Source: Candidatus Nitrosotenuis aquarius (GTDB lineage Archaea > Thermoproteota > Nitrososphaeria > Nitrososphaerales > Nitrosopumilaceae). Taken from it: a DNA stretch of 64,000 nt. A program made the translations under genes and the position numbers. The notes beneath the pieces were generated by a model, which was not told the origin of the DNA, ran no database searches, and worked only from the letters and a program-made list of their open reading frames with translations. Shown one piece after another: positions 1-64,000 of this stretch (its first letter is position 1; each line of letters begins with the position of its first letter). The DNA lies in contig NZ_CP024808.1 of assembly GCF_002787055.1 (NCBI RefSeq), positions 1,266,328-1,330,327 on the forward strand, read 5' to 3'.

Positions 1-1
1 C

Positions 2-364
2 TATTCTGATACAACGACACAGGCGGCAAAGGACATCATGGATGCAGACGTCTGGTTGGTTGGCACGCCCATCTACAACTCATTTTTCAGCGCCGCACTC
101 AAAAATCTCTTCGAGTATGTCAACTACAAGTCCACTGCCGGAAAAACCGCAGGACTTGCAATTTTGGCCTCAGGACAAATTGGCTTTACGGACGTGCAGA
201 CACTGCTGACCCAGCTGATGTCGTACTTTAGGGTCATAACAAACCCCAAGGCAGTATTCATGACAGTAGAACAAATCAAGGATGGAATAATCGACGAGGC
301 AGGCAAAGCCAGGCTCAGGGAACTAGTTGATGAAACATTACTTTTGGCTTCTAGACCGAAGTAG
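2..364 (+). CDS. NADPH-dependent FMN reductase / flavodoxin-like protein, 5' end outside window
   Basis: The reading frame is open from base 2, so the gene enters from upstream; the ATG at 38 is internal. The visible part reads VWLVGTPIYNSFFSAALKN, the typical flavin-binding loop of the NADPH-dependent FMN reductase fold, in which the TPIYN segment contacts FMN. These enzymes reduce FMN or quinone-like substrates with NAD(P)H in the cytoplasm. About 120 residues remain, roughly the C-terminal two thirds of the family. It overlaps the convergent secreted-protein gene by 14 bp. Substrate cannot be inferred. Confidence 0.8.
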   Translation, partial: YSDTTTQAAKDIMDADVWLVGTPIYNSFFSAALKNLFEYVNYKSTAGKTAGLAILASGQIGFTDVQTLLTQLMSYFRVITNPKAVFMTVEQIKDGIIDEAGKARLRELVDETLLLASRPK

Positions 365-752
365 AGCCAGCAGGTAGGTACACTACCTTGAATATTTTGA
401 CGATATAGTCACCATCAAAGATTTTTGTGATCTTTGATCCGCTGACATCTCTTACTCGGAACTTGTACTCATAAGAGCCGTCTTCTTTGACATCGGTTTG
501 TGCAAAGTGGACCGGATCACCGTTTTTGAATATCTGTATGATTACTGGATGGCCCTCAACTGGGTTTGCAATTTTTCCCTCAACAAATCCCCAAGGAAGC
601 TTGTTGTTTTTTGGAGCAGAAAATGGCACTTCCGTTTTTTCTAGTCCAATTGAAGAATTTATTGGAGTCAGGCTTGTTTCTGCAAATGCAGAATTTACGG
701 TTGCCATTACAATTGCAAATGCAAGTGTTGCAATGACTGCCTTGACGAACAT
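351..752 (-). CDS. Small secreted protein, unknown function
   Basis: I do not recognise a family. From the ATG at 752 the protein begins MFVKAVIATLAFAIVMATVN followed by SAFAE, a signal peptide with a clear AxA cleavage site. A TTG at 770 would add six residues, but a TATA-like TTAATATT at about 777-784 sits some 26 bp before 752, favouring a leaderless ATG start. The mature part (about 110 residues) looks all-beta, with KVEDGSYEYKFRV-type strands resembling an extracellular Ig-like domain. It is probably a cell-surface or pseudoperiplasmic protein. Confidence 0.7.
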   Translation of the reverse strand: MFVKAVIATLAFAIVMATVNSAFAETSLTPINSSIGLEKTEVPFSAPKNNKLPWGFVEGKIANPVEGHPVIIQIFKNGDPVHFAQTDVKEDGSYEYKFRVRDVSGSKITKIFDGDYIVKIFKVVYLPAGSTSV

Positions 753-794
753 TAAGCAACTTCTGCCCAAGTCAAATATTAAGATGACGTATCA

Positions 795-917
795 ATGATA
801 CACATGGAACAGCTAAACGATGGTTGTGTCTGCAAGTGCCATTTTGGCGGCGCAATAAGCTGCCCTGGATGCAAGAAAAACCATCGCGGAGCAAAAACCT
901 GCGCTCACTGCAAGTGA
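795..917 (+). CDS. Cys-rich microprotein (about 40 aa), putative zinc binder
   Basis: A short ORF from ATG 795 (or the in-frame ATG at 804, giving 37 aa) to TGA at 917. The protein contains CVCKCH, then CPGC and finally CAHCK: eight Cys or His ligands in under 35 residues, spaced as two CxxC-type knuckles. It is soluble and basic. It stops two bases before the convergent gene ending at 919. The dense regular CxxC pattern makes chance unlikely, but no family or function is recognised. Confidence 0.6.
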   Translation: MIHMEQLNDGCVCKCHFGGAISCPGCKKNHRGAKTCAHCK

Positions 918-918
918 G

Positions 919-1383
919 TTATCTTTTCTTTGCGGCAGCCGCTTTCAAATTTGCAAGTTCTGCCTTTAGCGCCTCTATTTGGACAAGTGTCTCTAAATTG
1001 GCAATTTCCTGTCGCATCCTGTTGATTTCATTGTCCTTGAGCTTCACCTCATCTTTGAGCTCGTTTAGCTCAGCAGTAAACGACTCACGAAATCGATTTA
1101 GCTCGTCTACAGAGATGTTTGTTGTTCTAGTCGAGCTTTTTTTTTCCTCATGCGGATGGCTATGGGCGTGTTCTGCATGAGAATGCTCGTGGCCGCCATG
1201 CTTTTTGGTCCAGTCAGCGCTTTTTTGCGCCAAATAGCAGATTGCAACCAAAAACCAAGTAACTATGAGAGAAACTAGGAGCAGTTGGTTCAGCGCCGGA
1301 GGCATGTAGAAGTATAGGCCAGTTAAAGATACTGCAAAACAACCAGTAACGACTGTTGCTAGGTGGTTTCGCAGATAACCCAT
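919..1383 (-). CDS. Membrane protein with His-rich linker and C-terminal coiled coil
   Basis: Two predicted transmembrane segments lie at about residues 8-27 and 32-52, with PPALNQ between. A His/Glu-rich linker follows at about 64-79 (GGHEHSHAEHAHSHPHEE), which could bind metal ions. From about residue 90 to 154 the sequence is a Lys/Glu/Ala-rich heptad-like helix ending AAAAKKR, typical of a coiled coil. Family unknown; the layout suggests a membrane-anchored oligomer with a cytosolic stalk. It is the only gene between a Cys-rich microprotein and a small HTH regulator. Confidence 0.7.
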   Translation of the reverse strand: MGYLRNHLATVVTGCFAVSLTGLYFYMPPALNQLLLVSLIVTWFLVAICYLAQKSADWTKKHGGHEHSHAEHAHSHPHEEKKSSTRTTNISVDELNRFRESFTAELNELKDEVKLKDNEINRMRQEIANLETLVQIEALKAELANLKAAAAKKR

Positions 1384-1457
1384 GTTTTAAGGCTAGAAAA
1401 GTCGAATATAACGTTAATGCTGAATCCCATAATAATAAAAGAAAAGATAAACGAAGT

Positions 1458-1688
1458 TTATTCGTCTTTTTCTGATACGATAATCTCTTGCGGGACTTCG
1501 GATTGTAAAATCTTTATTTTTGACAGAAGCTCATTTCTGAGATCGCGTGCAACCCTTCGCACAGTTGGTCTTGGAACGCCGAGTTCTTCGACAACTTTGC
1601 TGTAAATGTCTTGCTTGTCTGTCAGCCCCTTCTCAAGGTAGGTGTTGATTGCTGCTTTGATAACGGTGCTTTGATTTGTGCGATTCAC
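1458..1688 (-). CDS. Small HTH DNA-binding protein, likely autoregulated
   Basis: A 76-residue basic protein starting at GTG 1688. Residues 22-52 (LTDKQDIYSKVVEELGVPRP then TVRRVARDLRNELL) read as a helix-turn-helix: helix, LGVP turn, then recognition helix PTVRRVARDL. The start is fixed by a TATA box read on the minus strand (CTTATATAG, 1709-1717), about 26 bp upstream, giving a leaderless mRNA. A palindrome (1689-1700) abuts the start codon and a second copy lies at 1847-1862, consistent with self-repression. Probably a transcriptional regulator conserved in this lineage; its targets are not known. Confidence 0.7.
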   Translation of the reverse strand: MNRTNQSTVIKAAINTYLEKGLTDKQDIYSKVVEELGVPRPTVRRVARDLRNELLSKIKILQSEVPQEIIVSEKDE

Positions 1689-1700
1689 AAATTGTAATTT
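1689..1700. promoter_or_regulatory. Palindromic site AAATT-GT-AATTT, copy 1
   Basis: Inverted repeat with 5-bp arms around a GT centre. It sits between the TATA box (1709-1717) and the GTG start (1688) of the minus-strand HTH gene, exactly where a bound protein would block initiation. The same core recurs at 1847-1862. Confidence 0.5.
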
Positions 1701-1846
1701 TTCCCGATCTATATAAGACTATAACTTTTCTTGGGAAAAAATTGTAGAGTTTTCCGAGCTGCAAAAAATTATTATAATATGTAAAGTCGTAACGATCCCC
1801 GGAGCATTACAAAACGATTTTCGATTCGGACAAAAATCCAAAAATT

Positions 1847-1862
1847 AAAAATTGTAATTTTT
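1847..1862. promoter_or_regulatory. Palindromic site AAAAATT-GT-AATTTTT, copy 2
   Basis: A perfect inverted repeat with 7-bp arms and the same GT centre as copy 1. It lies in the 238-bp divergent interval between the HTH gene and the cyclophilin gene, 65 bp before the cyclophilin TTG start. A shared regulator for both divergent genes is an inference. The rest of 1701-1926 is AT-rich; I see no RNA gene in it. Confidence 0.45.
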
Positions 1863-1926
1863 ACAAAACACTTTCAAAATAATTCAATAGCAAGACTCTT
1901 ATGCTCAGAGGCGAATCGTGGTATAA

Positions 1927-2406
1927 TTGACCCAGGCAACAATAGAAACCAAGTTTGGAAAAATTGTATTTAAATTGCTGCCGGAACTTGCGCCAGAACA
2001 CGTACGAAACTTTGTAAAACTTGCCCAGTCCGGATTTTACGATGGAACTTTGTTCCACAGGGTGATTCCCGGGTTTATGATTCAGGGTGGAGACCCAAAC
2101 ACAAAGACCGCAGACAAGTCCAGGTGGGGTCAGGGCGGCCCAGGCTATACAATCAAGGCGGAATTCAACACAAGATCACATCTACGAGGAATAGTATCTA
2201 TGGCAAGAGCAATGGATCCAAACAGCGCAGGCTCGCAGTTCTTTATAGTAACTTCAGACAGCACGTTTTTGGACAGGCAATACACCGTCTTTGGCGAAGT
2301 CCTAGAGGGAATGCCAGTAGCCGACCAAATTGTTTCCCAACAAAGGGACAGAAATGACTGCCCTCTGCAAGAAGTACGAATGACAAAGGTTACAATCTCT
2401 GAATAA
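1927..2406 (+). CDS. Cyclophilin-type peptidyl-prolyl cis-trans isomerase
   Basis: A 159-residue single-domain cyclophilin that catalyses proline cis-trans isomerisation during protein folding. Diagnostic segments are FVKLAQSGFYDGTLFHRVIP (catalytic Arg in FHRV), GFMIQGGDP, and GSQFFIV; the cyclosporin-site Trp is not evident. Length matches the minimal cytosolic form and there is no signal peptide. Translation starts at TTG 1927 (TQATIETKFGKIVFKL is the usual first strand). The secreted PEF-CTERM gene follows 2 bp after the stop, so the two are probably co-transcribed. Confidence 0.93.
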   Translation: MTQATIETKFGKIVFKLLPELAPEHVRNFVKLAQSGFYDGTLFHRVIPGFMIQGGDPNTKTADKSRWGQGGPGYTIKAEFNTRSHLRGIVSMARAMDPNSAGSQFFIVTSDSTFLDRQYTVFGEVLEGMPVADQIVSQQRDRNDCPLQEVRMTKVTISE

Positions 2407-2408
2407 AC

Positions 2409-3296
2409 ATGAAAGCAATTCTTGCAATATTGTTGATATCTGGTATATTTTCATATTCGGCGTTTGCGCAAGAAATCAAAATCGGCGAGCCGGCAGTCCA
2501 GCAGGTCTCCATTAGAATCTCAGAAAATGGGGACGTGCACGTAACCCATGAAGTCGAAAAATCAAACAGTCCAAAGCAAGTCGAGTTTCTATCACCTGAC
2601 TTTACCAATTTTACCATAATTGATGATGAGGGAGAAGAGCCAATGTATGCAGAGGCCGGCGGGGAAAATCCAGGAATTGTCCTGTTCCCGACGCGTGATG
2701 ATGTCACAATAGAATACGACGTTGAGGGAATAATACAAAAAAAGAACGGTCTGTGGACGTGGGACTATGTCTATTTGGCAGAAACCGCATTTTATTTGCC
2801 GCAAGGAGTGGATTTGTTCTACGTAAATGAAAATCTAGTCAGACTGGGAGACCAGAGGGGATTCCTCTGCCATGGATGCCAAATGAAGCTGGAATACGAA
2901 CTAGAGCCAACTGTTATAACAAAACAAGTAACATGGGAAGGCCAAATATTTGATGTTAAAATCATAACCCAGACAGAAATTTCTGAGCTGACTCTAGATC
3001 AACCAAACAAGATTCTCAGCTTCGATATTACAGAACCAAACAAGTACATCACACTGATAATTCCGCAAGACTTGTTGTGGAACCCATATCAAGTGTCACT
3101 CAACGACAAGCCAATACTAAAGCAAGAGCGAACAAGCCAAGACGGCAATGTCTGGCTACATCTCTATCCGCATGAGGCAGGAACAATAACAATTCTAGGT
3201 GTATCGGTTGTGCCGGAATTCCCGCTTGCCACAGTTTTGGTGTTGAGTGCAGCAATGGTTGCCGTGGTTTATTCCACCAGGCTCAGTCGCCGCTAG
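2409..3296 (+). CDS. Secreted protein with PEF-type C-terminal sorting signal
   Basis: A 295-residue protein with an N-terminal signal peptide (MKAILAILLISGIFSYSAFA, cleavage near AFA-QE). The exported body is beta-rich with CHGCQ near residue 157. The C-terminus has the tripartite form of an archaeosortase substrate: VPEFP motif at about residue 269, a hydrophobic helix (LATVLVLSAAMVAVVY) and a basic tail (STRLSRR). Thaumarchaeota commonly use a PEFG form; here PEFP stands at the same place. Function of the body unknown. It follows the cyclophilin gene by 2 bp and overlaps the convergent zinc-ribbon gene by 14 bp. Confidence 0.8.
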   Translation: MKAILAILLISGIFSYSAFAQEIKIGEPAVQQVSIRISENGDVHVTHEVEKSNSPKQVEFLSPDFTNFTIIDDEGEEPMYAEAGGENPGIVLFPTRDDVTIEYDVEGIIQKKNGLWTWDYVYLAETAFYLPQGVDLFYVNENLVRLGDQRGFLCHGCQMKLEYELEPTVITKQVTWEGQIFDVKIITQTEISELTLDQPNKILSFDITEPNKYITLIIPQDLLWNPYQVSLNDKPILKQERTSQDGNVWLHLYPHEAGTITILGVSVVPEFPLATVLVLSAAMVAVVYSTRLSRR

Positions 3297-3441
3297 AGCC
3301 ACAAGAGCAAAACCCATACTCGTCAATTCGGACATTGCACATGGGGCATTTTTCCCCATAGTCGACCTCCCAAGGTTCCTTTCCAAACAATTTGTAGTGA
3401 TCGTCAATTTCCAGCGGGATGATTCTTTTTTTACCCAACAA
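3283..3441 (-). CDS. Zinc-ribbon microprotein (52 aa)
   Basis: A short ORF from TTG 3441 (or TTG 3438) to TGA at 3283. The C-terminal half reads EKCPMCNVRIDEYGFCSCGS, a CxxC-x9-CxC zinc ribbon. The first half is a conserved-looking IIPLEIDDHYKLFGKEPWEV. On the minus strand a TATA-like TTATTATA (3463-3470) lies about 26 bp before the start, again a leaderless arrangement. The gene overlaps the end of the convergent PEF-CTERM gene by 14 bp. Function unknown; perhaps an RNA- or protein-binding zinc knuckle. Confidence 0.65.
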   Translation of the reverse strand: MLGKKRIIPLEIDDHYKLFGKEPWEVDYGEKCPMCNVRIDEYGFCSCGSSGD

Positions 3442-3510
3442 ATTTCCTAGTGCATTTTGGTATAATAATGTGAGTCAGAATTATTAACGCAAATCATTTT
3501 GTATCAAACA

Positions 3511-3699
3511 ATGAAGTGCGATTGCGGATGCCATTGTATCAAATGTAAGAGCCCAAATTTGGAATCATTCCAGGTGGGAGAAAAAGAATCAGACGGATAT
3601 TTTGAGATGCACCATACTTGTCTTCAATGTAATACACACTTTGATCATCTGGACGGAACTATCTTCCAAAAATGCGACATCTGCAAGTATTCTAGTTGA
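3511..3699 (+). CDS. Small Cys/His-rich zinc-binding protein
   Basis: A 62-residue protein from ATG 3511 (TTG 3499 would add four residues). It opens MKCDCGCHCIKCKSPNLESF and later has HHTCLQCNTHFDHL and KCDICK, forming at least two treble-clef or ribbon-type sites. No membrane segment. It is divergent from the zinc-ribbon microprotein on the other strand, with only about 70 bp of shared promoter between them, and overlaps the convergent gene at its 3' end by 8 bp. Function unknown. Confidence 0.6.
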   Translation: MKCDCGCHCIKCKSPNLESFQVGEKESDGYFEMHHTCLQCNTHFDHLDGTIFQKCDICKYSS

Positions 3700-4174
3700 G
3701 CAGTACCTTGTGGTAAAAGGTCTTTTTCTCTTCAGAGCTCTTTTCCAGCTCCTTGTTAAATGCCATCTTTGCTAATATCTTTGATACTGCAAGCGGGCTT
3801 GCAATCATTCCGTGCTGGAGCAGCTGCTCTACGGTCTCTGATACTGTTCGTGGCTTTGAGAAAAATCCATCTAACTCCAATCCTTCAATCTTGCTTGGCA
3901 GCTCTTCTGGCGAGATTTGCCTTGGCGCGGTAAACTCTGGCTCGTGTACTTCTGCGTCCTTGAGCATCTTGAGATAGCTCAGGTTTGATTCGTATGTTGC
4001 GGCAATGTCTTGCGCTTCCAGTGTTGGTTCCTCGGTCACTACTTTTGCCGAGTTTTCCTGCAGTCTGAACGCCAAGTCGGCAATCACCTGGGATGCAGTG
4101 TCGTTGTCGATGTAAAAGTCACGCGAGTCAATCTCGACTTCGTTTGCGCCGAACCTGAGCCTTATCTTTGCCAT
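3692..4174 (-). CDS. Conserved-looking hypothetical protein, cytosolic
   Basis: A 160-residue acidic protein, not recognised. The first 25 residues (MAKIRLRFGANEVEIDSRDF) look like a small beta hairpin. The middle (about residues 45-110) is charged and probably flexible, and the C-terminal 45 residues are helical (TVSETVEQLLQHGMIASPLA onward). No signal peptide or membrane span. It stands alone between convergent and divergent neighbours. The domain layout suggests a soluble adaptor, but that is only an inference. Confidence 0.65.
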   Translation of the reverse strand: MAKIRLRFGANEVEIDSRDFYIDNDTASQVIADLAFRLQENSAKVVTEEPTLEAQDIAATYESNLSYLKMLKDAEVHEPEFTAPRQISPEELPSKIEGLELDGFFSKPRTVSETVEQLLQHGMIASPLAVSKILAKMAFNKELEKSSEEKKTFYHKVLLN

Positions 4175-4308
4175 TATACTAAAACTGCTGCAGAATTCGA
4201 TTTATCTTGCAAGCTTAAATGAACTCAAAGGGCGGATCAAAACTTTTACACACCAAATGATGATCTTTTTGCCTCCTTTGCACAAAAGCCAATTTCAGAG
4301 TATTAGGC

Positions 4309-4752
4309 ATGGCAAAAAAGGCAGCAGCCGTAATCATAGTGATAGTGAGCCTGATGGTATTTGGCTATACGCAGTACGCATCTGCCTCGCAAATCAATGC
4401 CAAGATAACAGAAAGCAAGCTATTGGAAAAATCAGACAAGGGCTCGCTGTACAATTTGCAGCTGGAATTTAACAACCCATCATTGCTGTTTCTCACTGCA
4501 GGAAAAACTGAATTTACAATAATTGCAAACGACAAGACAATTGGAGCAGGCGAGCTGGACCCATTTGCATTACCGGCACTGGGCACTGCAACAACTAGCG
4601 GAGTCTGGCTAAAAGACCAGGCAGCATCGGAAAACTCACAGGTAAAGATTTCCGGCGTTACAAAATACCAGCTATTGTTTGCGTCAATAGATGTGCCGTT
4701 TACGTATTACCCAACATACGACCAGACTAGGGAATTTATAGCAGACGCATAA
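4309..4752 (+). CDS. Secreted LEA/WHy-like beta-sandwich protein
   Basis: 147 residues with an N-terminal hydrophobic segment (AAAVIIVIVSLMVFGYTQYA) ending in SAS, a signal peptide or signal anchor. The rest resembles the LEA type 2/WHy beta-sandwich: LYNLQLEFNNPSLLFLTAGK (the NPS turn typical of this fold) followed by TEFTIIAND and LGTATTSGVWL. Such domains occur in extracytoplasmic archaeal proteins and desiccation proteins of unknown mechanism. The gene sits 11 bp before a PfkB kinase. A second protein of the same type lies at 60299-60859. Confidence 0.6.
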   Translation: MAKKAAAVIIVIVSLMVFGYTQYASASQINAKITESKLLEKSDKGSLYNLQLEFNNPSLLFLTAGKTEFTIIANDKTIGAGELDPFALPALGTATTSGVWLKDQAASENSQVKISGVTKYQLLFASIDVPFTYYPTYDQTREFIADA

Positions 4753-4763
4753 TTTTTCAAACA

Positions 4764-5657
4764 ATGCTTACTGTTTTTGGCTCTACTGCCCTAGATACGA
4801 TTCGCACGCCAGATAAAATACTAAAAGATGTCCTTGGCGGGGCTGCAACATTTGCAGGAATATCTGCCAGCTTTTTTGTAGAGACTGGTCTGATAGCAGT
4901 GGTTGGAACCGACTTTCCAAAAAAATATCACAATATTCTAAAAAAATATCTGGACTTGGAAGGCCTTGCAATACACAAGGGCAAGACATTCCGTTATGAC
5001 GGCAGCTACGACAAAACTCTGTCCACTAGGACCACAAACAAGACAGAGCTTAATGTTTTAGGATCGTTTCAGCCAGTGGTGCCGGAAAAATACAGAAAAT
5101 CCCAATTTGTGTATCTGGCAAACAACGACCCAGACCAAAACACAAAGATCATCCGCGAATTTGACAATGTAAAATTTTCCATGTGTGATACAATTGAATT
5201 TTGGATAAACTCCAAGCGAAATTCCGTAATCAAGATGATCGGCTCAGTTGACGCCGTTGTGATTAATGACGAAGAGGCAAAACTGCTCACAAAAGAACAC
5301 AATCTGATCAAGTGCGCCAAAAAAATGATGGGCTGGGGCGCAAAATACGTAATTATAAAAAAAGGAGAGCACGGCTCGCTTCTATTTTTTGACGATGTCA
5401 TATTTCCTTCAGTTGCGTTCTCCCTGGAAGATATTGTGGACCCTACAGGCGCAGGCGATTCCTTTGCGGGCGCAATGATTGGATATTTGGCAAGCAAAAA
5501 CTCCACTAGTCTTTCTGAAATCAAAAAGGCAGTAGTATATGGAAATGTCATGGGCTCTTTTGCCGTAGAAAAGTACGGCCTTGACGGATTAACCAGCACA
5601 ACCAAGGCCAAGATCCAAAACAGAATAAAAAAATACCAATCAATGATTGATTTCTGA
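4764..5657 (+). CDS. PfkB-family sugar/nucleoside kinase
   Basis: 297 residues, the usual PfkB length. It has the substrate-side glycine pair (LGGAATFAG, about 28-36) and near the C-terminus the family signature DPTGAGDSFAGAMIGYL, whose Asp is the catalytic base and whose GAGD forms the anion hole. GEHGSLLFF precedes it as usual. These enzymes phosphorylate sugars or nucleosides with ATP; archaeal members include nucleoside and ADP-dependent relatives, so the substrate is open. The dUTPase-like gene immediately downstream hints at nucleoside salvage. Confidence 0.88.
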   Translation: MLTVFGSTALDTIRTPDKILKDVLGGAATFAGISASFFVETGLIAVVGTDFPKKYHNILKKYLDLEGLAIHKGKTFRYDGSYDKTLSTRTTNKTELNVLGSFQPVVPEKYRKSQFVYLANNDPDQNTKIIREFDNVKFSMCDTIEFWINSKRNSVIKMIGSVDAVVINDEEAKLLTKEHNLIKCAKKMMGWGAKYVIIKKGEHGSLLFFDDVIFPSVAFSLEDIVDPTGAGDSFAGAMIGYLASKNSTSLSEIKKAVVYGNVMGSFAVEKYGLDGLTSTTKAKIQNRIKKYQSMIDF

Positions 5658-5691
5658 AAGGTTATCTAGCGGATCTACCCGTGGGATTTTG

Positions 5692-6021
5692 ATGGACAGA
5701 CTAGATGAGATATTTGCAATGCAAAAGGGACTAGCCGAGATGATGAACTTGGATAGATACCCAAAGGACTCGGAAGGTCGAGTATCTGCACTGGCCACTG
5801 CCATAATGCATGAGGCAGTAGAACTACAGCGCACAACAAACTGGAAGTGGTGGAAAAAACCGACTCCGTTTAGTATAGATGACGCAAAAGAGGAGCTAAT
5901 CGACATTTGGCATTTTGTGGTGCAGGCATCTTTGGAGCTAAACCTCACGCCAGACGATATTGTATCAGAATACAGAAAGAAAAACGAAATTAATCGAAAC
6001 AGGCAGAAAAACGGCTACTAG
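5692..6021 (+). CDS. All-alpha NTP pyrophosphohydrolase, dimeric dUTPase-like
   Basis: From ATG 5692 the protein is 109 residues, MDRLDEIFAMQKGLAEMMNL onward; earlier in-frame codons overlap the kinase gene and are less likely coding. The metal-binding motif is split as in the all-alpha NTPase family: HEAVELQ and then KEELIDIWHFVVQASLELN, giving the ExxE...ExxD set. The intervening TNWKWWKK is typical of dimeric dUTPases and relatives. It would hydrolyse dUTP or another NTP to the monophosphate. It lies 34 bp after the PfkB gene, likely in the same transcript, and overlaps its convergent neighbour by 4 bp. Confidence 0.75.
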   Translation: MDRLDEIFAMQKGLAEMMNLDRYPKDSEGRVSALATAIMHEAVELQRTTNWKWWKKPTPFSIDDAKEELIDIWHFVVQASLELNLTPDDIVSEYRKKNEINRNRQKNGY

Positions 6022-6470
6022 ATTATAATCTGTTCCAGCTTGGTCTTGCCAATCAGATCAACTAACTTTACTTTTTGAAAATTTGCAATTTCTTTTTTTG
6101 ATATTGTCAGTACTGGATCAGGGGAGACTGAATTTATTATCCGATTAGAGTTATCCGTTCCATATTTGTGCAGGCAAAACAGTGCGTGGCCTGTCTTGTG
6201 GCCTGACACTTCTTTTCCGCAAACAATGATTGTGTGCAGGCCTGGATTCTGATTTACGTATCTTACCAGCTCATCAATTCCCTTGTTCTCTGAGAAAAGT
6301 CTTGCAGCAACTGCAATTTTGTCCATCATATCAGACTGTGAGATTTCCTTTAGCAGATCTATGCTGGACAATGTGCAGATTGCAATGCCGCTTGATTTTC
6401 CGACGAACTTTTCCTCCGGAATAGGAAAAACAACTTTGCAGATTTCGCCTGCAATTTGGCCCAGATTCAT
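6018..6470 (-). CDS. Soluble MtrA-like corrinoid-binding protein
   Basis: 150 residues similar to the cytoplasmic domain of tetrahydromethanopterin S-methyltransferase subunit A. The strongest match is IIVCGKEVSGHKTGHALFCL: in methanogen MtrA the His of the GH pair binds the cobalt of the cobamide, and it is present here (His91). DPVLTISKKEIANFQKV also fits MtrA. The C-terminal membrane helix of methanogen MtrA is absent, so this is soluble. Its start overlaps the upstream aminotransferase stop by 4 bp. Methanogenesis is not expected in this lineage, so a methyl-transfer or B12-carrier role is an inference. Confidence 0.8.
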   Translation of the reverse strand: MNLGQIAGEICKVVFPIPEEKFVGKSSGIAICTLSSIDLLKEISQSDMMDKIAVAARLFSENKGIDELVRYVNQNPGLHTIIVCGKEVSGHKTGHALFCLHKYGTDNSNRIINSVSPDPVLTISKKEIANFQKVKLVDLIGKTKLEQIII

Positions 6471-7546
6471 AGTGATTTTATTATTCTAGCCGTGGTCTGC
6501 AGGTGTTTTTGCGTTATTTGTGGCTGTACGGGCAGTGAAAGGACACTTTTTGCAGCCCATTCCGTGTTTGGCAGCTTTGCCTTTTGGTTATAATATGGAG
6601 TCTTGTGTACTGGCATGCCATAGTATACTGTGGCGCCAATTCCGTTTTCGTTTAGTGCTTTGGAAATCTTGTCCCTGTTTTTGCTAGCTATGGTATACAA
6701 ATACCAGTTTACCTTTTCGTGCTTTCTTGGTATGGGTAGTGTCACATCTGCGCCAGAAAGCAATTCTGTTAGAATTTTGGCGTTCTGTGATCTTTTCCTC
6801 AAAAATCCTGCAAGCTTTTTCATCTGTACTTTAGCAATTGCTGCATTGATTTCCGGCAATCGCAAGTTTAGGCCCAGAATTCTGGTATCATATCCATGAA
6901 CCATCCCGTGGTTTCTAATCATCAGTAATTTGTCGCGAAGCTTTTCACTTGATGTAGTGATTACTCCACCTTCGCCAGATGTCATTACTTTGGCAGCATA
7001 GAGACTAAAGCAACCAAGCTCCGAGAATGTACCTGTCTGTTTTCCTCGGTATGTGGAGCCCATCGATTGTGCGGCATCCTCTATTATTGGAATGTGGCTT
7101 TTGCGCGCAATTTCGGATATTTCATCAATGTATGATACATTTCCGTACAGGTGTACGGGGATGATCGCCTTAGTCTTTTTTGTGATTTTTTTTCGTAGGT
7201 CTTCTGGATCCATGGTGTAATTGTCACGTCTGATATCTACGAAGACTGGCTTTGCACCAACAGAGACTACAGAATTTGCGGTGGCAACAAAGGTAAATGA
7301 CGGTAATACCACCTCATCGCCAGATTTCACATCAAGGGCATAAAGGGCAGCTTGCAGTGCAGCAGTGCCAGAATTAACAGCAATTGCATATTTTGATTTT
7401 ACAAAAGAGCATACCAATCTTTCAAATTCCTGGACATTAGGCCCACCGTCTCTAGCAGCAGATGTCAGTGTTCCTTTTTTTAAAACGGCAGTGACTTCGG
7501 CAATTTCCTCTCTGCCAACTATGGGAATGTTGACTGGAATCTTCAT
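6467..7546 (-). CDS. DegT/DnrJ/EryC1/StrS-family PLP aminotransferase
   Basis: 359 residues, full length. It carries the hallmarks of sugar aminotransferases: VNSGTAALQAALYAL, LPSFTFVATANSV, IEDAAQSMGSTYRGK and the PLP-binding Lys186 in FSLYAAKVMTSGEGG. These enzymes add an amino group to keto-sugars of surface polysaccharides and S-layer glycans. Translation is coupled to the MtrA-like gene by a 4-bp overlap, which is unusual company for a sugar enzyme. No other glycan gene is close by. Confidence 0.92.
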   Translation of the reverse strand: MKIPVNIPIVGREEIAEVTAVLKKGTLTSAARDGGPNVQEFERLVCSFVKSKYAIAVNSGTAALQAALYALDVKSGDEVVLPSFTFVATANSVVSVGAKPVFVDIRRDNYTMDPEDLRKKITKKTKAIIPVHLYGNVSYIDEISEIARKSHIPIIEDAAQSMGSTYRGKQTGTFSELGCFSLYAAKVMTSGEGGVITTSSEKLRDKLLMIRNHGMVHGYDTRILGLNLRLPEINAAIAKVQMKKLAGFLRKRSQNAKILTELLSGADVTLPIPRKHEKVNWYLYTIASKNRDKISKALNENGIGATVYYGMPVHKTPYYNQKAKLPNTEWAAKSVLSLPVQPQITQKHLQTTARIIKSL

Positions 7547-7601
7547 GATTTGTCGTTTTACATGGATGGTAATTAAACCTCATTTCATAAATGGACAATT
7601 C

Positions 7602-7608
7602 TTATATC
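7602..7608 (+). promoter_or_regulatory. TATA box for the membrane protein gene at 7633
   Basis: TTATATC centred 28 bp before ATG 7633. It lies inside the longer ORF that would start at ATG 7591, and so argues for the downstream start and a leaderless mRNA. Confidence 0.5.
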
Positions 7609-7632
7609 CAAATCACAATTTTTGGCAATTAC

Positions 7633-8196
7633 ATGTCTCGTCACTTGCAGAAAACAGATCCGGGATACAAGGTCTACCTGTACATTTTCTATGTCTGCGC
7701 TTTTGTGATGTTATCTATTATGGCCTATGGAACATGGGCAATGCTTACTGAATGGCAGCAAAAGGGCACCTATGTGATGGGAGAGGTACTAGTCACCACA
7801 CACATTCCGTTTCCTCACTTTGCAAAACTGATCACGTGGCTTTTCTTTGCGTGTATTATAGGCTGGTACTGCGTTTCCAGAATTGGCTGGAAAAAGGCAG
7901 TACGACTCCATTCCTGGCGAATGTCTTTGTTGCAGCTGATGCTTTTGGGATTTGCAATCATAAATCTGTACGAGGTATTGTACAATTTCACGGTCCTCAA
8001 TGCACTGATATCTGCAGGAACAGTAAACGGGCACGTGCCAGACATTGACAGGCTAACCATTGCATATCCGGATGGTGCAAGACCATGGAACCTGATCTTT
8101 GCTACAAAGATTTTCCTCGTTGGATTTCTGATTTCAGCTCATGCCTTTTACTTGTCCACTAGGCCGAGAAAATCACTTGATGAATTAGAAACGTAA
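7633..8196 (+). CDS. Four-helix membrane protein, unknown function
   Basis: From ATG 7633 the protein has 187 residues; the ATG at 7591 would add 14 residues but precedes the TATA box. Four hydrophobic segments are visible at about residues 18-38, 62-82, 94-116 and 155-176 of the shorter form, separated by loops with conserved-looking HIPFPHF and YPDGARPWN. The His residues near the second helix might bind a cofactor. No family recognised. It is 32 bp upstream of tyrS and may share its region of transcription. Confidence 0.7.
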   Translation: MSRHLQKTDPGYKVYLYIFYVCAFVMLSIMAYGTWAMLTEWQQKGTYVMGEVLVTTHIPFPHFAKLITWLFFACIIGWYCVSRIGWKKAVRLHSWRMSLLQLMLLGFAIINLYEVLYNFTVLNALISAGTVNGHVPDIDRLTIAYPDGARPWNLIFATKIFLVGFLISAHAFYLSTRPRKSLDELET

Positions 8197-8228
8197 CTTT
8201 ATAGGATTATAATCAAAACCCAGTACCA

Positions 8229-9272
8229 TTGGATGTAACAAGCAAAGTCGAGCTGGTCTTGCGGCCCCCAACAGAAGAAATAGTAACGCAGGAAGAGCTG
8301 ACAAATCTGTTCTCGACAAATTCCAAGCCGCGACATTACATAGGATTAGAGATTTCCGGATTTTTGCATCTTGGAAGTCTGATTAGTACAGGATTCAAGA
8401 TTAATGATTTTATCAAGGCAGGCGTTGAATGCAATGTCTTTTTGGCAGACTGGCACACGCTAATCAACGACAAGCTTGGCGGCAACTGGGATACCATATC
8501 CAAGGTATCGCATTATTACGAGCGCGCATTCAAGCTGGTCTGCCCTGGCGTAAACATAATTCGCGGAAGTGAGCTGTATGATTCCCACAAGGAATACTGG
8601 AAGGACTTTGTGTTATTTACAAAACACATGACTCTTGCCAGAACAATGAGAGCAATGACAATCATGGGAAGATCAGAAAGCGACGAGAAAATCGACATGT
8701 CAAAATTATTGTATCCTCCGATGCAGGCAGTCGACATTCATACTATAGATGTCGATATAGCGCATGCGGGAATGGACCAGAGAAAAATCCACATGCTAGT
8801 CCGAGAAATATTTCCAAAGATGAAGTGGAAGGTCCCAGTCGCCATCCACCATGGTTTGTTGCCGGGACTAACAGAGCCAATAACTACAGGTGAAGAAGGA
8901 GAAGGCACCAAAATGTCAAAGTCAAAGCCAGGCTCTGGCGTTTTCATTCATGATTCTGATGATGAAATAAAATCCAAGATAAAAAAGGGCTGGTGCGAGC
9001 AAGGAAAGACAAACAATCCTATACTCCAAATAGCAAAGCACATCTTGTTCCATGAAATGCCCGAGCTCAAAGTGGAAAGGCCGGAAAAGTTCGGCGGAAA
9101 CGTGAGCTATTCTAGTTTTTCCCAGCTAGAATCAGACTTTGGCGCAGGAAAACTGCACCCAATGGATCTCAAAAATGTTGTAGCAGAAAATCTGGTAAAA
9201 ATCATCGCTCCAATACGGGATAAGCTGCAAATGGACGATGACACTCGAGATGTAATAAAAAATTCTGTCTAG
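8229..9272 (+). CDS. tyrS: Tyrosyl-tRNA synthetase, archaeal type
   Basis: 347 residues; charges tRNA-Tyr with tyrosine in the cytoplasm. Class I motifs are present: HLGS (the HIGH motif, in GFLHLGSLISTG) and KMSKS (in EGTKMSKSKPGSG). The archaeal/eukaryal tyrosine pocket is seen in YPPMQAVDIHTIDVD and GMDQRKIHMLVREIFP, with RPEKFGG and ELHPMDLKNVVAENL in the C-terminal domain as in the archaeal enzyme. It starts at TTG 8229, about 28 bp after a TATA-like TTTATAGG. Its stop overlaps the convergent methyltransferase gene by 4 bp. Confidence 0.95.
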   Translation: MDVTSKVELVLRPPTEEIVTQEELTNLFSTNSKPRHYIGLEISGFLHLGSLISTGFKINDFIKAGVECNVFLADWHTLINDKLGGNWDTISKVSHYYERAFKLVCPGVNIIRGSELYDSHKEYWKDFVLFTKHMTLARTMRAMTIMGRSESDEKIDMSKLLYPPMQAVDIHTIDVDIAHAGMDQRKIHMLVREIFPKMKWKVPVAIHHGLLPGLTEPITTGEEGEGTKMSKSKPGSGVFIHDSDDEIKSKIKKGWCEQGKTNNPILQIAKHILFHEMPELKVERPEKFGGNVSYSSFSQLESDFGAGKLHPMDLKNVVAENLVKIIAPIRDKLQMDDDTRDVIKNSV

Positions 9273-10039
9273 CTCTGTAGATTATACTTTGATGTGTATC
9301 CTCGCGGATTTATCATCAAATTCTTGAAATTATATGTAGAAGAATTGCCGATTATCACGGTACTAATCATGCCTAGCTTGTCTGCGTGCGATTCCATGTT
9401 TTCCAGATCAGTAATTACTATTGTTTGAGATTCTCTATATGCGCCCTTTATAATGGCAACAGGAGTGGTCGGCTTTCTGTATTTGAGTAATAATTTTCTT
9501 GTGTCTTGTAGTTGGTGGATTCTTTTTTTGCTTGACGGATTGTAAATCACAATTACATAGTCGCCCTGGGCTGCAGCTTCGACTCGCTTTACTATTATTT
9601 CCCATGGTACCAGCAAGTCACTCATAGATACTACGGCAAAGTCTGTCATCAGCGGCGAGCCAATCAGGGAAGCGCATGAATTCAGGGCAGACACTCCAGG
9701 TATCACCTCTACTTCCAGGCCAGTCTTTGGGTCCCAGCCGGCCTCTGCCAGTGTTTCGTAGATTAGGCCTGCCATTCCGTAAATTCCTGGGTCTCCGCTG
9801 CTAACCAGAGATACAATTTTGCCAGACTGGGCAAGCTCGATGCATTGCTTTGCCCTTTCCACTTCTTGAGTCATGGCGTATCGGTGGATTTCCTTTCCCT
9901 GGATTAGATCTTCTACCAGTCCAACATAGGTGTCATAGCCCACTATGGTGTCGCTTTGCTCAATGACCTCTTTTGCGCGAAAAGTCATGTGGTCGTGCGC
10001 TCCGGGGCCTACGCCAACAATGTAGAGTTTTCCTGCCAA
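9269..10039 (-). CDS. cbiH: Cobalt-factor III / precorrin-3B C17-methyltransferase
   Basis: 256 residues of the tetrapyrrole SAM-methylase family. The glycine-rich start LYIVGVGPGAHDHMTFRAKE, the VSSGDPGIYGMAGLIYE motif that binds SAM, and EVIPGVSALNSCASLIGSPL are characteristic of CbiH/CobJ. The enzyme methylates C17 and drives ring contraction in cobalamin synthesis. Ammonia-oxidising archaea make cobalamin, so the gene is expected. The remaining B12 genes are not in this window. It fits functionally with the corrinoid-binding MtrA-like protein 3 kb away, although they are not linked in an operon. Confidence 0.9.
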   Translation of the reverse strand: MAGKLYIVGVGPGAHDHMTFRAKEVIEQSDTIVGYDTYVGLVEDLIQGKEIHRYAMTQEVERAKQCIELAQSGKIVSLVSSGDPGIYGMAGLIYETLAEAGWDPKTGLEVEVIPGVSALNSCASLIGSPLMTDFAVVSMSDLLVPWEIIVKRVEAAAQGDYVIVIYNPSSKKRIHQLQDTRKLLLKYRKPTTPVAIIKGAYRESQTIVITDLENMESHADKLGMISTVIIGNSSTYNFKNLMINPRGYTSKYNLQS

Positions 10040-10065
10040 GTGATTTTTTTTTCTAAAATGCTAAT

Positions 10066-11490
10066 TTATCCCTTGTTGGATTTTGGCGACTCTATAATCG
10101 GACAGTTCACAACATGGTCTTCGCTTTGCGGCCTAGCCAGTGTGACAAAGACAGAGCCGTCTGACTTTTTGGATTCTATATCTGAAATTGTCTGCAATGG
10201 AATGGCGGATTTTGCGTCCTTCCACTCTACTATTGATATTCTGCATATTGGAACGTACCTTTCATCCAGCGCTGAACTCAATACGCTAGGCTGAAATCCA
10301 AGCGGTCCTGCGCCTTTTACTCCATTTTTGAACTGGTACATTTCCGATATTGCATTTGATGTGGCAACCTTTGCAAGCTTGCCAGACACTGGAACCTTCA
10401 TGATATCAGCTGGGCCTTTTGGTGTTGCATCCGGAATGATATAGTAGGTGATGCGGCCGTCAGGACCCCAAGCCCGATGAGCTACAAATGTCACCTTTTT
10501 GGAATCCTTGTTTATTTCCAAGACTTGGGCATTATCCAACACAGTGCTGTTTGTAGTCTGGATCTGCCCCCCCGGCCAAATTATCTGAGGAACATTCACT
10601 GTAACGTTTGTCTTTGTTAGTCTTAGTCTTGAATCTTTTTCTGCCTTGAGAATGTCTTCTGCTGATTGCAGTTCCTGAGGCTTTTGGCCTGCCTTCCAAG
10701 ATACTGTAACCAGACTAGCTAGTGGTGTGTATTCTTTATGTGCAGGCGTTACGCCAAAGACTTCTCCCTGGAACCCATAGATTCCGTCTCCCTTGATTCC
10801 GTTTGTGAATGCGTATATGGTATCCTGAGCTGATGCCGGAGCCCATCGAAGCTTTGGCGCAAACTTGACATTCCAGCCATGCTTTTGTGCGAGCTTGTCC
10901 GATATTGTCTTGTTGCTAGAATCTGTAATGATGTAGTTGACAGGGCCTTTGCCGTAGAATCCGTCGCGCATCGGAATTACAACTGGAATGTTTTGGTCTA
11001 AGAGTTCTATTTCTTGTTCTTTGATTTCATATGTTTGTGATATCAGCTCGACTGGCTGTCCGCGAATCCACCCGTCAACGCTTGTTGTTACAACAAACGG
11101 AGAAGAACTGCGAAATGCAACTGCCGAGCCCGTAAAGTCGAATGTTCCTGCCTTTTTAGCCTCAATTTCTGTCAATCCGTAAATGGTATTTCCGTCAACG
11201 CTCCATGTTGGCTGGCCCCGAGAGTCCTGGCTTGGAATCTGGTGCAGTACCAGAATCTCAACTGGATTATTTGCAGTAAACGTCAGAGATCCTGTGTAAA
11301 TGCTGTCGCGGTTTGGCGCAAGTACTAGTGCGAACTGGCCGTTTCCGCTTCCGGGATCAGTAGATGAGACAAACGTCTTGGTAAAGTGGACCTTGCTTTG
11401 TGGCTTTGCAACGGCAAATGGGTCTGATACCAAAAACGAAACAGCAAGCGCTGGAATAGCTATTATTGCAAAAATGACAAACTTGTTCAC
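10066..11490 (-). CDS. Large secreted protein, unknown function
   Basis: 474 residues with an N-terminal signal peptide (MNKFVIFAIIAIPALAVSFL, then SDPFAVAKP). The rest is beta-rich with two repeated-looking halves: each has a stretch on a drug-free surface-protein pattern such as YGFQGEVFGVTPAH and LGFQPSVLSSALDERYVP, preceded by YAFTNGIKGDGI and YQFKNGVKGAGPL. This indicates an internal duplication of about 190 residues. No enzymatic motif. It follows the aspartate kinase gene by 36 bp at the end of the Rpo11 operon. Confidence 0.7.
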   Translation of the reverse strand: MNKFVIFAIIAIPALAVSFLVSDPFAVAKPQSKVHFTKTFVSSTDPGSGNGQFALVLAPNRDSIYTGSLTFTANNPVEILVLHQIPSQDSRGQPTWSVDGNTIYGLTEIEAKKAGTFDFTGSAVAFRSSSPFVVTTSVDGWIRGQPVELISQTYEIKEQEIELLDQNIPVVIPMRDGFYGKGPVNYIITDSSNKTISDKLAQKHGWNVKFAPKLRWAPASAQDTIYAFTNGIKGDGIYGFQGEVFGVTPAHKEYTPLASLVTVSWKAGQKPQELQSAEDILKAEKDSRLRLTKTNVTVNVPQIIWPGGQIQTTNSTVLDNAQVLEINKDSKKVTFVAHRAWGPDGRITYYIIPDATPKGPADIMKVPVSGKLAKVATSNAISEMYQFKNGVKGAGPLGFQPSVLSSALDERYVPICRISIVEWKDAKSAIPLQTISDIESKKSDGSVFVTLARPQSEDHVVNCPIIESPKSNKG

Positions 11491-11526
11491 TGGTATCTTG
11501 GATTCTGCAAAGATGTTTAAGCGTTT

Positions 11527-12924
11527 TTAGCTCCCAAGCTTGAACTCATCATGTAGCGCTTGAACGGCAGCTGCACAGTCAGAATCCTTGACAACAAACG
11601 CTAGGTTCAGCTCAGACGATCCCTGTGCAATCATCATTACGTTTGCCTTTCTTTTTGCAACTGAGCCAAAGACTCGCGATGCGACGCCGACTGTTCCGCG
11701 CATTCCAGAACCGATTAGAGCTATAATGGAAACATCTGTAGTGACATCAATTTTTTTGATTATCTTTCCTAATAGTTCCATTTCCATTGTGTTTACTGCC
11801 TTGTCCAGATCGTTTTTCTTGACCACAATAGAGATGCTGGATTCTGACGGGCTCTGAGAGATCATCATGATATTGACGCCGGCCTTTGCAAGTGTTGTAA
11901 ATATTGTAGCAGCTGTTCCCGGTGCGCCAACCATGCTTCCGCCACGCATATCGATTAATCCATTGTGGCGAATCACCGATACGCACTTGACAGTCTTGTT
12001 TGTTTTCTCATCAGGATTTGCAGTTACTAGTGTGCCGGGATTATTAACATTAAAGGTGCTGCGAATTCGCATCGGGATTTTCTTTGATAACAATGGTTCA
12101 AAGGAGCGCGGGTGGATCTGCTTTGCGCCAAATAGAGCCATCTCCATTGCCTCCACGTATGATACCTCTGGGATCACCTTTGCATTTTTGACCATCTTGG
12201 GGTCTGCGCTCATCAGGCCGTCAACGTCGCTCATAAGCCAAACCTCGTCTGCTTTTATGCATGACGCAATGATAGTAGCGGTATAGTCAGATCCTCCTCT
12301 ACCAAACGTTGTGACGTGGCCGTGCTGGTCAGCCCCTGCAAATCCGCCAATAACTGGGATGAATTTCTTTGATAGCAATGGTTCCAGATTTGTAGAGACG
12401 CGCAGTCGTGTTGTATCCATTAGCGGCTTTGATTGGCCGAAATTAGAATCAGTGACAATTCCTACTTCTTTTCCTGTCAGTGCGATTGACTTTGTCTTGA
12501 GATCCAGTATGGCATGCGATACTATTTCTATTGATAATCGCTCGCCAAATGAAATAAGATAATCCAGCGACTGCGGAGTCACCTCGCCCAGCAAAATCAT
12601 CCCGTGCATTAGGCCTTTCAGCTCATCAAGTATGGATTCCAGTTTTTGGATCAGCGCCTTTCTGATTATAGAATTCGATATGGTGTCCTTTGAAATTTGC
12701 AAATGCTGTTTTCTTAACCTTGATAATATGGAATCTGCCTGTGCGCGGTTTTCCTTTTTTATTGAATCGGAAATTTCTAGCAGATCATCCGTGGTGTCGT
12801 TTATTGCAGAGCACACCATCACAACTTGGTTTTTCTTGGAATTGTTTTGGATGAATTTTGCAACGCCCTTGATGTGCTTGGGTGATGCAAGTGATGTTCC
12901 ACCAAACTTGATTACTAGTCTCAT
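11527..12924 (-). CDS. lysC: Aspartate kinase with two ACT domains
   Basis: 465 residues. The catalytic start MRLVIKFGGTSLASPKHIKG is the KFGGTS ATP/aspartate site, and FGRGGSDYTATIIA is the second conserved block. Two ACT domains follow (about residues 310-465), the usual feedback site for lysine or threonine. It phosphorylates aspartate, the first step to Thr, Met and Lys. The gene is downstream of PCNA by 33 bp in the minus-strand operon, a pairing of amino-acid and information genes. Which amino acid inhibits it cannot be read. Confidence 0.94.
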   Translation of the reverse strand: MRLVIKFGGTSLASPKHIKGVAKFIQNNSKKNQVVMVCSAINDTTDDLLEISDSIKKENRAQADSILSRLRKQHLQISKDTISNSIIRKALIQKLESILDELKGLMHGMILLGEVTPQSLDYLISFGERLSIEIVSHAILDLKTKSIALTGKEVGIVTDSNFGQSKPLMDTTRLRVSTNLEPLLSKKFIPVIGGFAGADQHGHVTTFGRGGSDYTATIIASCIKADEVWLMSDVDGLMSADPKMVKNAKVIPEVSYVEAMEMALFGAKQIHPRSFEPLLSKKIPMRIRSTFNVNNPGTLVTANPDEKTNKTVKCVSVIRHNGLIDMRGGSMVGAPGTAATIFTTLAKAGVNIMMISQSPSESSISIVVKKNDLDKAVNTMEMELLGKIIKKIDVTTDVSIIALIGSGMRGTVGVASRVFGSVAKRKANVMMIAQGSSELNLAFVVKDSDCAAAVQALHDEFKLGS

Positions 12925-12957
12925 TGGATTCCTCTCCCAAAATGACTTTTTATGCTT

Positions 12958-13701
12958 TTAACTTTCTACTCGCGGTGCTAGGTAAAAGTGGATTCTGCCC
13001 ATGTTTGCAACCTTGAATTCTATTCTTAGTGGCTTGGCAGAAGAATACTCGCATACTATGGTGCCGGTTGCCGCACCCACTGCCTTGACTATGGGGTTTA
13101 GGTATTCGAGGCTGTACGTGCCTGTAGATTCTACCTTTGATGAAATCTCTGTTAGCTCGTCTGGCTGCTTTTGAAGTGATATGAGGACCTCGCCGGAATC
13201 GCCTTTTCCGGAAAACTCTGCCTTGGACTCGTCTGTCTTGATGGTAAGATAGTCAGATACGACCTGTACGTCGCCGAGAATTTTATCAAATAGAGTGTTT
13301 GCAAGGCCTATTTTTGCGTCATATGGAATTTTTGGTAGTGGTGTGTCGGTTGCCGAAGACTCGATTAGTCGCATTTTGTATTGCTTGTTTTTGCCAATTA
13401 TTATCAATAACATGGAATCTGCTATGCTGATTTGGATGGACTCTGACTTTTCTGCCCTTTTGATCAATTTGGAAAATTCATCAATTCTGACTCCGAACTT
13501 TATTGGGCCGTCGCACTCGTATTTTTCAAACGCCGAGTTTGGCCAAGAAATGTCAATTAGCGCAACATGTGAGGGATCCATTCCGCGAAAACTGATTCCT
13601 TCCACTGTTGCCTCAAATGTGGCCTCTTCTACAAGTGTGGATATGGCGGACAAAATTGCCTTCCATTCATCAGATCCGCTTGTCTTTGCAGAAAACACCA
13701 T
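12958..13701 (-). CDS. pcn: DNA polymerase sliding clamp (PCNA)
   Basis: 247 residues, the standard PCNA length. It has the N-terminal KAILSAISTLVEEATFEA helix, ISFRGMDPSHVALIDISWPN, the interdomain loop region around residues 115-130, and the second-domain ending PLRIEFKVANMGRIHFYLAPR, closely following archaeal PCNA. The trimer encircles DNA and tethers polymerases, ligase and FEN1. It follows TFS and Rpo11 in the same direction; gaps are under 40 bp, so co-transcription is likely. Confidence 0.96.
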   Translation of the reverse strand: MVFSAKTSGSDEWKAILSAISTLVEEATFEATVEGISFRGMDPSHVALIDISWPNSAFEKYECDGPIKFGVRIDEFSKLIKRAEKSESIQISIADSMLLIIIGKNKQYKMRLIESSATDTPLPKIPYDAKIGLANTLFDKILGDVQVVSDYLTIKTDESKAEFSGKGDSGEVLISLQKQPDELTEISSKVESTGTYSLEYLNPIVKAVGAATGTIVCEYSSAKPLRIEFKVANMGRIHFYLAPRVES

Positions 13702-13740
13702 TTAGCTATCTGTCTTGCGCTTCCAGTTAAAGGTTATTTT

Positions 13741-14037
13741 TTATGAATAGTCACGCCAAGTGTGCGCGCATTTTGAACATCTGTAGAATTGCGTTGTTGG
13801 TTCATCTGCAGATCTTGTCTGTAGCATCCACCAGACCGCTTCATCGTTGCCGCACTTTTCGCATTCCTTTTTGATTGTTGGTAATGTTTCTTTTCCCTCG
13901 TCTTCCTCAAATACAGTAAAAGACTTGTCCATTTCTGCAGAAGATTTTTTTGTTTCAGTTTTGGCAGCTTCGGAATAACCACATTTTGTGCATGTACCTT
14001 TCTTTAACCGCAGATTGCACTTGGGGCAAAATTGCAT
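13741..14037 (-). CDS. tfs: Transcript cleavage factor TFS (RNA polymerase subunit M-like)
   Basis: 98 residues with two zinc ribbons: CPKC-x9-CTKC at residues 4-19, and CEKC-x24-CSKC at the C-terminus. The second holds the RSADEPTTQFYRC motif, whose Asp-Glu pair sits at the polymerase active site and stimulates RNA cleavage in backtracked complexes (TFIIS/TFS family). Length is normal. Its ATG directly follows the Rpo11 stop (TAG-ATG). The linker between ribbons is Lys/Glu-rich. Confidence 0.95.
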   Translation of the reverse strand: MQFCPKCNLRLKKGTCTKCGYSEAAKTETKKSSAEMDKSFTVFEEDEGKETLPTIKKECEKCGNDEAVWWMLQTRSADEPTTQFYRCSKCAHTWRDYS

Positions 14038-14319
14038 CTAAACACCTTTGATTTTAGAGTGGATTAGTGATTTTAGTTCCTGGGCCGATTCTATTGCTGA
14101 TTTGGTTGCCTTTTCCATTTCTTTTAGAGGACTGCCCTTGGAGGAATTGATACGCATTCTGTATTCGGCAGTAAGTGGGTGTCTTAGAATGACACCTGCA
14201 AACTCGACTTGGTTGTCCTTGAGCAGCTCGTGCTGGACTATATACAGAGTTCCAATGTCGGTGCCCTTCAAAGCCAGTTCGGTCTCTTTTGAGGAGGACT
14301 TGACTACCTGTACGTTCAT
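14038..14319 (-). CDS. rpo11: RNA polymerase subunit Rpo11 (L)
   Basis: I start the protein at ATG 14319: MNVQVVKSSSKETELALKGT (93 residues), the standard Rpo11 length. The longer frame to 14427 runs into the divergent gene and adds a non-conserved tail. HELLKDNQVEFAGVILRHPL is the diagnostic block (the usual form is L..V.FA.Y...HPL). Rpo11 dimerises with Rpo3 to form the assembly platform of archaeal RNA polymerase. First gene of the operon with tfs, pcn and lysC; the divergent neighbour starts 44 bp away. Confidence 0.93.
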   Translation of the reverse strand: MNVQVVKSSSKETELALKGTDIGTLYIVQHELLKDNQVEFAGVILRHPLTAEYRMRINSSKGSPLKEMEKATKSAIESAQELKSLIHSKIKGV

Positions 14320-14363
14320 TCTATCGGAAAACCACTTATTGTGGATATAAATCATCGTCAAGC

Positions 14364-14900
14364 ATGGGAAGCGCAACGACCCTCTCGGAAATAATACTAA
14401 CAGCGGACAAGCCGGAATATTCACCATCGGACGATATCATAATTACGGCATCGTTTCAGATCAAGGGCGATCTGCGAGATGCGCTAAACGAGAAAAACTG
14501 GACTGAATCCTACAACAAATATGACAATTTGTTCAAGCTCAAATACGGAATCAAGGTTACCTCCGGCGGATTTAGAAAAAAGGAGCTCAAAGACATTGAC
14601 ACTTATCGCAAGGCATCGTTTTTCTGGACTCGCAATCCCAAATTAGTAAACCCAATGAAGGAAAAGCGGGTCTGGGTACAGGTAGCAAAGAACTTTGAGC
14701 CGTTCATCAAGCTAACCGAGGAAGAAGTAAAATCTGAATTGCTAGACTTTAATGAAAAAATTACAATCAAGGCATCCGAGCTTGGATCTGGCAAACACAA
14801 GATAAGTGCAGAAGCCTGGGTGTCCTGGCAAAAACACCTCTGGACTGACTCGGGCGACGCCAAGGGATCATCCAAGGAAATCGAAATAACAGTAAATTAA
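14364..14900 (+). CDS. Hypothetical protein, beta-sandwich-like, cytosolic
   Basis: 178 residues, not recognised. The ordered start (LSEIILTADKPEYSPSDDII) and end (KHKISAEAWVSWQKHLW) look like a single Ig-like/CARDB-type sandwich interrupted by a helical, charged insert at about residues 50-110. It has no signal peptide, which is odd for such a fold. Divergent from rpo11; a 50-residue protein gene follows 32 bp downstream. Confidence 0.65.
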   Translation: MGSATTLSEIILTADKPEYSPSDDIIITASFQIKGDLRDALNEKNWTESYNKYDNLFKLKYGIKVTSGGFRKKELKDIDTYRKASFFWTRNPKLVNPMKEKRVWVQVAKNFEPFIKLTEEEVKSELLDFNEKITIKASELGSGKHKISAEAWVSWQKHLWTDSGDAKGSSKEIEITVN

Positions 14901-14932
14901 AAAATTATAAGCAACAATTTTGGGATCATTTC

Positions 14933-15085
14933 ATGGCAAAATATGACGGCCTTTTGGGCCAGCCAGTTTTGGAAGTGGAAGAGCCAGACGCAGAAGGCGG
15001 AGTAACCATTATTTTCAAGGACAATAGATTCTTGTTCATCAAAATAGTTGATGGCAAACTCGATACAATATCAATTCCGGAATAA
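14933..15085 (+). CDS. Small protein of 50 residues, unknown
   Basis: Short ORF from ATG 14933 to TAA 15085. The protein begins MAKYDGLLGQPVLEVEEPDA and continues with GGVTIIFKDNRFLFIKIVDG, a regular amphipathic three-strand pattern. Codon use matches its neighbours. It lies between the 178-residue gene and the convergent phosphatase, whose stop is 2 bp away. A TTATAAGC box at about 14904 may serve it. Function not known. Confidence 0.6.
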   Translation: MAKYDGLLGQPVLEVEEPDAEGGVTIIFKDNRFLFIKIVDGKLDTISIPE

Positions 15086-15087
15086 TC

Positions 15088-15585
15088 TTATTTTGATTTT
15101 AGAAATTTCTCATAACTGGAGACAGCTATTTCCTGTGATGTTGACTGGATAGAGCCAGGCCTTTCCTTGCGTACGGTTTCAATTGCCTTTTGTGCGGACA
15201 TTTTCTGGTATTTTATCAAATAACTGGCAAGTATTGTTCCGGTTCTTCCTATTCCTGCGGCGCAGTGAACCATTACTGGTTCGTTGTTCTTGATTCGCTC
15301 TGCGATATAATCAACGGTGGAGTCTATCTTGTCAATGTCTGGCGCTGTGAGGTCTTCTGTTGGGACATGGAGATATTCTATTCCATCAATCCAAGCTTTA
15401 GGCAGGCCGTATTCTGTCATGGTTACAATTGATTTTACTCCCTGCTTTTGAATCCAGTTTATCTCTTCGATAGTAGTTGGCATTCCAGATCCAGCTAGCT
15501 TGCCATCCAAAAGCCATGAAAAGTTTGTAGGGCGTTTTGTTATTTTGCCGTGAATTTTACGCCAAATATTTCCCGGTTTACTCAT
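15088..15585 (-). CDS. Dual-specificity / tyrosine-type protein phosphatase
   Basis: 165 residues with the Cys-based phosphatase P-loop HCAAGIGRTG (Cys108 nucleophile, Arg114) and an Asp in the EDLTAPDID loop that can act as general acid. The N-terminal part (FSWLLDGKLAGSGMPTTIEE) is like the KIM-less cyclin-type/archaeal DSP group. It would remove phosphate from Tyr or Ser/Thr of proteins or perhaps from nucleotides or inositols. A UbiB-like kinase is the only kinase-fold protein elsewhere in the window; no link is implied. Confidence 0.88.
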   Translation of the reverse strand: MSKPGNIWRKIHGKITKRPTNFSWLLDGKLAGSGMPTTIEEINWIQKQGVKSIVTMTEYGLPKAWIDGIEYLHVPTEDLTAPDIDKIDSTVDYIAERIKNNEPVMVHCAAGIGRTGTILASYLIKYQKMSAQKAIETVRKERPGSIQSTSQEIAVSSYEKFLKSK

Positions 15586-15628
15586 TTGTTGGTTTTGGCA
15601 ATTATCAATATTTAGACACTAAGATTTG

Positions 15629-15635
15629 TTTATAT
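15629..15635 (+). promoter_or_regulatory. TATA box for amrS
   Basis: TTTATAT centred 29 bp before the TTG at 15661, supporting that TTG as a leaderless start over the earlier in-frame TTG at 15643. Confidence 0.45.
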
Positions 15636-15660
15636 TACAAAATTGTATAACAATACGGTT

Positions 15661-16719
15661 TTGAACAAAGAAGCAATCCTCTATGAGAAGCTGCCTGACA
15701 ATAGAGTCAGATGTACTGCATGTGCCAGATACTGCGAAATCAAGGACGGGCAAATTGGCCTGTGCGGGGTTCGCGGAAACGAAGGCGGCAAGCTGGACCT
15801 GTATGTGTATGGTAAAGTAATCACGGGAAATGTAGATCCAATAGAGAAAAAGCCTGTTATTCACTACATGCCTGGAACTAGGATCTTTTCAATAGCCACT
15901 ACTGGCTGCAACTGGCTTTGCAAGTATTGCCAAAATTATGATATCTCTCAGCGAAGAAAAATCGAGGGCCAGGACTTGACGCCAAGCCAGGTAGTGCAGA
16001 TGGCACTGGATAATAATTCACAGGGAATTGCATACACGTACAACCAACCGTCAATTTTCATGGAATTTGCGCGCGATTGTGGAGTTGAAGCGCACAAAAA
16101 GGGGCTCTTCAACATTTTTGTCTCTAATGGATATGACACGCCGCAGTCTGTTGCAATGATGAATGAATTTCTGGATTGCATCACGGTTGATTTTAAGGGA
16201 AGTGCAGAACCCGAGTTTACGCGAAAGTACATTGGTGTTCCTGACCCAAAACCAATCTTTGATACTTTGATAGAAATTAAAAACAAGACCAAAATTCACG
16301 TAGAGATTACTGATCTGATCGTGCCACAAGTTGGCGATAGCCTAGAACATGCAAAAAAACTCTGCAAGTTTCTCTATGACAATTTCGGCCCTGAAATGCC
16401 GATTCATTTTCTGAGATTCCATCCAGATTACAAAATGATGGAGTTTCCGCCAACACCAATACAAACACTGGAAAAACACTATGATATTGCAAAAAAGGAA
16501 GGACTAGAATACGTGTATCTGGGAAATGTTCCAGGCCACAAATATGAACACACCTACTGTCCTGGATGTGGTGGTATAGCAGTAGGCAGATACGGATTTG
16601 ACATTGTATCATGGAATCTGGATGAATCCAACAAATGCAAGACTTGCGGCCACAAAATCCCAATCACAGGCCAGCTGGACAAAAACTACAAAAAAAGCAG
16701 ATTCCAGTTTGTAGTCTAG
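15661..16719 (+). CDS. amrS: AmmeMemoRadiSam-system radical SAM enzyme
   Basis: Radical SAM protein with the cluster motif CNWLCKYC. Counting from the longer TTG at 15643, this is Cys89-x3-Cys93-x2-Cys96; I start at TTG 15661 (NKEAILYEKLPDNRVRCTAC), which matches family starts. Extra Cys pairs occur at the N-terminus (CTACARYC, CGVRG) and C-terminus (CPGCGG, CKTCG), probable zinc or auxiliary clusters. Members resemble pyruvate formate-lyase activases and occur with the Memo and AMMECR1 proteins, whose joint reaction is unknown. The partners are not in this window. Confidence 0.9.
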   Translation: MNKEAILYEKLPDNRVRCTACARYCEIKDGQIGLCGVRGNEGGKLDLYVYGKVITGNVDPIEKKPVIHYMPGTRIFSIATTGCNWLCKYCQNYDISQRRKIEGQDLTPSQVVQMALDNNSQGIAYTYNQPSIFMEFARDCGVEAHKKGLFNIFVSNGYDTPQSVAMMNEFLDCITVDFKGSAEPEFTRKYIGVPDPKPIFDTLIEIKNKTKIHVEITDLIVPQVGDSLEHAKKLCKFLYDNFGPEMPIHFLRFHPDYKMMEFPPTPIQTLEKHYDIAKKEGLEYVYLGNVPGHKYEHTYCPGCGGIAVGRYGFDIVSWNLDESNKCKTCGHKIPITGQLDKNYKKSRFQFVV

Positions 16720-17351
16720 AACGCTATTGCGCGAACAGGCGAGCCTGTGGCGTTTTTTAGGTTCAGCGGTAATGCTACCAAATTGAAGTTTCTGTCTAGT
16801 TTGGACAAATTGCAGAGATTCTCCAGAATCAGAACGTTATTTTTTAGCAAAACATGGTGAGCTGCAAATTTTGTATTGTTTCCGGCATCAATGCTTGGTG
16901 AATCGATTCCTACCAAGTTTGTCCTCTTTGACACCAGGTATTTTGCGGCAGATTCGGAAATTCCCGGATTTGAAAAGAAATCCTTTCTGGATGGACTGTC
17001 GTTCCATCCGGTGGCAAAAATTATTGTCGCTCCACTTGGAATCTTGCCGTGCTTTTTCTCAAATGATACAATGTCTGACTTTGTTATGGAATAGTTTGGC
17101 TTTGATTTTATCCTAATCAGGATGGCGTTTTGCAAAAATCGGGACGGGTCCAGCTCGTGAATTTTCTTGCCCGACTTTACAAAATGGTAGGGAGCATCTA
17201 TGTGAGTGCCTGTGTGGGTGCTAAGAAAAATCATCTCCAAATTGTAATCGTCTTGCTCAAGTGAATCCCATTCTATGAAATGTGGAGCAGGAGATCCGGG
17301 AAAGGTAGGAATCTTTTCTGATACTGGTAATGTCAGATCGTGTACTTTCAC
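16716..17351 (-). CDS. Cyclase-family (kynurenine formamidase-like) metal hydrolase
   Basis: 211 residues of the cyclase family. The metal site is HTGTHIDAPYHF (about residues 46-57), the family hallmark, with GIDSPSIDAG and FAAHHVLLKNNVLILENLCN later. Members include kynurenine formamidase, isatin hydrolase and polyketide cyclases; they hydrolyse amides or lactams using Mn or Zn. Length is normal. It is convergent with amrS (4-bp overlap) and divergent from a small Lrp-type RAM protein. The substrate cannot be assigned. Confidence 0.87.
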   Translation of the reverse strand: MKVHDLTLPVSEKIPTFPGSPAPHFIEWDSLEQDDYNLEMIFLSTHTGTHIDAPYHFVKSGKKIHELDPSRFLQNAILIRIKSKPNYSITKSDIVSFEKKHGKIPSGATIIFATGWNDSPSRKDFFSNPGISESAAKYLVSKRTNLVGIDSPSIDAGNNTKFAAHHVLLKNNVLILENLCNLSKLDRNFNLVALPLNLKNATGSPVRAIAF

Positions 17352-17428
17352 GAAAATTGTATGGTTGGCACTTTTATTTTTGGATGATCAAAGATGTTAA
17401 ATAGATCTCGCCCAAACTACATTCTACA

Positions 17429-17689
17429 TTGCCTATTGCATTCATTTTGTTAAACTCGGATCTGGGTTCGGACCAGGAAATAATCACAAAGCTCAAGGAG
17501 ATGCTGGCAGTAGAAAAAGACCTCAAGTACGAGGTTCAGGGCGTATATGGGATCTATGATATTGTAGTCAAGATCGAGGCTGCAAATGCCGATCTGTTGC
17601 GCAGTATTATCACAAGCAAGATTCGCAAAATAGACAAGGTCCAGTCCACTCTTACCATGATGGTAATAGAAGAACAAGAGCGACTATAG
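17429..17689 (+). CDS. Stand-alone Lrp/AsnC ligand-binding (RAM) domain protein
   Basis: 86 residues starting at TTG 17429. It is the RAM domain alone: PIAFILLNSDLGSDQEI, KYEVQGVYGIYDIVVKIEAA and VQSTLTMMVIEE follow the Lrp effector-binding fold, but no HTH precedes it. Such proteins form octamers that bind amino acids and may modulate full-length Lrp regulators. It ends 6 bp into the convergent aminotransferase gene. A full double-HTH Lrp-type regulator lies at 44748-45680. Confidence 0.85.
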   Translation: MPIAFILLNSDLGSDQEIITKLKEMLAVEKDLKYEVQGVYGIYDIVVKIEAANADLLRSIITSKIRKIDKVQSTLTMMVIEEQERL

Positions 17690-18835
17690 TCTTTTTAGCA
17701 GATCTACTAGTTTTAGCAAATCTGATTCTGTGTTGAAAAAGTGCGGCGAGGCGCGCACGAGTTTTTTCTCTGATATTTCCCGCACAGCCAGGACAAATCC
17801 ATTTCGCTCTAATTGTTGTACAATTTCCTGCGGGGACTTGGCACCTATGGTAAATGAAACAATGCTTGTTCGCCTGCCCTGATCTTCTGGGCCGTACAAT
17901 GTGACATCTGGTATTTTTGCTAGCTCTTCCCGTAGGAGATTGGCCAGGCCGATTATCTTTTCTCGAATGTTTGCAATTCCTAGGCCTGACAAAAATGAAA
18001 TTGAATTCTGCAACCCGACAATTGCTGCAAAGTTTCTAAATCCTCCCTGGAATTTGTCTGGAATGTCCTTGTATGCCAGCTTGGAATCATTGTATGTCAT
18101 TGCGGATTCCCCCGCTAAATTGACTGGCTCTAGCATAGAAGCAGCTTCTCTTTTGCAGATGAATATTCCGATTCCCATTGGACCGCAGAGCCACTTGTAG
18201 CCATTAAAGGCGGCATAGTCTGCGCCGGTCTTTGCAAAATCAAACTCTGTACACCCTACTGTCTGGGCCGCATCCAAAAAGAATGGGATTCCTCGCTCAT
18301 TGAGAATTTTTCCAATCTCTGGTATTGGCAAAATGGCTCCCGTATTGTACAGGCCGTGGCTTAGCGATACCAGCTTGGTGTTTCGGTCCAGTCTTTTTTC
18401 CAGCTCTGATATTTCGAAAAACCCGTTGGAATCGTGCGGAATCGATCGAAGCTCGACTTTGCTTGCCAGTCTCAGCCATGGATAATAATTTGCATGATGC
18501 TCGTGTGTTGTTCCGCGAATTACAACATTGGAGTCTTTGGCAAAAGACATGCCATTTGCAACATTGTTGATTCCTTCTGTGACACTGGATGTGAGAATTA
18601 CCTCTTCTTGCCTGCAGTTTACCAGCTTGGATATGGTCTGTCGCAGCTCGTTTGATTTTATTGATAATAACGAGGCAAAGTCAAGCGAGTCTGGGCCCAA
18701 CTCGTTGTATCGTACAGTAAAGTCAGTCATGGTCTTTATGGTGGACAGCGGAATCAGGGACGATGAGGCATTGTTCAGGTAAATGCGGGAAGACCTCACA
18801 AAAGAATTCTCGATTAGTTCCTTGTCTAAATTCAT
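17684..18835 (-). CDS. Class V PLP aminotransferase, cysteine-desulfurase-like
   Basis: 383 residues of aspartate-aminotransferase fold class V. EVILTSSVTEGINNVANGM, HEHHANYYPWLRL, FLDAAQTVGC and FNGYKWLCGPMGIG are the class signatures; the Lys of GYKW binds PLP. Family members are cysteine desulfurases (SufS/NifS), selenocysteine lyases and isopenicillin epimerase-like enzymes. The active-site Cys loop of desulfurases is not clear, so a desulfurase role is not proven. The gene shares a 29-bp divergent interval with the RecA-like gene. Confidence 0.85.
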   Translation of the reverse strand: MNLDKELIENSFVRSSRIYLNNASSSLIPLSTIKTMTDFTVRYNELGPDSLDFASLLSIKSNELRQTISKLVNCRQEEVILTSSVTEGINNVANGMSFAKDSNVVIRGTTHEHHANYYPWLRLASKVELRSIPHDSNGFFEISELEKRLDRNTKLVSLSHGLYNTGAILPIPEIGKILNERGIPFFLDAAQTVGCTEFDFAKTGADYAAFNGYKWLCGPMGIGIFICKREAASMLEPVNLAGESAMTYNDSKLAYKDIPDKFQGGFRNFAAIVGLQNSISFLSGLGIANIREKIIGLANLLREELAKIPDVTLYGPEDQGRRTSIVSFTIGAKSPQEIVQQLERNGFVLAVREISEKKLVRASPHFFNTESDLLKLVDLLKRL

Positions 18836-18864
18836 TATTATATCACAGAAAAGACTAGTCTCTG

Positions 18865-19473
18865 TTGCATAAAAACCAACGATCCGTCAGTGCAGAAAAA
18901 ATTTCCAAGCTGGTATTTGAGCAAAACCTCTCTTCCATAACATTTGATGATGCCATAACAAAGACATATTTTTTTCACAAGCTAGGCCTAGTAACGGATG
19001 TTCCGGTGATCTATGTCGACTTTGACTTGCTGTATAGTGGGTATCTGGCTGCAAACATTTTGTCGCAAAACGAAAACGTCGAATTGTACACACCAAATGA
19101 AGACTGGCGCGACGTTTTTGCGCAGCTCACAGACAAAATTTCCACAAAAAAGCATCTTGTACTAATTGACTCACTAAATGGATTCTTTGCTACATTGTCT
19201 GGGAGCAAGGATTCTGGAAGAATAATCAACAGCGTTCTGGTGTTATTGGCAAGCGCTGCACAAAAAGCAGACTCGGCTGTTTTGTTTGGAAGCACCGCCA
19301 AACTCAAAGAGGACGGATGGGTCTTGCCGGGAATTGGAAGAAAAATTGTGCAAATCCAGAAAATGAATTTTCTTGCATTGCAGCAAAAAAACCAAACACT
19401 GAATCTTGTATCATTGAATTCTGACAATTCTGTGAAATTAGTAATACCAATTTCGGATCTTGATTTGGTGTGA
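18865..19473 (+). CDS. RecA/RadA-fold protein lacking a Walker A motif
   Basis: 202 residues starting at TTG 18865, about 26 bp after TATATC. The sequence follows the core of a RecA-like ATPase: VPVIYVDFDLLYSGYLAAN (strand/helix), HLVLIDSLNGFF (like the Walker B strand and following loop), and AVLFGSTAKL. No GxxxxGK[ST] is present, so ATP binding is probably lost. It may be a RadA paralogue acting as a regulator of recombination, as RadB-like proteins do; this is inference. The inverted repeat follows its stop by 12 bp. Confidence 0.6.
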   Translation: MHKNQRSVSAEKISKLVFEQNLSSITFDDAITKTYFFHKLGLVTDVPVIYVDFDLLYSGYLAANILSQNENVELYTPNEDWRDVFAQLTDKISTKKHLVLIDSLNGFFATLSGSKDSGRIINSVLVLLASAAQKADSAVLFGSTAKLKEDGWVLPGIGRKIVQIQKMNFLALQQKNQTLNLVSLNSDNSVKLVIPISDLDLV

Positions 19474-19485
19474 TTGCGATCAAAA

Positions 19486-19524
19486 ATTATAACAGCGTTA
19501 AAATTTCTCTAACGCCGTTATAAT
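19486..19524. promoter_or_regulatory. 15-bp inverted repeat between RecA-like and ferredoxin genes
   Basis: Arms ATTATAACAGCGTTA (19486-19500) and TAACGCCGTTATAAT (19510-19524) are complementary at 14 of 15 positions across a 9-bp spacer. It lies just after the upstream stop and 55 bp before the ferredoxin ATG, upstream of the TATA box (19540-19550). It could be an activator site for the ferredoxin gene or a transcript-end hairpin of the upstream gene. The T tract that follows is weak, which favours a protein-binding site. Confidence 0.5.
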
Positions 19525-19540
19525 TCGAACTTTTTAGGGA

Positions 19541-19550
19541 AATTATATTA
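19541..19550 (+). promoter_or_regulatory. TATA box of the ferredoxin gene
   Basis: AATTATATTA about 30-39 bp before ATG 19580, consistent with a short untranslated leader. It is one of the clearest TATA elements in the window. Confidence 0.5.
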
Positions 19551-19579
19551 AGATCCAAAAGGTAAGAAATTCGATTAAA

Positions 19580-19879
19580 ATGCCAGTAGCAATTTTACCA
19601 GACATTGGTGAACAGATGTGCATTGGATGCGCACTATGCGTTGAAATCTGCACAACACTGGGACCAGATGTACTCAGAGTAAAACCAGTCGAAGGCTGGA
19701 AAAGAGGTAAGGCATTTGTCTTTTACCCAGAAAGATGCATCTCCGACGGAGCATGCATTGGCGTTTGCCCAACAAAGGCAATCTTCTGGATGAGACCAAT
19801 GGACTTCACAGTAGGTCAACCAGTTCCTCTATACAAAAACTCAGTCTTCGTTAAGGGCTGGACTGAACTTATCGATTAA
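19580..19879 (+). CDS. Two-cluster ferredoxin with Asp-containing second motif
   Basis: 99 residues. The first motif is C14-x2-C17-x2-C20-x3-C24. The second reads C53-ISD-GA-C59-IGV-C63, that is CxxDxxC with Asp56 where Cys usually stands. In Sulfolobus-type ferredoxins such an Asp site carries a [3Fe-4S] or Asp-ligated [4Fe-4S] cluster. The N- and C-terminal extensions are longer than in minimal 2x[4Fe-4S] ferredoxins. It is likely a main low-potential electron carrier in the cytosol; strong promoter elements suggest high expression. Confidence 0.88.
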   Translation: MPVAILPDIGEQMCIGCALCVEICTTLGPDVLRVKPVEGWKRGKAFVFYPERCISDGACIGVCPTKAIFWMRPMDFTVGQPVPLYKNSVFVKGWTELID

Positions 19880-19930
19880 GCTCAGTCATCATAATTTCTT
19901 TTTACTATCATATCCTAGTGGATACTGTAT

Positions 19931-20320
19931 ATGAAATCAGTCACAGAATCGTGTGTTGTACAATATCCAAAGGATGTCGTCTTTGATTTTCTGTCCAACT
20001 TTGAGAACATGCCCAAATGGAGCACCCAGTTTGTCAAAAGCATCAAAATAGAAAATGGCAAGAAAAAGGCAACAACTCCGCTTGGCGAAGTCTATATCCG
20101 AATAGACTCTGACAAAAAATCTGGCGTAATCGATATTTTTGCAGGACCGACAGAAAACCAGATGAATCCTGCATTTATGAGAGTGATTTCATTTTCAGAA
20201 AAATCATGCGGCGTTACATTTACTTTTTTCCAGTGGCCTGATACCACGGATCAGATGTGGGAAATGTTTTGTAATTGGATAAAAATTGAGGTAGGAAACA
20301 TCAAAAAATTATTTTCCTAG
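19931..20320 (+). CDS. SRPBCC/START-fold protein, ligand unknown
   Basis: 129 residues with the polyketide-cyclase/START layout: [20 protein letters not shown] followed by [16 protein letters not shown] (the helix after strand 1), then long antiparallel strands and a C-terminal helix. These form a hydrophobic ligand cavity. The ligand is not predictable. It overlaps the cdc48 stop by 4 bp on the other strand. Single gene after the ferredoxin. Confidence 0.75.
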
Positions 20321-22443
20321 GCAACTGCTGGAAACTTTGTCTTTGGCTTTACCTTTGCTGTAGCATCGACTAGGTCCTGTTGCGTTATTTTGATTTCCTT
20401 GACTGCCTTTGTCTGGCCTCCGACATGTCTTCGCAAAGCTGCAATTGCCGCCCTATTGCATACTGCGGCTAGCTCCGCTCCGGAATAACCGTCGGTGAGC
20501 TCGACTATTTTTCCTAGGTCGACATCAGATTCTAGTGGCTTTTTCTTTGTGTGGATTTGCAGAATGTGCAGTCTTCCCTTTGCGTCTGGCTTGGGGACTT
20601 CAATAATCCTGTCAAATCTTCCTGGTCGAAGCAGTGCCTCATCTACTATATCTAGCCTGTTTGTGGCACCAATGATTAGGACGTTGTTTAGCTCCTCTAG
20701 GCCGTCGATTTCGGTTAGGATTTGAGATACGACGTTTTCTGATACGTGCGATGAATCTCCGCCACTGCGTCTTGGAACCAGAGCATCTATTTCATCAAAG
20801 AAAATGATGCATGGGGCTGCCTGTCGAGCTTTTCGGAAAATCTCCCTGACTCCTTTTTCGGATTCTCCTACCCATTTTGATAGCAGCTCGGGTCCTTTGA
20901 CTGAGATAAAGTTGGATTCTGTCATCTTTGCTAGCGCCTTTGCGATCAGGGTTTTTCCTGTTCCTGGTGGGCCGTGCAATAAAATTCCCTTTGGCGTGGC
21001 AACATCGACATATTCGAATGCCTCCTTGTGCTTTAGTGGCCATTCTACTGCTTCCTTTAGTTCTTCTTTTAGTGCGTCTAATCCTCCTACGTCATCCCAG
21101 GTTACATTTGGAATCTGCACTAGGACTTCGCGTAACGCAGAAGGTCTTACTTCTTTTAGTGCTTCCTTGAAGTCGTCTTCGCTGATCTTTATTTTCTGCA
21201 AAATCTCTGCAGAGATCTTTTCCTGCTGTAGATCGATGTCTGGCAGAATTCTTCGCAGAGAACGCATTGCGGCCTCTTTGGCCAGTGATTCTAGGTCTGC
21301 ACCTACAAATCCGTGAGATACTCGGGCAAACTGCTTTAGATCAATTTTTTCATCCACTGGCATTCCCCTGGTGTGGATCTGCAAGATCTCTAGTCGTCCT
21401 TCCTCGTCTGGAATTCCAATTTCGATTTCCCTGTCAAATCTTCCCGGTCTTCTCAGTGCTGGATCAATGGAATCTGGCCTGTTGGTTGCAGCAATCACTA
21501 CTACTTTGCCTCTGGCCTTCATTCCATCCATTAAGGTTAGAAGCTGGGATACGATTCTTTTTTCCACTTCGCCTGTTACTTCGTCTCGTTTTGGAGCAAT
21601 GGAATCGATTTCGTCAATGAATATTATGCTTGGAGTGTTTTCCTCTGCCTGCTTGAATATCTCTCTGAGTCGTTCTTCTGATTCGCCATAGTACTTGCCC
21701 ATTATCTCAGGACCAGATATTGCAGTAAAGTGCGAGTTTGTCTCGCCGGCCACTGCCTTGGCAAGAAGGGTTTTTCCTGTTCCTGGAGGACCGTACAAAA
21801 GCACGCCTTTTGGCGCCTCTATACCCAGTTTTTCGAATAGTTCTGGGTGGCGCATTGGCAGCTCCACCATTTCGCGTATCTTTTGGACCTCTTTTCTGAG
21901 TCCGCCTAAATCGTCATAGGTAATCCTTGGAATGGAATTGTCCACCGCCTTTGTCATTGAGCCTAATTTGAACACGGTCTTTGGGGTAACAATTACAGGT
22001 TTTTGGGGGGTCGTGGCTGTAACAATTAGTTGGGTTTTTCCTCCCAAAGACGTGTTCACTATAATGGTGTCACCTGTGGTAAAGACATGGCCCTCATACA
22101 ATGTGGACATGTATTCCTGGAGTCCTTCAACAGAGATTTTCTCAATTGGAGATAGTGTGATTTGTGTGGCTTCTGCGGAATCTACAACTTTTAGTGCGGC
22201 CTTTTCTCCTATTCCAGCTCCAATGTTGTGTCTTGTCAGGCCGTCAATGCGTATGATTCCAGAACCATAGTCTTCTGATGGGCCTGGCCAAACTTTGACG
22301 TGGGATTTTTTATTTGCAGTGATTTCTATTATCTGTCCTGTTTGCCACTTGTTGTCCTTGACAATTTTTGGATCGATTACTCCGAGGCCCTTTCCGACAT
22401 GGCGTTGCGCCGTCTCTTCAATTTTTAATGTAATTTCGCTCAT
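20317..22443 (-). CDS. cdc48: CDC48/VAT AAA ATPase
   Basis: 708 residues with an N-terminal double-psi beta-barrel substrate domain (about 1-150), then two AAA modules. The D1 Walker A is [12 protein letters not shown] (218-229); the D2 copy is [12 protein letters not shown] near residue 488. Each has an [16 protein letters not shown] Walker B and Arg fingers ([22 protein letters not shown]). The hexamer unfolds proteins for the proteasome and other assemblies. Length is typical of archaeal VAT. It lies 24 bp from the Hsp20 gene, reading in the same direction, so the two may share one stress promoter. Confidence 0.96.
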
Positions 22444-22467
22444 TTTATCACCATAAAAAATGGAGGA

Positions 22468-22965
22468 TTAGTTTACCTCCACGGTCTTGCCTTTTGGTTT
22501 GTCCTCGCCTTTGAGCTTGAACTGTACTTCCAGAATTCCATTTGTGTATGTAGCCTTTACAGAATCTGCATCAACTTTTCTCTTGATTGGGACTCTGCCA
22601 TGGTACTTTTTGTCGCCATGTTCTGCGTCTACATTTACAACATTTCCTTCGACTACTACCTTGATGTCTTTTTTCTCAACGCCAGGCATTTCTGCAACTA
22701 GCTTGAGCACTCCTTCTTTTTCATCTACGATAGTGTCGATGAGTGGCTCTCTGGTTTCTGCAGTTGGAAGCAAACCAGGTCTGACATTTCCGTATTCCTG
22801 TATTTGCGGCTTGCCGTCTGGGCCAACGGTCATGGAATAACCGTAATAGAATGGTCCGTATGTCTTGCCGTCTTGTGACTTGACATTCTCAAAGACGTCG
22901 TCAAAATCCATGAAGGATCTTGACATTCTCTTGAAGATTCTGTCAAATTCGTCATCAAAGAACAT
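22468..22965 (-). CDS. hsp20: Small heat shock protein Hsp20
   Basis: 165 residues. The alpha-crystallin domain (about 72-165) includes LVAEMPGVEKKDIKVVVEG, the usual strand-loop signature, and ends with the GILEVQFKL I/V-x-L-like strand. The N-terminal arm is rich in F, Y and D (MFFDDEFDRIFKRMSRSFMD). It keeps unfolding proteins soluble without ATP and stands directly before cdc48, a protein-quality pair. Its promoter (TATA at 23003-23010) lies in a repeat-rich interval shared with the divergent ACT-type gene. Confidence 0.9.
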   Translation of the reverse strand: MFFDDEFDRIFKRMSRSFMDFDDVFENVKSQDGKTYGPFYYGYSMTVGPDGKPQIQEYGNVRPGLLPTAETREPLIDTIVDEKEGVLKLVAEMPGVEKKDIKVVVEGNVVNVDAEHGDKKYHGRVPIKRKVDADSVKATYTNGILEVQFKLKGEDKPKGKTVEVN

Positions 22966-22966
22966 T

Positions 22967-23063
22967 TGTCATAACACCTATGTGTATGTAATAGCTATGA
23001 CATTATATAAGGATTTAGGTGTTTTGTATGAGCTATGACATAAGGCTCTTATATATGACATTA
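22967..23063. promoter_or_regulatory. Divergent promoter with four TATGACA(T) copies
   Basis: The 11-mer AGCTATGACAT occurs exactly at 22993-23003 and 23031-23041. TATGACATTA also occurs at 22996-23005 and 23054-23063, and an inverted TATGACA at 22967-22973. AACACCTA (22973-22980) and TAGGTGTT (23016-23023) form a further inverted repeat around the Hsp20 TATA box (23003-23010). Such clustered repeats suggest a regulator binding site controlling Hsp20 and perhaps the divergent gene. Confidence 0.55.
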
Positions 23064-23075
23064 GATGATAGTATT

Positions 23076-23741
23076 GTGCGAACAAGTAACCTTTCTGTTC
23101 CAGAAGCCGTGCGTGAAATCATCACCAAGAATAGGTCCATCTATGACTGCATGAAGATGGATGTGATAAATTACACGGCGCTTGCCGTCAAGATTCAGCC
23201 CGACGTGGAGCGACAGCTTGGCAATCCTGTTAATCTCAATACTATAGTGGTTGCAATCAAGCGATATGCGGATTCGTTTTTGGAAAAAGAAGAGATCAGG
23301 ACAGAGTCTGTTCTCAAAAATGCCAGACTGTCCCTGACTGATGGAATCTTGGATATCAAATTTTCAACCAGTGACATGGGCAAAAAAGAGGCCGCGTCAT
23401 TACTGGACAAGTTCGAGCAGTATGACTCCGATTACGAGTTTTTCAGAATGGCGGACTCGACATTTCGGGTTCTGACAGAGGATCTGGCGGACATTAGGAG
23501 AATGTTCGAGTCGTTTCCGTCAGCCAAGAACTTTTTCAGCACGGGCCTAGCTAAAATAGAAATTCGCATACCCCAAGAACAAAATAGGTCCGATGTAGTG
23601 TCCTATGTGGCTGAAATCCTGCACAACAATGGCATTGAGCTGCAAAACGCGTTTTTCTCGCAAGACAATATCATACTGGTATTGCGAGAAGAAGACGCAT
23701 CAAAAGCATACGAAGTACTACGAGCAGAAATCTCTAGATAA
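23076..23741 (+). CDS. Putative ACT-type regulatory protein
   Basis: I choose the GTG at 23076 (222 residues): a TATA box (CTTATATATG, 23047-23056) is about 26 bp upstream. ATG 23055 or GTG 23019 would lengthen it. The N-terminal third (VPEAVREIITKNRSIYDCMK, then TALAVKIQPDVERQLG) is helical, like a small DNA-binding or dimerisation domain. The C-terminal part (about 150-222) alternates strands and helices as in ACT domains: KIEIRIPQEQNRSDVVSYVA and ENIILVLREED-type strands. ACT domains bind small ligands such as amino acids; the ligand is unknown. Family not recognised. Confidence 0.6.
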   Translation: MRTSNLSVPEAVREIITKNRSIYDCMKMDVINYTALAVKIQPDVERQLGNPVNLNTIVVAIKRYADSFLEKEEIRTESVLKNARLSLTDGILDIKFSTSDMGKKEAASLLDKFEQYDSDYEFFRMADSTFRVLTEDLADIRRMFESFPSAKNFFSTGLAKIEIRIPQEQNRSDVVSYVAEILHNNGIELQNAFFSQDNIILVLREEDASKAYEVLRAEISR

Positions 23742-24068
23742 CTAGATTCCCGAAGTCTCGGCCTTGGAGATCTCCAAGTATACCTTGTCGCCAACAGACA
23801 ATGATAGCTCCTTGTATTCTCTCATGTCTAGCTTCATGCTAGTCATGTTTCCCGGCATTCCAAATCCTCCACCACCAAGCATCTTGTTTAGCGATTTCAT
23901 CATGTCGTCCATGTTTGTAAAGCCCATTACTCCAGTGCCTCCGCCATAAGGAGACTGGGGAAATCCCTGGCTTTCCTTGAAATCCTTGGTTGCCTGCAAT
24001 GACACTATTACATATGGTGCGCCGTCAGGTGAGGCGTCAATTCGTACCACGACATATTCCTTTTTCAT
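23742..24068 (-). CDS. Hypothetical cytosolic protein with Gly-rich loop
   Basis: From ATG 24068 the protein has 108 residues (MKKEYVVVRIDASPDGAPYV). The frame to 24116 adds a Lys/Asn-rich stretch with no support. A flexible Gly/Pro/Met-rich middle (YGGGTGVMGF, GGGGFGMPG) separates two beta-rich ends; the C-terminal MREYKELSLSVGDKVYLEIS looks like a small barrel. No family recognised. It is convergent with the ACT-type gene, ending one base after it. Confidence 0.6.
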   Translation of the reverse strand: MKKEYVVVRIDASPDGAPYVIVSLQATKDFKESQGFPQSPYGGGTGVMGFTNMDDMMKSLNKMLGGGGFGMPGNMTSMKLDMREYKELSLSVGDKVYLEISKAETSGI

Positions 24069-24154
24069 GTGATTTTTGTGCGTGTTTTTGCGATATTTTA
24101 CTCTAACTGGCGTCAAAATTTACAAAAACCGTACCTGATTTTGGTAATCAAACG

Positions 24155-24160
24155 TTATAT
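24155..24160 (+). promoter_or_regulatory. TATA box for the NDH-2-like gene
   Basis: TTATAT centred about 26 bp before the GTG at 24183, consistent with a leaderless transcript. Confidence 0.45.
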
Positions 24161-24182
24161 CGGCTTATTTTGGAGTAATTAG

Positions 24183-25535
24183 GTGACGCACAAAAGAATA
24201 CTTGTCCTTGGCGGGGGATTTGCCGGAGTAGAGTGCACTGAAAAGCTGGAATCGTACTTTAAGCGAGACTCTGAAGTGCAAATAGACCTGGTCTCAGAAG
24301 ACAATTTCCTGCTCTTTACGCCAATGCTTCCACAGGTTGCGTCCGGCATGATAGAAACAAGACACATTGTAATTCCAATTAGGACCATAATCAAAAAGGC
24401 CACATTCCATGAGGGCAAGGTCAAAAACATAGACCCGTATGGAAAACGAGTAACGCTTTACGGCACAAACGAAAAAAGAGGAACCTCACTTGAATATGAT
24501 TATCTGGTAGTAGCACTTGGAAGCCAGACCAACTTCTTTGGAAACCAAACAGTAGAGAATCATGCCTATACGATGAAGACGCTAAACGATGCCGTAGTCC
24601 TTCGAAATAGAATAATAGACATGCTAGAGCAGGCCGACAATGAAAAAGATCCAATCCTAAAACAATCGCTCTTGACATTTGTCGTGGTGGGTGCGGGATT
24701 TGCAGGAATAGAGACCGCAGGAGAAATTCATGACTTTTTGCTTGATGCAAAAAAATACTATCCAAACATCACGGAATCTGACATCAAGGTCATAGTATTG
24801 GAGGCACTGCCAATTGTGCTGCCGGGATTTTCAGAAAAACTGGCGTCATTTACAAAAGACAAGCTAATCCAGAGGGGAATTGAAATCAAGCTAAACACGC
24901 AGGTAGTGACATTTGACGGCTCTGAGGTAATCATCAAGGATGCAGTGGATCCATCCAAGACCCCGGTAAAAGAGCCGACAATGGATGCAATAGAAACCAA
25001 GACGTTAATCTGGACTGCAGGCGTAACGCCGGTTGACACTATCAAAAATTCCATGTTCAAAACAGACCGCGGCAAAATCATTGTAAATGAAAATCTAGAG
25101 GTGCCGAACTTTCCAGGGGTGTATGTGGTTGGCGATTGCAGCTTGGCAATTGATCCTAGAACGGGCAAGCCCTATCCACCGACTGCACAAAATGCGGAAG
25201 GCCAGGCAAAGACTGCAGCGTACAATATTTTTGCAGAAATGCATGGAAAACCAAAGAAGAAAATTGACTTTGTATCAAAAGGACAAATGGCAATCATTGG
25301 AAAAAGAACTGCGATTGCGTCACTTTCTGGGCTGAACATTCATGGATTTTTGGCCTGGTGCATTTGGAGGACGGTATATGTCAGAAAGATACCAAAGCTG
25401 AACAAAAGGCTCAGAATCTTGCTTGACTGGACTGCTGATCTGTTCTTTGATAGGGACATTTCCAGACTAAAGATAATTCGCAAGGACCAGCCAATTGACT
25501 ACAAGGAACTAGACGAAGTAGATGATGTTTGGTAA
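24183..25535 (+). CDS. NDH-2-type FAD-dependent NADH dehydrogenase
   Basis: 450 residues. The FAD Rossmann motif is near the N-terminus (VLGGGFAGVECTEKL) and the NAD Rossmann motif mid-protein (VVVGAGFAGIETAGEI); VYVVGDCSLAIDP is the FAD-binding end. The C-terminal GFLAWCIWRTVYVRKIPKLN and basic amphipathic region resembles the membrane-anchoring tail of type II NADH dehydrogenases. It would pass electrons from NADH to quinone without pumping protons. Start is GTG 24183. A hairpin terminator candidate follows at 25568-25593. Confidence 0.88.
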   Translation: MTHKRILVLGGGFAGVECTEKLESYFKRDSEVQIDLVSEDNFLLFTPMLPQVASGMIETRHIVIPIRTIIKKATFHEGKVKNIDPYGKRVTLYGTNEKRGTSLEYDYLVVALGSQTNFFGNQTVENHAYTMKTLNDAVVLRNRIIDMLEQADNEKDPILKQSLLTFVVVGAGFAGIETAGEIHDFLLDAKKYYPNITESDIKVIVLEALPIVLPGFSEKLASFTKDKLIQRGIEIKLNTQVVTFDGSEVIIKDAVDPSKTPVKEPTMDAIETKTLIWTAGVTPVDTIKNSMFKTDRGKIIVNENLEVPNFPGVYVVGDCSLAIDPRTGKPYPPTAQNAEGQAKTAAYNIFAEMHGKPKKKIDFVSKGQMAIIGKRTAIASLSGLNIHGFLAWCIWRTVYVRKIPKLNKRLRILLDWTADLFFDRDISRLKIIRKDQPIDYKELDEVDDVW

Positions 25536-25567
25536 AACTAGCCACAATTACGCTGATTAGCTGAAAA

Positions 25568-25596
25568 TTCAGCTTTTCAGCTGAAAAAATTTTTTA
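25568..25596 (+). terminator. Hairpin with T-rich tail after the NDH-2-like gene
   Basis: TTCAGCT (25568-25574), loop TTTC, AGCTGAA (25579-25585), followed by AAAAATTTTTT. AGCTGAA also recurs just upstream at about 25559. The stem of seven and the T run fit an intrinsic-type terminator, though archaeal ends need only the T tract. Confidence 0.4.
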
Positions 25597-25631
25597 AAAT
25601 TCTTTGCATAATTATTTCTCTGTGATGCAAA

Positions 25632-25727
25632 ATGCCCTTCAAAAACACAACAGCTAAATACATTGCCACCACGATGGGAGCTGTTACAGCGCTTTTACTC
25701 TCATTTGGATATGTGGCATCTTTCTAA
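25632..25727 (+). CDS. 31-residue single-span membrane microprotein
   Basis: Short ORF from ATG 25632 to TAA 25727. The protein is MPFKNTTAKYIATTMGAVTA then LLLSFGYVASF: a short charged head and one transmembrane helix. A clear hairpin with T run follows immediately. The free-standing context and terminator suggest a real transcript. Function unknown; such short helices often serve as subunits or regulators of membrane complexes. Confidence 0.5.
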   Translation: MPFKNTTAKYIATTMGAVTALLLSFGYVASF

Positions 25728-25728
25728 G

Positions 25729-25752
25729 ATGGCGTCAACTGCGCCATTTTTT
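25729..25752 (+). terminator. Hairpin and T run after the 31-residue gene
   Basis: ATGGCG (25729-25734) pairs with CGCCAT (25742-25747) around a 7-base loop, followed by six T. It starts two bases after the stop codon and is the best intrinsic-terminator-like element in the window. Confidence 0.5.
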
Positions 25753-25787
25753 ATTATGTTTGCAAATGATCTTTCTAACAAGTACAA

Positions 25788-25916
25788 TTATGAGCCATAC
25801 AATTTCTTAAAATCGCATTTTGTGCAATACAGTTCCTTTCTGTCGACACCTGTATTATCTATGATATCTCGAATTTCCAGATGTATACCGCATCTGGGAC
25901 AGAATATGAAAGGCAT
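25788..25916 (-). CDS. Zinc-ribbon microprotein (42 aa)
   Basis: Short ORF from ATG 25916 to TAA 25788. Reads MPFIFCPRCGIHLEIRDIID, NTGVDRKELYCTKCDFKKLY, GS: a classic CPxCG...CTKC zinc ribbon with a Lys-rich end. A stop lies five codons upstream, so the ATG is the start. A TATA-like AAATAATA sits about 27 bp upstream on the same strand. It resembles the single-ribbon domain of TFIIS/TFS-type factors in spacing, but too little sequence exists to assign function. Confidence 0.65.
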   Translation of the reverse strand: MPFIFCPRCGIHLEIRDIIDNTGVDRKELYCTKCDFKKLYGS

Positions 25917-26005
25917 GAGGCGTGTAAATCAGGCCATGTTATTATTTTGTATGACGATTTTCAATACTCCAGTGTATTTGATTACATCTAAACGCTTATG
26001 ATGCT

Positions 26006-26116
26006 ATGTTGAAGAATGATTTCATGGGAATGATGAATACTCTGCGCAAATTCTGCGTTATGAAAAGCGTCAGAGACAAGGCAAAAGAAGAATCAGACGA
26101 CGATAAAAAAGACTAA
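26006..26116 (+). CDS. 36-residue charged microprotein
   Basis: Short ORF from ATG 26006 to TAA 26116: MLKNDFMGMMNTLRKFCVMK, SVRDKAKEESDDDKKD. A hydrophobic-Met head with a Cys, followed by an acidic-basic Lys/Asp tail. It may be an amphipathic helix. Several internal ATGs are possible starts. Function unknown; AT-rich sequence follows. Confidence 0.4.
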   Translation: MLKNDFMGMMNTLRKFCVMKSVRDKAKEESDDDKKD

Positions 26117-26132
26117 ATTTTTTAAAAATTTT

Positions 26133-26297
26133 CTAGTCGCATTTAGGAGAATGTTTTAGACCTTCAGTAAGTACGCAGTTGATTATCTCTGAAAAACTCC
26201 TATGTTCATTTGTTTTTAGAATTTGCTCTGCTTGCAATTTGCGCAGCTTGGTCTCGTTCTTTCCGTCTAGCATTATGGTGACTCGGCGTATTGCCAT
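26133..26297 (-). CDS. Ribbon-helix-helix (CopG/Arc-like) DNA-binding protein
   Basis: 54 residues from ATG 26297: MAIRRVTIMLDGKNETKLRK followed by an amphipathic helix and SFSEIINCVLTEGLKH. The IRRVTIML strand plus two helices is the ribbon-helix-helix fold, which dimerises and inserts the beta strand into the DNA major groove. It is divergent from a winged-helix protein gene, and a perfect palindrome (26333-26344) lies between them. Antitoxin-like regulators have this form, but no toxin is adjacent. Confidence 0.65.
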   Translation of the reverse strand: MAIRRVTIMLDGKNETKLRKLQAEQILKTNEHRSFSEIINCVLTEGLKHSPKCD

Positions 26298-26332
26298 AGT
26301 TGTATCAAAGATGGTTTAGTTAAAAACTCAAT

Positions 26333-26344
26333 TAACCTAGGTTA
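26333..26344. promoter_or_regulatory. Perfect palindrome TAACCTAGGTTA
   Basis: A 12-bp perfect inverted repeat in the 81-bp interval between the divergent ribbon-helix-helix and winged-helix genes. Related half-sites (GTTA/TAAC) flank it. It lies just upstream of the winged-helix TATA box (TTATATC, 26354-26360), a good operator position for either protein. Confidence 0.5.
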
Positions 26345-26381
26345 GGAACCGAATTATATCATAAAGCCGCATTATACTGTG

Positions 26382-26675
26382 ATGCATGACCTTAGATACT
26401 ATGAAATCAAGCTAAAGATGCGACGACCCGAAATTGCAATTTATTCCGACATCATTGACGGCATAATACAGCACGGCCCAAAATCAAACACAAAAATCCA
26501 AAATTCCGCAAATCTAGAATACGAAAGAATGAAGAGACTGATGAAAAAGATGCAAAACTATGGGCTTCTTGATGATAATCTGCACATTACTGAAAAGGGG
26601 AAAAATTTCAGAAAAGAATTTGAACCGCTAAGAAAGAGCACTGCTCACATATTTGACAAGTATTTCATAAAATAA
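26382..26675 (+). CDS. Winged-helix transcription factor-like protein
   Basis: 97 residues from ATG 26382 (the GTG at 26379 would add one residue); TTATATC about 26 bp upstream suggests a leaderless mRNA. Residues 22-70 form a winged helix: SDIIDGIIQHGPKSNTKIQN, LEYERMKRLMKKMQNYGLLD (recognition helix) and the wing NLHITEKGKNF. This matches the archaeal HTH_45-type single-domain regulators. No ligand domain. Divergent from the RHH gene across a palindrome. Confidence 0.75.
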   Translation: MHDLRYYEIKLKMRRPEIAIYSDIIDGIIQHGPKSNTKIQNSANLEYERMKRLMKKMQNYGLLDDNLHITEKGKNFRKEFEPLRKSTAHIFDKYFIK

Positions 26676-26684
26676 TCCTCTGAA

Positions 26685-26894
26685 TCATCGATAGCGACTT
26701 TTTACTTTTTGCTCATGTTCTTCTCTTGCGTGGTGCAACCTGTCCTTTTCGTGGATGAATTCCTTTCCACAGCCGGTGCACTTGGTTATATGTCGATGGT
26801 GTATCTTTCTTGCATGGGAAATCAGGTCTGAGTAGCTTGGAAACTTTTCCTTACAATCCTCACAAGTGTTGTTGTTTCGATTGAAGAACTTCAA
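26685..26894 (-). CDS. Protein with two C2H2-type zinc fingers
   Basis: 69 residues starting at TTG 26894, with CTTTTATAGTA about 26 bp upstream on the same strand. Two fingers are visible: CEDCKEKFPSYSDLISHARK then IHH, and CTGCGKEFIHEKDRLHHARE then EH. Both have C-x2-C, the hydrophobic core Phe and Leu, and paired His, as in eukaryal C2H2 domains. Archaea have few such proteins; they may bind DNA or RNA. A basic tail (QKVKSRYR) follows. Confidence 0.75.
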   Translation of the reverse strand: MKFFNRNNNTCEDCKEKFPSYSDLISHARKIHHRHITKCTGCGKEFIHEKDRLHHAREEHEQKVKSRYR

Positions 26895-26972
26895 TCTGCT
26901 CTAATACGGTATCATACTATAAAAGAAATTCCTACACTGATCGCTAATTCTATGATCTAAGGGAAAACTTCT

Positions 26973-27155
26973 ATGTCTCGCTTGAAATTTGGAAGGCTGT
27001 ATGTGCACTCTATTGAGCAATACTTGGAATCTGGCGGCAAACCTGCCAGTGAGCCTCCGCATGTCTTGCATGTTTGTTCCATATGTGAGCATCACAACTC
27101 TATTCTAATAATGGATTATGCTTTTGAAATGAACAAACACAATTTTTGTGAGTAA
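26973..27155 (+). CDS. Small protein with CxxC, unknown
   Basis: 60 residues from ATG 26973: MSRLKFGRLYVHSIEQYLES onward, with VCSICEHHNS near residue 35 and a Cys-Glu end. The CxxC and two following His might bind zinc. Codon use fits neighbouring genes, and no convincing ORF covers the other strand (the one there is low-complexity). No clear TATA box. Function unknown. Confidence 0.45.
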   Translation: MSRLKFGRLYVHSIEQYLESGGKPASEPPHVLHVCSICEHHNSILIMDYAFEMNKHNFCE

Positions 27156-27176
27156 TTCATACTAGAATAACTGTCG

Positions 27177-28709
27177 TTATTTTAGGAACCCAAAGAATCC
27201 TGCAAAGATGCTTCCGATCTGCTCAATTACGTTTGCAGTTTTTGGTGCCTCAAAGGTTTCCTTGGCATAGCTGGCCTTGGTAGTCTCGACTTTTGGAATG
27301 GAATCATCCAGATTTACTGATGTAGAGTCTTCCTTTACCTGCAGTTTGGCAATTTGCACTAGCTCCTCTCTTGCCTTTTGCAGATTTTGTTTTGCTATTT
27401 CATGCGTTGGTTCGTTGTCTAGTATTTTGTTGTAGATTGTAATTGCATCTTCGAGCTTGCCCATCTCTGCCAGAGCATTTGCTTTGTTGTTAAGAGCTGG
27501 GACAAACTTGGGATCTTTTTTTAGCGCCAAATTGTAATGTTCTAGGGCTGCGCCAAATCGGCCCTGCTTTGCAAGAGATGATCCCAAATTTGTCAGAACC
27601 TCTGTACTGTCTGGGTCCTTGGCAAGAGCGTTCTCAAAATATGATTCAGCCTGATTGTAATTGCACAGTCTCATCAGGGCAGCTCCCATTCCCTGTCCAT
27701 AAATGATGGAATCTGTATAGTGGGAGCTGTCACATTCTAGAATGATATTGTTTAGGACGCTACCAATTTCCTTTTCTTCTTCCGTGAGTGGATTTGGCTC
27801 ACTTATCTGCGATGCAACCTGAGTCTGGGTTGGTTGGGAATTCTGGATTACTGGTTTTGGCGCAAAGACTGGCTTTGCTGGAATAAATTGTTCCTGTGGT
27901 GTGGGAATTGGTTTTGGTTCGGGTTTTGGAGCTGTATTTAGAATGATTTGAGGTGGTGCGGAAACTGGAGGAGCAGGTGTTGGCTCTGGTGGCGGGTTTT
28001 GTGGTGTGTTCTGAGCCAGAGGCTTGTCGGTGAATCCAAATGTGGTTGTCGTCTTTGATGTTCCATAGTTTGCCTTGACTGTGTATGTGCCGATTTTTTT
28101 GAAGTTGACGCCGTTTTTTACCAAAAAAGATGTCTCAAATTCCAAGTCTGGGCTGATCTGTGGCGTGTAAAATCCTGCAGGAAAATTGTCCGGATCAAAA
28201 ATCCCGATCAGTATGGTTGGGTCACCAATCTCGGAGACCATGCCGGAAATCTTGACAAAATCACCGTCCCTGTATGTGCCCTTGTCGGCAACTACCACTA
28301 GGACCTCGGGGGCGGAGCTTGGCTGGGGAGCTGGCACTGATTCTGGCTCTGAAATCCCAATCACCTCAAAGAACAGATCGTCTGTCTGGTCTCCATAGGT
28401 AAACTCGATTATGTACAGGCCTGACTGGTCATAAGAAGGAGAATCAAGCGGGACAGTCCTTGTAAAGCCGTCGTCCAGCTCCAACTCTACTGTATATGCG
28501 CCTACTATGTTGTTCTCTGGGTCGTAGATTTTGATGCCAATTTCCGGAATTATCGCATCTAGGACAAATCCGGAAATCTCCATTTCTTGGCCTGTATGGT
28601 ATTGGTCGCGATCTGTCTGAGCCAGGAGCCAGTCAGATTCTGCAAAGGCGGGGATAGTTGCAAATAGGCACAATATTCCGCAGAGCAACGTCTCCCTTTT
28701 GATGCTCAA
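27177..28709 (-). CDS. Secreted protein with Pro-rich linker and TPR repeats
   Basis: 510 residues. A signal peptide (TLLCGILCLFATIPAFAES) leads into two beta-sandwich domains (about 25-125 and 130-230, each with YHTGQEMEISG or YRDGDFVKISG starts), then a Pro/Thr/Gln-rich linker (about 230-300, PPPEPTPAPP) and three TPR repeats (about 340-450: YFENALAKDPDSTEVLTNLG, HYNLALKKDPKFVPALNNKA and IYNKILDNEPTHEIA). The C-terminus is hydrophobic (FAGFFGFLK). It probably organises protein contacts at the cell surface. No enzymatic domain. Confidence 0.85.
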   Translation of the reverse strand: MSIKRETLLCGILCLFATIPAFAESDWLLAQTDRDQYHTGQEMEISGFVLDAIIPEIGIKIYDPENNIVGAYTVELELDDGFTRTVPLDSPSYDQSGLYIIEFTYGDQTDDLFFEVIGISEPESVPAPQPSSAPEVLVVVADKGTYRDGDFVKISGMVSEIGDPTILIGIFDPDNFPAGFYTPQISPDLEFETSFLVKNGVNFKKIGTYTVKANYGTSKTTTTFGFTDKPLAQNTPQNPPPEPTPAPPVSAPPQIILNTAPKPEPKPIPTPQEQFIPAKPVFAPKPVIQNSQPTQTQVASQISEPNPLTEEEKEIGSVLNNIILECDSSHYTDSIIYGQGMGAALMRLCNYNQAESYFENALAKDPDSTEVLTNLGSSLAKQGRFGAALEHYNLALKKDPKFVPALNNKANALAEMGKLEDAITIYNKILDNEPTHEIAKQNLQKAREELVQIAKLQVKEDSTSVNLDDSIPKVETTKASYAKETFEAPKTANVIEQIGSIFAGFFGFLK

Positions 28710-28772
28710 TTCGTATCAACGGGTGATCATTTTGTATTTAACAAATTAGTATGAATTATACCAGCACCTTTT

Positions 28773-28877
28773 ATGCAACCAAGCACATTGGTTATTGTAG
28801 TGAGCAGTACAGCTTGCAGTCTAGCTGGCAACATCGATGTAGATCGTGCTGTAGAGGAGACTGTAAGTTCTACTTGA
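28773..28877 (+). CDS. Possible 34-residue upstream ORF of the Lys-rich gene
   Basis: ATG 28773 to TGA 28877 encodes MQPSTLVIVVSSTACSLAGN, IDVDRAVEETVSST. Its TGA overlaps the TTG start of the next gene (TTGA), and its codon use looks more coding than the overlapping longer frame. It could be a tiny coupled upstream gene. Evidence is only composition and overlap. Confidence 0.25.
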   Translation: MQPSTLVIVVSSTACSLAGNIDVDRAVEETVSST

Positions 28878-29191
28878 AAAAAATTCTCATTTTTCTGTGC
28901 GGTATAATGATTTGCACAATTTTTGCCCCACATGACGCATTTGCAAAAAGCTTTACAGTCAAGCTGTTTGAATCCATGACTCTGGATTCTGGCGATACAA
29001 AACCAGACGAGAAAAAAAATACCAAGAAAGACACAAAGAAAGAAACCAAGAAAAAGACTGCCGAGAAAAAAGAAGTCAAGAAAAAAGAAACCAAAAAGAA
29101 AGAACCCAAAAAAGAACTCACAAAGGCCAAAGGAAAAAAGACATGGAAGAAGATAGTGAATCCACCAAAATACCAATTCGTCCCTGAATGA
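28874..29191 (+). CDS. Secreted Lys/Glu-rich protein
   Basis: From TTG 28874 the protein has a signal peptide (KKILIFLCGIMICTIFAPHD, then AFAKS) and 105 residues in total. The mature chain is a long run of KKE/KKT repeats (about residues 40-85) with a small basic end (KTWKKIVNPPKYQFVPE). The longer frame to 28751 is improbable (CRSCCRGDC). Such polybasic tails may bind acidic surface polymers or nucleic acids outside the cell. Unknown family. Confidence 0.6.
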   Translation: MKKILIFLCGIMICTIFAPHDAFAKSFTVKLFESMTLDSGDTKPDEKKNTKKDTKKETKKKTAEKKEVKKKETKKKEPKKELTKAKGKKTWKKIVNPPKYQFVPE

Positions 29192-29230
29192 TCAGATAAG
29201 AAAATTAATCATTATACAATCCAAAAAACA

Positions 29231-30028
29231 TTGAAGATCCGCAAGGCAAAAAAATCCGACAAGGCCCAGATCCTGTCGTTTTGCCAGCACACATTTCGAT
29301 GGGGCGACTATATTGATAGGGTCTGGGACAAGTGGCTTGCAGAAAAAAACCTGCTTGCAATAGAGCAAAACGGCAAGGCAATTGGAATCTGCAACGCGGG
29401 AATCTCTCAAAATCAGGTCTGGATTGAGGGAATCCGTATCAATCCTGACTTTAGAAGAAAGGGCTATGCAAGCAAGCTGGTAATTACTGCAGAAAAACTG
29501 GCTAAAAGGAAAAAGCTTGGAATCTCTCGCATGATTATAGCTGATAACAACAAGCGCTCCCTTTCCATGGCAAAAAAGCTTGGATACCACATAGAGGACA
29601 AGTGGTGGCTCTACAATCTTTCTCCAAGAAGACAAGAAACAACGGCAAAAGTTGCCACCAATCCGCAAGGCCTCGACGGGCTGATCCAGTCCAGCACCTT
29701 TTCGGAATCCTGGAACTGGTTTTCACTGGACAAAAAAATTCTACAAAAGCTGGTTAGGCAAGGCCGCGTCATTGCGTACTACAAAAACAAAAAGCCACAG
29801 GCAATGGGAATCTGGAACAAGACATCCAAGCTAGACAACGATGTAATGCAGCTTGGTTACCTTGGCGGAACCATGCCTGGAATCAGGCAAATCCTGTACT
29901 TTATGCAAAACAAGGGATTCGAGGAAAAAAAGGACCGAGTCCAGCTCCTAGTCCAGGACAGAATCAAGCCAAAGATGCCAGGCCTGGACAAAAGGATGCT
30001 TTTCTGTCTGGTAAAAAAAGAACTGTAA
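29231..30028 (+). CDS. GNAT-family N-acetyltransferase
   Basis: 265 residues starting at TTG 29231. The acetyl-CoA motif is GIRINPDFRRKGYASKLVIT (the Q/RxxGxA element), and the following LGISRMIIADNNKRSLSMAK with KKLGYH completes the GNAT fold in the first 150 residues. The second half (about 150-265) is a separate domain typical of longer archaeal GNATs. It transfers an acetyl group to an amine; the substrate is unknown. No linked protein gene, but a two-gene micro-operon follows 36 bp later. Confidence 0.88.
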   Translation: MKIRKAKKSDKAQILSFCQHTFRWGDYIDRVWDKWLAEKNLLAIEQNGKAIGICNAGISQNQVWIEGIRINPDFRRKGYASKLVITAEKLAKRKKLGISRMIIADNNKRSLSMAKKLGYHIEDKWWLYNLSPRRQETTAKVATNPQGLDGLIQSSTFSESWNWFSLDKKILQKLVRQGRVIAYYKNKKPQAMGIWNKTSKLDNDVMQLGYLGGTMPGIRQILYFMQNKGFEEKKDRVQLLVQDRIKPKMPGLDKRMLFCLVKKEL

Positions 30029-30064
30029 GATCAGGCTTAATTAATTCTGGAGCAATATAGTATC

Positions 30065-30202
30065 ATGCCGGAAGAAAAAAAGAAAATCAACACAACAAAG
30101 GATGATTACGACAAAGCCCTAGTATCTAATGATCCAACAAAGACCAACATTGATCTGGAACAGCTGGCAAAAGAGGCAATGAAAAAGTTCAAGTCGCTAT
30201 GA
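30065..30202 (+). CDS. 45-residue charged microprotein
   Basis: ATG 30065 to TGA 30202: MPEEKKKINTTKDDYDKALV, SNDPTKTNIDLEQLAKEAMK, KFKSL. Soluble, highly charged, with an amphipathic C-terminal helix. Its stop overlaps the next start as ATGA (30199-30202), so the two are translationally coupled. Function unknown. Confidence 0.5.
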   Translation: MPEEKKKINTTKDDYDKALVSNDPTKTNIDLEQLAKEAMKKFKSL

Positions 30203-30324
30203 ACATAGAGTGGACAATTACTGGAATCATACTTTTAGGTGGAATGACTGCAGGCGGAATTAGTCTGTATTTGAAGAAAAGAAAAGAAGCTAAATTATCT
30301 GATTCGACAAACATGCAAAGCTAG
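30199..30324 (+). CDS. 41-residue single-span membrane microprotein
   Basis: ATG 30199 to TAG 30324: MNIEWTITGIILLGGMTAGG followed by ISLYLKKRKEAKLSDSTNMQ. One hydrophobic helix then a basic cytosolic tail. It overlaps the previous gene by 4 bp and the convergent helicase gene by 4 bp. A membrane-anchored partner for the preceding soluble microprotein is plausible but inferred. Confidence 0.5.
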   Translation: MNIEWTITGIILLGGMTAGGISLYLKKRKEAKLSDSTNMQS

Positions 30325-32219
30325 TTCCTTGGAATTCCTTCACATGCATCCATGAACCATTTTGGCAAATCGTTTCTCTGATGGTATATCATGCGCTCTG
30401 CCTTGGTGTCCAAAACATATGTCATTGCACTATCGCCGACATGCCGGATGCTTCTGCCTGCCATTTGTAGTAATCGAAATGCGGATTTTAGATAATATCT
30501 TCGGTGGTCTGCCTCGGAATCGTAGATCTTTTTCATTCGAAGATCGTCAACTGTTGGATAGTAGGGAGCTTTTACAATAATCTGGAACCTGCTGTCGTCA
30601 TCTGGCAGATTAACGCCGGATTCCAAGCCAGGCGAAATCAAAACTGAATTTGGCGTGCCCCGGTGAACGTCTATTGCCTCTGCCTTGTCCTGGCCTCGCT
30701 CTAGTGGCAATAATCTTGGTCTTAGCTCAGGCGATATCTTTTCCATGATATAATCAAGCTGTGAATAGCTGGTAAGTAGTATGATTCCCCGCTGGGTGGG
30801 CCTGATCTTGAGAATGGCTTCTATCTGTGAGATTATCTTATCTGGCAGGACATTTTCCGATGTCGCCTCGACATATTCTGTTTTCAAGAATACTACTTTG
30901 CGATTTTCTAGTGGAATGTTAGAGTCTTCGTTTATGAAATAGACCTCGTCCTTTTTGAATCCAGTCTCTCTACAGAATAATTCCAAGTTTATGGTAGCTG
31001 ACATGTACAAGGACAGGTCAAAACCTGAGCTCATCTCTTCCATGAACCAGTGGAGGTGCCACGGTTTTATTGTGACCTCATCAAAGTTTCGGCCGCGCCT
31101 GTCATCTTGCGATTTTGACTGGATGTCAGTGATGATATAATTTTGGTCAGCTGATTCCAGCCCCTTTTGCAGAATCTTCATTTTTGTGGTATAGTTTTTG
31201 AGGTCGTTGAGGACAAAATGGTTGATATGCTTGTGGTCAAACTTGCAGTCAACATGATCTTTGCACTTTAGGAATTCCTTGGTCTTGATGTAATCTCGGA
31301 TTTTGTTGCAGTCAGAGCAGCTAAATTGTAGCTTGATTCCATGTTTGATACATCGAACATGCTTTTTGATGTGTTCCTCTGATTGTAGGAATAACGAATG
31401 CTCTGCGCACTGCTTTATGACGGCTTCTCGTTTTTTGAACGCCTCTGAAAATGAATTGACGTATTGCTTTATTGCGCCAAGATTAGAGTTGACTGAGAAC
31501 TTGGGCATTTCCACGCCAAGCAACTCGCCGTAAAATCCGGACAGATTTGTTGCAAGCTGGTTTGCAAGCTCCTCATCCAGTTCATGTGCCTCATCACACA
31601 CTAGGAGCTTTCTTTGTGGCATTTCCTCACCAGATAACAAGTGCGAAAGATACGATGCGTAGGAATAGGCAACAAAGCTTGCCTTTTTGCCAATTTCTAT
31701 TTGGTCATAATACGGGCACTTTCTGGGTGTGTCTTGGCCTATGATTTTTTCAGCAATGGTGCCTTTTTTGAGAATATTATATGATTCTGATTCTGGCTTG
31801 AAAGAGCAGTCATTGCAATAACCATGGGTACAGTCAAAGACGCGGTTTGTCTGCTCGCAGAGGAACCTTCTCTTTCCGCGAACTGTATTGAAAAAGCCAA
31901 ACTCGTTTCTGTACTGGTCTTGGAGTAGTACTGTTGATGTAAGTATGGTGGCTGATCTAAAGTATAGAGACAATGCAATTGCAATCCAGCTTTTGCCTGT
32001 TCCGGTAGGAGCTGATAGGAGAATTTTCTTGTAGCCGGATTCTATTGCATGCTGGATCTTTTTGATTACCTCGTATTGCTTTGGGGTGGGTTCTTTTCCG
32101 GCAAACTGTCCAACTAGTTCCAGTGCCTCGACTAGGGAAATTGGCTCTCGGGGGTTTTTGAGGTTGATTTCTGGATAGCTGGAGCGCATTCTGCGTCCTA
32201 GGGCGTCAAATTGCAACAT
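30321..32219 (-). CDS. XPD/DinG-like superfamily 2 helicase with Cys/His-rich insertion
   Basis: 632 residues. Walker A APTGTGKSWIA (about 70-80), the DEAH box at 209-212 (VCDEAHELDEE) and motif VI QMAGRSIRH (about 585) mark a Rad3/XPD-type helicase. Cys121, 130, 135/138 and 168 (KCPYYDQ) fit the XPD/DinG [4Fe-4S] domain. A further Cys/His-rich block (Cys290, 301, 304, 319, 325; HVRCIKHG, CSDCNK, CKDHVDCKFDH) inserts in the Arch region and is not standard. Such enzymes unwind DNA 5'-3' in repair. Flanked by microproteins and the methylase gene. Confidence 0.85.
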   Translation of the reverse strand: MLQFDALGRRMRSSYPEINLKNPREPISLVEALELVGQFAGKEPTPKQYEVIKKIQHAIESGYKKILLSAPTGTGKSWIAIALSLYFRSATILTSTVLLQDQYRNEFGFFNTVRGKRRFLCEQTNRVFDCTHGYCNDCSFKPESESYNILKKGTIAEKIIGQDTPRKCPYYDQIEIGKKASFVAYSYASYLSHLLSGEEMPQRKLLVCDEAHELDEELANQLATNLSGFYGELLGVEMPKFSVNSNLGAIKQYVNSFSEAFKKREAVIKQCAEHSLFLQSEEHIKKHVRCIKHGIKLQFSCSDCNKIRDYIKTKEFLKCKDHVDCKFDHKHINHFVLNDLKNYTTKMKILQKGLESADQNYIITDIQSKSQDDRRGRNFDEVTIKPWHLHWFMEEMSSGFDLSLYMSATINLELFCRETGFKKDEVYFINEDSNIPLENRKVVFLKTEYVEATSENVLPDKIISQIEAILKIRPTQRGIILLTSYSQLDYIMEKISPELRPRLLPLERGQDKAEAIDVHRGTPNSVLISPGLESGVNLPDDDSRFQIIVKAPYYPTVDDLRMKKIYDSEADHRRYYLKSAFRLLQMAGRSIRHVGDSAMTYVLDTKAERMIYHQRNDLPKWFMDACEGIPRN

Positions 32220-32332
32220 CTAACCCCTAGATGTAGTGGATATAATTGTAGAATCAGAATGAATCTGAGCTAGCTTTTGGTTAGTGGTGATTCGATCATA
32301 CAATTGATTATGTTGTGCATGATACCAAAACC

Positions 32333-32461
32333 ATGAAAGCAAAATTCGCTACCTCATGTTCAGCATGTGGGGATAAAATAGCACCTGGAAAGGAAATCTC
32401 AAAAAACGAGTCAGGAAAATGGGTCCACAAACACTGTGCCCCAGAAATAGAGCTACTCTAA
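32333..32461 (+). CDS. Treble-clef zinc-finger microprotein (42 aa)
   Basis: ATG 32333 to TAA 32461: MKAKFATSCSACGDKIAPGK, EISKNESGKWVHKHCAPEIE, LL. CSAC then 18 residues to HKHC gives C-x2-C-x18-H-x2-C, the spacing of small archaeal treble-clef fingers. It overlaps the convergent methylase gene by 9 bp. Function unknown; possibly nucleic-acid binding. Confidence 0.6.
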   Translation: MKAKFATSCSACGDKIAPGKEISKNESGKWVHKHCAPEIELL

Positions 32462-33220
32462 GTCATGGCTTAGTATCAAGATCTCTCTTGATTTCTTGTT
32501 ATTTGACATTCCGTATTTCCAGTCCGGATATAGAATTGTGTAATCGGAGTATATCTCGTGAATTTCCCTAGAATTGTTGTATGATAGAATCCAATTGTTT
32601 CGTTTTTTGAGAATTTCTGCCAAACCTGCATGATCAAAGTTTTTGTGCAAATCTCCCTTTTTGCCGTAAAGCTTGCTCTGAATTAGGTACGGCGGATCCA
32701 AGTATAGAAGCGCTTTTTTGTGCCTGAGAATTGATTTTTTAAAGTCTAGTCGTTGCACTGTGAGATTTTTGATTCGAAATATTCTTAGCTTTTCAATTGA
32801 TGATTTTGTAAATCTTGGATTGTTGTCTATACCACCACTTGCCATTCCGCCAGACAGTGTAGAACCAGAAAACGAAGTCCTGTTTAGAACAAAAAATATT
32901 GAGGCTCGCTCTAACTTGCTTTTTGATTGTATCTGGAGCTTTTGTAATTCATAGAATTTTTCTTTTTTTAATGGATGGTATTTTTTTACACTAGCTGCAA
33001 GTTTTTGCGGATTTCTCAGCAAAACCTGCCAAAAATCAACTAATGGTCCAAAGATGTCATAACCATAAACTCGAATTCCATTTTGCGCACAATAGATCTC
33101 CAGTGAACCTCCACCAAAAAATGGTGAGCAAAGATGGGTGGTGTCTTTGGGAATGTATTTTGATATGATTTTGACTGCGCGAGATTTTCCACCAGGATAG
33201 CGCAAAGGTGATTTAATCAT
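32453..33220 (-). CDS. DNA adenine-N6 methyltransferase (Dam / D12 class)
   Basis: 255 residues. The SAM motif is FFGGGSLE and the catalytic motif DPPYLIQS; LRYPGGKSRA at the start is typical of Dam/DpnM-type enzymes. VLNRTSFSG is a further family block. It methylates adenine in a palindrome such as GATC, though the target is not predictable. No restriction endonuclease gene is adjacent, so it is an orphan methylase, either regulatory or a remnant of a restriction system. Divergent from the aldehyde dehydrogenase gene by 41 bp. Confidence 0.9.
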   Translation of the reverse strand: MIKSPLRYPGGKSRAVKIISKYIPKDTTHLCSPFFGGGSLEIYCAQNGIRVYGYDIFGPLVDFWQVLLRNPQKLAASVKKYHPLKKEKFYELQKLQIQSKSKLERASIFFVLNRTSFSGSTLSGGMASGGIDNNPRFTKSSIEKLRIFRIKNLTVQRLDFKKSILRHKKALLYLDPPYLIQSKLYGKKGDLHKNFDHAGLAEILKKRNNWILSYNNSREIHEIYSDYTILYPDWKYGMSNNKKSREILILSHDLE

Positions 33221-33261
33221 ACTAAATCATTTTATTTGCTAATCCAGTATATCATTTACCT

Positions 33262-34833
33262 TTGATTGAAAACGAAAACACTTGGGCAAATGCAGTAAAA
33301 ACAGGCACCCAAGACGATTTCCACAAGAAATTCGATTCCGCACTAGAATCCCTAAAATCAGAATTTGGCAAGACCTATCCGTTAATCATAGGAGGAAAAG
33401 AAGCATACACAGAAAAAACATTTGATGTACGATCCCCATCCGACACCAGAATCATCCTAGCCAAGTTTCCACTGGCAACAAAAGAGCAGACAAACCAGGC
33501 AATCGAGTCAGCCAAGGACGCATTTTACAATTGGAGCTCCACACCATACCGGACCAGAGCCAAAGTTTTCCGCGAAGTAGCATTACAGTTTTCTCAAGAA
33601 AAATTCACGCTGGCTGCCATAGTGAGCCTAGAAAACGGCAAAAACAGGCTCGAGGCAATGGGAGAAATGGATGAAACAATTGATTTTCTGCGATTTTATG
33701 CAGACCAGCTAGAGGCAAACCAAGGATTTGTCAAACCAACAAAAAACGCAAACCCAAACGAAAAAACCCAATCCATCCTAAAACCATACGGCGTCTGGGG
33801 AATAATTTCTCCGTTTAACTTTCCATCAGCAATAGCAATTGGAATGAGCAGCGGTGCACTAATCACAGGAAATTCCGTGGTACTAAAGCCAGCAAGCGAC
33901 ACGCCACTATCAGCATTCCAATTCGTAAATGCAATTTACAAAAAAATCACACCAGGCGCAATCAACTTTGTAACAGGACAGGGCAGCATAGTGGGCCAAG
34001 CCATAGTTGAAAACCCAAACGTCTCTGGTATAGCATTTACCGGTTCCAAAGAAGTTGGGCTGTCAGGATTTAGGACGTTTACACGAGAATCCCCAAAGCC
34101 ATTCATCTCAGAGATGGGCGGCAAAAACCCAGTCATAGTGACCGAATCAGCAGATCTGGAAAAAGCAACCGACGGGGTTTTGCGTGCAGCATTTGGCTAT
34201 GGTGGACAAAAGTGCAGCGCCTGCTCGCGGGTATATGTCCAAAAACAAATTGCGCCAAAATTCCTAGAAAAACTCGTAACAAAAACACAAAACCTCAAGA
34301 TCGGACTTCCCTGGGAAAAAGATACGTACTTGGGTCCAATAATTAATGATTCAGCCAAAAAAAAATTCGAGTCGGCAGTGGAGCTTGCAAAAAAGGACGG
34401 CAAGATAATTTTCGGCGGTGAAATCCTAAAGGACGGACTGTACCAAAACGGCTACTATGTCAAGCCTACAATAGTTACCAATTTACCAAAAGACCACAAG
34501 CTAGTAAAAGAAGAATTATTCTTGCCGTTTTTGTGCGTCCAGGAATTTGAAAAATTCGATGATGCAATAAGGGAGGCAAACGATTCCGAATATGGCCTCA
34601 CTGCAGGCATATTTTCGCAATCCAAGTCAGAAATTGACGCATTTTTCTCTAAAATCGAGGCTGGAGTAACATATGCAAATCGAGCCCAATCTGCAACAAC
34701 TGGCGCAATGGTGCAGTCACAGCCCTTTGTTGGATGGAAAAATTCCGGAATTTCTGGCAAAGGAGCAGGCGGCGCATATTACCTGACCCAGTTCCTCCGA
34801 GAGCAAACGCAAACAATTTGCAATGAGCAGTAA
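33262..34833 (+). CDS. Aldehyde dehydrogenase, P5C/glutamate-semialdehyde dehydrogenase-like
   Basis: 523 residues from TTG 33262. The catalytic Cys lies in GYGGQKCSACSRVYV, the sequence form of 1-pyrroline-5-carboxylate dehydrogenase; SEMGGKNPVIV precedes it as the conserved Glu-Met-Gly-Gly block. The Rossmann signature is GVWGIISPFNFPSAI. It oxidises glutamate semialdehyde to glutamate with NAD, in proline or arginine breakdown. Function rests on the Cys-site form; other long-chain semialdehydes are possible. Its stop overlaps the next gene by 11 bp, so they are translationally linked. Confidence 0.86.
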   Translation: MIENENTWANAVKTGTQDDFHKKFDSALESLKSEFGKTYPLIIGGKEAYTEKTFDVRSPSDTRIILAKFPLATKEQTNQAIESAKDAFYNWSSTPYRTRAKVFREVALQFSQEKFTLAAIVSLENGKNRLEAMGEMDETIDFLRFYADQLEANQGFVKPTKNANPNEKTQSILKPYGVWGIISPFNFPSAIAIGMSSGALITGNSVVLKPASDTPLSAFQFVNAIYKKITPGAINFVTGQGSIVGQAIVENPNVSGIAFTGSKEVGLSGFRTFTRESPKPFISEMGGKNPVIVTESADLEKATDGVLRAAFGYGGQKCSACSRVYVQKQIAPKFLEKLVTKTQNLKIGLPWEKDTYLGPIINDSAKKKFESAVELAKKDGKIIFGGEILKDGLYQNGYYVKPTIVTNLPKDHKLVKEELFLPFLCVQEFEKFDDAIREANDSEYGLTAGIFSQSKSEIDAFFSKIEAGVTYANRAQSATTGAMVQSQPFVGWKNSGISGKGAGGAYYLTQFLREQTQTICNEQ

Positions 34834-35845
34834 TATAGCTAAAACACCACAGGTCATCGTCTTTTTTGGCTTTGTTGTACTAGCTGTTGTCATTATAGCT
34901 GTATCGATTGGATTTTTGCAACCAATGAACAAGTCTGATACCAGAGAAAAAATCCTCATCTCAAATCTGAAAAATGAAAAAATTCCTGCAAAAATCTCAG
35001 AAATTCCTCCAAACAAATCATATCATTTTGCATACCCATCATCCTATGACATTAGCAAATCTGAAAATTCGCACCAAATGTTCATCTTGATTAGAGTGCC
35101 AAAAGAGCTAGGAGGAGACAAAGATGACATTTCATCATTTAGAGCATATTCAGCTGTTGCATTGGAATCGGGCTGTTTGATGAAACACTGGCCTCATGAA
35201 GGACGAAACACAGTAATCCAAGAACCATGCCATAATGGCGTATATCGAGTCCAAGATGGACTGCTGATAGGAATTGAACTACTCTACAAACATCTCTTCA
35301 ATGCCTTGCCATATCTAGAGCTGTCTGCCGACGAACAAGGATACATTTACGCAGAACCACCAATCTGGGAGCTTGACAAAAACGGAGTTGTTGGAATCGG
35401 AAGGAACGTATCTGAAGAGCTTTACAGAAAAACTGCAATTGCAGAACTAAATGATTACCTTACAAATTCTGGCAAGCCGCTTGACATTCCATTGCAGCTA
35501 AAGGATGGTTCAATTCTAACACCTGGAAAGACAAACCATGACTTTGTGTACAAAAACACGCGTGACATTAGGATCTATCATCATTTGGAAATATTATACT
35601 GTAATTGCAGTGCGCCAACTGACACCAGTATGCTAGATGAAGCGTGGCTACTAGATGATGAATTATTGTACGTTGAGGGATTTTATCCCCCAAGCGGCGA
35701 GTATCAGTATTATTCTGTAACATTCTTCAGAGATGGATATCAAATCAAGTTCCTATCATCAGGAAGAAGCTTTGAGGAATTGCTAACACATGTCTTGGAT
35801 AATTTCTATGAAAACAAGAATTATTCCATGCTCAAAAAAGCCTGA
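34823..35845 (+). CDS. Membrane-anchored Rieske-fold protein without a 2Fe-2S site
   Basis: 340 residues with one N-terminal membrane helix (about 10-31) and an outside domain. AYSAVALESGCLMK aligns with the Rieske AVCTHLGC loop, and IQEPCHNGVYRVQDG with CPCHGS. The Cys and His ligands of loop 1 are Ala113 and Glu115, the first Cys of loop 2 is Glu134; only His137 remains. The two disulfide cysteines (Cys118 and Cys136) are kept. The remainder of the chain is beta-rich with a GEYQYYSVTFF C-terminus. It is coupled to the P5C-dehydrogenase-like gene by an 11-bp overlap. Rieske identity is inferred from spacing. Confidence 0.55.
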   Translation: MSSNIAKTPQVIVFFGFVVLAVVIIAVSIGFLQPMNKSDTREKILISNLKNEKIPAKISEIPPNKSYHFAYPSSYDISKSENSHQMFILIRVPKELGGDKDDISSFRAYSAVALESGCLMKHWPHEGRNTVIQEPCHNGVYRVQDGLLIGIELLYKHLFNALPYLELSADEQGYIYAEPPIWELDKNGVVGIGRNVSEELYRKTAIAELNDYLTNSGKPLDIPLQLKDGSILTPGKTNHDFVYKNTRDIRIYHHLEILYCNCSAPTDTSMLDEAWLLDDELLYVEGFYPPSGEYQYYSVTFFRDGYQIKFLSSGRSFEELLTHVLDNFYENKNYSMLKKA

Positions 35846-35926
35846 AAAACCAACTCTGATTTAAGCCGATTCGTTAAAGCGGAATTTAATCAAACCTCTT
35901 AAAGCTTTTTTTCGTATGGTAGTACA

Positions 35927-35974
35927 ATGTCTGCGCAATACTTAATTGCAAATTCTAGTCGTGGTGCATATTGA
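35927..35974 (+). other. 15-codon upstream ORF overlapping the propeller start
   Basis: ATG 35927 to TGA 35974 encodes MSAQYLIANSSRGAY. Its TGA overlaps the TTG start (35971) of the propeller gene as TTGA. It may couple translation or be chance. The surrounding 125-bp interval contains no other gene. Confidence 0.2.
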
Positions 35975-38187
35975 ATACTAAAATCATTATAGCTGTTGTC
36001 GCAGCAATCTCTGTAGCTGGATCATTTGGAATATTTCTGACTCTGATGCCTACCAATACACCACCTTCTACTCCATATGTTGTTTCGCCAAACGCATTTG
36101 ATGACACACCACTAGTATCTCTTGAGGGATCGCAGGAGCTCAAAAAATTCTCTTCATATGAAGAGCTCAAAAAATACCTTCAAACAACACAAGCTCAAGA
36201 TCAATACTATCGAGACTATGGTGGCCCAATAACTCTTGATAGAACAGTTTTCCCAACTCCTTTCTCTAGAACCGATGCACAATGGAATATGGCTGAAGAA
36301 GCAGCACCGGCATCAGCTCCAGTACCAACGCCTACCAATGGAGGAGTTACCGATTCTTCCAAACCGGGATATTCCACTACAAACGTCCAAGTCAAAAATG
36401 TAGACGAGCCAGACTTTCTAAAAAACGATGACAAGTACGTATACATCGTAACAGGCGACAAACTGACAATAATAGAGGCCTATCCAGCAGAGACAGCAAA
36501 AATCATACTAAAAGTTGGAATCGACATTCCACAAGGCCAGTCAATACAAAATATTTTCCTAAACGGAGACAGGCTGGTCATCTTCTACCAAGACTATCAG
36601 GAAACCGACTACATCCCACAATACAATTTTGCACCATCAAAAATCTACACAAACCTAACCCACATTGTAATAATGGATGTCTCTAGCAAGGAATCACCAA
36701 AGATAATCAAAGACTATTCCGTCAACGGCTATTACCACAATGCCAGAATGATCGGAAATCTTGTCTATCTGATATCAATAGCAGAGGTTAATCATTTCCA
36801 GCCAATCATTCCACTAATAAGAGAAGACGCAAGGACCATCATTTCTCCAGACGTTTTCTATTTTGACAATCCAGAATCCTACCATAATTTCAACACGGTA
36901 ACTGCAATCGATGTTTTTGCAGACAAGATAAAATCAGAGACTTTCATGATGGGCGGCGCAGGAACAATCTACATGTCTGAAAATAACCTGTACATTACAT
37001 ACCAAAAGAACCTGCCATATCGATATTACCAAGTCCACGAAAAGACCAGATTCTTCGAAGCTATAGTGCCAGTGTTGCCTACTAACATCCAGACACAAAT
37101 CAAACAGATAACAAACGATTCCACATTAAGCGAATCCGAAAAATGGAGCAAAGTATCCGATCTGCTCCAAAACACCTACAATTCCATGTCACAGTCGGAA
37201 AAATCAAAATTATTTGAGAAAATCCAGTCAGCAATCAACGATTACGAGCTGAAAATACAACAGGAAACACTAAAGACAGTAATCCACAAAATAGGCCTAA
37301 ACTCTGGCGAGCTAAAATATCTAGCAAAGGGCGAGGTCCCTGGAAGGCTGCTCAACCAGTTCTCAATGGACGAGTCGGAAAACAGATTCCGAATAGCAAC
37401 CACATCGGAATTTTATTCAAATCGCTCGTATCTGCACAATAATGTCTACGTTTTAGATGAAAATCTGATGCGCGTAGGGGCACTAGAACAAATAGCAAAG
37501 GACGAGTCCATTTATTCCGCAAGATTCATGGGCGACCGACTATATCTGGTGACATTTCAAAGAATGGACCCGTTCTTTGTAATTGATCTGTCCACAGACA
37601 CGCCAAAAGTACTGGGCGAGCTCAAAATTCCAGGATTTTCGCAGTATCTCCACCCATATGACGAAAATCATGTCATTGGTATAGGCAGGGACACCAAGGA
37701 AAACCAGTGGGGCGGAGTCCAGACAGAAGGAGTAAAGCTGGCGCTATTTGATGTAACAGATGTGTCCAAACCATCCGCAGTAGACGTGGAAATAATAGGA
37801 AAACAAGGAACAGATTCCGAAGTGCTAAACGACCACAAGGCAATGCTCTTTGACAAGCAAAAGGGAATTTTGTCAATACCAATTTCCAATTACAACTATA
37901 ACATAGAGCCGTACTACAAGGATGGCAGATATGTCGAGCCAACAACATGGAGAGGATTCTATGTGTATGATGTCAAGGATTCCGGCTTTGATCTAAAGGG
38001 AACTATAATGCATTCAAACGGCACCGGCTACGAGTATTATGGGTACGGAAGCAGGTCATTTTACATTGATGACACACTGTACACTGTAAGCTCTAATCTT
38101 ATGAAGATGAATGCGATATCTGATCTGCACGAGGTAAACCAGATAAAATTCAGGGATGAGGCAAAGCTAGTACGCTATATCGACTAA
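35971..38187 (+). CDS. Secreted beta-propeller-domain protein
   Basis: 738 residues from TTG 35971 with an N-terminal signal anchor (TKIIIAVVAAISVAGSFGIF). After a Pro/Thr-rich region (about 80-130) comes the block TNVQVKNVDEPDFLKNDDKY with VYIVTGDKLTII, the start signature of the secreted beta-propeller family PF09826. Repeated propeller-like strands continue to the end (LYLVTFQRMDPFFVIDLS, HPYDENHVIGIGRDTKE). Long helical insert at about 370-440. Function of the family is unknown; it may be a surface sensor or binder. Confidence 0.85.
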   Translation: MNTKIIIAVVAAISVAGSFGIFLTLMPTNTPPSTPYVVSPNAFDDTPLVSLEGSQELKKFSSYEELKKYLQTTQAQDQYYRDYGGPITLDRTVFPTPFSRTDAQWNMAEEAAPASAPVPTPTNGGVTDSSKPGYSTTNVQVKNVDEPDFLKNDDKYVYIVTGDKLTIIEAYPAETAKIILKVGIDIPQGQSIQNIFLNGDRLVIFYQDYQETDYIPQYNFAPSKIYTNLTHIVIMDVSSKESPKIIKDYSVNGYYHNARMIGNLVYLISIAEVNHFQPIIPLIREDARTIISPDVFYFDNPESYHNFNTVTAIDVFADKIKSETFMMGGAGTIYMSENNLYITYQKNLPYRYYQVHEKTRFFEAIVPVLPTNIQTQIKQITNDSTLSESEKWSKVSDLLQNTYNSMSQSEKSKLFEKIQSAINDYELKIQQETLKTVIHKIGLNSGELKYLAKGEVPGRLLNQFSMDESENRFRIATTSEFYSNRSYLHNNVYVLDENLMRVGALEQIAKDESIYSARFMGDRLYLVTFQRMDPFFVIDLSTDTPKVLGELKIPGFSQYLHPYDENHVIGIGRDTKENQWGGVQTEGVKLALFDVTDVSKPSAVDVEIIGKQGTDSEVLNDHKAMLFDKQKGILSIPISNYNYNIEPYYKDGRYVEPTTWRGFYVYDVKDSGFDLKGTIMHSNGTGYEYYGYGSRSFYIDDTLYTVSSNLMKMNAISDLHEVNQIKFRDEAKLVRYID

Positions 38188-39479
38188 CTTTTGAAGTATT
38201 TTCTAACTCGAATGATCACTAGAGCCGGCGCTACAAAGTAAATTCCTGTATTGAGCAGTATCATTCCAATTCCATAGCCCAGTATCTCTGATTCCGAGTC
38301 AATGTCTACATAGCTCAGAATTGACATAGTGGAAAGCATTGGAGTTATGGCAGCTTTTACAATTTCTCTGAAAACTGGACTCTGTCTTTCTAGGTCTGCT
38401 ATTGCAGGACTAAATGAATAATAAAATTCGTTGAATCCAGCCATGAATGTTGTTCCTGAACTTGTCCTAAACAGGACATTGTCTCTGATTTCTCGTAACA
38501 TCTGGACTTGTGGTGCAAGTTCCGTTCCATGAGCTGCAGTTGCAATAAGACATCCACTTGGAGCTGCTGTTTCTTCTTCTTTTTCATCACTTTCTAGCAT
38601 TGGAACTTCAGCATGTTCCTCTGGCGGGGCTACAATAGGAACTACAGTCTCTTCAGATTCGCGTTCTTCTTTTGCCTGCTCTTCAGCTTTTTCTATTCCT
38701 TCTAGGATCTCTTCTTGTTGTTCTGGCGCAAAGTCGCCTTCTTGGTGTGGAAGCTTGCCTAGCAGCGCCTTTGATTTTCGTATTGCGTCATCGTCATATC
38801 CAAGCTCGTACATTGCAGAGTCAAATTCTTCTTCGGTTATCTCTCCTTTTTCAAATGCGTCCATTAGGGCCTCACTTGGGTTTTCCACATCACCTTCGAC
38901 AATCTCTGTTCCCTTTTCTGTTACGGTAAATGTCATTGTCTTTCTAATGTCAAATTTATCAGAGCTCTGGATTCCCCATGCAAATTTAATTTCATAATCG
39001 CCCAAAGGCTGGTCTATGGTATGGCAGACTGTGCCGTATCGCTCTATTGTCTTTTCATTTACCCGCACGTCACAGACAGATTCTTGAAATCCTCCCTGTA
39101 TGGTTGCCTTTGGATTGTCGGTACTAAACAATGAAAATCTGATTGTCTTTGGCGCTAGCTTGTCAGCTGCAATTTCCTCAAATGAATAAACCGGAAAGCA
39201 GTGCTCGCCGTTGCAGTTGTTTGCAACATTGTCACCTAGTGCGGTAACAAACGGAATATATGCAAACAACTCTATTCTTGGATCAAGCCCTTCTGGAACA
39301 GGGGGCATGTTCTTGATTGTAATGGCGATTTCCGTGCCTGGCGGGCCGGAAATTGGACTCATTGAAATGTTCGGCATTGGCAAATTCATGGATTCAGAGT
39401 CAAATTCCTGTGCAAACGAGTCAGGCAGATTCACAATCAAGACAGCAATTGATAATGCAAGAATTATAGTAACATTCAA
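38184..39479 (-). CDS. Secreted/membrane protein with CFI-box C-terminus
   Basis: 431 residues. A signal peptide starts it (ALSIAVLIVNLPDSFA), followed by an Ig-like domain (about 30-200), a Glu-rich helical stretch (about 225-300) and a C-terminal CFI-box type domain beginning GCLIATAAHGTELAPQVQML, ending with a transmembrane helix (about 395-425) and basic RVRKYFKS. The CFI-box occurs in many surface proteins of archaea and bacteria, with no known role. It is the last gene of the overlapping CoA-biosynthesis operon and shares 4 bp with coaBC. Confidence 0.8.
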   Translation of the reverse strand: MNVTIILALSIAVLIVNLPDSFAQEFDSESMNLPMPNISMSPISGPPGTEIAITIKNMPPVPEGLDPRIELFAYIPFVTALGDNVANNCNGEHCFPVYSFEEIAADKLAPKTIRFSLFSTDNPKATIQGGFQESVCDVRVNEKTIERYGTVCHTIDQPLGDYEIKFAWGIQSSDKFDIRKTMTFTVTEKGTEIVEGDVENPSEALMDAFEKGEITEEEFDSAMYELGYDDDAIRKSKALLGKLPHQEGDFAPEQQEEILEGIEKAEEQAKEERESEETVVPIVAPPEEHAEVPMLESDEKEEETAAPSGCLIATAAHGTELAPQVQMLREIRDNVLFRTSSGTTFMAGFNEFYYSFSPAIADLERQSPVFREIVKAAITPMLSTMSILSYVDIDSESEILGYGIGMILLNTGIYFVAPALVIIRVRKYFKS

Positions 39480-40705
39480 GCGAGTTTTTTCTCGATTTGC
39501 TTTCTGATAAACTTTGATATCTCTTCTTTCTTTTTACGTCCCGAGCTTGCAATATTGCCTGATTTATCCACAATAATGACTTCGTTTAGCTCGCGGTTTT
39601 TCTGATATTTTGTCCCTATGTCGTTTGCAACTATAATATCTGACTGAGATTCTCCGAGTTTCTTTTTTGCCAGCTGGACAAGCTTTTTCCTTGAAATGTT
39701 GGTTTCCGCCTTGAATCCAACCAGAAAAATGTCTTTTTGGATTTTCTTGATATTGTCTATTATTTTTGGAGCTCTCTGCAGCTTGATAGTAATGCTAGCC
39801 TTGTCACTTTTTATTTTTGATTTTGCTGGTATGGTAGTATAGTCAGCAGGTGCCGCAGACAAAATTGCAACATCATATCTCCTAGATTGTAGTTCTTTTT
39901 TTACTGCATCAAACATTTGCCGAACTGTCTTTACCGGTATGGTTTTAGCTCCCTTTGGCGGTTTTTCGGTTCCAGGCCCATACACAAGTGTGACTCCGGC
40001 GCCAGCTGAAATCATTTCCCTTGCAAGCAAAACACCAGTTTTTCCTGAGCTCTGGTTTGTCAAAACCCGGACAGTGTCTATTGGCTCGGCGGTGGGGCCT
40101 GCGGTGATGAGTATTTTTTTGCCGGACAAAACAGAGGATCGGCCAAACCTGTCCAAAACATAATCCAGCACGTCCTCAGGCTCGGCCACCTTTGCCTTTC
40201 CTTCTATAAAATTAGGCTCGATAAACTCGACTCGCTCCTTGAGAAATGAAATATTTCGCAATACGGCGACATTCTCATACATTGCCTGGTGCATTGCAAG
40301 TGCCATTATTATGGGAATTTTTGCACCAAATCCTACAGTCAACACTGTAGAAATCGGCGTGTCATCAATTCCGTTTGCAAGCTTTCCCAAAGTATTTGCA
40401 GTTCCAGGATATACTATGATGCAATCGGATTTTTTGTAATCGGCCAACGCAACATGTTCCATTTTGCCTGTGAGTTTTGTTATGACTCTATTTCCTGTTG
40501 CCCACTTGAAGTAATCTGGCTGGATCAGTTTTGTAACAGCTTCACTTGCAACGCAGGTAACATCAGCACCATGCCTCATCAATAATCTAGCTAATTCTAT
40601 TGCCTTGTATGCAGCAACGCTTCCTGTAACACATAGGACGATTTTTTTCCCAGCCAGTTCTGTTCCGTATGATTCCACTATGTCCAAGGATGGATGCTTA
40701 TTCAA
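39476..40705 (-). CDS. coaBC: CoaBC: phosphopantothenoylcysteine decarboxylase / phosphopantothenate-cysteine ligase
   Basis: 409 residues of two fused domains. The N-terminal flavoprotein decarboxylase (CoaC) has VLCVTGSVAAYKAIELARLL; its active-site His lies in the region about residue 85. The C-terminal ligase (CoaB) starts at KKILITAGPTAEPIDTVRVL and includes NQSSGKTGVLLA. It converts 4'-phosphopantothenate to 4'-phosphopantetheine via cysteine ligation and decarboxylation. It overlaps panB by 8 bp and the following secreted gene by 4 bp. Confidence 0.95.
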   Translation of the reverse strand: MNKHPSLDIVESYGTELAGKKIVLCVTGSVAAYKAIELARLLMRHGADVTCVASEAVTKLIQPDYFKWATGNRVITKLTGKMEHVALADYKKSDCIIVYPGTANTLGKLANGIDDTPISTVLTVGFGAKIPIIMALAMHQAMYENVAVLRNISFLKERVEFIEPNFIEGKAKVAEPEDVLDYVLDRFGRSSVLSGKKILITAGPTAEPIDTVRVLTNQSSGKTGVLLAREMISAGAGVTLVYGPGTEKPPKGAKTIPVKTVRQMFDAVKKELQSRRYDVAILSAAPADYTTIPAKSKIKSDKASITIKLQRAPKIIDNIKKIQKDIFLVGFKAETNISRKKLVQLAKKKLGESQSDIIVANDIGTKYQKNRELNEVIIVDKSGNIASSGRKKKEEISKFIRKQIEKKLA

Positions 40706-41534
40706 TTTCCTTCATGAGCTTATCCAGCTCGGATTTTTCCATTGTAAACCAGTTTTCCTTTGCAGGAAATTTCCCAGCTTCCACATCTGATTTGTATAGT
40801 GATATGGCCTTTGTTATCTGGTCAGATAATGTCATGTATTGCTTTACGAATTTTGGTTTTAGCTTGTCATACATTCCCAGAACGTCATGCACTACCAAGA
40901 CTTGGCCGTCACAGAATTTGCCAGATCCTATACCAATAGTAGGAATCGATACCGATTCGGAAATTATTTTTGCCACTTCAGATGTAACCATTTCAAGTGC
41001 TATAGAAAATGCACCAGCTTTCTCCAAGGCTTTTGCATCTTCTATTAGTGTAATTGCAGCGTCCTTTGTCTTTGCCTGGACTCTATATCCTTGCGCAAGC
41101 GTGGTAGTTTGAGGCTGAAATCCAATGTGGCCCATAACAGGAATGCCTGTCTCCACTATTGCCTGAATGGTAGGTGCAACAATTTTGCCGCCTTCTAGTT
41201 TTACAGCATCAGCTCCTGCCTTGATTAATCTGCCAGAGTTTGCGAGTGCATCCGATGCGCTTGCCTGGTATGACATGAAAGGCATGTCGGCCACTACAAG
41301 CGAATTTTGTCTTGCACGAGATACTGCCTCTGTAAATAGAACCATCTGGTCCATGGTAACAGGTATTGTATTTTCATATCCAAGCATGACCATGCCGGCG
41401 CTGTCGCCAACTAGCATGATGTCGATGCCAGCTTTATCGCACAATGACGCTAGGGTATAGTCATATGCAGTAATGACAGAGATTTTCTGGCCATTTTTTT
41501 TCTTGTCTAGTATGTCCTTAACTGACTTGTGCAT
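40698..41534 (-). CDS. panB: Ketopantoate hydroxymethyltransferase
   Basis: 278 residues, standard PanB length. MLVGDSAGMVMLGYENTIPV is the substrate-binding loop and KLEGGK and PVMGHIGFQPQTT are characteristic. It adds a hydroxymethyl group from methylene-tetrahydropterin to ketoisovalerate, making ketopantoate. Overlaps the PPS gene upstream by 17 bp, so expression is coupled. The reductase PanE is not in the window. Confidence 0.96.
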   Translation of the reverse strand: MHKSVKDILDKKKNGQKISVITAYDYTLASLCDKAGIDIMLVGDSAGMVMLGYENTIPVTMDQMVLFTEAVSRARQNSLVVADMPFMSYQASASDALANSGRLIKAGADAVKLEGGKIVAPTIQAIVETGIPVMGHIGFQPQTTTLAQGYRVQAKTKDAAITLIEDAKALEKAGAFSIALEMVTSEVAKIISESVSIPTIGIGSGKFCDGQVLVVHDVLGMYDKLKPKFVKQYMTLSDQITKAISLYKSDVEAGKFPAKENWFTMEKSELDKLMKEIE

Positions 41535-42261
41535 TGCGAGCCCTCCTAGTCAGATTTGCTTTGATTTCTTGTATTGCCAATGCAAGATTTTTGGAATTGT
41601 CAAATTTTGTCTTTTTGGGGTTTTTGCAAGATTTTATCAATAGTGTTATTGCGCGAATTACATTGTCCACTATTGTAATATCAGCAGTCTCTGCGGTTCT
41701 AGACATTGGGTTTAGATCAAATGTAATTACTTTTTTTCCGGCCTTTTTTAGCGCAAGTGTGCGATCGCCGTCTTCCAGTGGAACAACAACCACATCCGCA
41801 GAATAAATTCCGTCCCTGTCCACAATTCTTCTAGCAGAATCCAGGCCTGAAAGTTTTGTAGAGTTTTTCCTGTCCATTCCATAGATCTTGGATGCGCCAT
41901 TTTTTTTCAATACGCGAAAAATGTTTTGTCGCCTGGCCTCTGTTGCATAAAACAGGTTTACCTCTATTTTTGCGCCAGAGGCTTTTGCAAGCTGGACTAT
42001 TTCCTTTGGGCACAGCCCTGCAATGTTGCCGTTTACAGAAATTACGGGATTTTGTGCCTGTTTTAGCATAAAGGCAGCAGCCAAAATTGCCTTTTTGGCA
42101 GATCTTGATGTCTTTTCCCCAATCAAATAGTCAAATGCCTCGCCACGGCCGTGCGCCATGAGGCCTTCCTTTGCGACAAGACCTGCATCAAATGCTTCGA
42201 CCAGTTTTTCCCGAATGTACAGCGATTTTGCCCGCGGATGGTTTGATGGAATATGATTCAA
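41518..42261 (-). CDS. 4-phosphopantoate-beta-alanine ligase (phosphopantothenate synthetase)
   Basis: 247 residues of the archaeal phosphopantothenate synthetase family (formerly DUF137). NHPRAKSLYIREKLVEAFDA and GLMAHGRGEAFDYLIGEKTS are its conserved start; DLNPMSRTAETADITIVDNV follows. It joins phosphopantoate and beta-alanine using ATP, replacing bacterial PanC in archaea. It follows pantoate kinase with 4-bp overlap, the expected order since the kinase makes its substrate. Confidence 0.93.
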   Translation of the reverse strand: MNHIPSNHPRAKSLYIREKLVEAFDAGLVAKEGLMAHGRGEAFDYLIGEKTSRSAKKAILAAAFMLKQAQNPVISVNGNIAGLCPKEIVQLAKASGAKIEVNLFYATEARRQNIFRVLKKNGASKIYGMDRKNSTKLSGLDSARRIVDRDGIYSADVVVVPLEDGDRTLALKKAGKKVITFDLNPMSRTAETADITIVDNVIRAITLLIKSCKNPKKTKFDNSKNLALAIQEIKANLTRRARNAQVS

Positions 42262-43154
42262 TGTACTAGTCTTGCACCGACTTGGTCGATTTTCGATCTG
42301 ATTATGATTCCGTCAGGATATTTTTCCAAAATAGAAATCACTTTTTCCTCCATTTCTGGCTTTACCAGTGTAAATATTGTCTCGCCAAAAAGGGCGACAC
42401 CACACCTAATTCCGTTTTGTTTCAGATCGTCAATTACCGATTTCATCTTTGGTGTTATGATATCCACATAGTTTGCAAATTCAATGGAATAGTCATGGAA
42501 CTGGTCGATATTTTTTGTCTGCACAAGCTTGTCCACCATTTTTCCGCCAAGGCCGTTTATCGATGCAAGTCTGTCCTTGAGGAATTGCTTTGTGGAAATT
42601 GGCGAAAAGCAAATCATTATTGCACTATGTGACTCTGAAGGTATTTTCTTGATTTGGCCAATTCCTGGCGCGCCGCCCTTTACTCGAATCTCAAATCCAC
42701 CGTGATATGACGCCAAGACATCGCCCAGGCCTGTCCTGCACATCACCTCGGCATTGTGCGCCATGGTACCAAGTTGTTCTTTGGTATAGTTTGTCCTAAA
42801 TGCAGAGTTTAGCGCATACGCCAATGATAATGCAACTGCCGCAGAACATCCTAAACCATAGCCCACTGGGATCTTGATGTCGTGGTGTATTTTGAGAAAA
42901 TAATTTCCCTGCATGTTTTTGAGAAATTCGGAAATTACAAATTCAGAGACCTGCGTATTGTCTGGCTGGTATCCAGAAATTGTAATGGAATGATCAGAAA
43001 ATTCAGAGTCTTGCACTTCGACTGTTGTGGTGACTCCTTCTTGGATGGAAAAGCCCGCACCCAAGGAGCCTTGCATTTCAGGCCTTGCTGTCTGGTCTAG
43101 TTCTGCCTTGAAGAATCCAGTTATGTGTGCAGGGCTAAATGCAATCCCCTTCAT
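42258..43154 (-). CDS. Pantoate kinase (GHMP family)
   Basis: 298 residues. The GHMP ATP motif is PVGYGLGCSAAVALSLAYAL; FSPAHITGFF at the start is typical of archaeal pantoate kinase. It phosphorylates pantoate before condensation with beta-alanine, the archaeal order of steps. It is the first gene of a five-gene run with 4-17 bp overlaps. The promoter lies in the 66-bp interval shared with the divergent PhoU-type gene; TATA-like elements such as TATTTTTATT are seen for this strand. Confidence 0.93.
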   Translation of the reverse strand: MKGIAFSPAHITGFFKAELDQTARPEMQGSLGAGFSIQEGVTTTVEVQDSEFSDHSITISGYQPDNTQVSEFVISEFLKNMQGNYFLKIHHDIKIPVGYGLGCSAAVALSLAYALNSAFRTNYTKEQLGTMAHNAEVMCRTGLGDVLASYHGGFEIRVKGGAPGIGQIKKIPSESHSAIMICFSPISTKQFLKDRLASINGLGGKMVDKLVQTKNIDQFHDYSIEFANYVDIITPKMKSVIDDLKQNGIRCGVALFGETIFTLVKPEMEEKVISILEKYPDGIIIRSKIDQVGARLVH

Positions 43155-43220
43155 CTGATCTGAGTTTAAATTTGAATAAAAATATAAGAATATGGCTTAA
43201 ATTAATTAAATCAGTATAAA

Positions 43221-44195
43221 TTGCCTAAATTCATTCGACGCCTGCAAAAGATAGGAAGCAGCATCCTAGTATCATTGCCAAAGGAATGGGTCGAAGCAAA
43301 CCACCTAGACAAGAGCGCCGAGGTAGAACTAGAAACATCCGACAATACAGTATCAATTACCGCAGGCAAAACAGAGCGACCGTCAAAGGAAGTCGTAATA
43401 TCCTATCCATTGCCGCAGGACGAAAACATTGTTGCAAACATTACCGGCGCATATCTGATTGGCTATGACATTATTCGAATAAAGGCAAAGACTACCATTC
43501 CAGCAGAAGACAGGGAAAAAATCCGCAATTCCATGAGAAGGCTTGTTGGAATGGAAATTGTAGAAGAAGACTCGTCAAATGTAAATGTCCAGTTTCTGCT
43601 TGACGCTGCCACACTAAATCCACAAAAAATTCTCAAGCGAATCAGCTCTATTGCACTGGGAATGTTCAATGATATATCATCCTCTTTGATATCAGACGAC
43701 AGATCAAATCTACAGACTTTATCACACCGAGACGACGAAGTGGATAGGCAGTATTTTCTTCTGGTCAGACTAATCAGAAGCACCATATCTGACAAAAGGC
43801 TTGCAACCGCATTTCATCTAGAAAACATTGATGTTCTGGATTACAGAATTGCAGCAAACATTCTAGAGACAACAAGCGATACTCTGGTAGAAATTGCAAA
43901 TTCACTGTCCAACACAACACTATCAAAAAACGACCTCAAAAAAATCTACGAGCTAACCAAAGACATAGAGTCAATTCACCAAAAATCAATTGACGCGTTC
44001 ATCGAGCAAAACAGGAGCTTGGCAATTGACGCAATAGCAAGCCACAGGAAATTCCAGAGAAAAATATCTGACATCAGATCCTCAATAGAGCAAAAAAACC
44101 AGCTCCAAATTGATCTGCTGGATCTAATCTACATGTTTGAGCGAGTCTCTAGGTCCTGGGCAGACGTTGCAGATCTGGTCAAGCCAGTCTACTAG
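43221..44195 (+). CDS. PhoU/AbrB-type phosphate uptake regulator
   Basis: 324 residues from TTG 43221. The N-terminal 45 residues (FIRRLQKIGSSILVSLPKEW) are an AbrB-like swapped-hairpin DNA-binding domain; the remainder is helical and PhoU-like, with RDDEVDRQYFLLVRLIRSTI in its first repeat. Archaeal fusions of this type are called phosphate uptake regulators and may repress phosphate transport genes. No pst or pit transporter is in the window. Divergent from the CoA operon. Confidence 0.85.
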   Translation: MPKFIRRLQKIGSSILVSLPKEWVEANHLDKSAEVELETSDNTVSITAGKTERPSKEVVISYPLPQDENIVANITGAYLIGYDIIRIKAKTTIPAEDREKIRNSMRRLVGMEIVEEDSSNVNVQFLLDAATLNPQKILKRISSIALGMFNDISSSLISDDRSNLQTLSHRDDEVDRQYFLLVRLIRSTISDKRLATAFHLENIDVLDYRIAANILETTSDTLVEIANSLSNTTLSKNDLKKIYELTKDIESIHQKSIDAFIEQNRSLAIDAIASHRKFQRKISDIRSSIEQKNQLQIDLLDLIYMFERVSRSWADVADLVKPVY

Positions 44196-44203
44196 AATAT
44201 CAT

Positions 44204-44719
44204 CTAGTACAGCTTGTTCTTTGCAGCATAGGTCAGAGCAGCACAGATTGTCTTGGAGTCGATGATTTTTCCTGCCTTTATCATGGATATGAGGCGCTTA
44301 AAATCCATCTTTACCACAGACATTATCTCGTCTTCATCCAGTGCCTGCCCGCTTGCCTTTTTGAGGTTTTTTGCAACAAAGCAGTGGATTGCCTCTCTGT
44401 TATACCCAACAGACGGATAGTACGTCAAAAAGTGCGTCATTTTTGCCGCCTTGTAGCCAGTTTCCTCTTGGATTTCGCGAAAAGCACATCTGATCGGCTT
44501 CTCACCCCTTTCCAGCGTGCCTGCAGGAATCTCCAGAACGTATCCGTGCGGAAATCTGTGCTGTTTTACTAGTATGACCTTGCCTTTCTCATCAAATGCC
44601 AAAATTGCTGCAGCCCCTCGGTGTTCTATAATTTCGCGCTTTACTTTGCGTCCCTGAATTGTAATATCATAGAGGCTCAGGCCTAAAATCTTGCCGTCAT
44701 AGATCTTCTTTTTTCTCAT
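44204..44719 (-). CDS. Nudix hydrolase, ADP-ribose pyrophosphatase-like
   Basis: From ATG 44719 the protein has 171 residues ([20 protein letters not shown]). An earlier in-frame ATG at 44800 falls inside the upstream Lrp-type gene and is not needed. The Nudix box is complete: [20 protein letters not shown], with the GTLERGE just before. It hydrolyses ADP-ribose or similar nucleoside diphosphate derivatives, a housekeeping clean-up role. It trails the regulator by 28 bp. Confidence 0.9.
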
Positions 44720-44747
44720 CTGTACAGCCCTGGATTTTGGATGGATT

Positions 44748-45680
44748 TTAATGATATGCCAGGTGCAGTTTTTGGGAAGCCTTTGCTTCCTTGATTGCAT
44801 TTGTAATCCATTTCTGGGGGAATGTTATCTTTTTTGGAATGAACAGGTCCGCAGATCCGACCCCCTTGATTCCACGCACCCTTTGCGTTATGGAATCCAG
44901 CTCAAAAATATTGTTTGAAAACAAGAACAGTACAATCTGGTTTTTTGACAAAAACGGCTTCATCAAAAACGACTCGGAAAACTCTTTTTTGAGTGACTTG
45001 AGGGTCTCATTAAAGTCGCCTGCAACCCAAGCCAACACCACAAAAGGAATGTACTGGCCAAACTTGGTAGGATCGTAAATCATGGTAAACTGGATTGCCT
45101 CGTCGTTTTGCAGTTTCTGCAAAGATCGCGTAATGGTTTTTGTGGAGAGTTTTGTCTTTTTTGCCAGATCGTCTATCTTTGCCCGCGGGTTCTTTAGCAG
45201 CTCGCTAATGATATCGACATCGGTCCTTGTAAGATCCGATCGTATTCCGGGGTTTTCTGCTTCAAATATTGACAACAGCCTGACATCTTTCATCAATCCC
45301 TTTGCAAGCTCTATTTTTTGAGAAACATTTTCCTTAACCACAATTCCACAAACCGTGATTCCGCCAACAATTGGCACAACCAAGAACGGCTCGCCAATCA
45401 ATTCCACCTGTTTTAGGATTTCATTCATGTTCTGGCCTGTCACCACAATATACAACAAGCTGTAACCAAAAACGGGCGGCTCTATTTTCAGGGTATAGTC
45501 CTCGATGATTCCGTTTTTTGTCATCTTTGCAATTCTAGACTTTACTGCAGCACCGGAAATTCCTATTCTAGTTCCTATTTGCCTGTCGGATTCGCGGCAG
45601 TTGTCCAGCAATGCGTGCAAAATGTCCACGTCTAATTTGTCCAATTTGCTACAGTTAGGCACTAGTTTCTTATTAAACAC
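44748..45680 (-). CDS. Lrp/AsnC-family regulator with two HTH and two RAM-like halves
   Basis: 310 residues, about twice a normal Lrp. Half one (about 10-150) has the [23 protein letters not shown] with [20 protein letters not shown], then a RAM domain; half two repeats it from about residue 150: [20 protein letters not shown] with [21 protein letters not shown] tandem fusion would bind two half-sites without dimerising. A 9-bp tandem repeat (45707-45724) lies just before the gene. Start GTG 45680. Nudix and ABC genes flank it. The effector is unknown. Confidence 0.88.
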
Positions 45681-45706
45681 TACTATTCTTTGATCGAAAT
45701 GTCCGA

Positions 45707-45724
45707 TTTAGGCATTTTAGGCAT
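45707..45724. promoter_or_regulatory. Tandem 9-bp repeat TTTAGGCAT x2
   Basis: Two exactly adjacent copies (45707-45715 and 45716-45724), in the 80-bp divergent interval between the double-Lrp gene and the ABC permease gene. They lie between the minus-strand TATA-like TATTATATG (45722-45730) and the regulator start. The ABC gene has TAAATAT (45734-45740), about 25 bp before its ATG 45761. Candidate operator of the Lrp protein; evidence is position and repetition. Confidence 0.45.
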
Positions 45725-45760
45725 ATAATACATTAAATATCAGACTAAATTACTATACCC

Positions 45761-46948
45761 ATGGATTACCGAGTCCAGCTGGCAAAAAGGATGCTCTCCA
45801 ACAAAAAGGGCTCCCTGATTGGCGCAGTGCTCGCCGTGTCAATTGGAATTTTGGTAATTCATGTGAATTTTGTAATTTTCCAAGGATTATACGATGCAAT
45901 TGTCCGGGATCTGTCCAGCTATAGATTCGGAGATGTCCTGGTGACAGACGAGGAGAGCTTTATCACAAAATCCGATACTTTTCTGGTAGGATGGTTTGAG
46001 CGAATCCCATATGTTGAGGCCGCAACGCCCAGGATGCAGTCATCCGCATCAATTAACGTAACAAAAAATGGAAAATTAGTCGAGGAGTTCCGAGTTCCAG
46101 TCATTGGTGTAGATCCGATGCGGGATCCAAGGGTATCAACAGCCTATCAAACAGTAAGTGATGGCCAATTTGTCTTTTCAAGAAACTCACTTGTTATCGG
46201 ATCCAGGGTAGTCGATGATCTCGGCGGAGCCAGAGTTGGTGACAGCGTCAAAATAAAGATCACCGACAGGCGAGGCGAAGACCAGGTCCGAAGATTCCTT
46301 ATCACTGGTATAACAACATCGCCTGGAGGCCAGGGCCTAGACTCTGAGATAATAATGCACATTGATGCATTGCGAGACATGCTGGACAGAGACGGAGAGA
46401 CGGGAGAAATTCTGGTAAAGCTAAATGATCCAAAAAAGGCATCCGATGTGAAAAATTATTTTCTCAGGACTTTTCCAAATGATGATTTCAAGGCAGAAAC
46501 AATAGAGGAATCTGCAGAGGCAGCACTTAGCGGTTTCAGATCAGGCATTGCCATGATAAACATGATTGGCTATTTCGGGTTAATGTCATCTGCATTCGCA
46601 GTTGTAACAATCCAGATGATGCTAGTATCCAGCAAGACAAGAGAGGTAGGTGTCATGCGTGCAATTGGCGCCAAAAGAAAGGACATTCTGATTATCTTCA
46701 TTGTCCAAGGTATGATGATTGGCGCAATCGGCGCCGGAATAGGCACGGCAATGGGCCTAGGATACACGTTTTACGCAAAAGAGACCAAGATGACCTTTGC
46801 AGGGTCCATTCCACTAGAGGTAAGCTACGACTGGGCAAAAATCACCCAGACTGCAATCATGGCATTTTCATTGGCAGTAGTGGCGTCGATTTACCCGTCA
46901 TACAAGGCAACTAAGCTGCAACCTGTGGAGGCAATGAGATATGTCTGA
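45761..46948 (+). CDS. ABC transporter permease (MacB/LolC-type, FtsX domain)
   Basis: 395 residues. N-terminal transmembrane helix (about 18-40), a large extracytoplasmic domain (about 45-250), then three C-terminal helices (about 270-390) with the FtsX-like core MMLVSSKTREVGVMRAIGAK. KLQPVEAMRYV is the typical end of these permeases. They extrude substrates or move lipoproteins using energy from the ATPase encoded next. First gene of a three-gene run; overlaps the ATPase by 8 bp. Leaderless start at ATG 45761. Confidence 0.9.
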   Translation: MDYRVQLAKRMLSNKKGSLIGAVLAVSIGILVIHVNFVIFQGLYDAIVRDLSSYRFGDVLVTDEESFITKSDTFLVGWFERIPYVEAATPRMQSSASINVTKNGKLVEEFRVPVIGVDPMRDPRVSTAYQTVSDGQFVFSRNSLVIGSRVVDDLGGARVGDSVKIKITDRRGEDQVRRFLITGITTSPGGQGLDSEIIMHIDALRDMLDRDGETGEILVKLNDPKKASDVKNYFLRTFPNDDFKAETIEESAEAALSGFRSGIAMINMIGYFGLMSSAFAVVTIQMMLVSSKTREVGVMRAIGAKRKDILIIFIVQGMMIGAIGAGIGTAMGLGYTFYAKETKMTFAGSIPLEVSYDWAKITQTAIMAFSLAVVASIYPSYKATKLQPVEAMRYV

Positions 46949-47651
46949 TATTGTGCTGGAATTAAAAAATGTCAACAAGGTCTTCGGCCAGGGAGACACT
47001 CGAGTCCAGGCACTAGACAATGTCTCATTTTCTGTAAAAAAAGGAGAGTTCTTGCTAATTGTTGGCAGCTCCGGCTCTGGCAAGTCTACACTGCTTAACA
47101 TGATTGGACTATTGGACAGGCCAAGCAGCGGCCAAGTAATAATTGATGGAAAAAATACTACCAAGCTATCAGATGGAAAAATCTCGGAATTTAGAAACTC
47201 CAAGCTAGGCTTTATCTTTCAATTTTCAAATCTTATGGCAGACCTTACAATTTTGGAAAATGTATTGCTGCCAAGAAACATACAGAGATCAGATCAAAAT
47301 GCATACAAAGAAGCAACAGACCTGCTCAAGGCAGTGGGATTAGAATCGCAAATGAACAAGAGAGCAAACAAGGTCTCTGGCGGACAAGCCCAGAGAGCGG
47401 CAATCGCAAGGGGCCTAGTGAATCATCCAACAATAGTGCTAGCTGATGAGCCGACAGGAAACCTAGACTCTGTTACTGCAGAAACAATCGTACAGCTAAT
47501 GAAGTCAATGGCAAAAAAGCTAAACCAGACATTCATCATAGTAACGCACGACAGACACCAGTTCGGCGAAGTGGACCGAGTCATCACTATCAAGGACGGG
47601 CGCGCATTTGAGGGAGAGGACGTGCCGCCAAAAATGGAGCTGACAGTATGA
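46941..47651 (+). CDS. ABC transporter ATP-binding protein (MacB/LolD-type)
   Basis: 236 residues. Walker A is GSSGSGKSTLLN, the signature VSGGQAQRAAIARGL, and Walker B VLADEPTGNLD with the following His in THDRHQF. MIGLLDRPSSGQVIIDG is the LolD/MacB form. It powers the permease encoded upstream (overlap 8 bp) and overlaps the CARDB protein gene by 4 bp. Substrate unknown; the third gene may be its exported partner. Confidence 0.93.
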   Translation: MSDIVLELKNVNKVFGQGDTRVQALDNVSFSVKKGEFLLIVGSSGSGKSTLLNMIGLLDRPSSGQVIIDGKNTTKLSDGKISEFRNSKLGFIFQFSNLMADLTILENVLLPRNIQRSDQNAYKEATDLLKAVGLESQMNKRANKVSGGQAQRAAIARGLVNHPTIVLADEPTGNLDSVTAETIVQLMKSMAKKLNQTFIIVTHDRHQFGEVDRVITIKDGRAFEGEDVPPKMELTV

Positions 47652-48955
47652 AAACTCTGGTCTATGTCATGATATCTCTGATTGTATTATCGCCAGTGTT
47701 GGATGCCTATGCCCAGCTAGGCAAAGGCGACTCGCCATTTGAGCGTAATTTTGGCGATGTCAAGTTCCTAGATGCGTATTTTGGCACTCTGGATAACAAA
47801 ATCGAGGTAACGCCAGGCGACAAGAACGTTCCACTTACCGTGGTATTTGCAAATGTAGGTTCGCAAGACATCACTGGAATCAAAGGACAGCTCCTAATGC
47901 CGATGGGCTTTAGCTCATCAGATGGCAAGGGCGCACTAATTTTTGCGGACAGCGATTCCGAGGCAACTGCAGGAAAACACTTTTCGCTGACATTCTTTGT
48001 AAATCTGGACAAGGGCGTATCTGTACAGCAATTTCCTGCAACTGTCAAGCTAGATTATACCAGACTGCGAGAGTCTGGCACCAGAAACTCGTTTTTTGAC
48101 TTTAATTTCAGGGTCACTGGAGAAAGCATCCTGAATCTCAAGGCTGATAATCCATTTTTAACATCTCTTAAAACAAATGACGTCACAGTAGAGATAACAA
48201 ACACAGGAACTGCGCCATTATCGAATGTCAAGGTTGTATTGCAAAACAGCCAGTTCCAGTCAGACAGATCCACTACCTTAACAAACATAGAAAATGTTGT
48301 CTTTGATCAAAACGAATGGGACATTGGCACAATAGATACAAAGTCGTCCAAGAAATTTTCTTTTTCTGTCTATGTTCCTGAAAATGTCAGAACAGAAACA
48401 CTTCACACACCATTGCTGGTGTCGTATTTTAACGCGCATGGAGACAAAATAGAGGACACAAGGACTGTAGACTTTTACATTAATGGTTTGATCGACGCAA
48501 GGATCTACGACATCAAGGTAATAGAGCTAGGAGACCAGCAGACCATAATCGGGGATATCATAAACGAAGGCAACATCAATGCCCTTTTTGCGTTTGTGAC
48601 ACTAGAACCACTGGAAGGCTCTAATCTCAAAAAGGTAACCCAGTTCATTGACGAGCTAGAAACAGACTCGCCAGTGCCGTTTAACATCCCAGTAGAGTTT
48701 GACGGCGAGCCAAAGTACGGCGACCACAAAATCAAGGTTACAGTTCGATACAAGGATGATCTGAGGCAAGAACACCTAGTATCGGAAATTGCAACTGTGA
48801 CACTCAAGGACATGACCATAAAGCCAGAGCCTACACCAATGGACTTTGCGCCAGGAATCATCGGCCTGACAATAGCTGGTGTGGCAGGCTATGTCATATT
48901 CAAGAAAATCAAAAAGAGAAAGCAGGCTCAGGCAGAAGAAAGCCAAACCCACTAG
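47648..48955 (+). CDS. Secreted CARDB-type protein with C-terminal membrane helix
   Basis: 435 residues. Signal peptide (VYVMISLIVLSPVLDAYA), then three or more CARDB/COG1361-like beta domains (about 30-390) with typical KTNDVTVEITNTGTAPLSNV and QTIIGDIINEGNINALFAFV blocks, and a C-terminal transmembrane helix (about 400-420) with a basic tail. Such proteins accompany MacB-like ABC systems in archaea and may act as their extracytoplasmic partner. Overlaps the ATPase by 4 bp. Confidence 0.85.
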   Translation: MKTLVYVMISLIVLSPVLDAYAQLGKGDSPFERNFGDVKFLDAYFGTLDNKIEVTPGDKNVPLTVVFANVGSQDITGIKGQLLMPMGFSSSDGKGALIFADSDSEATAGKHFSLTFFVNLDKGVSVQQFPATVKLDYTRLRESGTRNSFFDFNFRVTGESILNLKADNPFLTSLKTNDVTVEITNTGTAPLSNVKVVLQNSQFQSDRSTTLTNIENVVFDQNEWDIGTIDTKSSKKFSFSVYVPENVRTETLHTPLLVSYFNAHGDKIEDTRTVDFYINGLIDARIYDIKVIELGDQQTIIGDIINEGNINALFAFVTLEPLEGSNLKKVTQFIDELETDSPVPFNIPVEFDGEPKYGDHKIKVTVRYKDDLRQEHLVSEIATVTLKDMTIKPEPTPMDFAPGIIGLTIAGVAGYVIFKKIKKRKQAQAEESQTH

Positions 48956-48987
48956 AATTATTAATCAAGTGATGGTATTTTCAATCC

Positions 48988-49380
48988 ATGTCTTCTGATG
49001 AAATCGAAATCCCAAAAGAGATTCGACCATTCATGCTAGAGCAGGCCCAAGAAACAAAGCTTGGCCACAAAAACGGCGCACAAAGGCAATTCCGATACAA
49101 AAACCTGCACATTCGCGAATACAAAGACAAGTACCTAGTCCACATGGACAGGGTCAACCCACATGACGATCCACTAGGACATCTAGTCTATGACGCTCAA
49201 GAAGTCCTGGTGGGCCTGGCAAGCGGGGCAATTGGCGGTGCCAAAATAGCATCACACATTTACAAAAAATCTGGCAAGACAAAAAAAGACAAACAGATTG
49301 CAGCTGCCGCAGGAATTGTATCATCTATAGCAATTGGCTATGTTGGCTACAAGCTAGCAAAAAAGGCTAAAGGCCAGTGA
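48988..49380 (+). CDS. Hypothetical protein with two C-terminal membrane helices
   Basis: 130 residues. The N-terminal soluble part (1-70) has GHKNGAQRQFRYKNLHIREY and HMDRVNPHDDPLGHLVYDAQ. The C-terminal 45 residues hold two small-residue-rich hydrophobic stretches (VLVGLASGAIGGAKIAS and IAAAAGIVSSIAIGYVGYKL). No family recognised. It precedes the UbiB-like kinase by 4 bp, probably co-transcribed. Confidence 0.65.
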   Translation: MSSDEIEIPKEIRPFMLEQAQETKLGHKNGAQRQFRYKNLHIREYKDKYLVHMDRVNPHDDPLGHLVYDAQEVLVGLASGAIGGAKIASHIYKKSGKTKKDKQIAAAAGIVSSIAIGYVGYKLAKKAKGQ

Positions 49381-49384
49381 TGTT

Positions 49385-50932
49385 ATGAGCACAGCTCGAA
49401 CCATCCATGTTTTGATAAAGCTAGTCCCACTAATTCTGGCATTAAGAAAGGACAGAAAAGCCTGGGTCCGCTCTGAGGGAAAAAATCTGGATCTGGCAAG
49501 ATTTCAAAAAAACGCAAGCAAGGTCCTCAATACTTTTGTCTCATTAGGTCCTGTCTACATCAAGCTGGGCCAGTGGCTTTCATCACGAGCTGATATCTTG
49601 CCGCAACCATATTTAGAAGAGCTCTCAAAGCTGCAAGACGACGTTCCGGCAGAATCCTTTGAGAAAATAAAGCCAATCATAGAGCAAGACTTAGGATCTT
49701 TGGACAAGTTTTCCACAATAAACACAAAGGCAGTCTCTGGCGCATCGCTTGGCCAAGTGTATCTGGCAAAAATAAAAGACCAAGACGTCATTGTCAAAGT
49801 AAAGCGACCGGGAATTGAAAAAATCATAACACAAGACATCCGTGTCCTAAAAAAAGTCCTGCCAATTGCAATGCAATTTGTCGATCCTAATCTGAGATTT
49901 TCCGCGCAATCAATGCTGTCGCAGTTCATAGAAACCATACATGAAGAGTTAGACTATACTATAGAATCAAAGAACCTCAAGACAATCAAGAAAAATCTAG
50001 CTCGACACGACAATGTGCGGATTCCCGAGGTGTATGACGATTATTCAACAAAAAACATCCTTACCATGGAATACATTCCTGGAATAAAAATAACAAACAT
50101 TGAAGATCTGGACAAGGCCGGAATCGACAGGCAAAAAATAGTCATCGATGTCCACAAGGTCTTCTTTACAATGTTGCTTCGTGATTCAATATTTCATGCA
50201 GACCCGCACCCAGGCAATATCTCAATAGCAAATGATGGCTCTCTGATTTTGTATGATTTTGGTATGGTTGGCAAAATCGACAATGAAACCAGAATGAGAA
50301 TTGTGCGATTGTACCTAGCACTGGTAGAAAAAGACCCACCACGAACAGTAAACGCCATGTCGGAGCTAGGAATGCTGACGCCTGACTTCAACCGCAGTGT
50401 CATAGAGCAGGGAATTGACATGTCAATTAGGACAATGTACGGCAAAAAGCCAGACGAAATGGAGGTAAAGGCCTTGATGGAGCTGGCAAACAAAACTATG
50501 TCAAAATTTCCATTCATGCTGCCAAAGAATCTGGCACTGTATCTTCGAATGAGCTCTATCATAGAAGGAATCTACAAAACCCACAAGGTTGACTTTAAGT
50601 TCGTCAAAGTCCTAAAGAACATTCTAGAAGAAGAACAGCTAATCAAGGATGCATATATCGAGGAAATCAAGCATTCCTTTACTCGATTTGCAAAATCCCT
50701 TGATGCAACCATATCTATTGCGCCAGAGCTAAAAAAATTCCTAGAAGAAAATAGGACACTGCAATTAAACAAAAAACCAAAGCGGGACACTCTGCTTGCA
50801 GGAAGTATCTTGTCTTCGGCTGTATTCATTGGCTCTGCCGTTTTGTATGCACAAAATGCTACGGCCGCTACTGCCGGCATGGTTGGCACATTTGTAATAA
50901 TGGGAATCTTTGCTGTATTTAGGAAAAAATAA
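49385..50932 (+). CDS. ABC1/ADCK/UbiB-family kinase-like protein
   Basis: 515 residues. The family motif KLGQWLSSRADILPQPYLEE (KxGQ) is at about 60-80, SGASLGQVYLAKI is the nucleotide loop (usually AAASIAQV), IVKVKRPG carries the Lys, and FHADPHPGN and LYDFGMVGKI give the catalytic and metal sites. Two C-terminal hydrophobic helices (about 465-512) anchor it in the membrane. Family members support quinone synthesis or lipid transport. The Gly-rich A-loop change from AAAS is notable. An Hsp20 gene is adjacent, convergent. Confidence 0.9.
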   Translation: MSTARTIHVLIKLVPLILALRKDRKAWVRSEGKNLDLARFQKNASKVLNTFVSLGPVYIKLGQWLSSRADILPQPYLEELSKLQDDVPAESFEKIKPIIEQDLGSLDKFSTINTKAVSGASLGQVYLAKIKDQDVIVKVKRPGIEKIITQDIRVLKKVLPIAMQFVDPNLRFSAQSMLSQFIETIHEELDYTIESKNLKTIKKNLARHDNVRIPEVYDDYSTKNILTMEYIPGIKITNIEDLDKAGIDRQKIVIDVHKVFFTMLLRDSIFHADPHPGNISIANDGSLILYDFGMVGKIDNETRMRIVRLYLALVEKDPPRTVNAMSELGMLTPDFNRSVIEQGIDMSIRTMYGKKPDEMEVKALMELANKTMSKFPFMLPKNLALYLRMSSIIEGIYKTHKVDFKFVKVLKNILEEEQLIKDAYIEEIKHSFTRFAKSLDATISIAPELKKFLEENRTLQLNKKPKRDTLLAGSILSSAVFIGSAVLYAQNATAATAGMVGTFVIMGIFAVFRKK

Positions 50933-51307
50933 CTATTCTATTGGAATTTCCTTTTTGGAATAGGGAATTTTTACTGTCAGTACGCCTTGTGCAAATTTTG
51001 CAGAGATGACGGCCTCTTCCTTGGTGTGGATGGGCAAGAGAATTTTTTTGTCTATTGTATTTGGGCGCTGCCTGTAGATTGCGCCTTCTACTTTGGATTC
51101 TGGCTTTTGCGCAGAAATCGATAGAACGTTTTTGTGAATTGCCAGCTTGATGTCTTTTTTCTCAAATCCTGGCAGATCAATTATCACGGTAAGTGAGTCA
51201 TTTTCCAAGATCATGTCTACTGGCGGCAGGACAAACTCGTAGAATTCGCGCGACTTGTTGCCGATTTCTTTTGTTATCTCCTTTGCCATGTTCTTGACTA
51301 GGCCCAT
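50933..51307 (-). CDS. hsp20: Small heat shock protein Hsp20, second copy
   Basis: 124 residues (or 118 from ATG 51289). The alpha-crystallin domain is LTVIIDLPGFEKKDIKLAIH and ends with VLTVKIPYSKKEIPIE. It is shorter at the N-terminus than the copy at 22468-22965, which is linked to cdc48. It holds misfolded proteins. The gene stops immediately after the convergent UbiB-like gene. A long interval (51308-51529) lies upstream. Confidence 0.85.
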   Translation of the reverse strand: MGLVKNMAKEITKEIGNKSREFYEFVLPPVDMILENDSLTVIIDLPGFEKKDIKLAIHKNVLSISAQKPESKVEGAIYRQRPNTIDKKILLPIHTKEEAVISAKFAQGVLTVKIPYSKKEIPIE

Positions 51308-51428
51308 TTGGTGTGTTTAGCGATTTTTGGTTATAAGTTTTGGTCGTGGTTTTATGGCTAGTCTAATCTCAGGAACGCCGGAATTATTCTTGACATAAAA
51401 TAAAAATCCAAAGCATCCTATAATCCCA

Positions 51429-51443
51429 AACCAGTGTCTGGTT
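51429..51443. promoter_or_regulatory. Short inverted repeat AACCAG-TGT-CTGGTT
   Basis: 6-bp perfect arms with a 3-bp spacer, 87 bp before the GTG of the iron-binding protein gene. It is a possible operator, but may also fall inside a decaying ORF on the other strand (see findings). The rest of 51308-51529 contains a TTTAAATA element near 51500 about 30 bp before GTG 51530 as the likely promoter. Confidence 0.3.
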
Positions 51444-51529
51444 CTGCCTAGTTTACAATTCCAAAAAGATACTCTAAGGTTGTGGATTGTTATTCTGAGT
51501 TTAAATAATAATGTAAAATTAGCCGACCT

Positions 51530-52747
51530 GTGAATAAGACTTTTCCCATAGTTGGCATAGCAATTGCAGCAGCTATAATCATAGGTGTTGTTGGTTTTAT
51601 GGCAATACCAAATAATTCTGATAATTCCATGGATAGTGACAGAGTCACCACTGCCGAAAAACCCATGGCATCTGATACTGTCACAGAAAAACCCACGGAA
51701 ACACTCACAGTTGACGAACCTGAATCTGAAACTGCAGAATCTATGGATGCAAAAGTCATTGATGAACCAATCGAAATTGAGACCGCAGAAGAAACCATGG
51801 CCGTCGATGTAACACCGCGACAAAACCAAGTCCTGACAATATATTCTGGCAGAGCAGAAACTCTGGTCGGACCTATTATTGCCCAATTTGAGCAAGACAC
51901 TGGCATCAAAACCCAAGTTCGATATGGAGATACAGCGGCTATGGCTCTGGCAATAATGGAAGAAGGACAAAATAGTCCAGCTGATGTATACTTTGCTCAA
52001 GATGCAGGTGCACTTGGGGCTTTAGCTAAAGAAGGACGGTTACTTGCATTATCACCATCAATTCTAGAAAAAGTAGATTCTGATTATCGCTCATCTACTG
52101 ATGAATGGGTCGGTATCTCTGGTAGAGCGCGAGTAGTTAATTATAATGTAAATCTGGTTGACCAATCCGAACTGCCAGATTCTATTTGGGGCTTCCTAGA
52201 TCCAAAATGGAAGGGAAAGATTGGCTGGGCTCCATCTAATGGTTCATTCCAGTCCTTTGTCACTGCACTTCGAGTCTTGGAAGGCGAAGACAGAGCAAAA
52301 GAATGGCTAGTCGGAATAATGGAAAATGATCCAGTTGTATTTTCAGGCAATGCCCCAATAGTCGAGGCAATTGGCCGAGGGGAAATTCATGTTGGCTTTG
52401 TAAACAACTATTATATGCACAACATCAAAGCAAAGAATCCCAGTCTTCCAGTTGCAAACCACTATACTAGCGGGGATGCAGGATCTATGATCAACATTGC
52501 AGGAGCTGGCGTAGTTGACACTACAAAGAACAAGGCACTTGCTGAAAGATTCATCCAGTATATGTTAGAGGAAAAGGCCCAGACTTACTTTGCTACAACA
52601 ACATACGAGTATCCATTGGTGGCAGGAGTTGACGTTACTGGTTCCCAAACCCCGATTACAGAAATAGTCAAACCGCAAATTGATCTTAATGACTTGGATG
52701 ATCTGCAAGGCACGCTAGAGCTCTTAAAAGTTATAAGAGCACTCTAA
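51530..52747 (+). CDS. Ferric-iron-type ABC transporter substrate-binding protein
   Basis: 405 residues starting at GTG 51530, leaderless with TTTAAATA about 30 bp upstream. Signal anchor (VGIAIAAAIIIGVVGFMAIP), then a Thr/Glu/Pro-rich linker (about 30-95) as in archaeal surface anchors, then the binding domain LTIYSGRAETLVGPIIAQFE, of the FbpA/Fut-type fold. SPADVYFAQDAGALGAL and INIAGAGVVDTTKNKALAE are family blocks. It captures Fe3+ for the permease encoded 12 bp later. Substrate by similarity; thiamine- or other metal-binding relatives exist. Confidence 0.85.
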   Translation: MNKTFPIVGIAIAAAIIIGVVGFMAIPNNSDNSMDSDRVTTAEKPMASDTVTEKPTETLTVDEPESETAESMDAKVIDEPIEIETAEETMAVDVTPRQNQVLTIYSGRAETLVGPIIAQFEQDTGIKTQVRYGDTAAMALAIMEEGQNSPADVYFAQDAGALGALAKEGRLLALSPSILEKVDSDYRSSTDEWVGISGRARVVNYNVNLVDQSELPDSIWGFLDPKWKGKIGWAPSNGSFQSFVTALRVLEGEDRAKEWLVGIMENDPVVFSGNAPIVEAIGRGEIHVGFVNNYYMHNIKAKNPSLPVANHYTSGDAGSMINIAGAGVVDTTKNKALAERFIQYMLEEKAQTYFATTTYEYPLVAGVDVTGSQTPITEIVKPQIDLNDLDDLQGTLELLKVIRAL

Positions 52748-52759
52748 TGATCCATGTAA

Positions 52760-54373
52760 TTGAATCTCTTAACATCTAATTCTAAATTATCTAATCCCCT
52801 AACACATACATCTTTTCCACTTGTTATAGCTGGAATAATCATAGCGCTCTCAATGCTTGTGCCTTTGGCATATCTTGTGGCTCGTGCATCAGATGCAGGT
52901 CCAAGAATAACGAACATTTTGATATCTTCTCGCACACTAGAGGTCTTTGCAAATAGTACCGTTCTTGTACTAGTTGTCACTGCACTTTCTGCCGTAATTG
53001 CAGTCATCGCGGCTTTTCTTACCGTCAAGACTGACCTGCCTGGAAAAAAATTCTGGTCTGTGATTTTGACTTTGCCGCTTGCCGTTCCAAGCTTTGTAGG
53101 AAGTTTTGCTCTTATTGCCACATTTGCACCTAAAGGCAGCGCACTTCAAAATCTACTTGCCCCACTTGGGATTGATGTGCTTCCACCAATCTATGGCTGG
53201 CCAGGAGTCATACTTGCACTAACGCTATTCTCATATCCATACGTGTTTCTGACTACAAGGTCTAGCTTGCGTGGAATGGATCCTGCAATAGAAGAAGTCT
53301 CACGATCCCTTGGATACAACATCCGCTCTACTTTGCGTCATGTCACACTTCCACATCTTTACCCATCTATTGCTGCTGGTTCCCTACTTGTTGCGTTTTA
53401 TGCATTGAGTGATTTTGGTACGCCAGGCCTAATGCGGTTTGACTCGTTTACACGAATGATCTATGTAGAATACCAATTGGGCTTTGATCGTAGCTCAGCC
53501 GCAGTCCTCTCATTGTTATTGGTGACACTTGTTGCTGTCATCTTGTTTTTTGAGCATCGGGTCAGAAGCAAGGCGTCATATTATAGTCTTGGGCCTGGAA
53601 CAAAGCGCCAACCAGTATTGCTCAAGCTGGGACGTTGGAAGGGAGTAGCTCTTGTCTTTTGTGGTGTAATTGCAACCTTGGCGCTCTTTATCCCGATTGG
53701 CGTTATGTTCTACTGGTTTTTCCAAGGCGTAGCAGTCGGCGAATCTTATCCAAATATGGGCATTATCACTTTTAACACTGTTTACGTAGCAGCCCTTGCC
53801 ACTTTGGTAATAGTTGCATTTGCATTACCGATGGCACTTTTGGTAGTAAGGTTTCCAAGAAAGTCAACTAGTGTACTTGAAAGGATCTCTTACATTGGGT
53901 TTGCAATGCCTGGAATAGTTGTGGCATTGTCTCTGGTGTCTTTTGGCGCAAATCACCTTCCAATGTTTTATCAATCCATGGGAATGCTAGTTTTTGCTTA
54001 CATGGTTCTCTTTATCCCATTGTCGATCGGCGCAATTCGTTCTTCATTATTGCAGATTAACCCAAGAGTAGAAGAGGCAGCAAGATCTCTTGGCTTGGGA
54101 CAAGGCAGAACACTACTGACTGTGACAATACCGATGGCAAAAACGGGGCTGCTTGCAGGAGCTGCATTGGTAATACTGACAATTATGAAAGAACTGCCCT
54201 CAACACTGCTTCTCTCTCCAATAGGGTTCAAAACGCTTGCCACACAGGTCTGGACTGGCGCCGAATCAGCATCATTTCCATATGCTGCCGCATCTGCACT
54301 TGTACTTGTGGCCATATCGGCAATTTCCGTAACTATTATACTCTCTCAGGAAAGAAATGCCTCGAGGAGATAG
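52760..54373 (+). CDS. Iron-type ABC transporter permease
   Basis: 537 residues starting at TTG 52760, the two-domain fused form with about 12 transmembrane helices. Each half has an EAA loop: VSRSLGYNIRSTLRHVTLPH and AARSLGLGQGRTLLTVTIPM contact the ATPase. The form fits FbpB/ferric permeases that fuse both membrane domains. It follows the binding protein by 12 bp and overlaps the ATPase by 17 bp. Confidence 0.92.
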   Translation: MNLLTSNSKLSNPLTHTSFPLVIAGIIIALSMLVPLAYLVARASDAGPRITNILISSRTLEVFANSTVLVLVVTALSAVIAVIAAFLTVKTDLPGKKFWSVILTLPLAVPSFVGSFALIATFAPKGSALQNLLAPLGIDVLPPIYGWPGVILALTLFSYPYVFLTTRSSLRGMDPAIEEVSRSLGYNIRSTLRHVTLPHLYPSIAAGSLLVAFYALSDFGTPGLMRFDSFTRMIYVEYQLGFDRSSAAVLSLLLVTLVAVILFFEHRVRSKASYYSLGPGTKRQPVLLKLGRWKGVALVFCGVIATLALFIPIGVMFYWFFQGVAVGESYPNMGIITFNTVYVAALATLVIVAFALPMALLVVRFPRKSTSVLERISYIGFAMPGIVVALSLVSFGANHLPMFYQSMGMLVFAYMVLFIPLSIGAIRSSLLQINPRVEEAARSLGLGQGRTLLTVTIPMAKTGLLAGAALVILTIMKELPSTLLLSPIGFKTLATQVWTGAESASFPYAAASALVLVAISAISVTIILSQERNASRR

Positions 54374-55487
54374 CTTGTCTCAGAAAACATATCGCGGCGT
54401 TTCTGGCATAAAAATAATTGGAATTTATGGAGTTGTGAAAAATCTCGGTGCGGACAAAGTCCTTGCAGTAGATGAGCTGAACCTTGAAGTTAACAAAGGC
54501 GAAATAGTAACGCTTCTTGGACCTAGCGGATGTGGCAAGACAACCACACTTAGACTTATTGCCGGATTTGAGTCACCCGATTCAGGTGAGATCCTAATTG
54601 ATGGGATCCAAGTTGCGGGAAAAAAAATATTCGTCCCGCCTGAAAAAAGAAACGTCGGCATTGTATTGCAAGAATTCGCACTATTCCCTCACCTTAATGT
54701 GAGGAAAAACATTGCGTTTGGATTACGAAATCTAAACAAGTCTGAGGCAGAAGAGCGAATCAAATCAATGATCGAGCTTACTGGACTGCAGGGACTAGAG
54801 GAGCGATATCCATATCAGCTCTCGGGAGGCCAACAACAAAGAGTAGCTCTTGCAAGGGCCTTGGCTCCGTCACCCCTAATTGTTTTGTTTGATGAACCGT
54901 TTGCAAGCATAGATCCGGATCTCAGATCAAGAATGCGAATTGAACTAAAAAAAATACTAAAAAAAGCCGGAGTAACAGCTGTTTTCGTAACTCATGATCA
55001 AGAAGAAGCATTTTTGATTGCAGACAGGATTGTGGTAATGAACAAAGGCATGATACACCAAATAGGCACTCCAATGCAGGTATATCACAATCCGCAGGAT
55101 CGCTTTGTTGCTGAATTTGTAGGGCATGCCGATTTCATATCTGGCAAGATTGCATCTACCAAAATTGTAACTGAAATTGGCGAGCTCCCACTGAAAAGTA
55201 ACACTGTAAAAGAAGGCTCTGATGTAATTGTAATGCTCAGACCAGGAGACGTTGAAATAATACCAACAAAGTCTGGAATAGGAGTCATTGAGACCATAGA
55301 ATTCAAAGGTAAAGAAACACTATACTCGATCAAACTCAAATCTGGCCAAATCATACATAGTACACAGAACTCATCTTACGTGCCTGCCGTTGGAACAGAG
55401 GTAGACGTAACTGCCAATCCGACACACCTAGTAGTATTCAGAAATGATGGGCAGTCGGCAAAGAACGAAATCCCAATTGAACTTTAG
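54357..55487 (+). CDS. Iron-type ABC transporter ATP-binding protein
   Basis: 376 residues. Walker A GPSGCGKTTTLRLIAGFESP, signature YQLSGGQQQRVALARAL, Walker B LIVLFDEPFASIDPDLRSR and the switch His in VTHDQEEAF. The C-terminal domain (about 260-376) is the TOBE-like regulatory part of FbpC/PotA ATPases. Overlaps the permease gene by 17 bp. Energises uptake of the ferric substrate. Confidence 0.93.
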   Translation: MPRGDSLSQKTYRGVSGIKIIGIYGVVKNLGADKVLAVDELNLEVNKGEIVTLLGPSGCGKTTTLRLIAGFESPDSGEILIDGIQVAGKKIFVPPEKRNVGIVLQEFALFPHLNVRKNIAFGLRNLNKSEAEERIKSMIELTGLQGLEERYPYQLSGGQQQRVALARALAPSPLIVLFDEPFASIDPDLRSRMRIELKKILKKAGVTAVFVTHDQEEAFLIADRIVVMNKGMIHQIGTPMQVYHNPQDRFVAEFVGHADFISGKIASTKIVTEIGELPLKSNTVKEGSDVIVMLRPGDVEIIPTKSGIGVIETIEFKGKETLYSIKLKSGQIIHSTQNSSYVPAVGTEVDVTANPTHLVVFRNDGQSAKNEIPIEL

Positions 55488-55512
55488 GGTTGCATTATAT
55501 TTGATGTAATTC

Positions 55513-55554
55513 TAGAATGATAAAACAGCAAAATATAATCATAAAATCATTCTA
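55513..55554. promoter_or_regulatory. Inverted repeat TAGAATGAT...ATCATTCTA around a TATA box
   Basis: 9-bp perfect arms at 55513-55521 and 55546-55554; the spacer holds AAATATAATC (55531-55540), a TATA box for the gene at 55583. The geometry suits a repressor blocking initiation. TTCTAGA-type words recur at 56614-56662 in the next interval. A metal-sensing regulator such as DtxR is possible given the iron operon, but unproved. Confidence 0.5.
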
Positions 55555-55582
55555 ATATCAACTTCAGATCCAGTCAAAACTG

Positions 55583-56545
55583 TTGTACAAAAAATTACTA
55601 ATGACACTATTTGTGTTGCTTGCAGGAACAATATACATCACATCTGCAGAAGCAGCCACACCAAAAGAAACCTTTGGCAAAAACCTTGTCTATGGAGCAG
55701 ATTCTGAAAACACAAATCTTGGCCACAGATGGGCCATGTTAAACACAGCTCTGACTGAAACAGCAAACACAAACTATTACTGGGCGCAAAGAAACCTCGG
55801 GGATGCTCACCAAATCTATAATGATTATTTCAAGGAGGCTGCATTAGAAGTTGATCCGGAATCAGATCAAATCATAGAAGACAAACTTTACTATAATGCT
55901 GAATACATAAAAACAAGACAACTCACAGAAGTGGGACTTAATCGACAGATAATAGACAACACTATTAACAAAATTGTCTACATGAAACTAGAAAAAGCAC
56001 TAGATGAAGGAGATGCTGATTCATTTCTATATTGGTATCCAGTGATGGAAACCAAGTTTGGCATCTCAAAGAATACTGCCCTGATGACAAATCAGGCAAT
56101 AGCAGAAATCAAGGAAAGCCCAGACAAGATTCATTATTATAAAAATACAATAAAATCAGAGCTACTAACAATTTTCAAAAACAAAATCGTAGCAGAAGTA
56201 AGAAAGGCCGTTACAGCAGCTGACCAAGGAAAGACAAACGATGCTATCACCGCTACACATGTAGCGTATTACCAATACAGATCTGTACACCCAGATTTGG
56301 CAAGCAAGATAGGTCAAGATAATGCAGAAAAAATTGAATCTAACATAAAATTAGCCATGGATACTGCAAGATCTGGCGTTCCAAACACTACCATGAAAGC
56401 ACAACTATCAAAAATCCTCAAAACAGTAGAGCCAGTCTCTGCAGAATTTCTTTTCAAAAACGATAACTGGAGAGATTGGTGGCATCAAAGCAGCATCAAA
56501 ACAGAAGAACCAACAAGGTTCAGCAATTACGTAGGAAAATACTGA
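55583..56545 (+). CDS. Secreted helical protein next to the iron operon
   Basis: 320 residues starting at TTG 55583. Signal peptide YKKLLMTLFVLLAGTIYITS, then AEAATPKE. The mature chain is all helical with repeated pairs of helices, including NTALTETANTNYYWAQRNLG and ITATHVAYYQYRSVHPDLAS. The helical pattern is reminiscent of the extracellular domain of FTR1-type iron permeases, but I cannot confirm that. It sits 95 bp after the ABC ATPase gene with its own promoter and inverted repeat. Function inferred to relate to metal uptake. Confidence 0.6.
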   Translation: MYKKLLMTLFVLLAGTIYITSAEAATPKETFGKNLVYGADSENTNLGHRWAMLNTALTETANTNYYWAQRNLGDAHQIYNDYFKEAALEVDPESDQIIEDKLYYNAEYIKTRQLTEVGLNRQIIDNTINKIVYMKLEKALDEGDADSFLYWYPVMETKFGISKNTALMTNQAIAEIKESPDKIHYYKNTIKSELLTIFKNKIVAEVRKAVTAADQGKTNDAITATHVAYYQYRSVHPDLASKIGQDNAEKIESNIKLAMDTARSGVPNTTMKAQLSKILKTVEPVSAEFLFKNDNWRDWWHQSSIKTEEPTRFSNYVGKY

Positions 56546-56612
56546 ATCAGTCATATAGCTAGCTTCCATTAAGCCGAAATAGATAATGTAAAGATAGGCA
56601 AGTGTGCATCTA

Positions 56613-56662
56613 TTCTAGATGAAATTCTATTAAATCGAATTATGCCAGATTTATTCTAGCAA
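56613..56662. promoter_or_regulatory. AT-rich interval with repeated TTCTAGA/TTCTAGC words
   Basis: TATTCTAGATGAAATTCTAT at about 56611 and TTTATTCTAGCAATG at about 56651 share the ATTCTAG core with the repeat upstream of 55583. I see no RNA gene or ORF in the 192-bp interval. A TTTATTAT element near 56708 lies about 28 bp before ATG 56738. Confidence 0.3.
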
Positions 56663-56737
56663 TGTAGAACATTTCCTTGTAATACTTTGTTGAATTCTTT
56701 GGACGGTTTATTATTCAACTGAGAAGTTTGTGATATA

Positions 56738-57367
56738 ATGAACAGCAAATTAACTGCAACAACTGCAATTTTGGCACTTGCAATAGCTTCAGTCACACTA
56801 GTGTTTGGACTATCACAGGCAGACAAAATTACCGCAGCTGATGCACCAAAAGGAAATGCAATGTATCCGTTTGCAGAAGATGTCTACCCAACAGCCACAT
56901 TTGAGTTCAGGGATGCAATAGTAACTTATGACTTCCAGACGTTTGATACAACAAACAACCTATTCACTGCTTCGGCAGCAGGTTCGAACTTTCTCACTGC
57001 AAAACAAGTTGCTCCAGAGTTTGTCCTCCAAAAAGTAGTTGGTGAAACTCCACATCTACATGAAGCAGTTGACCAGTCATTTGAATGGGGAGGAAGAAAC
57101 GCTCTACAGGACTACCAATACAAGGAATTTGATGTCACCATAGACATGGTACAAAAAGGCCAAATTCTCAGAACCTTTGAATACTCTGACTGTGGAGTCA
57201 CAAACTACAAAATATCTTCACAATTTGACAAAGCAGAGAGCTTTACTGGAAGAGATGCATTTGCAATTCTTGAACAGTACACATTTGTCTGTGCGGGATA
57301 CCAAATGGCAAATCCTGTGTATGATGCAATGATGAAAGAACAACAAAACAGAAAACCATACCAGTAA
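56738..57367 (+). CDS. Secreted protein, unknown, single copy
   Basis: 209 residues from ATG 56738. Signal peptide (LTATTAILALAIASVTLVFG); AADAPKGN marks the processed end. The mature domain is beta-rich with two Cys (DCGVTNYK and FVCAGYQ) likely forming a disulfide outside the cell, and HLHEA near residue 108. No family recognised. Its similar promoter context suggests co-regulation with the preceding gene. Confidence 0.65.
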   Translation: MNSKLTATTAILALAIASVTLVFGLSQADKITAADAPKGNAMYPFAEDVYPTATFEFRDAIVTYDFQTFDTTNNLFTASAAGSNFLTAKQVAPEFVLQKVVGETPHLHEAVDQSFEWGGRNALQDYQYKEFDVTIDMVQKGQILRTFEYSDCGVTNYKISSQFDKAESFTGRDAFAILEQYTFVCAGYQMANPVYDAMMKEQQNRKPYQ

Positions 57368-57430
57368 AACCTGGTCTTTTCTTTATTTTTATGATAGATT
57401 TTTAATTACTGTGACAAATCCCAATACGTT

Positions 57431-58015
57431 ATGATTATTGTAATTGAGGGAAGCGATCAGGCTGGAAAAAAAACCCAGACGGCACTCTTGGCCCAAGCCC
57501 TCAAAAAAAGTAAAATCAAGACAAAGACCTTTAGCTTTCCAGATTATACCACACCACTAGGAAAAGAAATCAACAGATTTCTGCACGGAAAAAGAAAATT
57601 CCCGTCCCAGGTAATCCATTGTCTTTTGGCTGCAAACAGATGGGAAAAGCTAGACCAAATCAAGTCCGCCCAAGCCCAAAACTCGGTTCTTATCATGAAT
57701 AGGTACTACCAGTCAAACCTAGTATATGGTGTGGCAAACGGCATGTCGCTGTCTTGGCTTGAAGGCCTCGACGAAGGACTGCCAAAGGCAGACCTAGTCA
57801 TAGTACTAGACGTGTCGCAAAAAGAATCATTTTCTCGCAAGAAAGCAAATCGCGACAAGTTTGAAAAAAACGCCCAGTTTCTCAAGACTATCTCAGCCAC
57901 ATATCGAAAACTGGCAAAAAAATACCACTGGAGCATAGTTAATGCCTCACAATCAAAGGATCAAGTCCATGCAGACATCATGAAAATACTATCAAAAAAG
58001 CTAGCAAAACTATGA
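57431..58015 (+). CDS. tmk: Thymidylate kinase
   Basis: 194 residues. The P-loop is IEGSDQAGKKTQTALLAQAL and the LID region (SRKKANRDKFEK) follows at about 135. MNRYYQSNLVYGVANGM has NRY where DRY is typical. It phosphorylates dTMP to dTDP for DNA synthesis. Its stop overlaps the HD gene as ATGA. First gene of a nucleotide-metabolism run with an HD hydrolase and UMP kinase. ATG 57431 is well placed. Confidence 0.9.
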   Translation: MIIVIEGSDQAGKKTQTALLAQALKKSKIKTKTFSFPDYTTPLGKEINRFLHGKRKFPSQVIHCLLAANRWEKLDQIKSAQAQNSVLIMNRYYQSNLVYGVANGMSLSWLEGLDEGLPKADLVIVLDVSQKESFSRKKANRDKFEKNAQFLKTISATYRKLAKKYHWSIVNASQSKDQVHADIMKILSKKLAKL

Positions 58016-59217
58016 AACAATTCCTCGACATAGTAGACCCAATTCACGATTTCATCAGAGTTTATGATACTGAACTCAAAATCATCGACTCACCAATATT
58101 CCAAAGGCTGCGAAGAATACGACAGCTCTCAGGAGCACACCTTACATATCCATCCGCGCAACATTCCAGATTCGAGCACTCACTTGGCGTAATGCATATT
58201 GCAGGCCAAGCGGCCACTGCACTCAAAGAAAAAGGATTTCTAAAATCAGATCAAATCGCAGAAATCCGCCTAGCTGCACTGCTCCATGACGTAGGCCACG
58301 GCCCATTCTCACATCTATTTGAAGAAGTATTGGAAATAAAAAAGAAAATCTCACACGAAGAAATCGGCAAAAAAATCATCCAAGAGTCAGAAATCGGCGA
58401 CATTTTATCCAATGCAAACTATGACAAAAAGAAAATCACCAAGCTCGCATTTGGCTATCCAAAGTACAGATTTGTAAATGAGATCATCTCTGGCTCACTT
58501 TCTGCAGACATGATGGATTATTTGCAGCGAGACGGATATTTCACGGGAGCCGAGCACGCAAAAATCGACCACAAAAGAATAATCCAGTCTATGGATGTCT
58601 ACAAAACCAAGCTCGCACTGGAAAAATCCGCACTGTACTCTTTTGAGTCCATGATACTATCGAGATACCAAATGTTCAAGGCAGTCTATTTCCACAAAAC
58701 AGTCCGCTCAGCCGAGGTAATGATGCTAGAGTCAATCAGGCTAGCCGATGAATATTGCGATTTTACCGACCTGGACTTGGACAATTACACACAGCTCACA
58801 GACGAATTCGTGATATCTAAAATTCTCTCACTTGGTGATAACTCAGAGCAGAGGCGAGCAAAGAAATTCGCATTGGATTACCAGAACAGAAGGCTGCTCA
58901 AGTGCGTATACGAAAAAATCATGACAAAAAAATCCCACAACTCTGAGCAAATTAGAGTGCAAATAGCAAAAAAATCAAAGCTAGGCCTAGACGAAATTTT
59001 TGTCGATACTTCTGGCACATCCTCACTGCCCCTGACTCCTGCCAAGGAAAAAACAAAATCAATAACACTAATCACTCCCAAAAAGCCAATAGAAATCTCA
59101 TTTTCCAAAATCCCAGTAGTGTCATCGATGGCCGAATCCATGAATATTTTGCGGGTCTACACGTCCCAATCCAACAGAAAAAAAGTTGAAATGGCAGCAA
59201 AATCGATCCTTGGTTGA
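58012..59217 (+). CDS. HD-domain phosphohydrolase (dGTPase/SAMHD1-like)
   Basis: 401 residues. The metal-binding His-Asp set is in [29 protein letters not shown] (HD) and the later [16 protein letters not shown]. This is the SAMHD1/dGTPase layout, with dNTP triphosphohydrolase as the usual reaction; other members cleave nucleotides. Such an enzyme lowers dNTP levels, which suits the operon with tmk and pyrH. Overlaps tmk by 4 bp. Confidence 0.86.
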
Positions 59218-59221
59218 TACA

Positions 59222-59899
59222 ATGAAAAAAAGAATCGTCCTAAAATTATCTGGCAGAATCTTTGGCATGGACAATAACGAAAAACTGCTCAAGGATTACG
59301 CAACGTTTCTAGTCAAAATCAGCAAAGTCTGCCAGCCAATTGTGGTTGCCGGTGGAGGCAAAATTGCGCGACACTACATTTCCCATGCAAGATCTTCAGG
59401 CGCAGACGAATCTACACTGGACGAGCTCGGAATTGAGGTATCAAGGCTAAACGCAAAACTGCTCATCTATGCATTGGGCGGCAAGGCTTATCCGCACCCA
59501 CCAACCACACTTGCAGAAACAAGACACGCAGTCGATTCAGGGTTAATTGTGGTGACAGGTGGTCTTCATCCAGGACAAAGCACAAATGGAACTGCGGCAC
59601 TGATAGCGGAAAAAGTTCACGCATCCGAGTTTCTCAACGCAACAGATGTTGATGGAATTTACGATTCCGATCCAAACAAAAACCCCAGGGCAAAAAAATT
59701 CAAAAAAATCGAGCTGAAAGCCCTGCGTAGTCTTCTAGTAAAGGAGGATTCCGTGGCAGGCGGCTATGATCTCATGGATATTGTTGCCCTCAAGGTAATA
59801 GAGCGCTCTAAAATCAAGACGCGCGTAATCAAGGCAGAAATCCCAACAATAGAAAAGGCAATCCGCGGCCAAGCAGTCGGCACAGAAATCGCTCTATAG
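59222..59899 (+). CDS. pyrH: UMP kinase (archaeal PyrH-type)
   Basis: From ATG 59222 the protein has 225 residues ([20 protein letters not shown]); the ATG at 59186 lies within the HD gene. Signatures: [40 protein letters not shown] and [20 protein letters not shown], the amino-acid-kinase fold of UMP kinase. It makes UDP from UMP. Third gene in the tmk-HD-pyrH run; convergent overlap of 6 bp with the next. Confidence 0.9.
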
Positions 59900-60244
59900 T
59901 TCTTTTTGGACTGCGCGATACTGTTCTGTCCAAATCTCAACGGTACTTCCGGAATATTCCTCGATTCCAGATTCGCGTGCCTTTTTGAAAATACTCAATG
60001 CCTCTTCTTTTTGAAGTGGCTTTGACTGCGCCTTTGTGTATCCGTCTTCATCAACTAGAATCGTGACATATCCGTCGGGAGTCTGTATTATTGCAGTATA
60101 GTTCTGCTCGCCCACAGGCACAAAGACTCCGTCCTTTTTCTTTGTGGTAAGCGTGAGCATTGCAAATCCTCCCAAATTAAAGAGGATCATCTGGGATTTG
60201 CTAGCGCGCTCTTTTCCAATTCTTACTGCTTGGAAATACTGCAT
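59894..60244 (-). CDS. Hypothetical cytosolic protein
   Basis: I take ATG 60244 as start ([20 protein letters not shown], 116 residues); the frame to 60283 is longer. The first half is amphipathic beta ([20 protein letters not shown]), the second has alternating strands and helices, ending with [10 protein letters not shown]. It is convergent with pyrH. No family recognised. Confidence 0.5.
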
Positions 60245-60298
60245 TGTGTATTGGTGCTGTATTGAGAATTTAATTGCTAACATTTATGACCGGATTTT

Positions 60299-60859
60299 TT
60301 GCAAACCAAGTCGTTGAATTCCAAAGTTTTGCTCGGAATAATTATCGGCGTTCTGGCAGGCGCAATAGTAATAATTGCATTTTCCGGCTCGCAAATCTTC
60401 AATGATGTCACAAAGGGAGGCCTTGGAAAGCTATCTCCAGACCCAATCACAGTGCAGCCAATCCAAGTCGAGCTTGCCAAGCTAGAGGTATTATCCGTCA
60501 CAGAAGAAGAGGCACAGATTGAAGTTGACTTTGAAATAACAAACCCAAACTTCAAGTCAGTCATGCTACAAGTAATCAAGTTCGATCTGTATGCAGGAGA
60601 CAAGCGAGTAACAATTGCACAAATTGGAGATAGGCCGGAAGGCGCAATCGAAGGCTCTAACTATTACACAATCCTTAATACAGCGCCACAGATAATCGGC
60701 GAGACAATCACAATCAAGAACACCGGAAACGACCCCGAATTCTGGTCCGCACTGCAAAACAACTCTGTGTCCTGGAAGATAATCGGCGAGGCCAACTTTA
60801 ACCTAAGCTCAATGACTGCAGGCCACGAAAACGTTGTTTCATTCGAATTTGTTCCGTAG
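60299..60859 (+). CDS. Membrane-anchored LEA/WHy-like protein
   Basis: 186 residues from TTG 60299 (or TTG 60314). An N-terminal helix (VLLGIIIGVLAGAIVIIAFS) anchors it; then a linker and the LEA2-like sandwich: QIEVDFEITNPNFKSVMLQV with IKFDLYAGDKRVTIAQIG. NPN is the typical turn of this fold, and TILNTAPQIIGETITIKNTG ends it. Same type as the protein at 4309-4752. A role at the membrane exterior is likely. Confidence 0.65.
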   Translation: MQTKSLNSKVLLGIIIGVLAGAIVIIAFSGSQIFNDVTKGGLGKLSPDPITVQPIQVELAKLEVLSVTEEEAQIEVDFEITNPNFKSVMLQVIKFDLYAGDKRVTIAQIGDRPEGAIEGSNYYTILNTAPQIIGETITIKNTGNDPEFWSALQNNSVSWKIIGEANFNLSSMTAGHENVVSFEFVP

Positions 60860-60914
60860 GATCGTTTACTTTAGACAAACACATCTTTAGTATGACTATG
60901 CAGCAATCTAGCTA

Positions 60915-61481
60915 ATGCTAAGCTCGTATTCTGTAAATAATCTGGCACACGCTGCAGAATTTCTGCTAAATCTGGCAAAAACCTTGGACCTAGAACAGGC
61001 AACACTGCAAAAGCTAAAGGACGAAGTATCTGAGCAACAGCACGAAGCCCACAAGGAAGGACAGCTAGTCAAAAAAATGACAAACTATCTAAGCGATGAG
61101 CTTGGCAGGCTGGAACTGCGACCAGAGTCGTTTGTTGGCTCTAATCTCGGCAAGCTAGGGGAAACAGAAACAAAGTTGCGACTCCTTCGGGGAAGACTGG
61201 CAGAATTTGTGGACTCTGATGATGAGACCAGTCTGAAAAACTCTGATTCGACTCTGGCCTCTGATCTAAAATCATACGAGTCATTCCTTCAGGATCTCAC
61301 AGTGCAGCTAAACGAAAAGATTCCCCAACTTGAAAAAATAATCAGCCGGCTAAAGGGAGAGTGCAGAGAAGCCCAGCAACAAAAACTGTTGTTGCGTGAG
61401 ATGACTGAGCTTTTCAGCCAGGAGCTAGACGAGCTGGACTCTGCCTTTGCAGAACTAAAGGGAAGGCAAATAGTATCATAG
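60915..61481 (+). CDS. Coiled-coil protein, unknown
   Basis: 188 residues, almost wholly helical with two long heptad-like segments (about 5-70 and 105-175) separated by a Ser/Asp-rich linker. LKDEVSEQQHEAHKEGQLVK and IPQLEKIISRLKGECREAQQ show the pattern. It has no membrane span and no DNA-binding motif. Probably an oligomeric structural protein or a chromosome-associated factor; not recognised. Confidence 0.65.
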   Translation: MLSSYSVNNLAHAAEFLLNLAKTLDLEQATLQKLKDEVSEQQHEAHKEGQLVKKMTNYLSDELGRLELRPESFVGSNLGKLGETETKLRLLRGRLAEFVDSDDETSLKNSDSTLASDLKSYESFLQDLTVQLNEKIPQLEKIISRLKGECREAQQQKLLLREMTELFSQELDELDSAFAELKGRQIVS

Positions 61482-61562
61482 AATTCCAAAACTATGATAA
61501 TTTGCCTTTATGAAAAAAATTTTGGCAAAATTATATAAGATTTGAGCTCAGATTCCTAGCAA

Positions 61563-61673
61563 ATGGCAGAAGCAAGTCTAGCAGCATTTGGCTCAGCAGT
61601 AGGCGTCTTTATTGCTCTAGCAGTTGTGTTATTCGCACTGCGAGGCAAAGGACACAAAGAGTCACTAGAATAA
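61563..61673 (+). CDS. 36-residue single-span membrane microprotein
   Basis: ATG 61563 to TAA 61673: MAEASLAAFGSAVGVFIALA, VVLFALRGKGHKESLE. A short tail, one helix and a basic C-terminus. TTATATAAG at 61531-61539 lies some 28 bp upstream, supporting real expression with a nearly leaderless start. It precedes the convergent Cas4-like gene by 16 bp. May be a small subunit of a membrane complex; unknown. Confidence 0.6.
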   Translation: MAEASLAAFGSAVGVFIALAVVLFALRGKGHKESLE

Positions 61674-61689
61674 GATCACTAGATCTTTT

Positions 61690-62337
61690 TTACTTCTTTT
61701 TACTACCAAACAATTCAGAAATTGACAATTGTTTTTCTTCGTGTTTTTTGATATAGCATCTCTCATAGTACTGGCAGTGAGAACACTCAGATGACGGCTC
61801 CAGAATTGGAGTCTTTTTGTCTGCTATCAAATTTGAAAACACCCTGACGCGACGAATGACTTCTTCAAACATTCTTTTCTCCCTGGTTAGTGCAAATGAT
61901 GTCTCTTTCCCGTCGCCTGTCATGTATACAATTACGCCTTCTGTTTTGTTGAAAATCCACATGCAGCCGTTTAGATACAAAATATCCGATGCGGAAGGAT
62001 TTTCAGGCGACTCTTTTATTGTCTTGAATATTATGACAATGTCTTCTGTTATCATGTCTGCTTGGCCCTTTAGCTTTATCTCATCTATTGCAAATTCCCC
62101 TAGCTTGGCACCATAGGGAAGCTTGCGTATTAGTCCACCAAGAACGACATCAAAGTTTTTGCCTTCAGGCTCTAGCGAATCAAACCTGTCAAAATAGGAT
62201 CTTCTCATGCATCTGGTGATCTCATGCAAAAACACCTCGTTTTTGTTACTGGGGTTTGTGATCTGTGGCGTACTTTCCTTGGCAAGCGCATCAAGCGCAC
62301 CGTTAATGACCTGTTTGTAGTCTTTATCGCCCATCAT
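61690..62337 (-). CDS. Cas4/AddB-like PD-(D/E)xK protein with altered active site
   Basis: 215 residues. Cysteines Cys43, then CSHCQYYERC (Cys185, 188, 194) match the [4Fe-4S] cage of Cas4 and AddB nucleases. KGQADMITED (Asp94) is the conserved GxxD; the E-x-K motif that follows in active enzymes reads I-F-K here (Ile103, Lys105), so the catalytic Glu is missing. KLPYGAKLGEFAI precedes it as in Cas4. It may bind DNA ends without cutting. No cas gene or CRISPR array is present. Upstream of a small membrane protein. Confidence 0.65.
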   Translation of the reverse strand: MMGDKDYKQVINGALDALAKESTPQITNPSNKNEVFLHEITRCMRRSYFDRFDSLEPEGKNFDVVLGGLIRKLPYGAKLGEFAIDEIKLKGQADMITEDIVIIFKTIKESPENPSASDILYLNGCMWIFNKTEGVIVYMTGDGKETSFALTREKRMFEEVIRRVRVFSNLIADKKTPILEPSSECSHCQYYERCYIKKHEEKQLSISELFGSKKK

Positions 62338-62348
62338 GGTGTTATCGC

Positions 62349-62585
62349 CTAGCTTAGAATCCTAGTGAGTTTTTTGGATATTCTATCAGAAAATGCCAAT
62401 GTGACAAAATGCAGACCAAAGCCGACCACGGCGCCTGCTACCAAATTTCCAGTACCAAAGTAAATTCCCAAAAATACCGCCAAAGCCGGAATTGTCAAGA
62501 CCAGTGCCAAAAACGTGCTGACCCAGACTGTGTTTACTAGGGTTTCAGTGGTGATGTCTTGCTTTTTTTTGTGCAGTCGAATCAA
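62349..62585 (-). CDS. Small two-helix membrane protein
   Basis: 78 residues with two hydrophobic helices (about 20-45 and 48-68) and a basic N-terminus (MIRLHKKKQDI), ending SKKLTRILS. No family recognised. It lies 11 bp before the Cas4-like gene in the same direction and 39 bp after the atpC-type gene; it could be in the ATP-synthase transcript or a stand-alone gene. Confidence 0.6.
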   Translation of the reverse strand: MIRLHKKKQDITTETLVNTVWVSTFLALVLTIPALAVFLGIYFGTGNLVAGAVVGFGLHFVTLAFSDRISKKLTRILS

Positions 62586-62624
62586 TGGCTGATTTTGGCG
62601 CCCCTTTCCATATATAGCTTGGAA

Positions 62625-63674
62625 TTATTCTTCCTGCTCTACTATTAGGCGAGACATGGTAGTCTGCGGGTCTATTTTCTGCTCTACAGCAAATGCGATT
62701 GCCGCAATGTTTCGTACCTCGTATGCAGTAAGTTTTGTAATTCCAATTATTGTGGCAAAGCTGAACATCTTTGTAAACGACCTGTTTACAGACCTGTATG
62801 TTGCCATCTCAAATGCATGCTCAAACGCAGCTACTGCTTCCATATTGTCTTCTGTTTGCGGAATTAGGTCTCGGTATCTAGTGGAGGCAAGCTCGTCTAG
62901 CACACTTCTAACAGAATCTGATGAGATCAGTTTTCCCAGCAAGTCCTTTGGAATACTTGGCGTGTGAGTCACTATGAGATTTTGGATTTGGTCCTCATCT
63001 AGGCCCCAGAATTTTCCTCGCAATATCGATAAAATATTGTAATAATCAATATCCATTCCAACCAGCTTCATTGTTTCGCGGTCTCGCGAGTTTCTCATTG
63101 CACGACCTAGCTGTTGGTATAAAATTTTGTCAAGCAACACATCGAAAATCTGGACATTTTTCTTGTCATTGTATAGCGCTACTGCCTTTGCCAGCTCCTC
63201 GCCAAACTCAATTGTGTTGAGGCTTGCAATTGCTTCCTCTAGGTCCTTGGCAGTAAGCGCCTTTATGATGACGTCTCGCTGGTTGATCAGCTCCTCTGCA
63301 TGCAAGTTCAGATGCGGCTCCATTTCTTCCTGGGACTTGCCAAGGGCTTTGCCCTTTAGTATGACTTTGAGATTAGTAATTAGGAATTTTAGGTAATACG
63401 CATCTAAAATGTCAGACTTTCCGGCGGTATTTGCAATGGAATAGTGAATCTCTGCAAGCTCGCTTCGCAGGGCAGACTCTATTTTGCCTGCCGTAAATGG
63501 CTTGGTTATCTTGGATACGGCATCGACATATTTTGTGTTCTTTATTCGAGTAATTAGCTCATCCAAATCTCTTGCTTCTGCCAATGTCTGCAGTTCTGCC
63601 TTTGTGAGCAGTTTTCCTCGTTGCGAAAATGATTTTACAGACGCAAAGACCTTTTGCGATCCACCAGAGCCCAT
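62625..63674 (-). CDS. atpC: A-type ATP synthase subunit C
   Basis: 349 residues of the V/A-ATPase subunit C/d family, a helical funnel with tripled repeats that links the rotor ring to the central stalk. QRGKLLTKAELQTLAEARDL, KALGKSQEEMEPHLNLHAEE, MDIDYYNILSILRGKFWGLD and SRLIVEQEE are characteristic. Other subunits are expected beyond the window's right edge. Length is normal for archaea. Confidence 0.87.
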   Translation of the reverse strand: MGSGGSQKVFASVKSFSQRGKLLTKAELQTLAEARDLDELITRIKNTKYVDAVSKITKPFTAGKIESALRSELAEIHYSIANTAGKSDILDAYYLKFLITNLKVILKGKALGKSQEEMEPHLNLHAEELINQRDVIIKALTAKDLEEAIASLNTIEFGEELAKAVALYNDKKNVQIFDVLLDKILYQQLGRAMRNSRDRETMKLVGMDIDYYNILSILRGKFWGLDEDQIQNLIVTHTPSIPKDLLGKLISSDSVRSVLDELASTRYRDLIPQTEDNMEAVAAFEHAFEMATYRSVNRSFTKMFSFATIIGITKLTAYEVRNIAAIAFAVEQKIDPQTTMSRLIVEQEE

Positions 63675-63738
63675 ATTTTTGCCCCCTTTGTAATGGATTT
63701 TAATGTTTGGGGCTCATTTTTTGCAATTTTTTTGCCGA

Positions 63739-64000
63739 TCAGCGCATTTCTTTGAGGAACGATAGTGTTTTTTCCTTTTCCTGCTTTGGCATGTTGATAA
63801 ACGACTCTAGGAACTCTTTTTGGATTAAAATTGCCTCATCGGAGACTGCCATGAATCTGGCTTTTTCAAATGGAAATAGATCGGAAAATTTACCATCGCA
63901 ATACGCCTTGACATAGCTCCTAAACAAGGAATAGACAAACCTTGGCGCAAACTTTGCCAGAACTTGGATCTCACCATCAAATTCCTTGTCTATTTTTGCT
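63739..64000 (-). CDS. Partial protein upstream of atpC, unknown
   Basis: The frame is open to the window's right edge, so the 5' end is missing; the TTG at 63927 is not needed as start. The visible part (about 87 residues) reads FAPRFVYSLFRSYVKAYCDG, then KFSDLFPFEKARFMAVSDEA, and ends KQEKEKTLSFLKEMR. It looks helical and cytosolic. It precedes atpC by 64 bp in the same direction. No family assigned. Confidence 0.5.
   Translation of the reverse strand, partial: AKIDKEFDGEIQVLAKFAPRFVYSLFRSYVKAYCDGKFSDLFPFEKARFMAVSDEAILIQKEFLESFINMPKQEKEKTLSFLKEMR

What the first reader, a model, noticed from the sequence alone, without database searches (positions are those of the whole stretch)
34823..35845. 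Rieske-like protein that lost its iron-sulfur ligands but kept its disulfide
Aligning by eye to the Rieske loops, AYSAVALESGC stands for AVCTHLGC and EPCH for CPCH. Three of four cluster ligands are replaced (Ala113, Glu115, Glu134), while Cys118 and Cys136, the disulfide pair of real Rieske proteins, remain. The gene overlaps an aldehyde dehydrogenase gene and encodes a membrane-anchored exterior domain. It could be a redox-dead Rieske fold used for binding, or a copper or other metal site. Alignment is inferred, not computed.
Basis: partly seen in the sequence, partly recalled or inferred. Interest (0 to 1): 0.65.

Follow-up and report, generated by a model that had tools for sequence, protein, structure and literature searches.

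The report
Cofactor-free Rieske proteins in ammonia-oxidizing archaea
This gene encodes a membrane-anchored protein descended from the Rieske electron carrier of respiration that has lost the residues holding its iron-sulfur cluster but kept its disulfide bridge; it belongs to a conserved, apparently undescribed family of such proteins in many ammonia-oxidizing archaea, where the old redox fold was probably reused as a cell-surface building block.

Summary
It is not a one-off: 400 genomes of the class gave 47 such proteins in at least 39 ammonia-oxidizing archaea. Both disulfide cysteines are present in 47/47; the two Cys-ligand positions never hold Cys; the His-ligand positions hold His in 3/47 and 13/47. 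They form one split from true Rieske proteins (100/99; 97 without motif columns), and the dead domain is under purifying selection (dN/dS mostly 0.02-0.24). None has the Tat signal of true Rieske proteins; most have a plain membrane anchor and a C-terminal domain that Foldseek likens to PsbP. Neighbouring genes are enriched in exported proteins. The genome's real Rieske lies elsewhere, beside cytochrome b. Best reading: a redox-dead, disulfide-stapled Rieske fold used as a surface binding or structural module; partner and function are untested. Here the gene is a 1,012-bp insertion at the stop codon of the aldehyde dehydrogenase gene; four congeners keep the empty site, so that overlap carries no functional hint.

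The parts
34823..35845 (+). Gene of the cofactor-free Rieske-like protein, 340 aa
   Evidence: ORF; homology to Rieske proteins; family
34847..34912 (+). N-terminal membrane anchor, residues 9-30, with no twin-arginine motif
   Evidence: Kyte-Doolittle 3.3 and no RRxF; helix 9-30 in the model
34985..35407 (+). Rieske-like domain, about residues 55-195
   Evidence: phmmer 51-147; hhalign to true Rieske proteins up to residue 196
35159..35176 (+). Former ligand loop 1, A113-L-E115-S-G-C118 (Rieske C-x-H-x-x-C): ligands lost, disulfide Cys kept
35222..35233 (+). Former ligand loop 2, E134-P-C136-H137 (Rieske C-P-C-H): Cys ligand lost, disulfide Cys and His kept
35414..35806 (+). C-terminal domain, residues 198-328, PsbP-like fold by structure search
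   Evidence: AlphaFold2 model, Foldseek to PsbP 1v2b_B E 7.6e-4, probability 1.00; homologous in most family members
34833..35844 (+). Inserted segment of 1,012 bp between the aldehyde dehydrogenase stop codon and the old intergenic region
   Evidence: blastn against empty sites in L130 and L133; four congeners have the dehydrogenase directly followed by the beta-propeller gene
33262..34833 (+). Aldehyde dehydrogenase gene, conserved host of the insertion site, probably unrelated in function
   Evidence: PF00171 E 2e-135; present in 15 of 17 congeners, including all 11 of at least 90% completeness and at most 5% contamination
35971..38187 (+). Beta-propeller gene (PF09826), the ancestral downstream neighbour of the dehydrogenase

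Best explanation
It is a member of an old family of Rieske paralogues of ammonia-oxidizing archaea that no longer bind a [2Fe-2S] cluster. The protein is anchored by one N-terminal helix, exported by the general pathway rather than by Tat, and displays outside the membrane a Rieske fold whose two former cluster loops are held together only by the Cys118-Cys136 disulfide, followed in most members by a PsbP-like domain. Shown by computation: homology, ligand loss, invariant cysteines, one split in the tree, purifying selection, loss of Tat, two-domain plan. Inferred: that the disulfide forms and replaces the cluster as the staple of the loops, that no metal sits there in most members, and that the protein serves as a binding or structural module of the cell surface rather than in electron transfer.
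For: Alignment to solved Rieske proteins and to archaeal Rieske proteins. 47 family members: Cys118 and Cys136 in 47/47; C1 = D18 S18 G6 A5; C3 = D29 N11 E6 Q1; H2 = H13 W8 I7 S6 Q5 A4 K2 G1 N1; the Gly-Pro of the third loop is kept in only 8/47 against 34/34 true ones. On the tree the first disulfide Cys column changes 0 times while the H2, C3 and C1 columns change 12, 8 and 7 times. One split from true Rieske proteins, 100/99, 97 without the six motif columns. dN/dS of the Rieske domain is 0.02-0.31 in the 25 closest pairs, mostly lower than in the C-terminal domain. Twin-arginine motif in 32/32 true proteins with a complete N-terminus and in no family member. Fused to CAP and DUF6438 domains in two members. 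Genes within two positions encode exported-type proteins in 84/147 against 18/66 in the window, p = 6e-5. The genome's true Rieske has cytochrome b and a cupredoxin next to it.
Against: No experiment. The loop region 113-160 is modelled with low confidence (pLDDT about 31-39), so the disulfide geometry is not seen. The position of the first CPCH cysteine is restricted to D/E/N/Q, which a wholly idle site would not require. The exported-neighbour comparison uses genes of one other genome region as background. Whole-protein superposition scores are low (TM about 0.2) because the arrangement of the domains is not resolved.
Confidence: 0.68

Rival explanations
1. The former cluster site now binds a single metal ion (copper, zinc, iron) through carboxylates and the remaining histidine(s), so the protein is a metal-binding or metal-sensing surface protein.
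For: 13/47 keep His at H2, and all 13 have Asp or Glu at C3; three Nitrosotalea-type proteins (L095, L097, L115) keep both histidines in DIHxGC...EPCH, giving D, H, E, H; the window protein has E115, E134, H137. AOA depend heavily on copper (established knowledge).
Against: 34/47 lack His at H2 and replace it by W, I, S, Q, A, K and others; co-occurrence of D at C1 and H at H2 cannot be told from shared ancestry (3-4 independent pairs).
Confidence: 0.13
2. The protein is an accessory or assembly partner of the respiratory cytochrome b-Rieske complex, docking where the Rieske head docks (a decoy or regulator).
For: Same fold by descent and same membrane side as the true Rieske protein; strong constraint on the domain.
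Against: No recurrent neighbour family in the loci examined looks like cytochrome b (neighbours were not all scanned with Pfam); the family is patchy (1 of 17 genomes of this genus) while the complex is general; fusions to CAP and DUF6438 domains do not suit a respiratory subunit.
Confidence: 0.1
3. The two cysteines act as a thiol-disulfide exchange or redox-sensing pair outside the cell.
For: Both invariant in 47/47.
Against: They are 18 residues apart without a CxxC motif, and sit at the standard structural disulfide positions of Rieske proteins.
Confidence: 0.05
4. A decaying pseudogene of a Rieske protein with no function.
For: Ligands lost; in this genus only one genome has it; long branch of the window protein.
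Against: Intact ORF, invariant cysteines, low dN/dS across the family, conserved two-domain plan.
Confidence: 0.04

Closest known systems
Rieske [2Fe-2S] subunit of cytochrome bc1/b6f complexes (T. thermophilus Rieske 1nyk/3fou; PF00355; AOA Rieske with CLHLWC...CPCH)
   Same: Same domain by sequence, N-terminal membrane anchoring, the two disulfide cysteines, the conserved glycines and the GxGR end shared with AOA Rieske proteins
   Different: Both Cys ligands and mostly the His ligands are lost, third-loop Gly-Pro mostly lost, no Tat signal, extra C-terminal domain, not next to cytochrome b in this genome
Rieske subunit AioB of Rhizobium NT-26 arsenite oxidase (PMC3758308)
   Same: Rieske fold in which one of the two features of the loops was lost in evolution
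   Different: The mirror image: NT-26 AioB keeps the cluster and lacks the disulfide; here the disulfide stays and the cluster ligands are gone
NirD small subunit of nitrite reductase (Rieske-type; in Bacillus bataviensis with a Cys and a His ligand substituted, PMC3475470)
   Same: Rieske-type domain with cluster ligands substituted
   Different: Part of an enzyme of nitrite assimilation and, from general knowledge, cytoplasmic; not a membrane-anchored exterior protein; relation to this family was not tested here
PsbP / CyanoP
   Same: Fold of the C-terminal domain by Foldseek (E 7.6e-4, probability 1.00)
   Different: Sequence identity only about 10%; only part of this protein; no photosystem here

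Membership tests
Rieske superfamily (by descent) | Sequence homology over the Rieske domain | tested here: met
Rieske superfamily (by descent) | Three-dimensional Rieske fold | tested here: inconclusive
   Model has low confidence in the loops; Foldseek hits bc1 Rieske subunit (9gy6_A, probability 0.99) but TM 0.24
Functional Rieske [2Fe-2S] protein | C-x-H ... C-x-x-H ligands | tested here: not met
   A, E, E, H in the window protein; no Cys at either Cys-ligand position in any of 47 members
Functional Rieske [2Fe-2S] protein | Inter-loop disulfide cysteines | tested here: met
   47/47; the bond itself was not seen
Functional Rieske [2Fe-2S] protein | Tat signal for export of the folded holoprotein, as in the true AOA Rieske proteins | tested here: not met
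   No RRxF in any family member against 32/32 true proteins with a complete N-terminus
Functional Rieske [2Fe-2S] protein | Gene beside cytochrome b | tested here: not met
   Window neighbours are aldehyde dehydrogenase and a beta-propeller protein; the true Rieske of this genome lies beside cytochrome b
PF00355 Rieske (Pfam) | Score above the gathering cut-off | tested here: not met
   No hit in the window protein even at E <= 10; PF00355 not among the 25 families listed for 39 members
PsbP family (C-terminal domain) | Fold and sequence | tested here: inconclusive
   Foldseek match; no PsbP match by sequence among the listed families

The most novel reading that the evidence does not exclude
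A previously unrecognized family in which an electron-transfer domain was turned, once and early in ammonia-oxidizing archaea, into a cofactor-free, disulfide-stapled module of the cell surface, with one branch (L095, L097, L115) that may have turned the cluster site into a single-metal site of two histidines and two carboxylates.
Probability: 0.25. Interest if true: 0.75.

Novelty: new variant of a known kind. Interest (0 to 1): 0.55.

Why it matters
The Rieske domain is one of the most conserved electron-transfer domains. A clade-wide family that lost the cofactor ligands but kept the disulfide in every member, and has no Tat signal, is a clean case of a redox domain turned into a scaffold. 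It allows a direct test of whether the disulfide alone can hold the two loops. It also shows that profile annotation misses such proteins, and gives ammonia-oxidizing archaea a widespread exterior protein family without an assigned role.

Tried and rejected
Pfam and NCBIfam searches gave no domain for the protein. A single-sequence AlphaFold2 model was useless (pLDDT 39.5). Weak malic-enzyme hits of the C-terminal part were rejected as chance (E about 0.2). Foldseek hits to Rieske oxygenases were not used as evidence for an oxygenase (TM 0.17, rmsd about 20 A). The viral structure library gave nothing useful. An operon with aldehyde dehydrogenase was rejected because of the empty sites. A metal site for the whole family was rejected on the variability of H2. 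Co-evolution of C1 and H2 could not be tested for lack of independent pairs. The first profile search of genome contigs failed because the alignment was too divergent. Paper searches for cofactor-less Rieske proteins, in these archaea or in general, found none; the library holds only open-licence papers.

Full report
Observation. The ORF at 34823-35845 (+) encodes 340 residues. The four ligand positions hold Ala113, Glu115, Glu134 and His137, and the two disulfide positions hold Cys118 and Cys136. Pfam and NCBIfam do not recognize the protein.

The genome. The window lies in a 1.697-Mb single-contig genome. Relatives found in public contigs are named Nitrosotalea, Nitrosopumilus and Nitrosopumilaceae, so it is an ammonia-oxidizing archaeon of the Nitrosopumilaceae; the genus is probably Nitrosotenuis (inference from genome size and kinship, not shown). 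The same genome has an ordinary Rieske protein at G000:C1:1541044 with CLHLWC...CPCH, with a near-cut-off Tat-signal match, and with cytochrome b and a cupredoxin next to it. The window gene is therefore a second, different paralogue.

A family. A search of 400 genomes of the class with eight such proteins, followed by alignment, gave 47 distinct proteins without the ligands, in at least 39 genomes of three families of the order, and 34 true Rieske proteins for comparison. A search of 300 genomes of the phylum gave no match at E <= 1e-40 outside the order. In the 47, both disulfide cysteines are invariant. C1 is D, S, G or A; C3 is D, N, E or Q; H1 is mixed, with His in 3; H2 is H in 13 and otherwise W, I, S, Q, A, K, G or N. 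The Gly-Pro of the third loop is kept in 8/47 against 34/34. On the tree the first disulfide Cys column shows no change, while the columns of H2, C3 and C1 show 12, 8 and 7.

Descent. Profile-profile comparison with true archaeal Rieske proteins gives probability 100% and E = 1.4e-44. In the maximum-likelihood tree the ligand-free proteins are one side of one branch with support 100/99; without the six motif columns the support is 97. The tree is unrooted; that the ligands were lost rather than gained follows from their presence in Rieske proteins of bacteria, archaea and eukaryotes (established knowledge). The order-wide spread suggests an early origin, but transfer between lineages is not excluded. 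Ratios of amino-acid to silent change in the Rieske domain are 0.02-0.31 in the 25 closest pairs, so the domain is under selection without its cofactor ligands.

Export. All 32 true Rieske proteins with a complete N-terminus carry the twin-arginine motif. None of the ligand-free proteins does; most have a strong hydrophobic N-terminal helix, though some long fused ORFs do not show it in the stretch tested, and two are cut short. Tat serves proteins whose cofactor is inserted before export, as summarized in PMC12219900. Absence of Tat together with absence of the ligands is what a cofactor-free protein should show.

Architecture and context. The second AlphaFold2 model (12 sequences, mean pLDDT 65.8) is good in the C-terminal domain and poor at 113-160. 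Foldseek matches the C-terminal domain to PsbP (E 7.6e-4), and lists a mycobacterial bc1 chain lower down (E 5.9e-3, probability 0.99). The C-terminal domain is shared by most family members; two members end about 20 residues after the Rieske domain. One member is fused to a CAP domain (E 5.5e-6) and one to DUF6438 (E 3e-35). Genes within two positions of family members are enriched in hydrophobic N-termini, 84/147 against 18/66 in the window; this background is rough.

The locus. In L130, L133, L137 and L141 the aldehyde dehydrogenase gene is followed directly by the beta-propeller gene. Against L133 the extra segment in the window is 34833-35844, 1,012 bp, at the dehydrogenase stop codon. 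G+C is 38.8% against 44.0% and 41.4% for the two neighbours. Since distant congeners also lack the gene there, gain in this lineage is the simpler history. The overlap with the dehydrogenase is then a by-product of the insertion.

Mechanism. In bc1-type Rieske proteins the disulfide connects the two ligand loops; its role varies, since the NT-26 arsenite oxidase has the cluster without the disulfide (PMC3758308). Here the opposite state is fixed. The most likely reading is that the disulfide alone holds the loops and the domain serves as a binding or structural module outside the membrane. Metal binding in subsets, a link to the cytochrome b complex and thiol chemistry are kept as rivals with low weight.

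Known or new. No paper found in the open library describes such a family, which is not proof that none exists. The fold is known and Rieske-type domains with substituted ligands are known (PMC3475470), so this is rated as a new variant of a known kind.

Noticed in passing
window 34823-34845: The likely start codon (ATG at 34823) lies in bases that belong to the end of the aldehyde dehydrogenase gene, just upstream of the inserted segment that begins at 34833; the 1,012-bp insertion holds no transposase gene and falls at the stop codon.
   Followed up: partly
L032 4162-10498; also L031, L089, L076: Tandem arrays of exported-type genes in Nitrosotalea whose products start MKTL or MKSL with almost the same first codons (ATGAAAACTCTA) and gaps of only a few bases; they look like a cassette-like array of surface protein genes, and family members sit inside them.
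   Followed up: partly
L095 5001-5951, L097 4710-5606, L115 5001-5882: A branch that keeps both former histidine ligands with Asp and Glu in place of the cysteines (DIHxGC...EPCH), a possible single-metal site.
   Followed up: partly
L031 6402-7475, L032 6750-9480, L035 7281-9110, L089 1261-2454: A recurring motif in neighbouring exported proteins (about PLKQFKSGI..DVxC...PACV..T...L..RGW) with no Pfam hit for it in the proteins tested.
   Followed up: partly
L087, L091, L093, L094, L104, L109 (family members): An extra cysteine pair just after the membrane anchor (about LCxExGGxRxGDxC), absent from the window protein, perhaps a second disulfide.
   Followed up: no
window 35597-35611 (residues 259-263, YCNCS): A CxC motif in the C-terminal domain shared with Nitrosotalea members (YCNCT, FCNCT) but not with the G033 member.
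   Followed up: no
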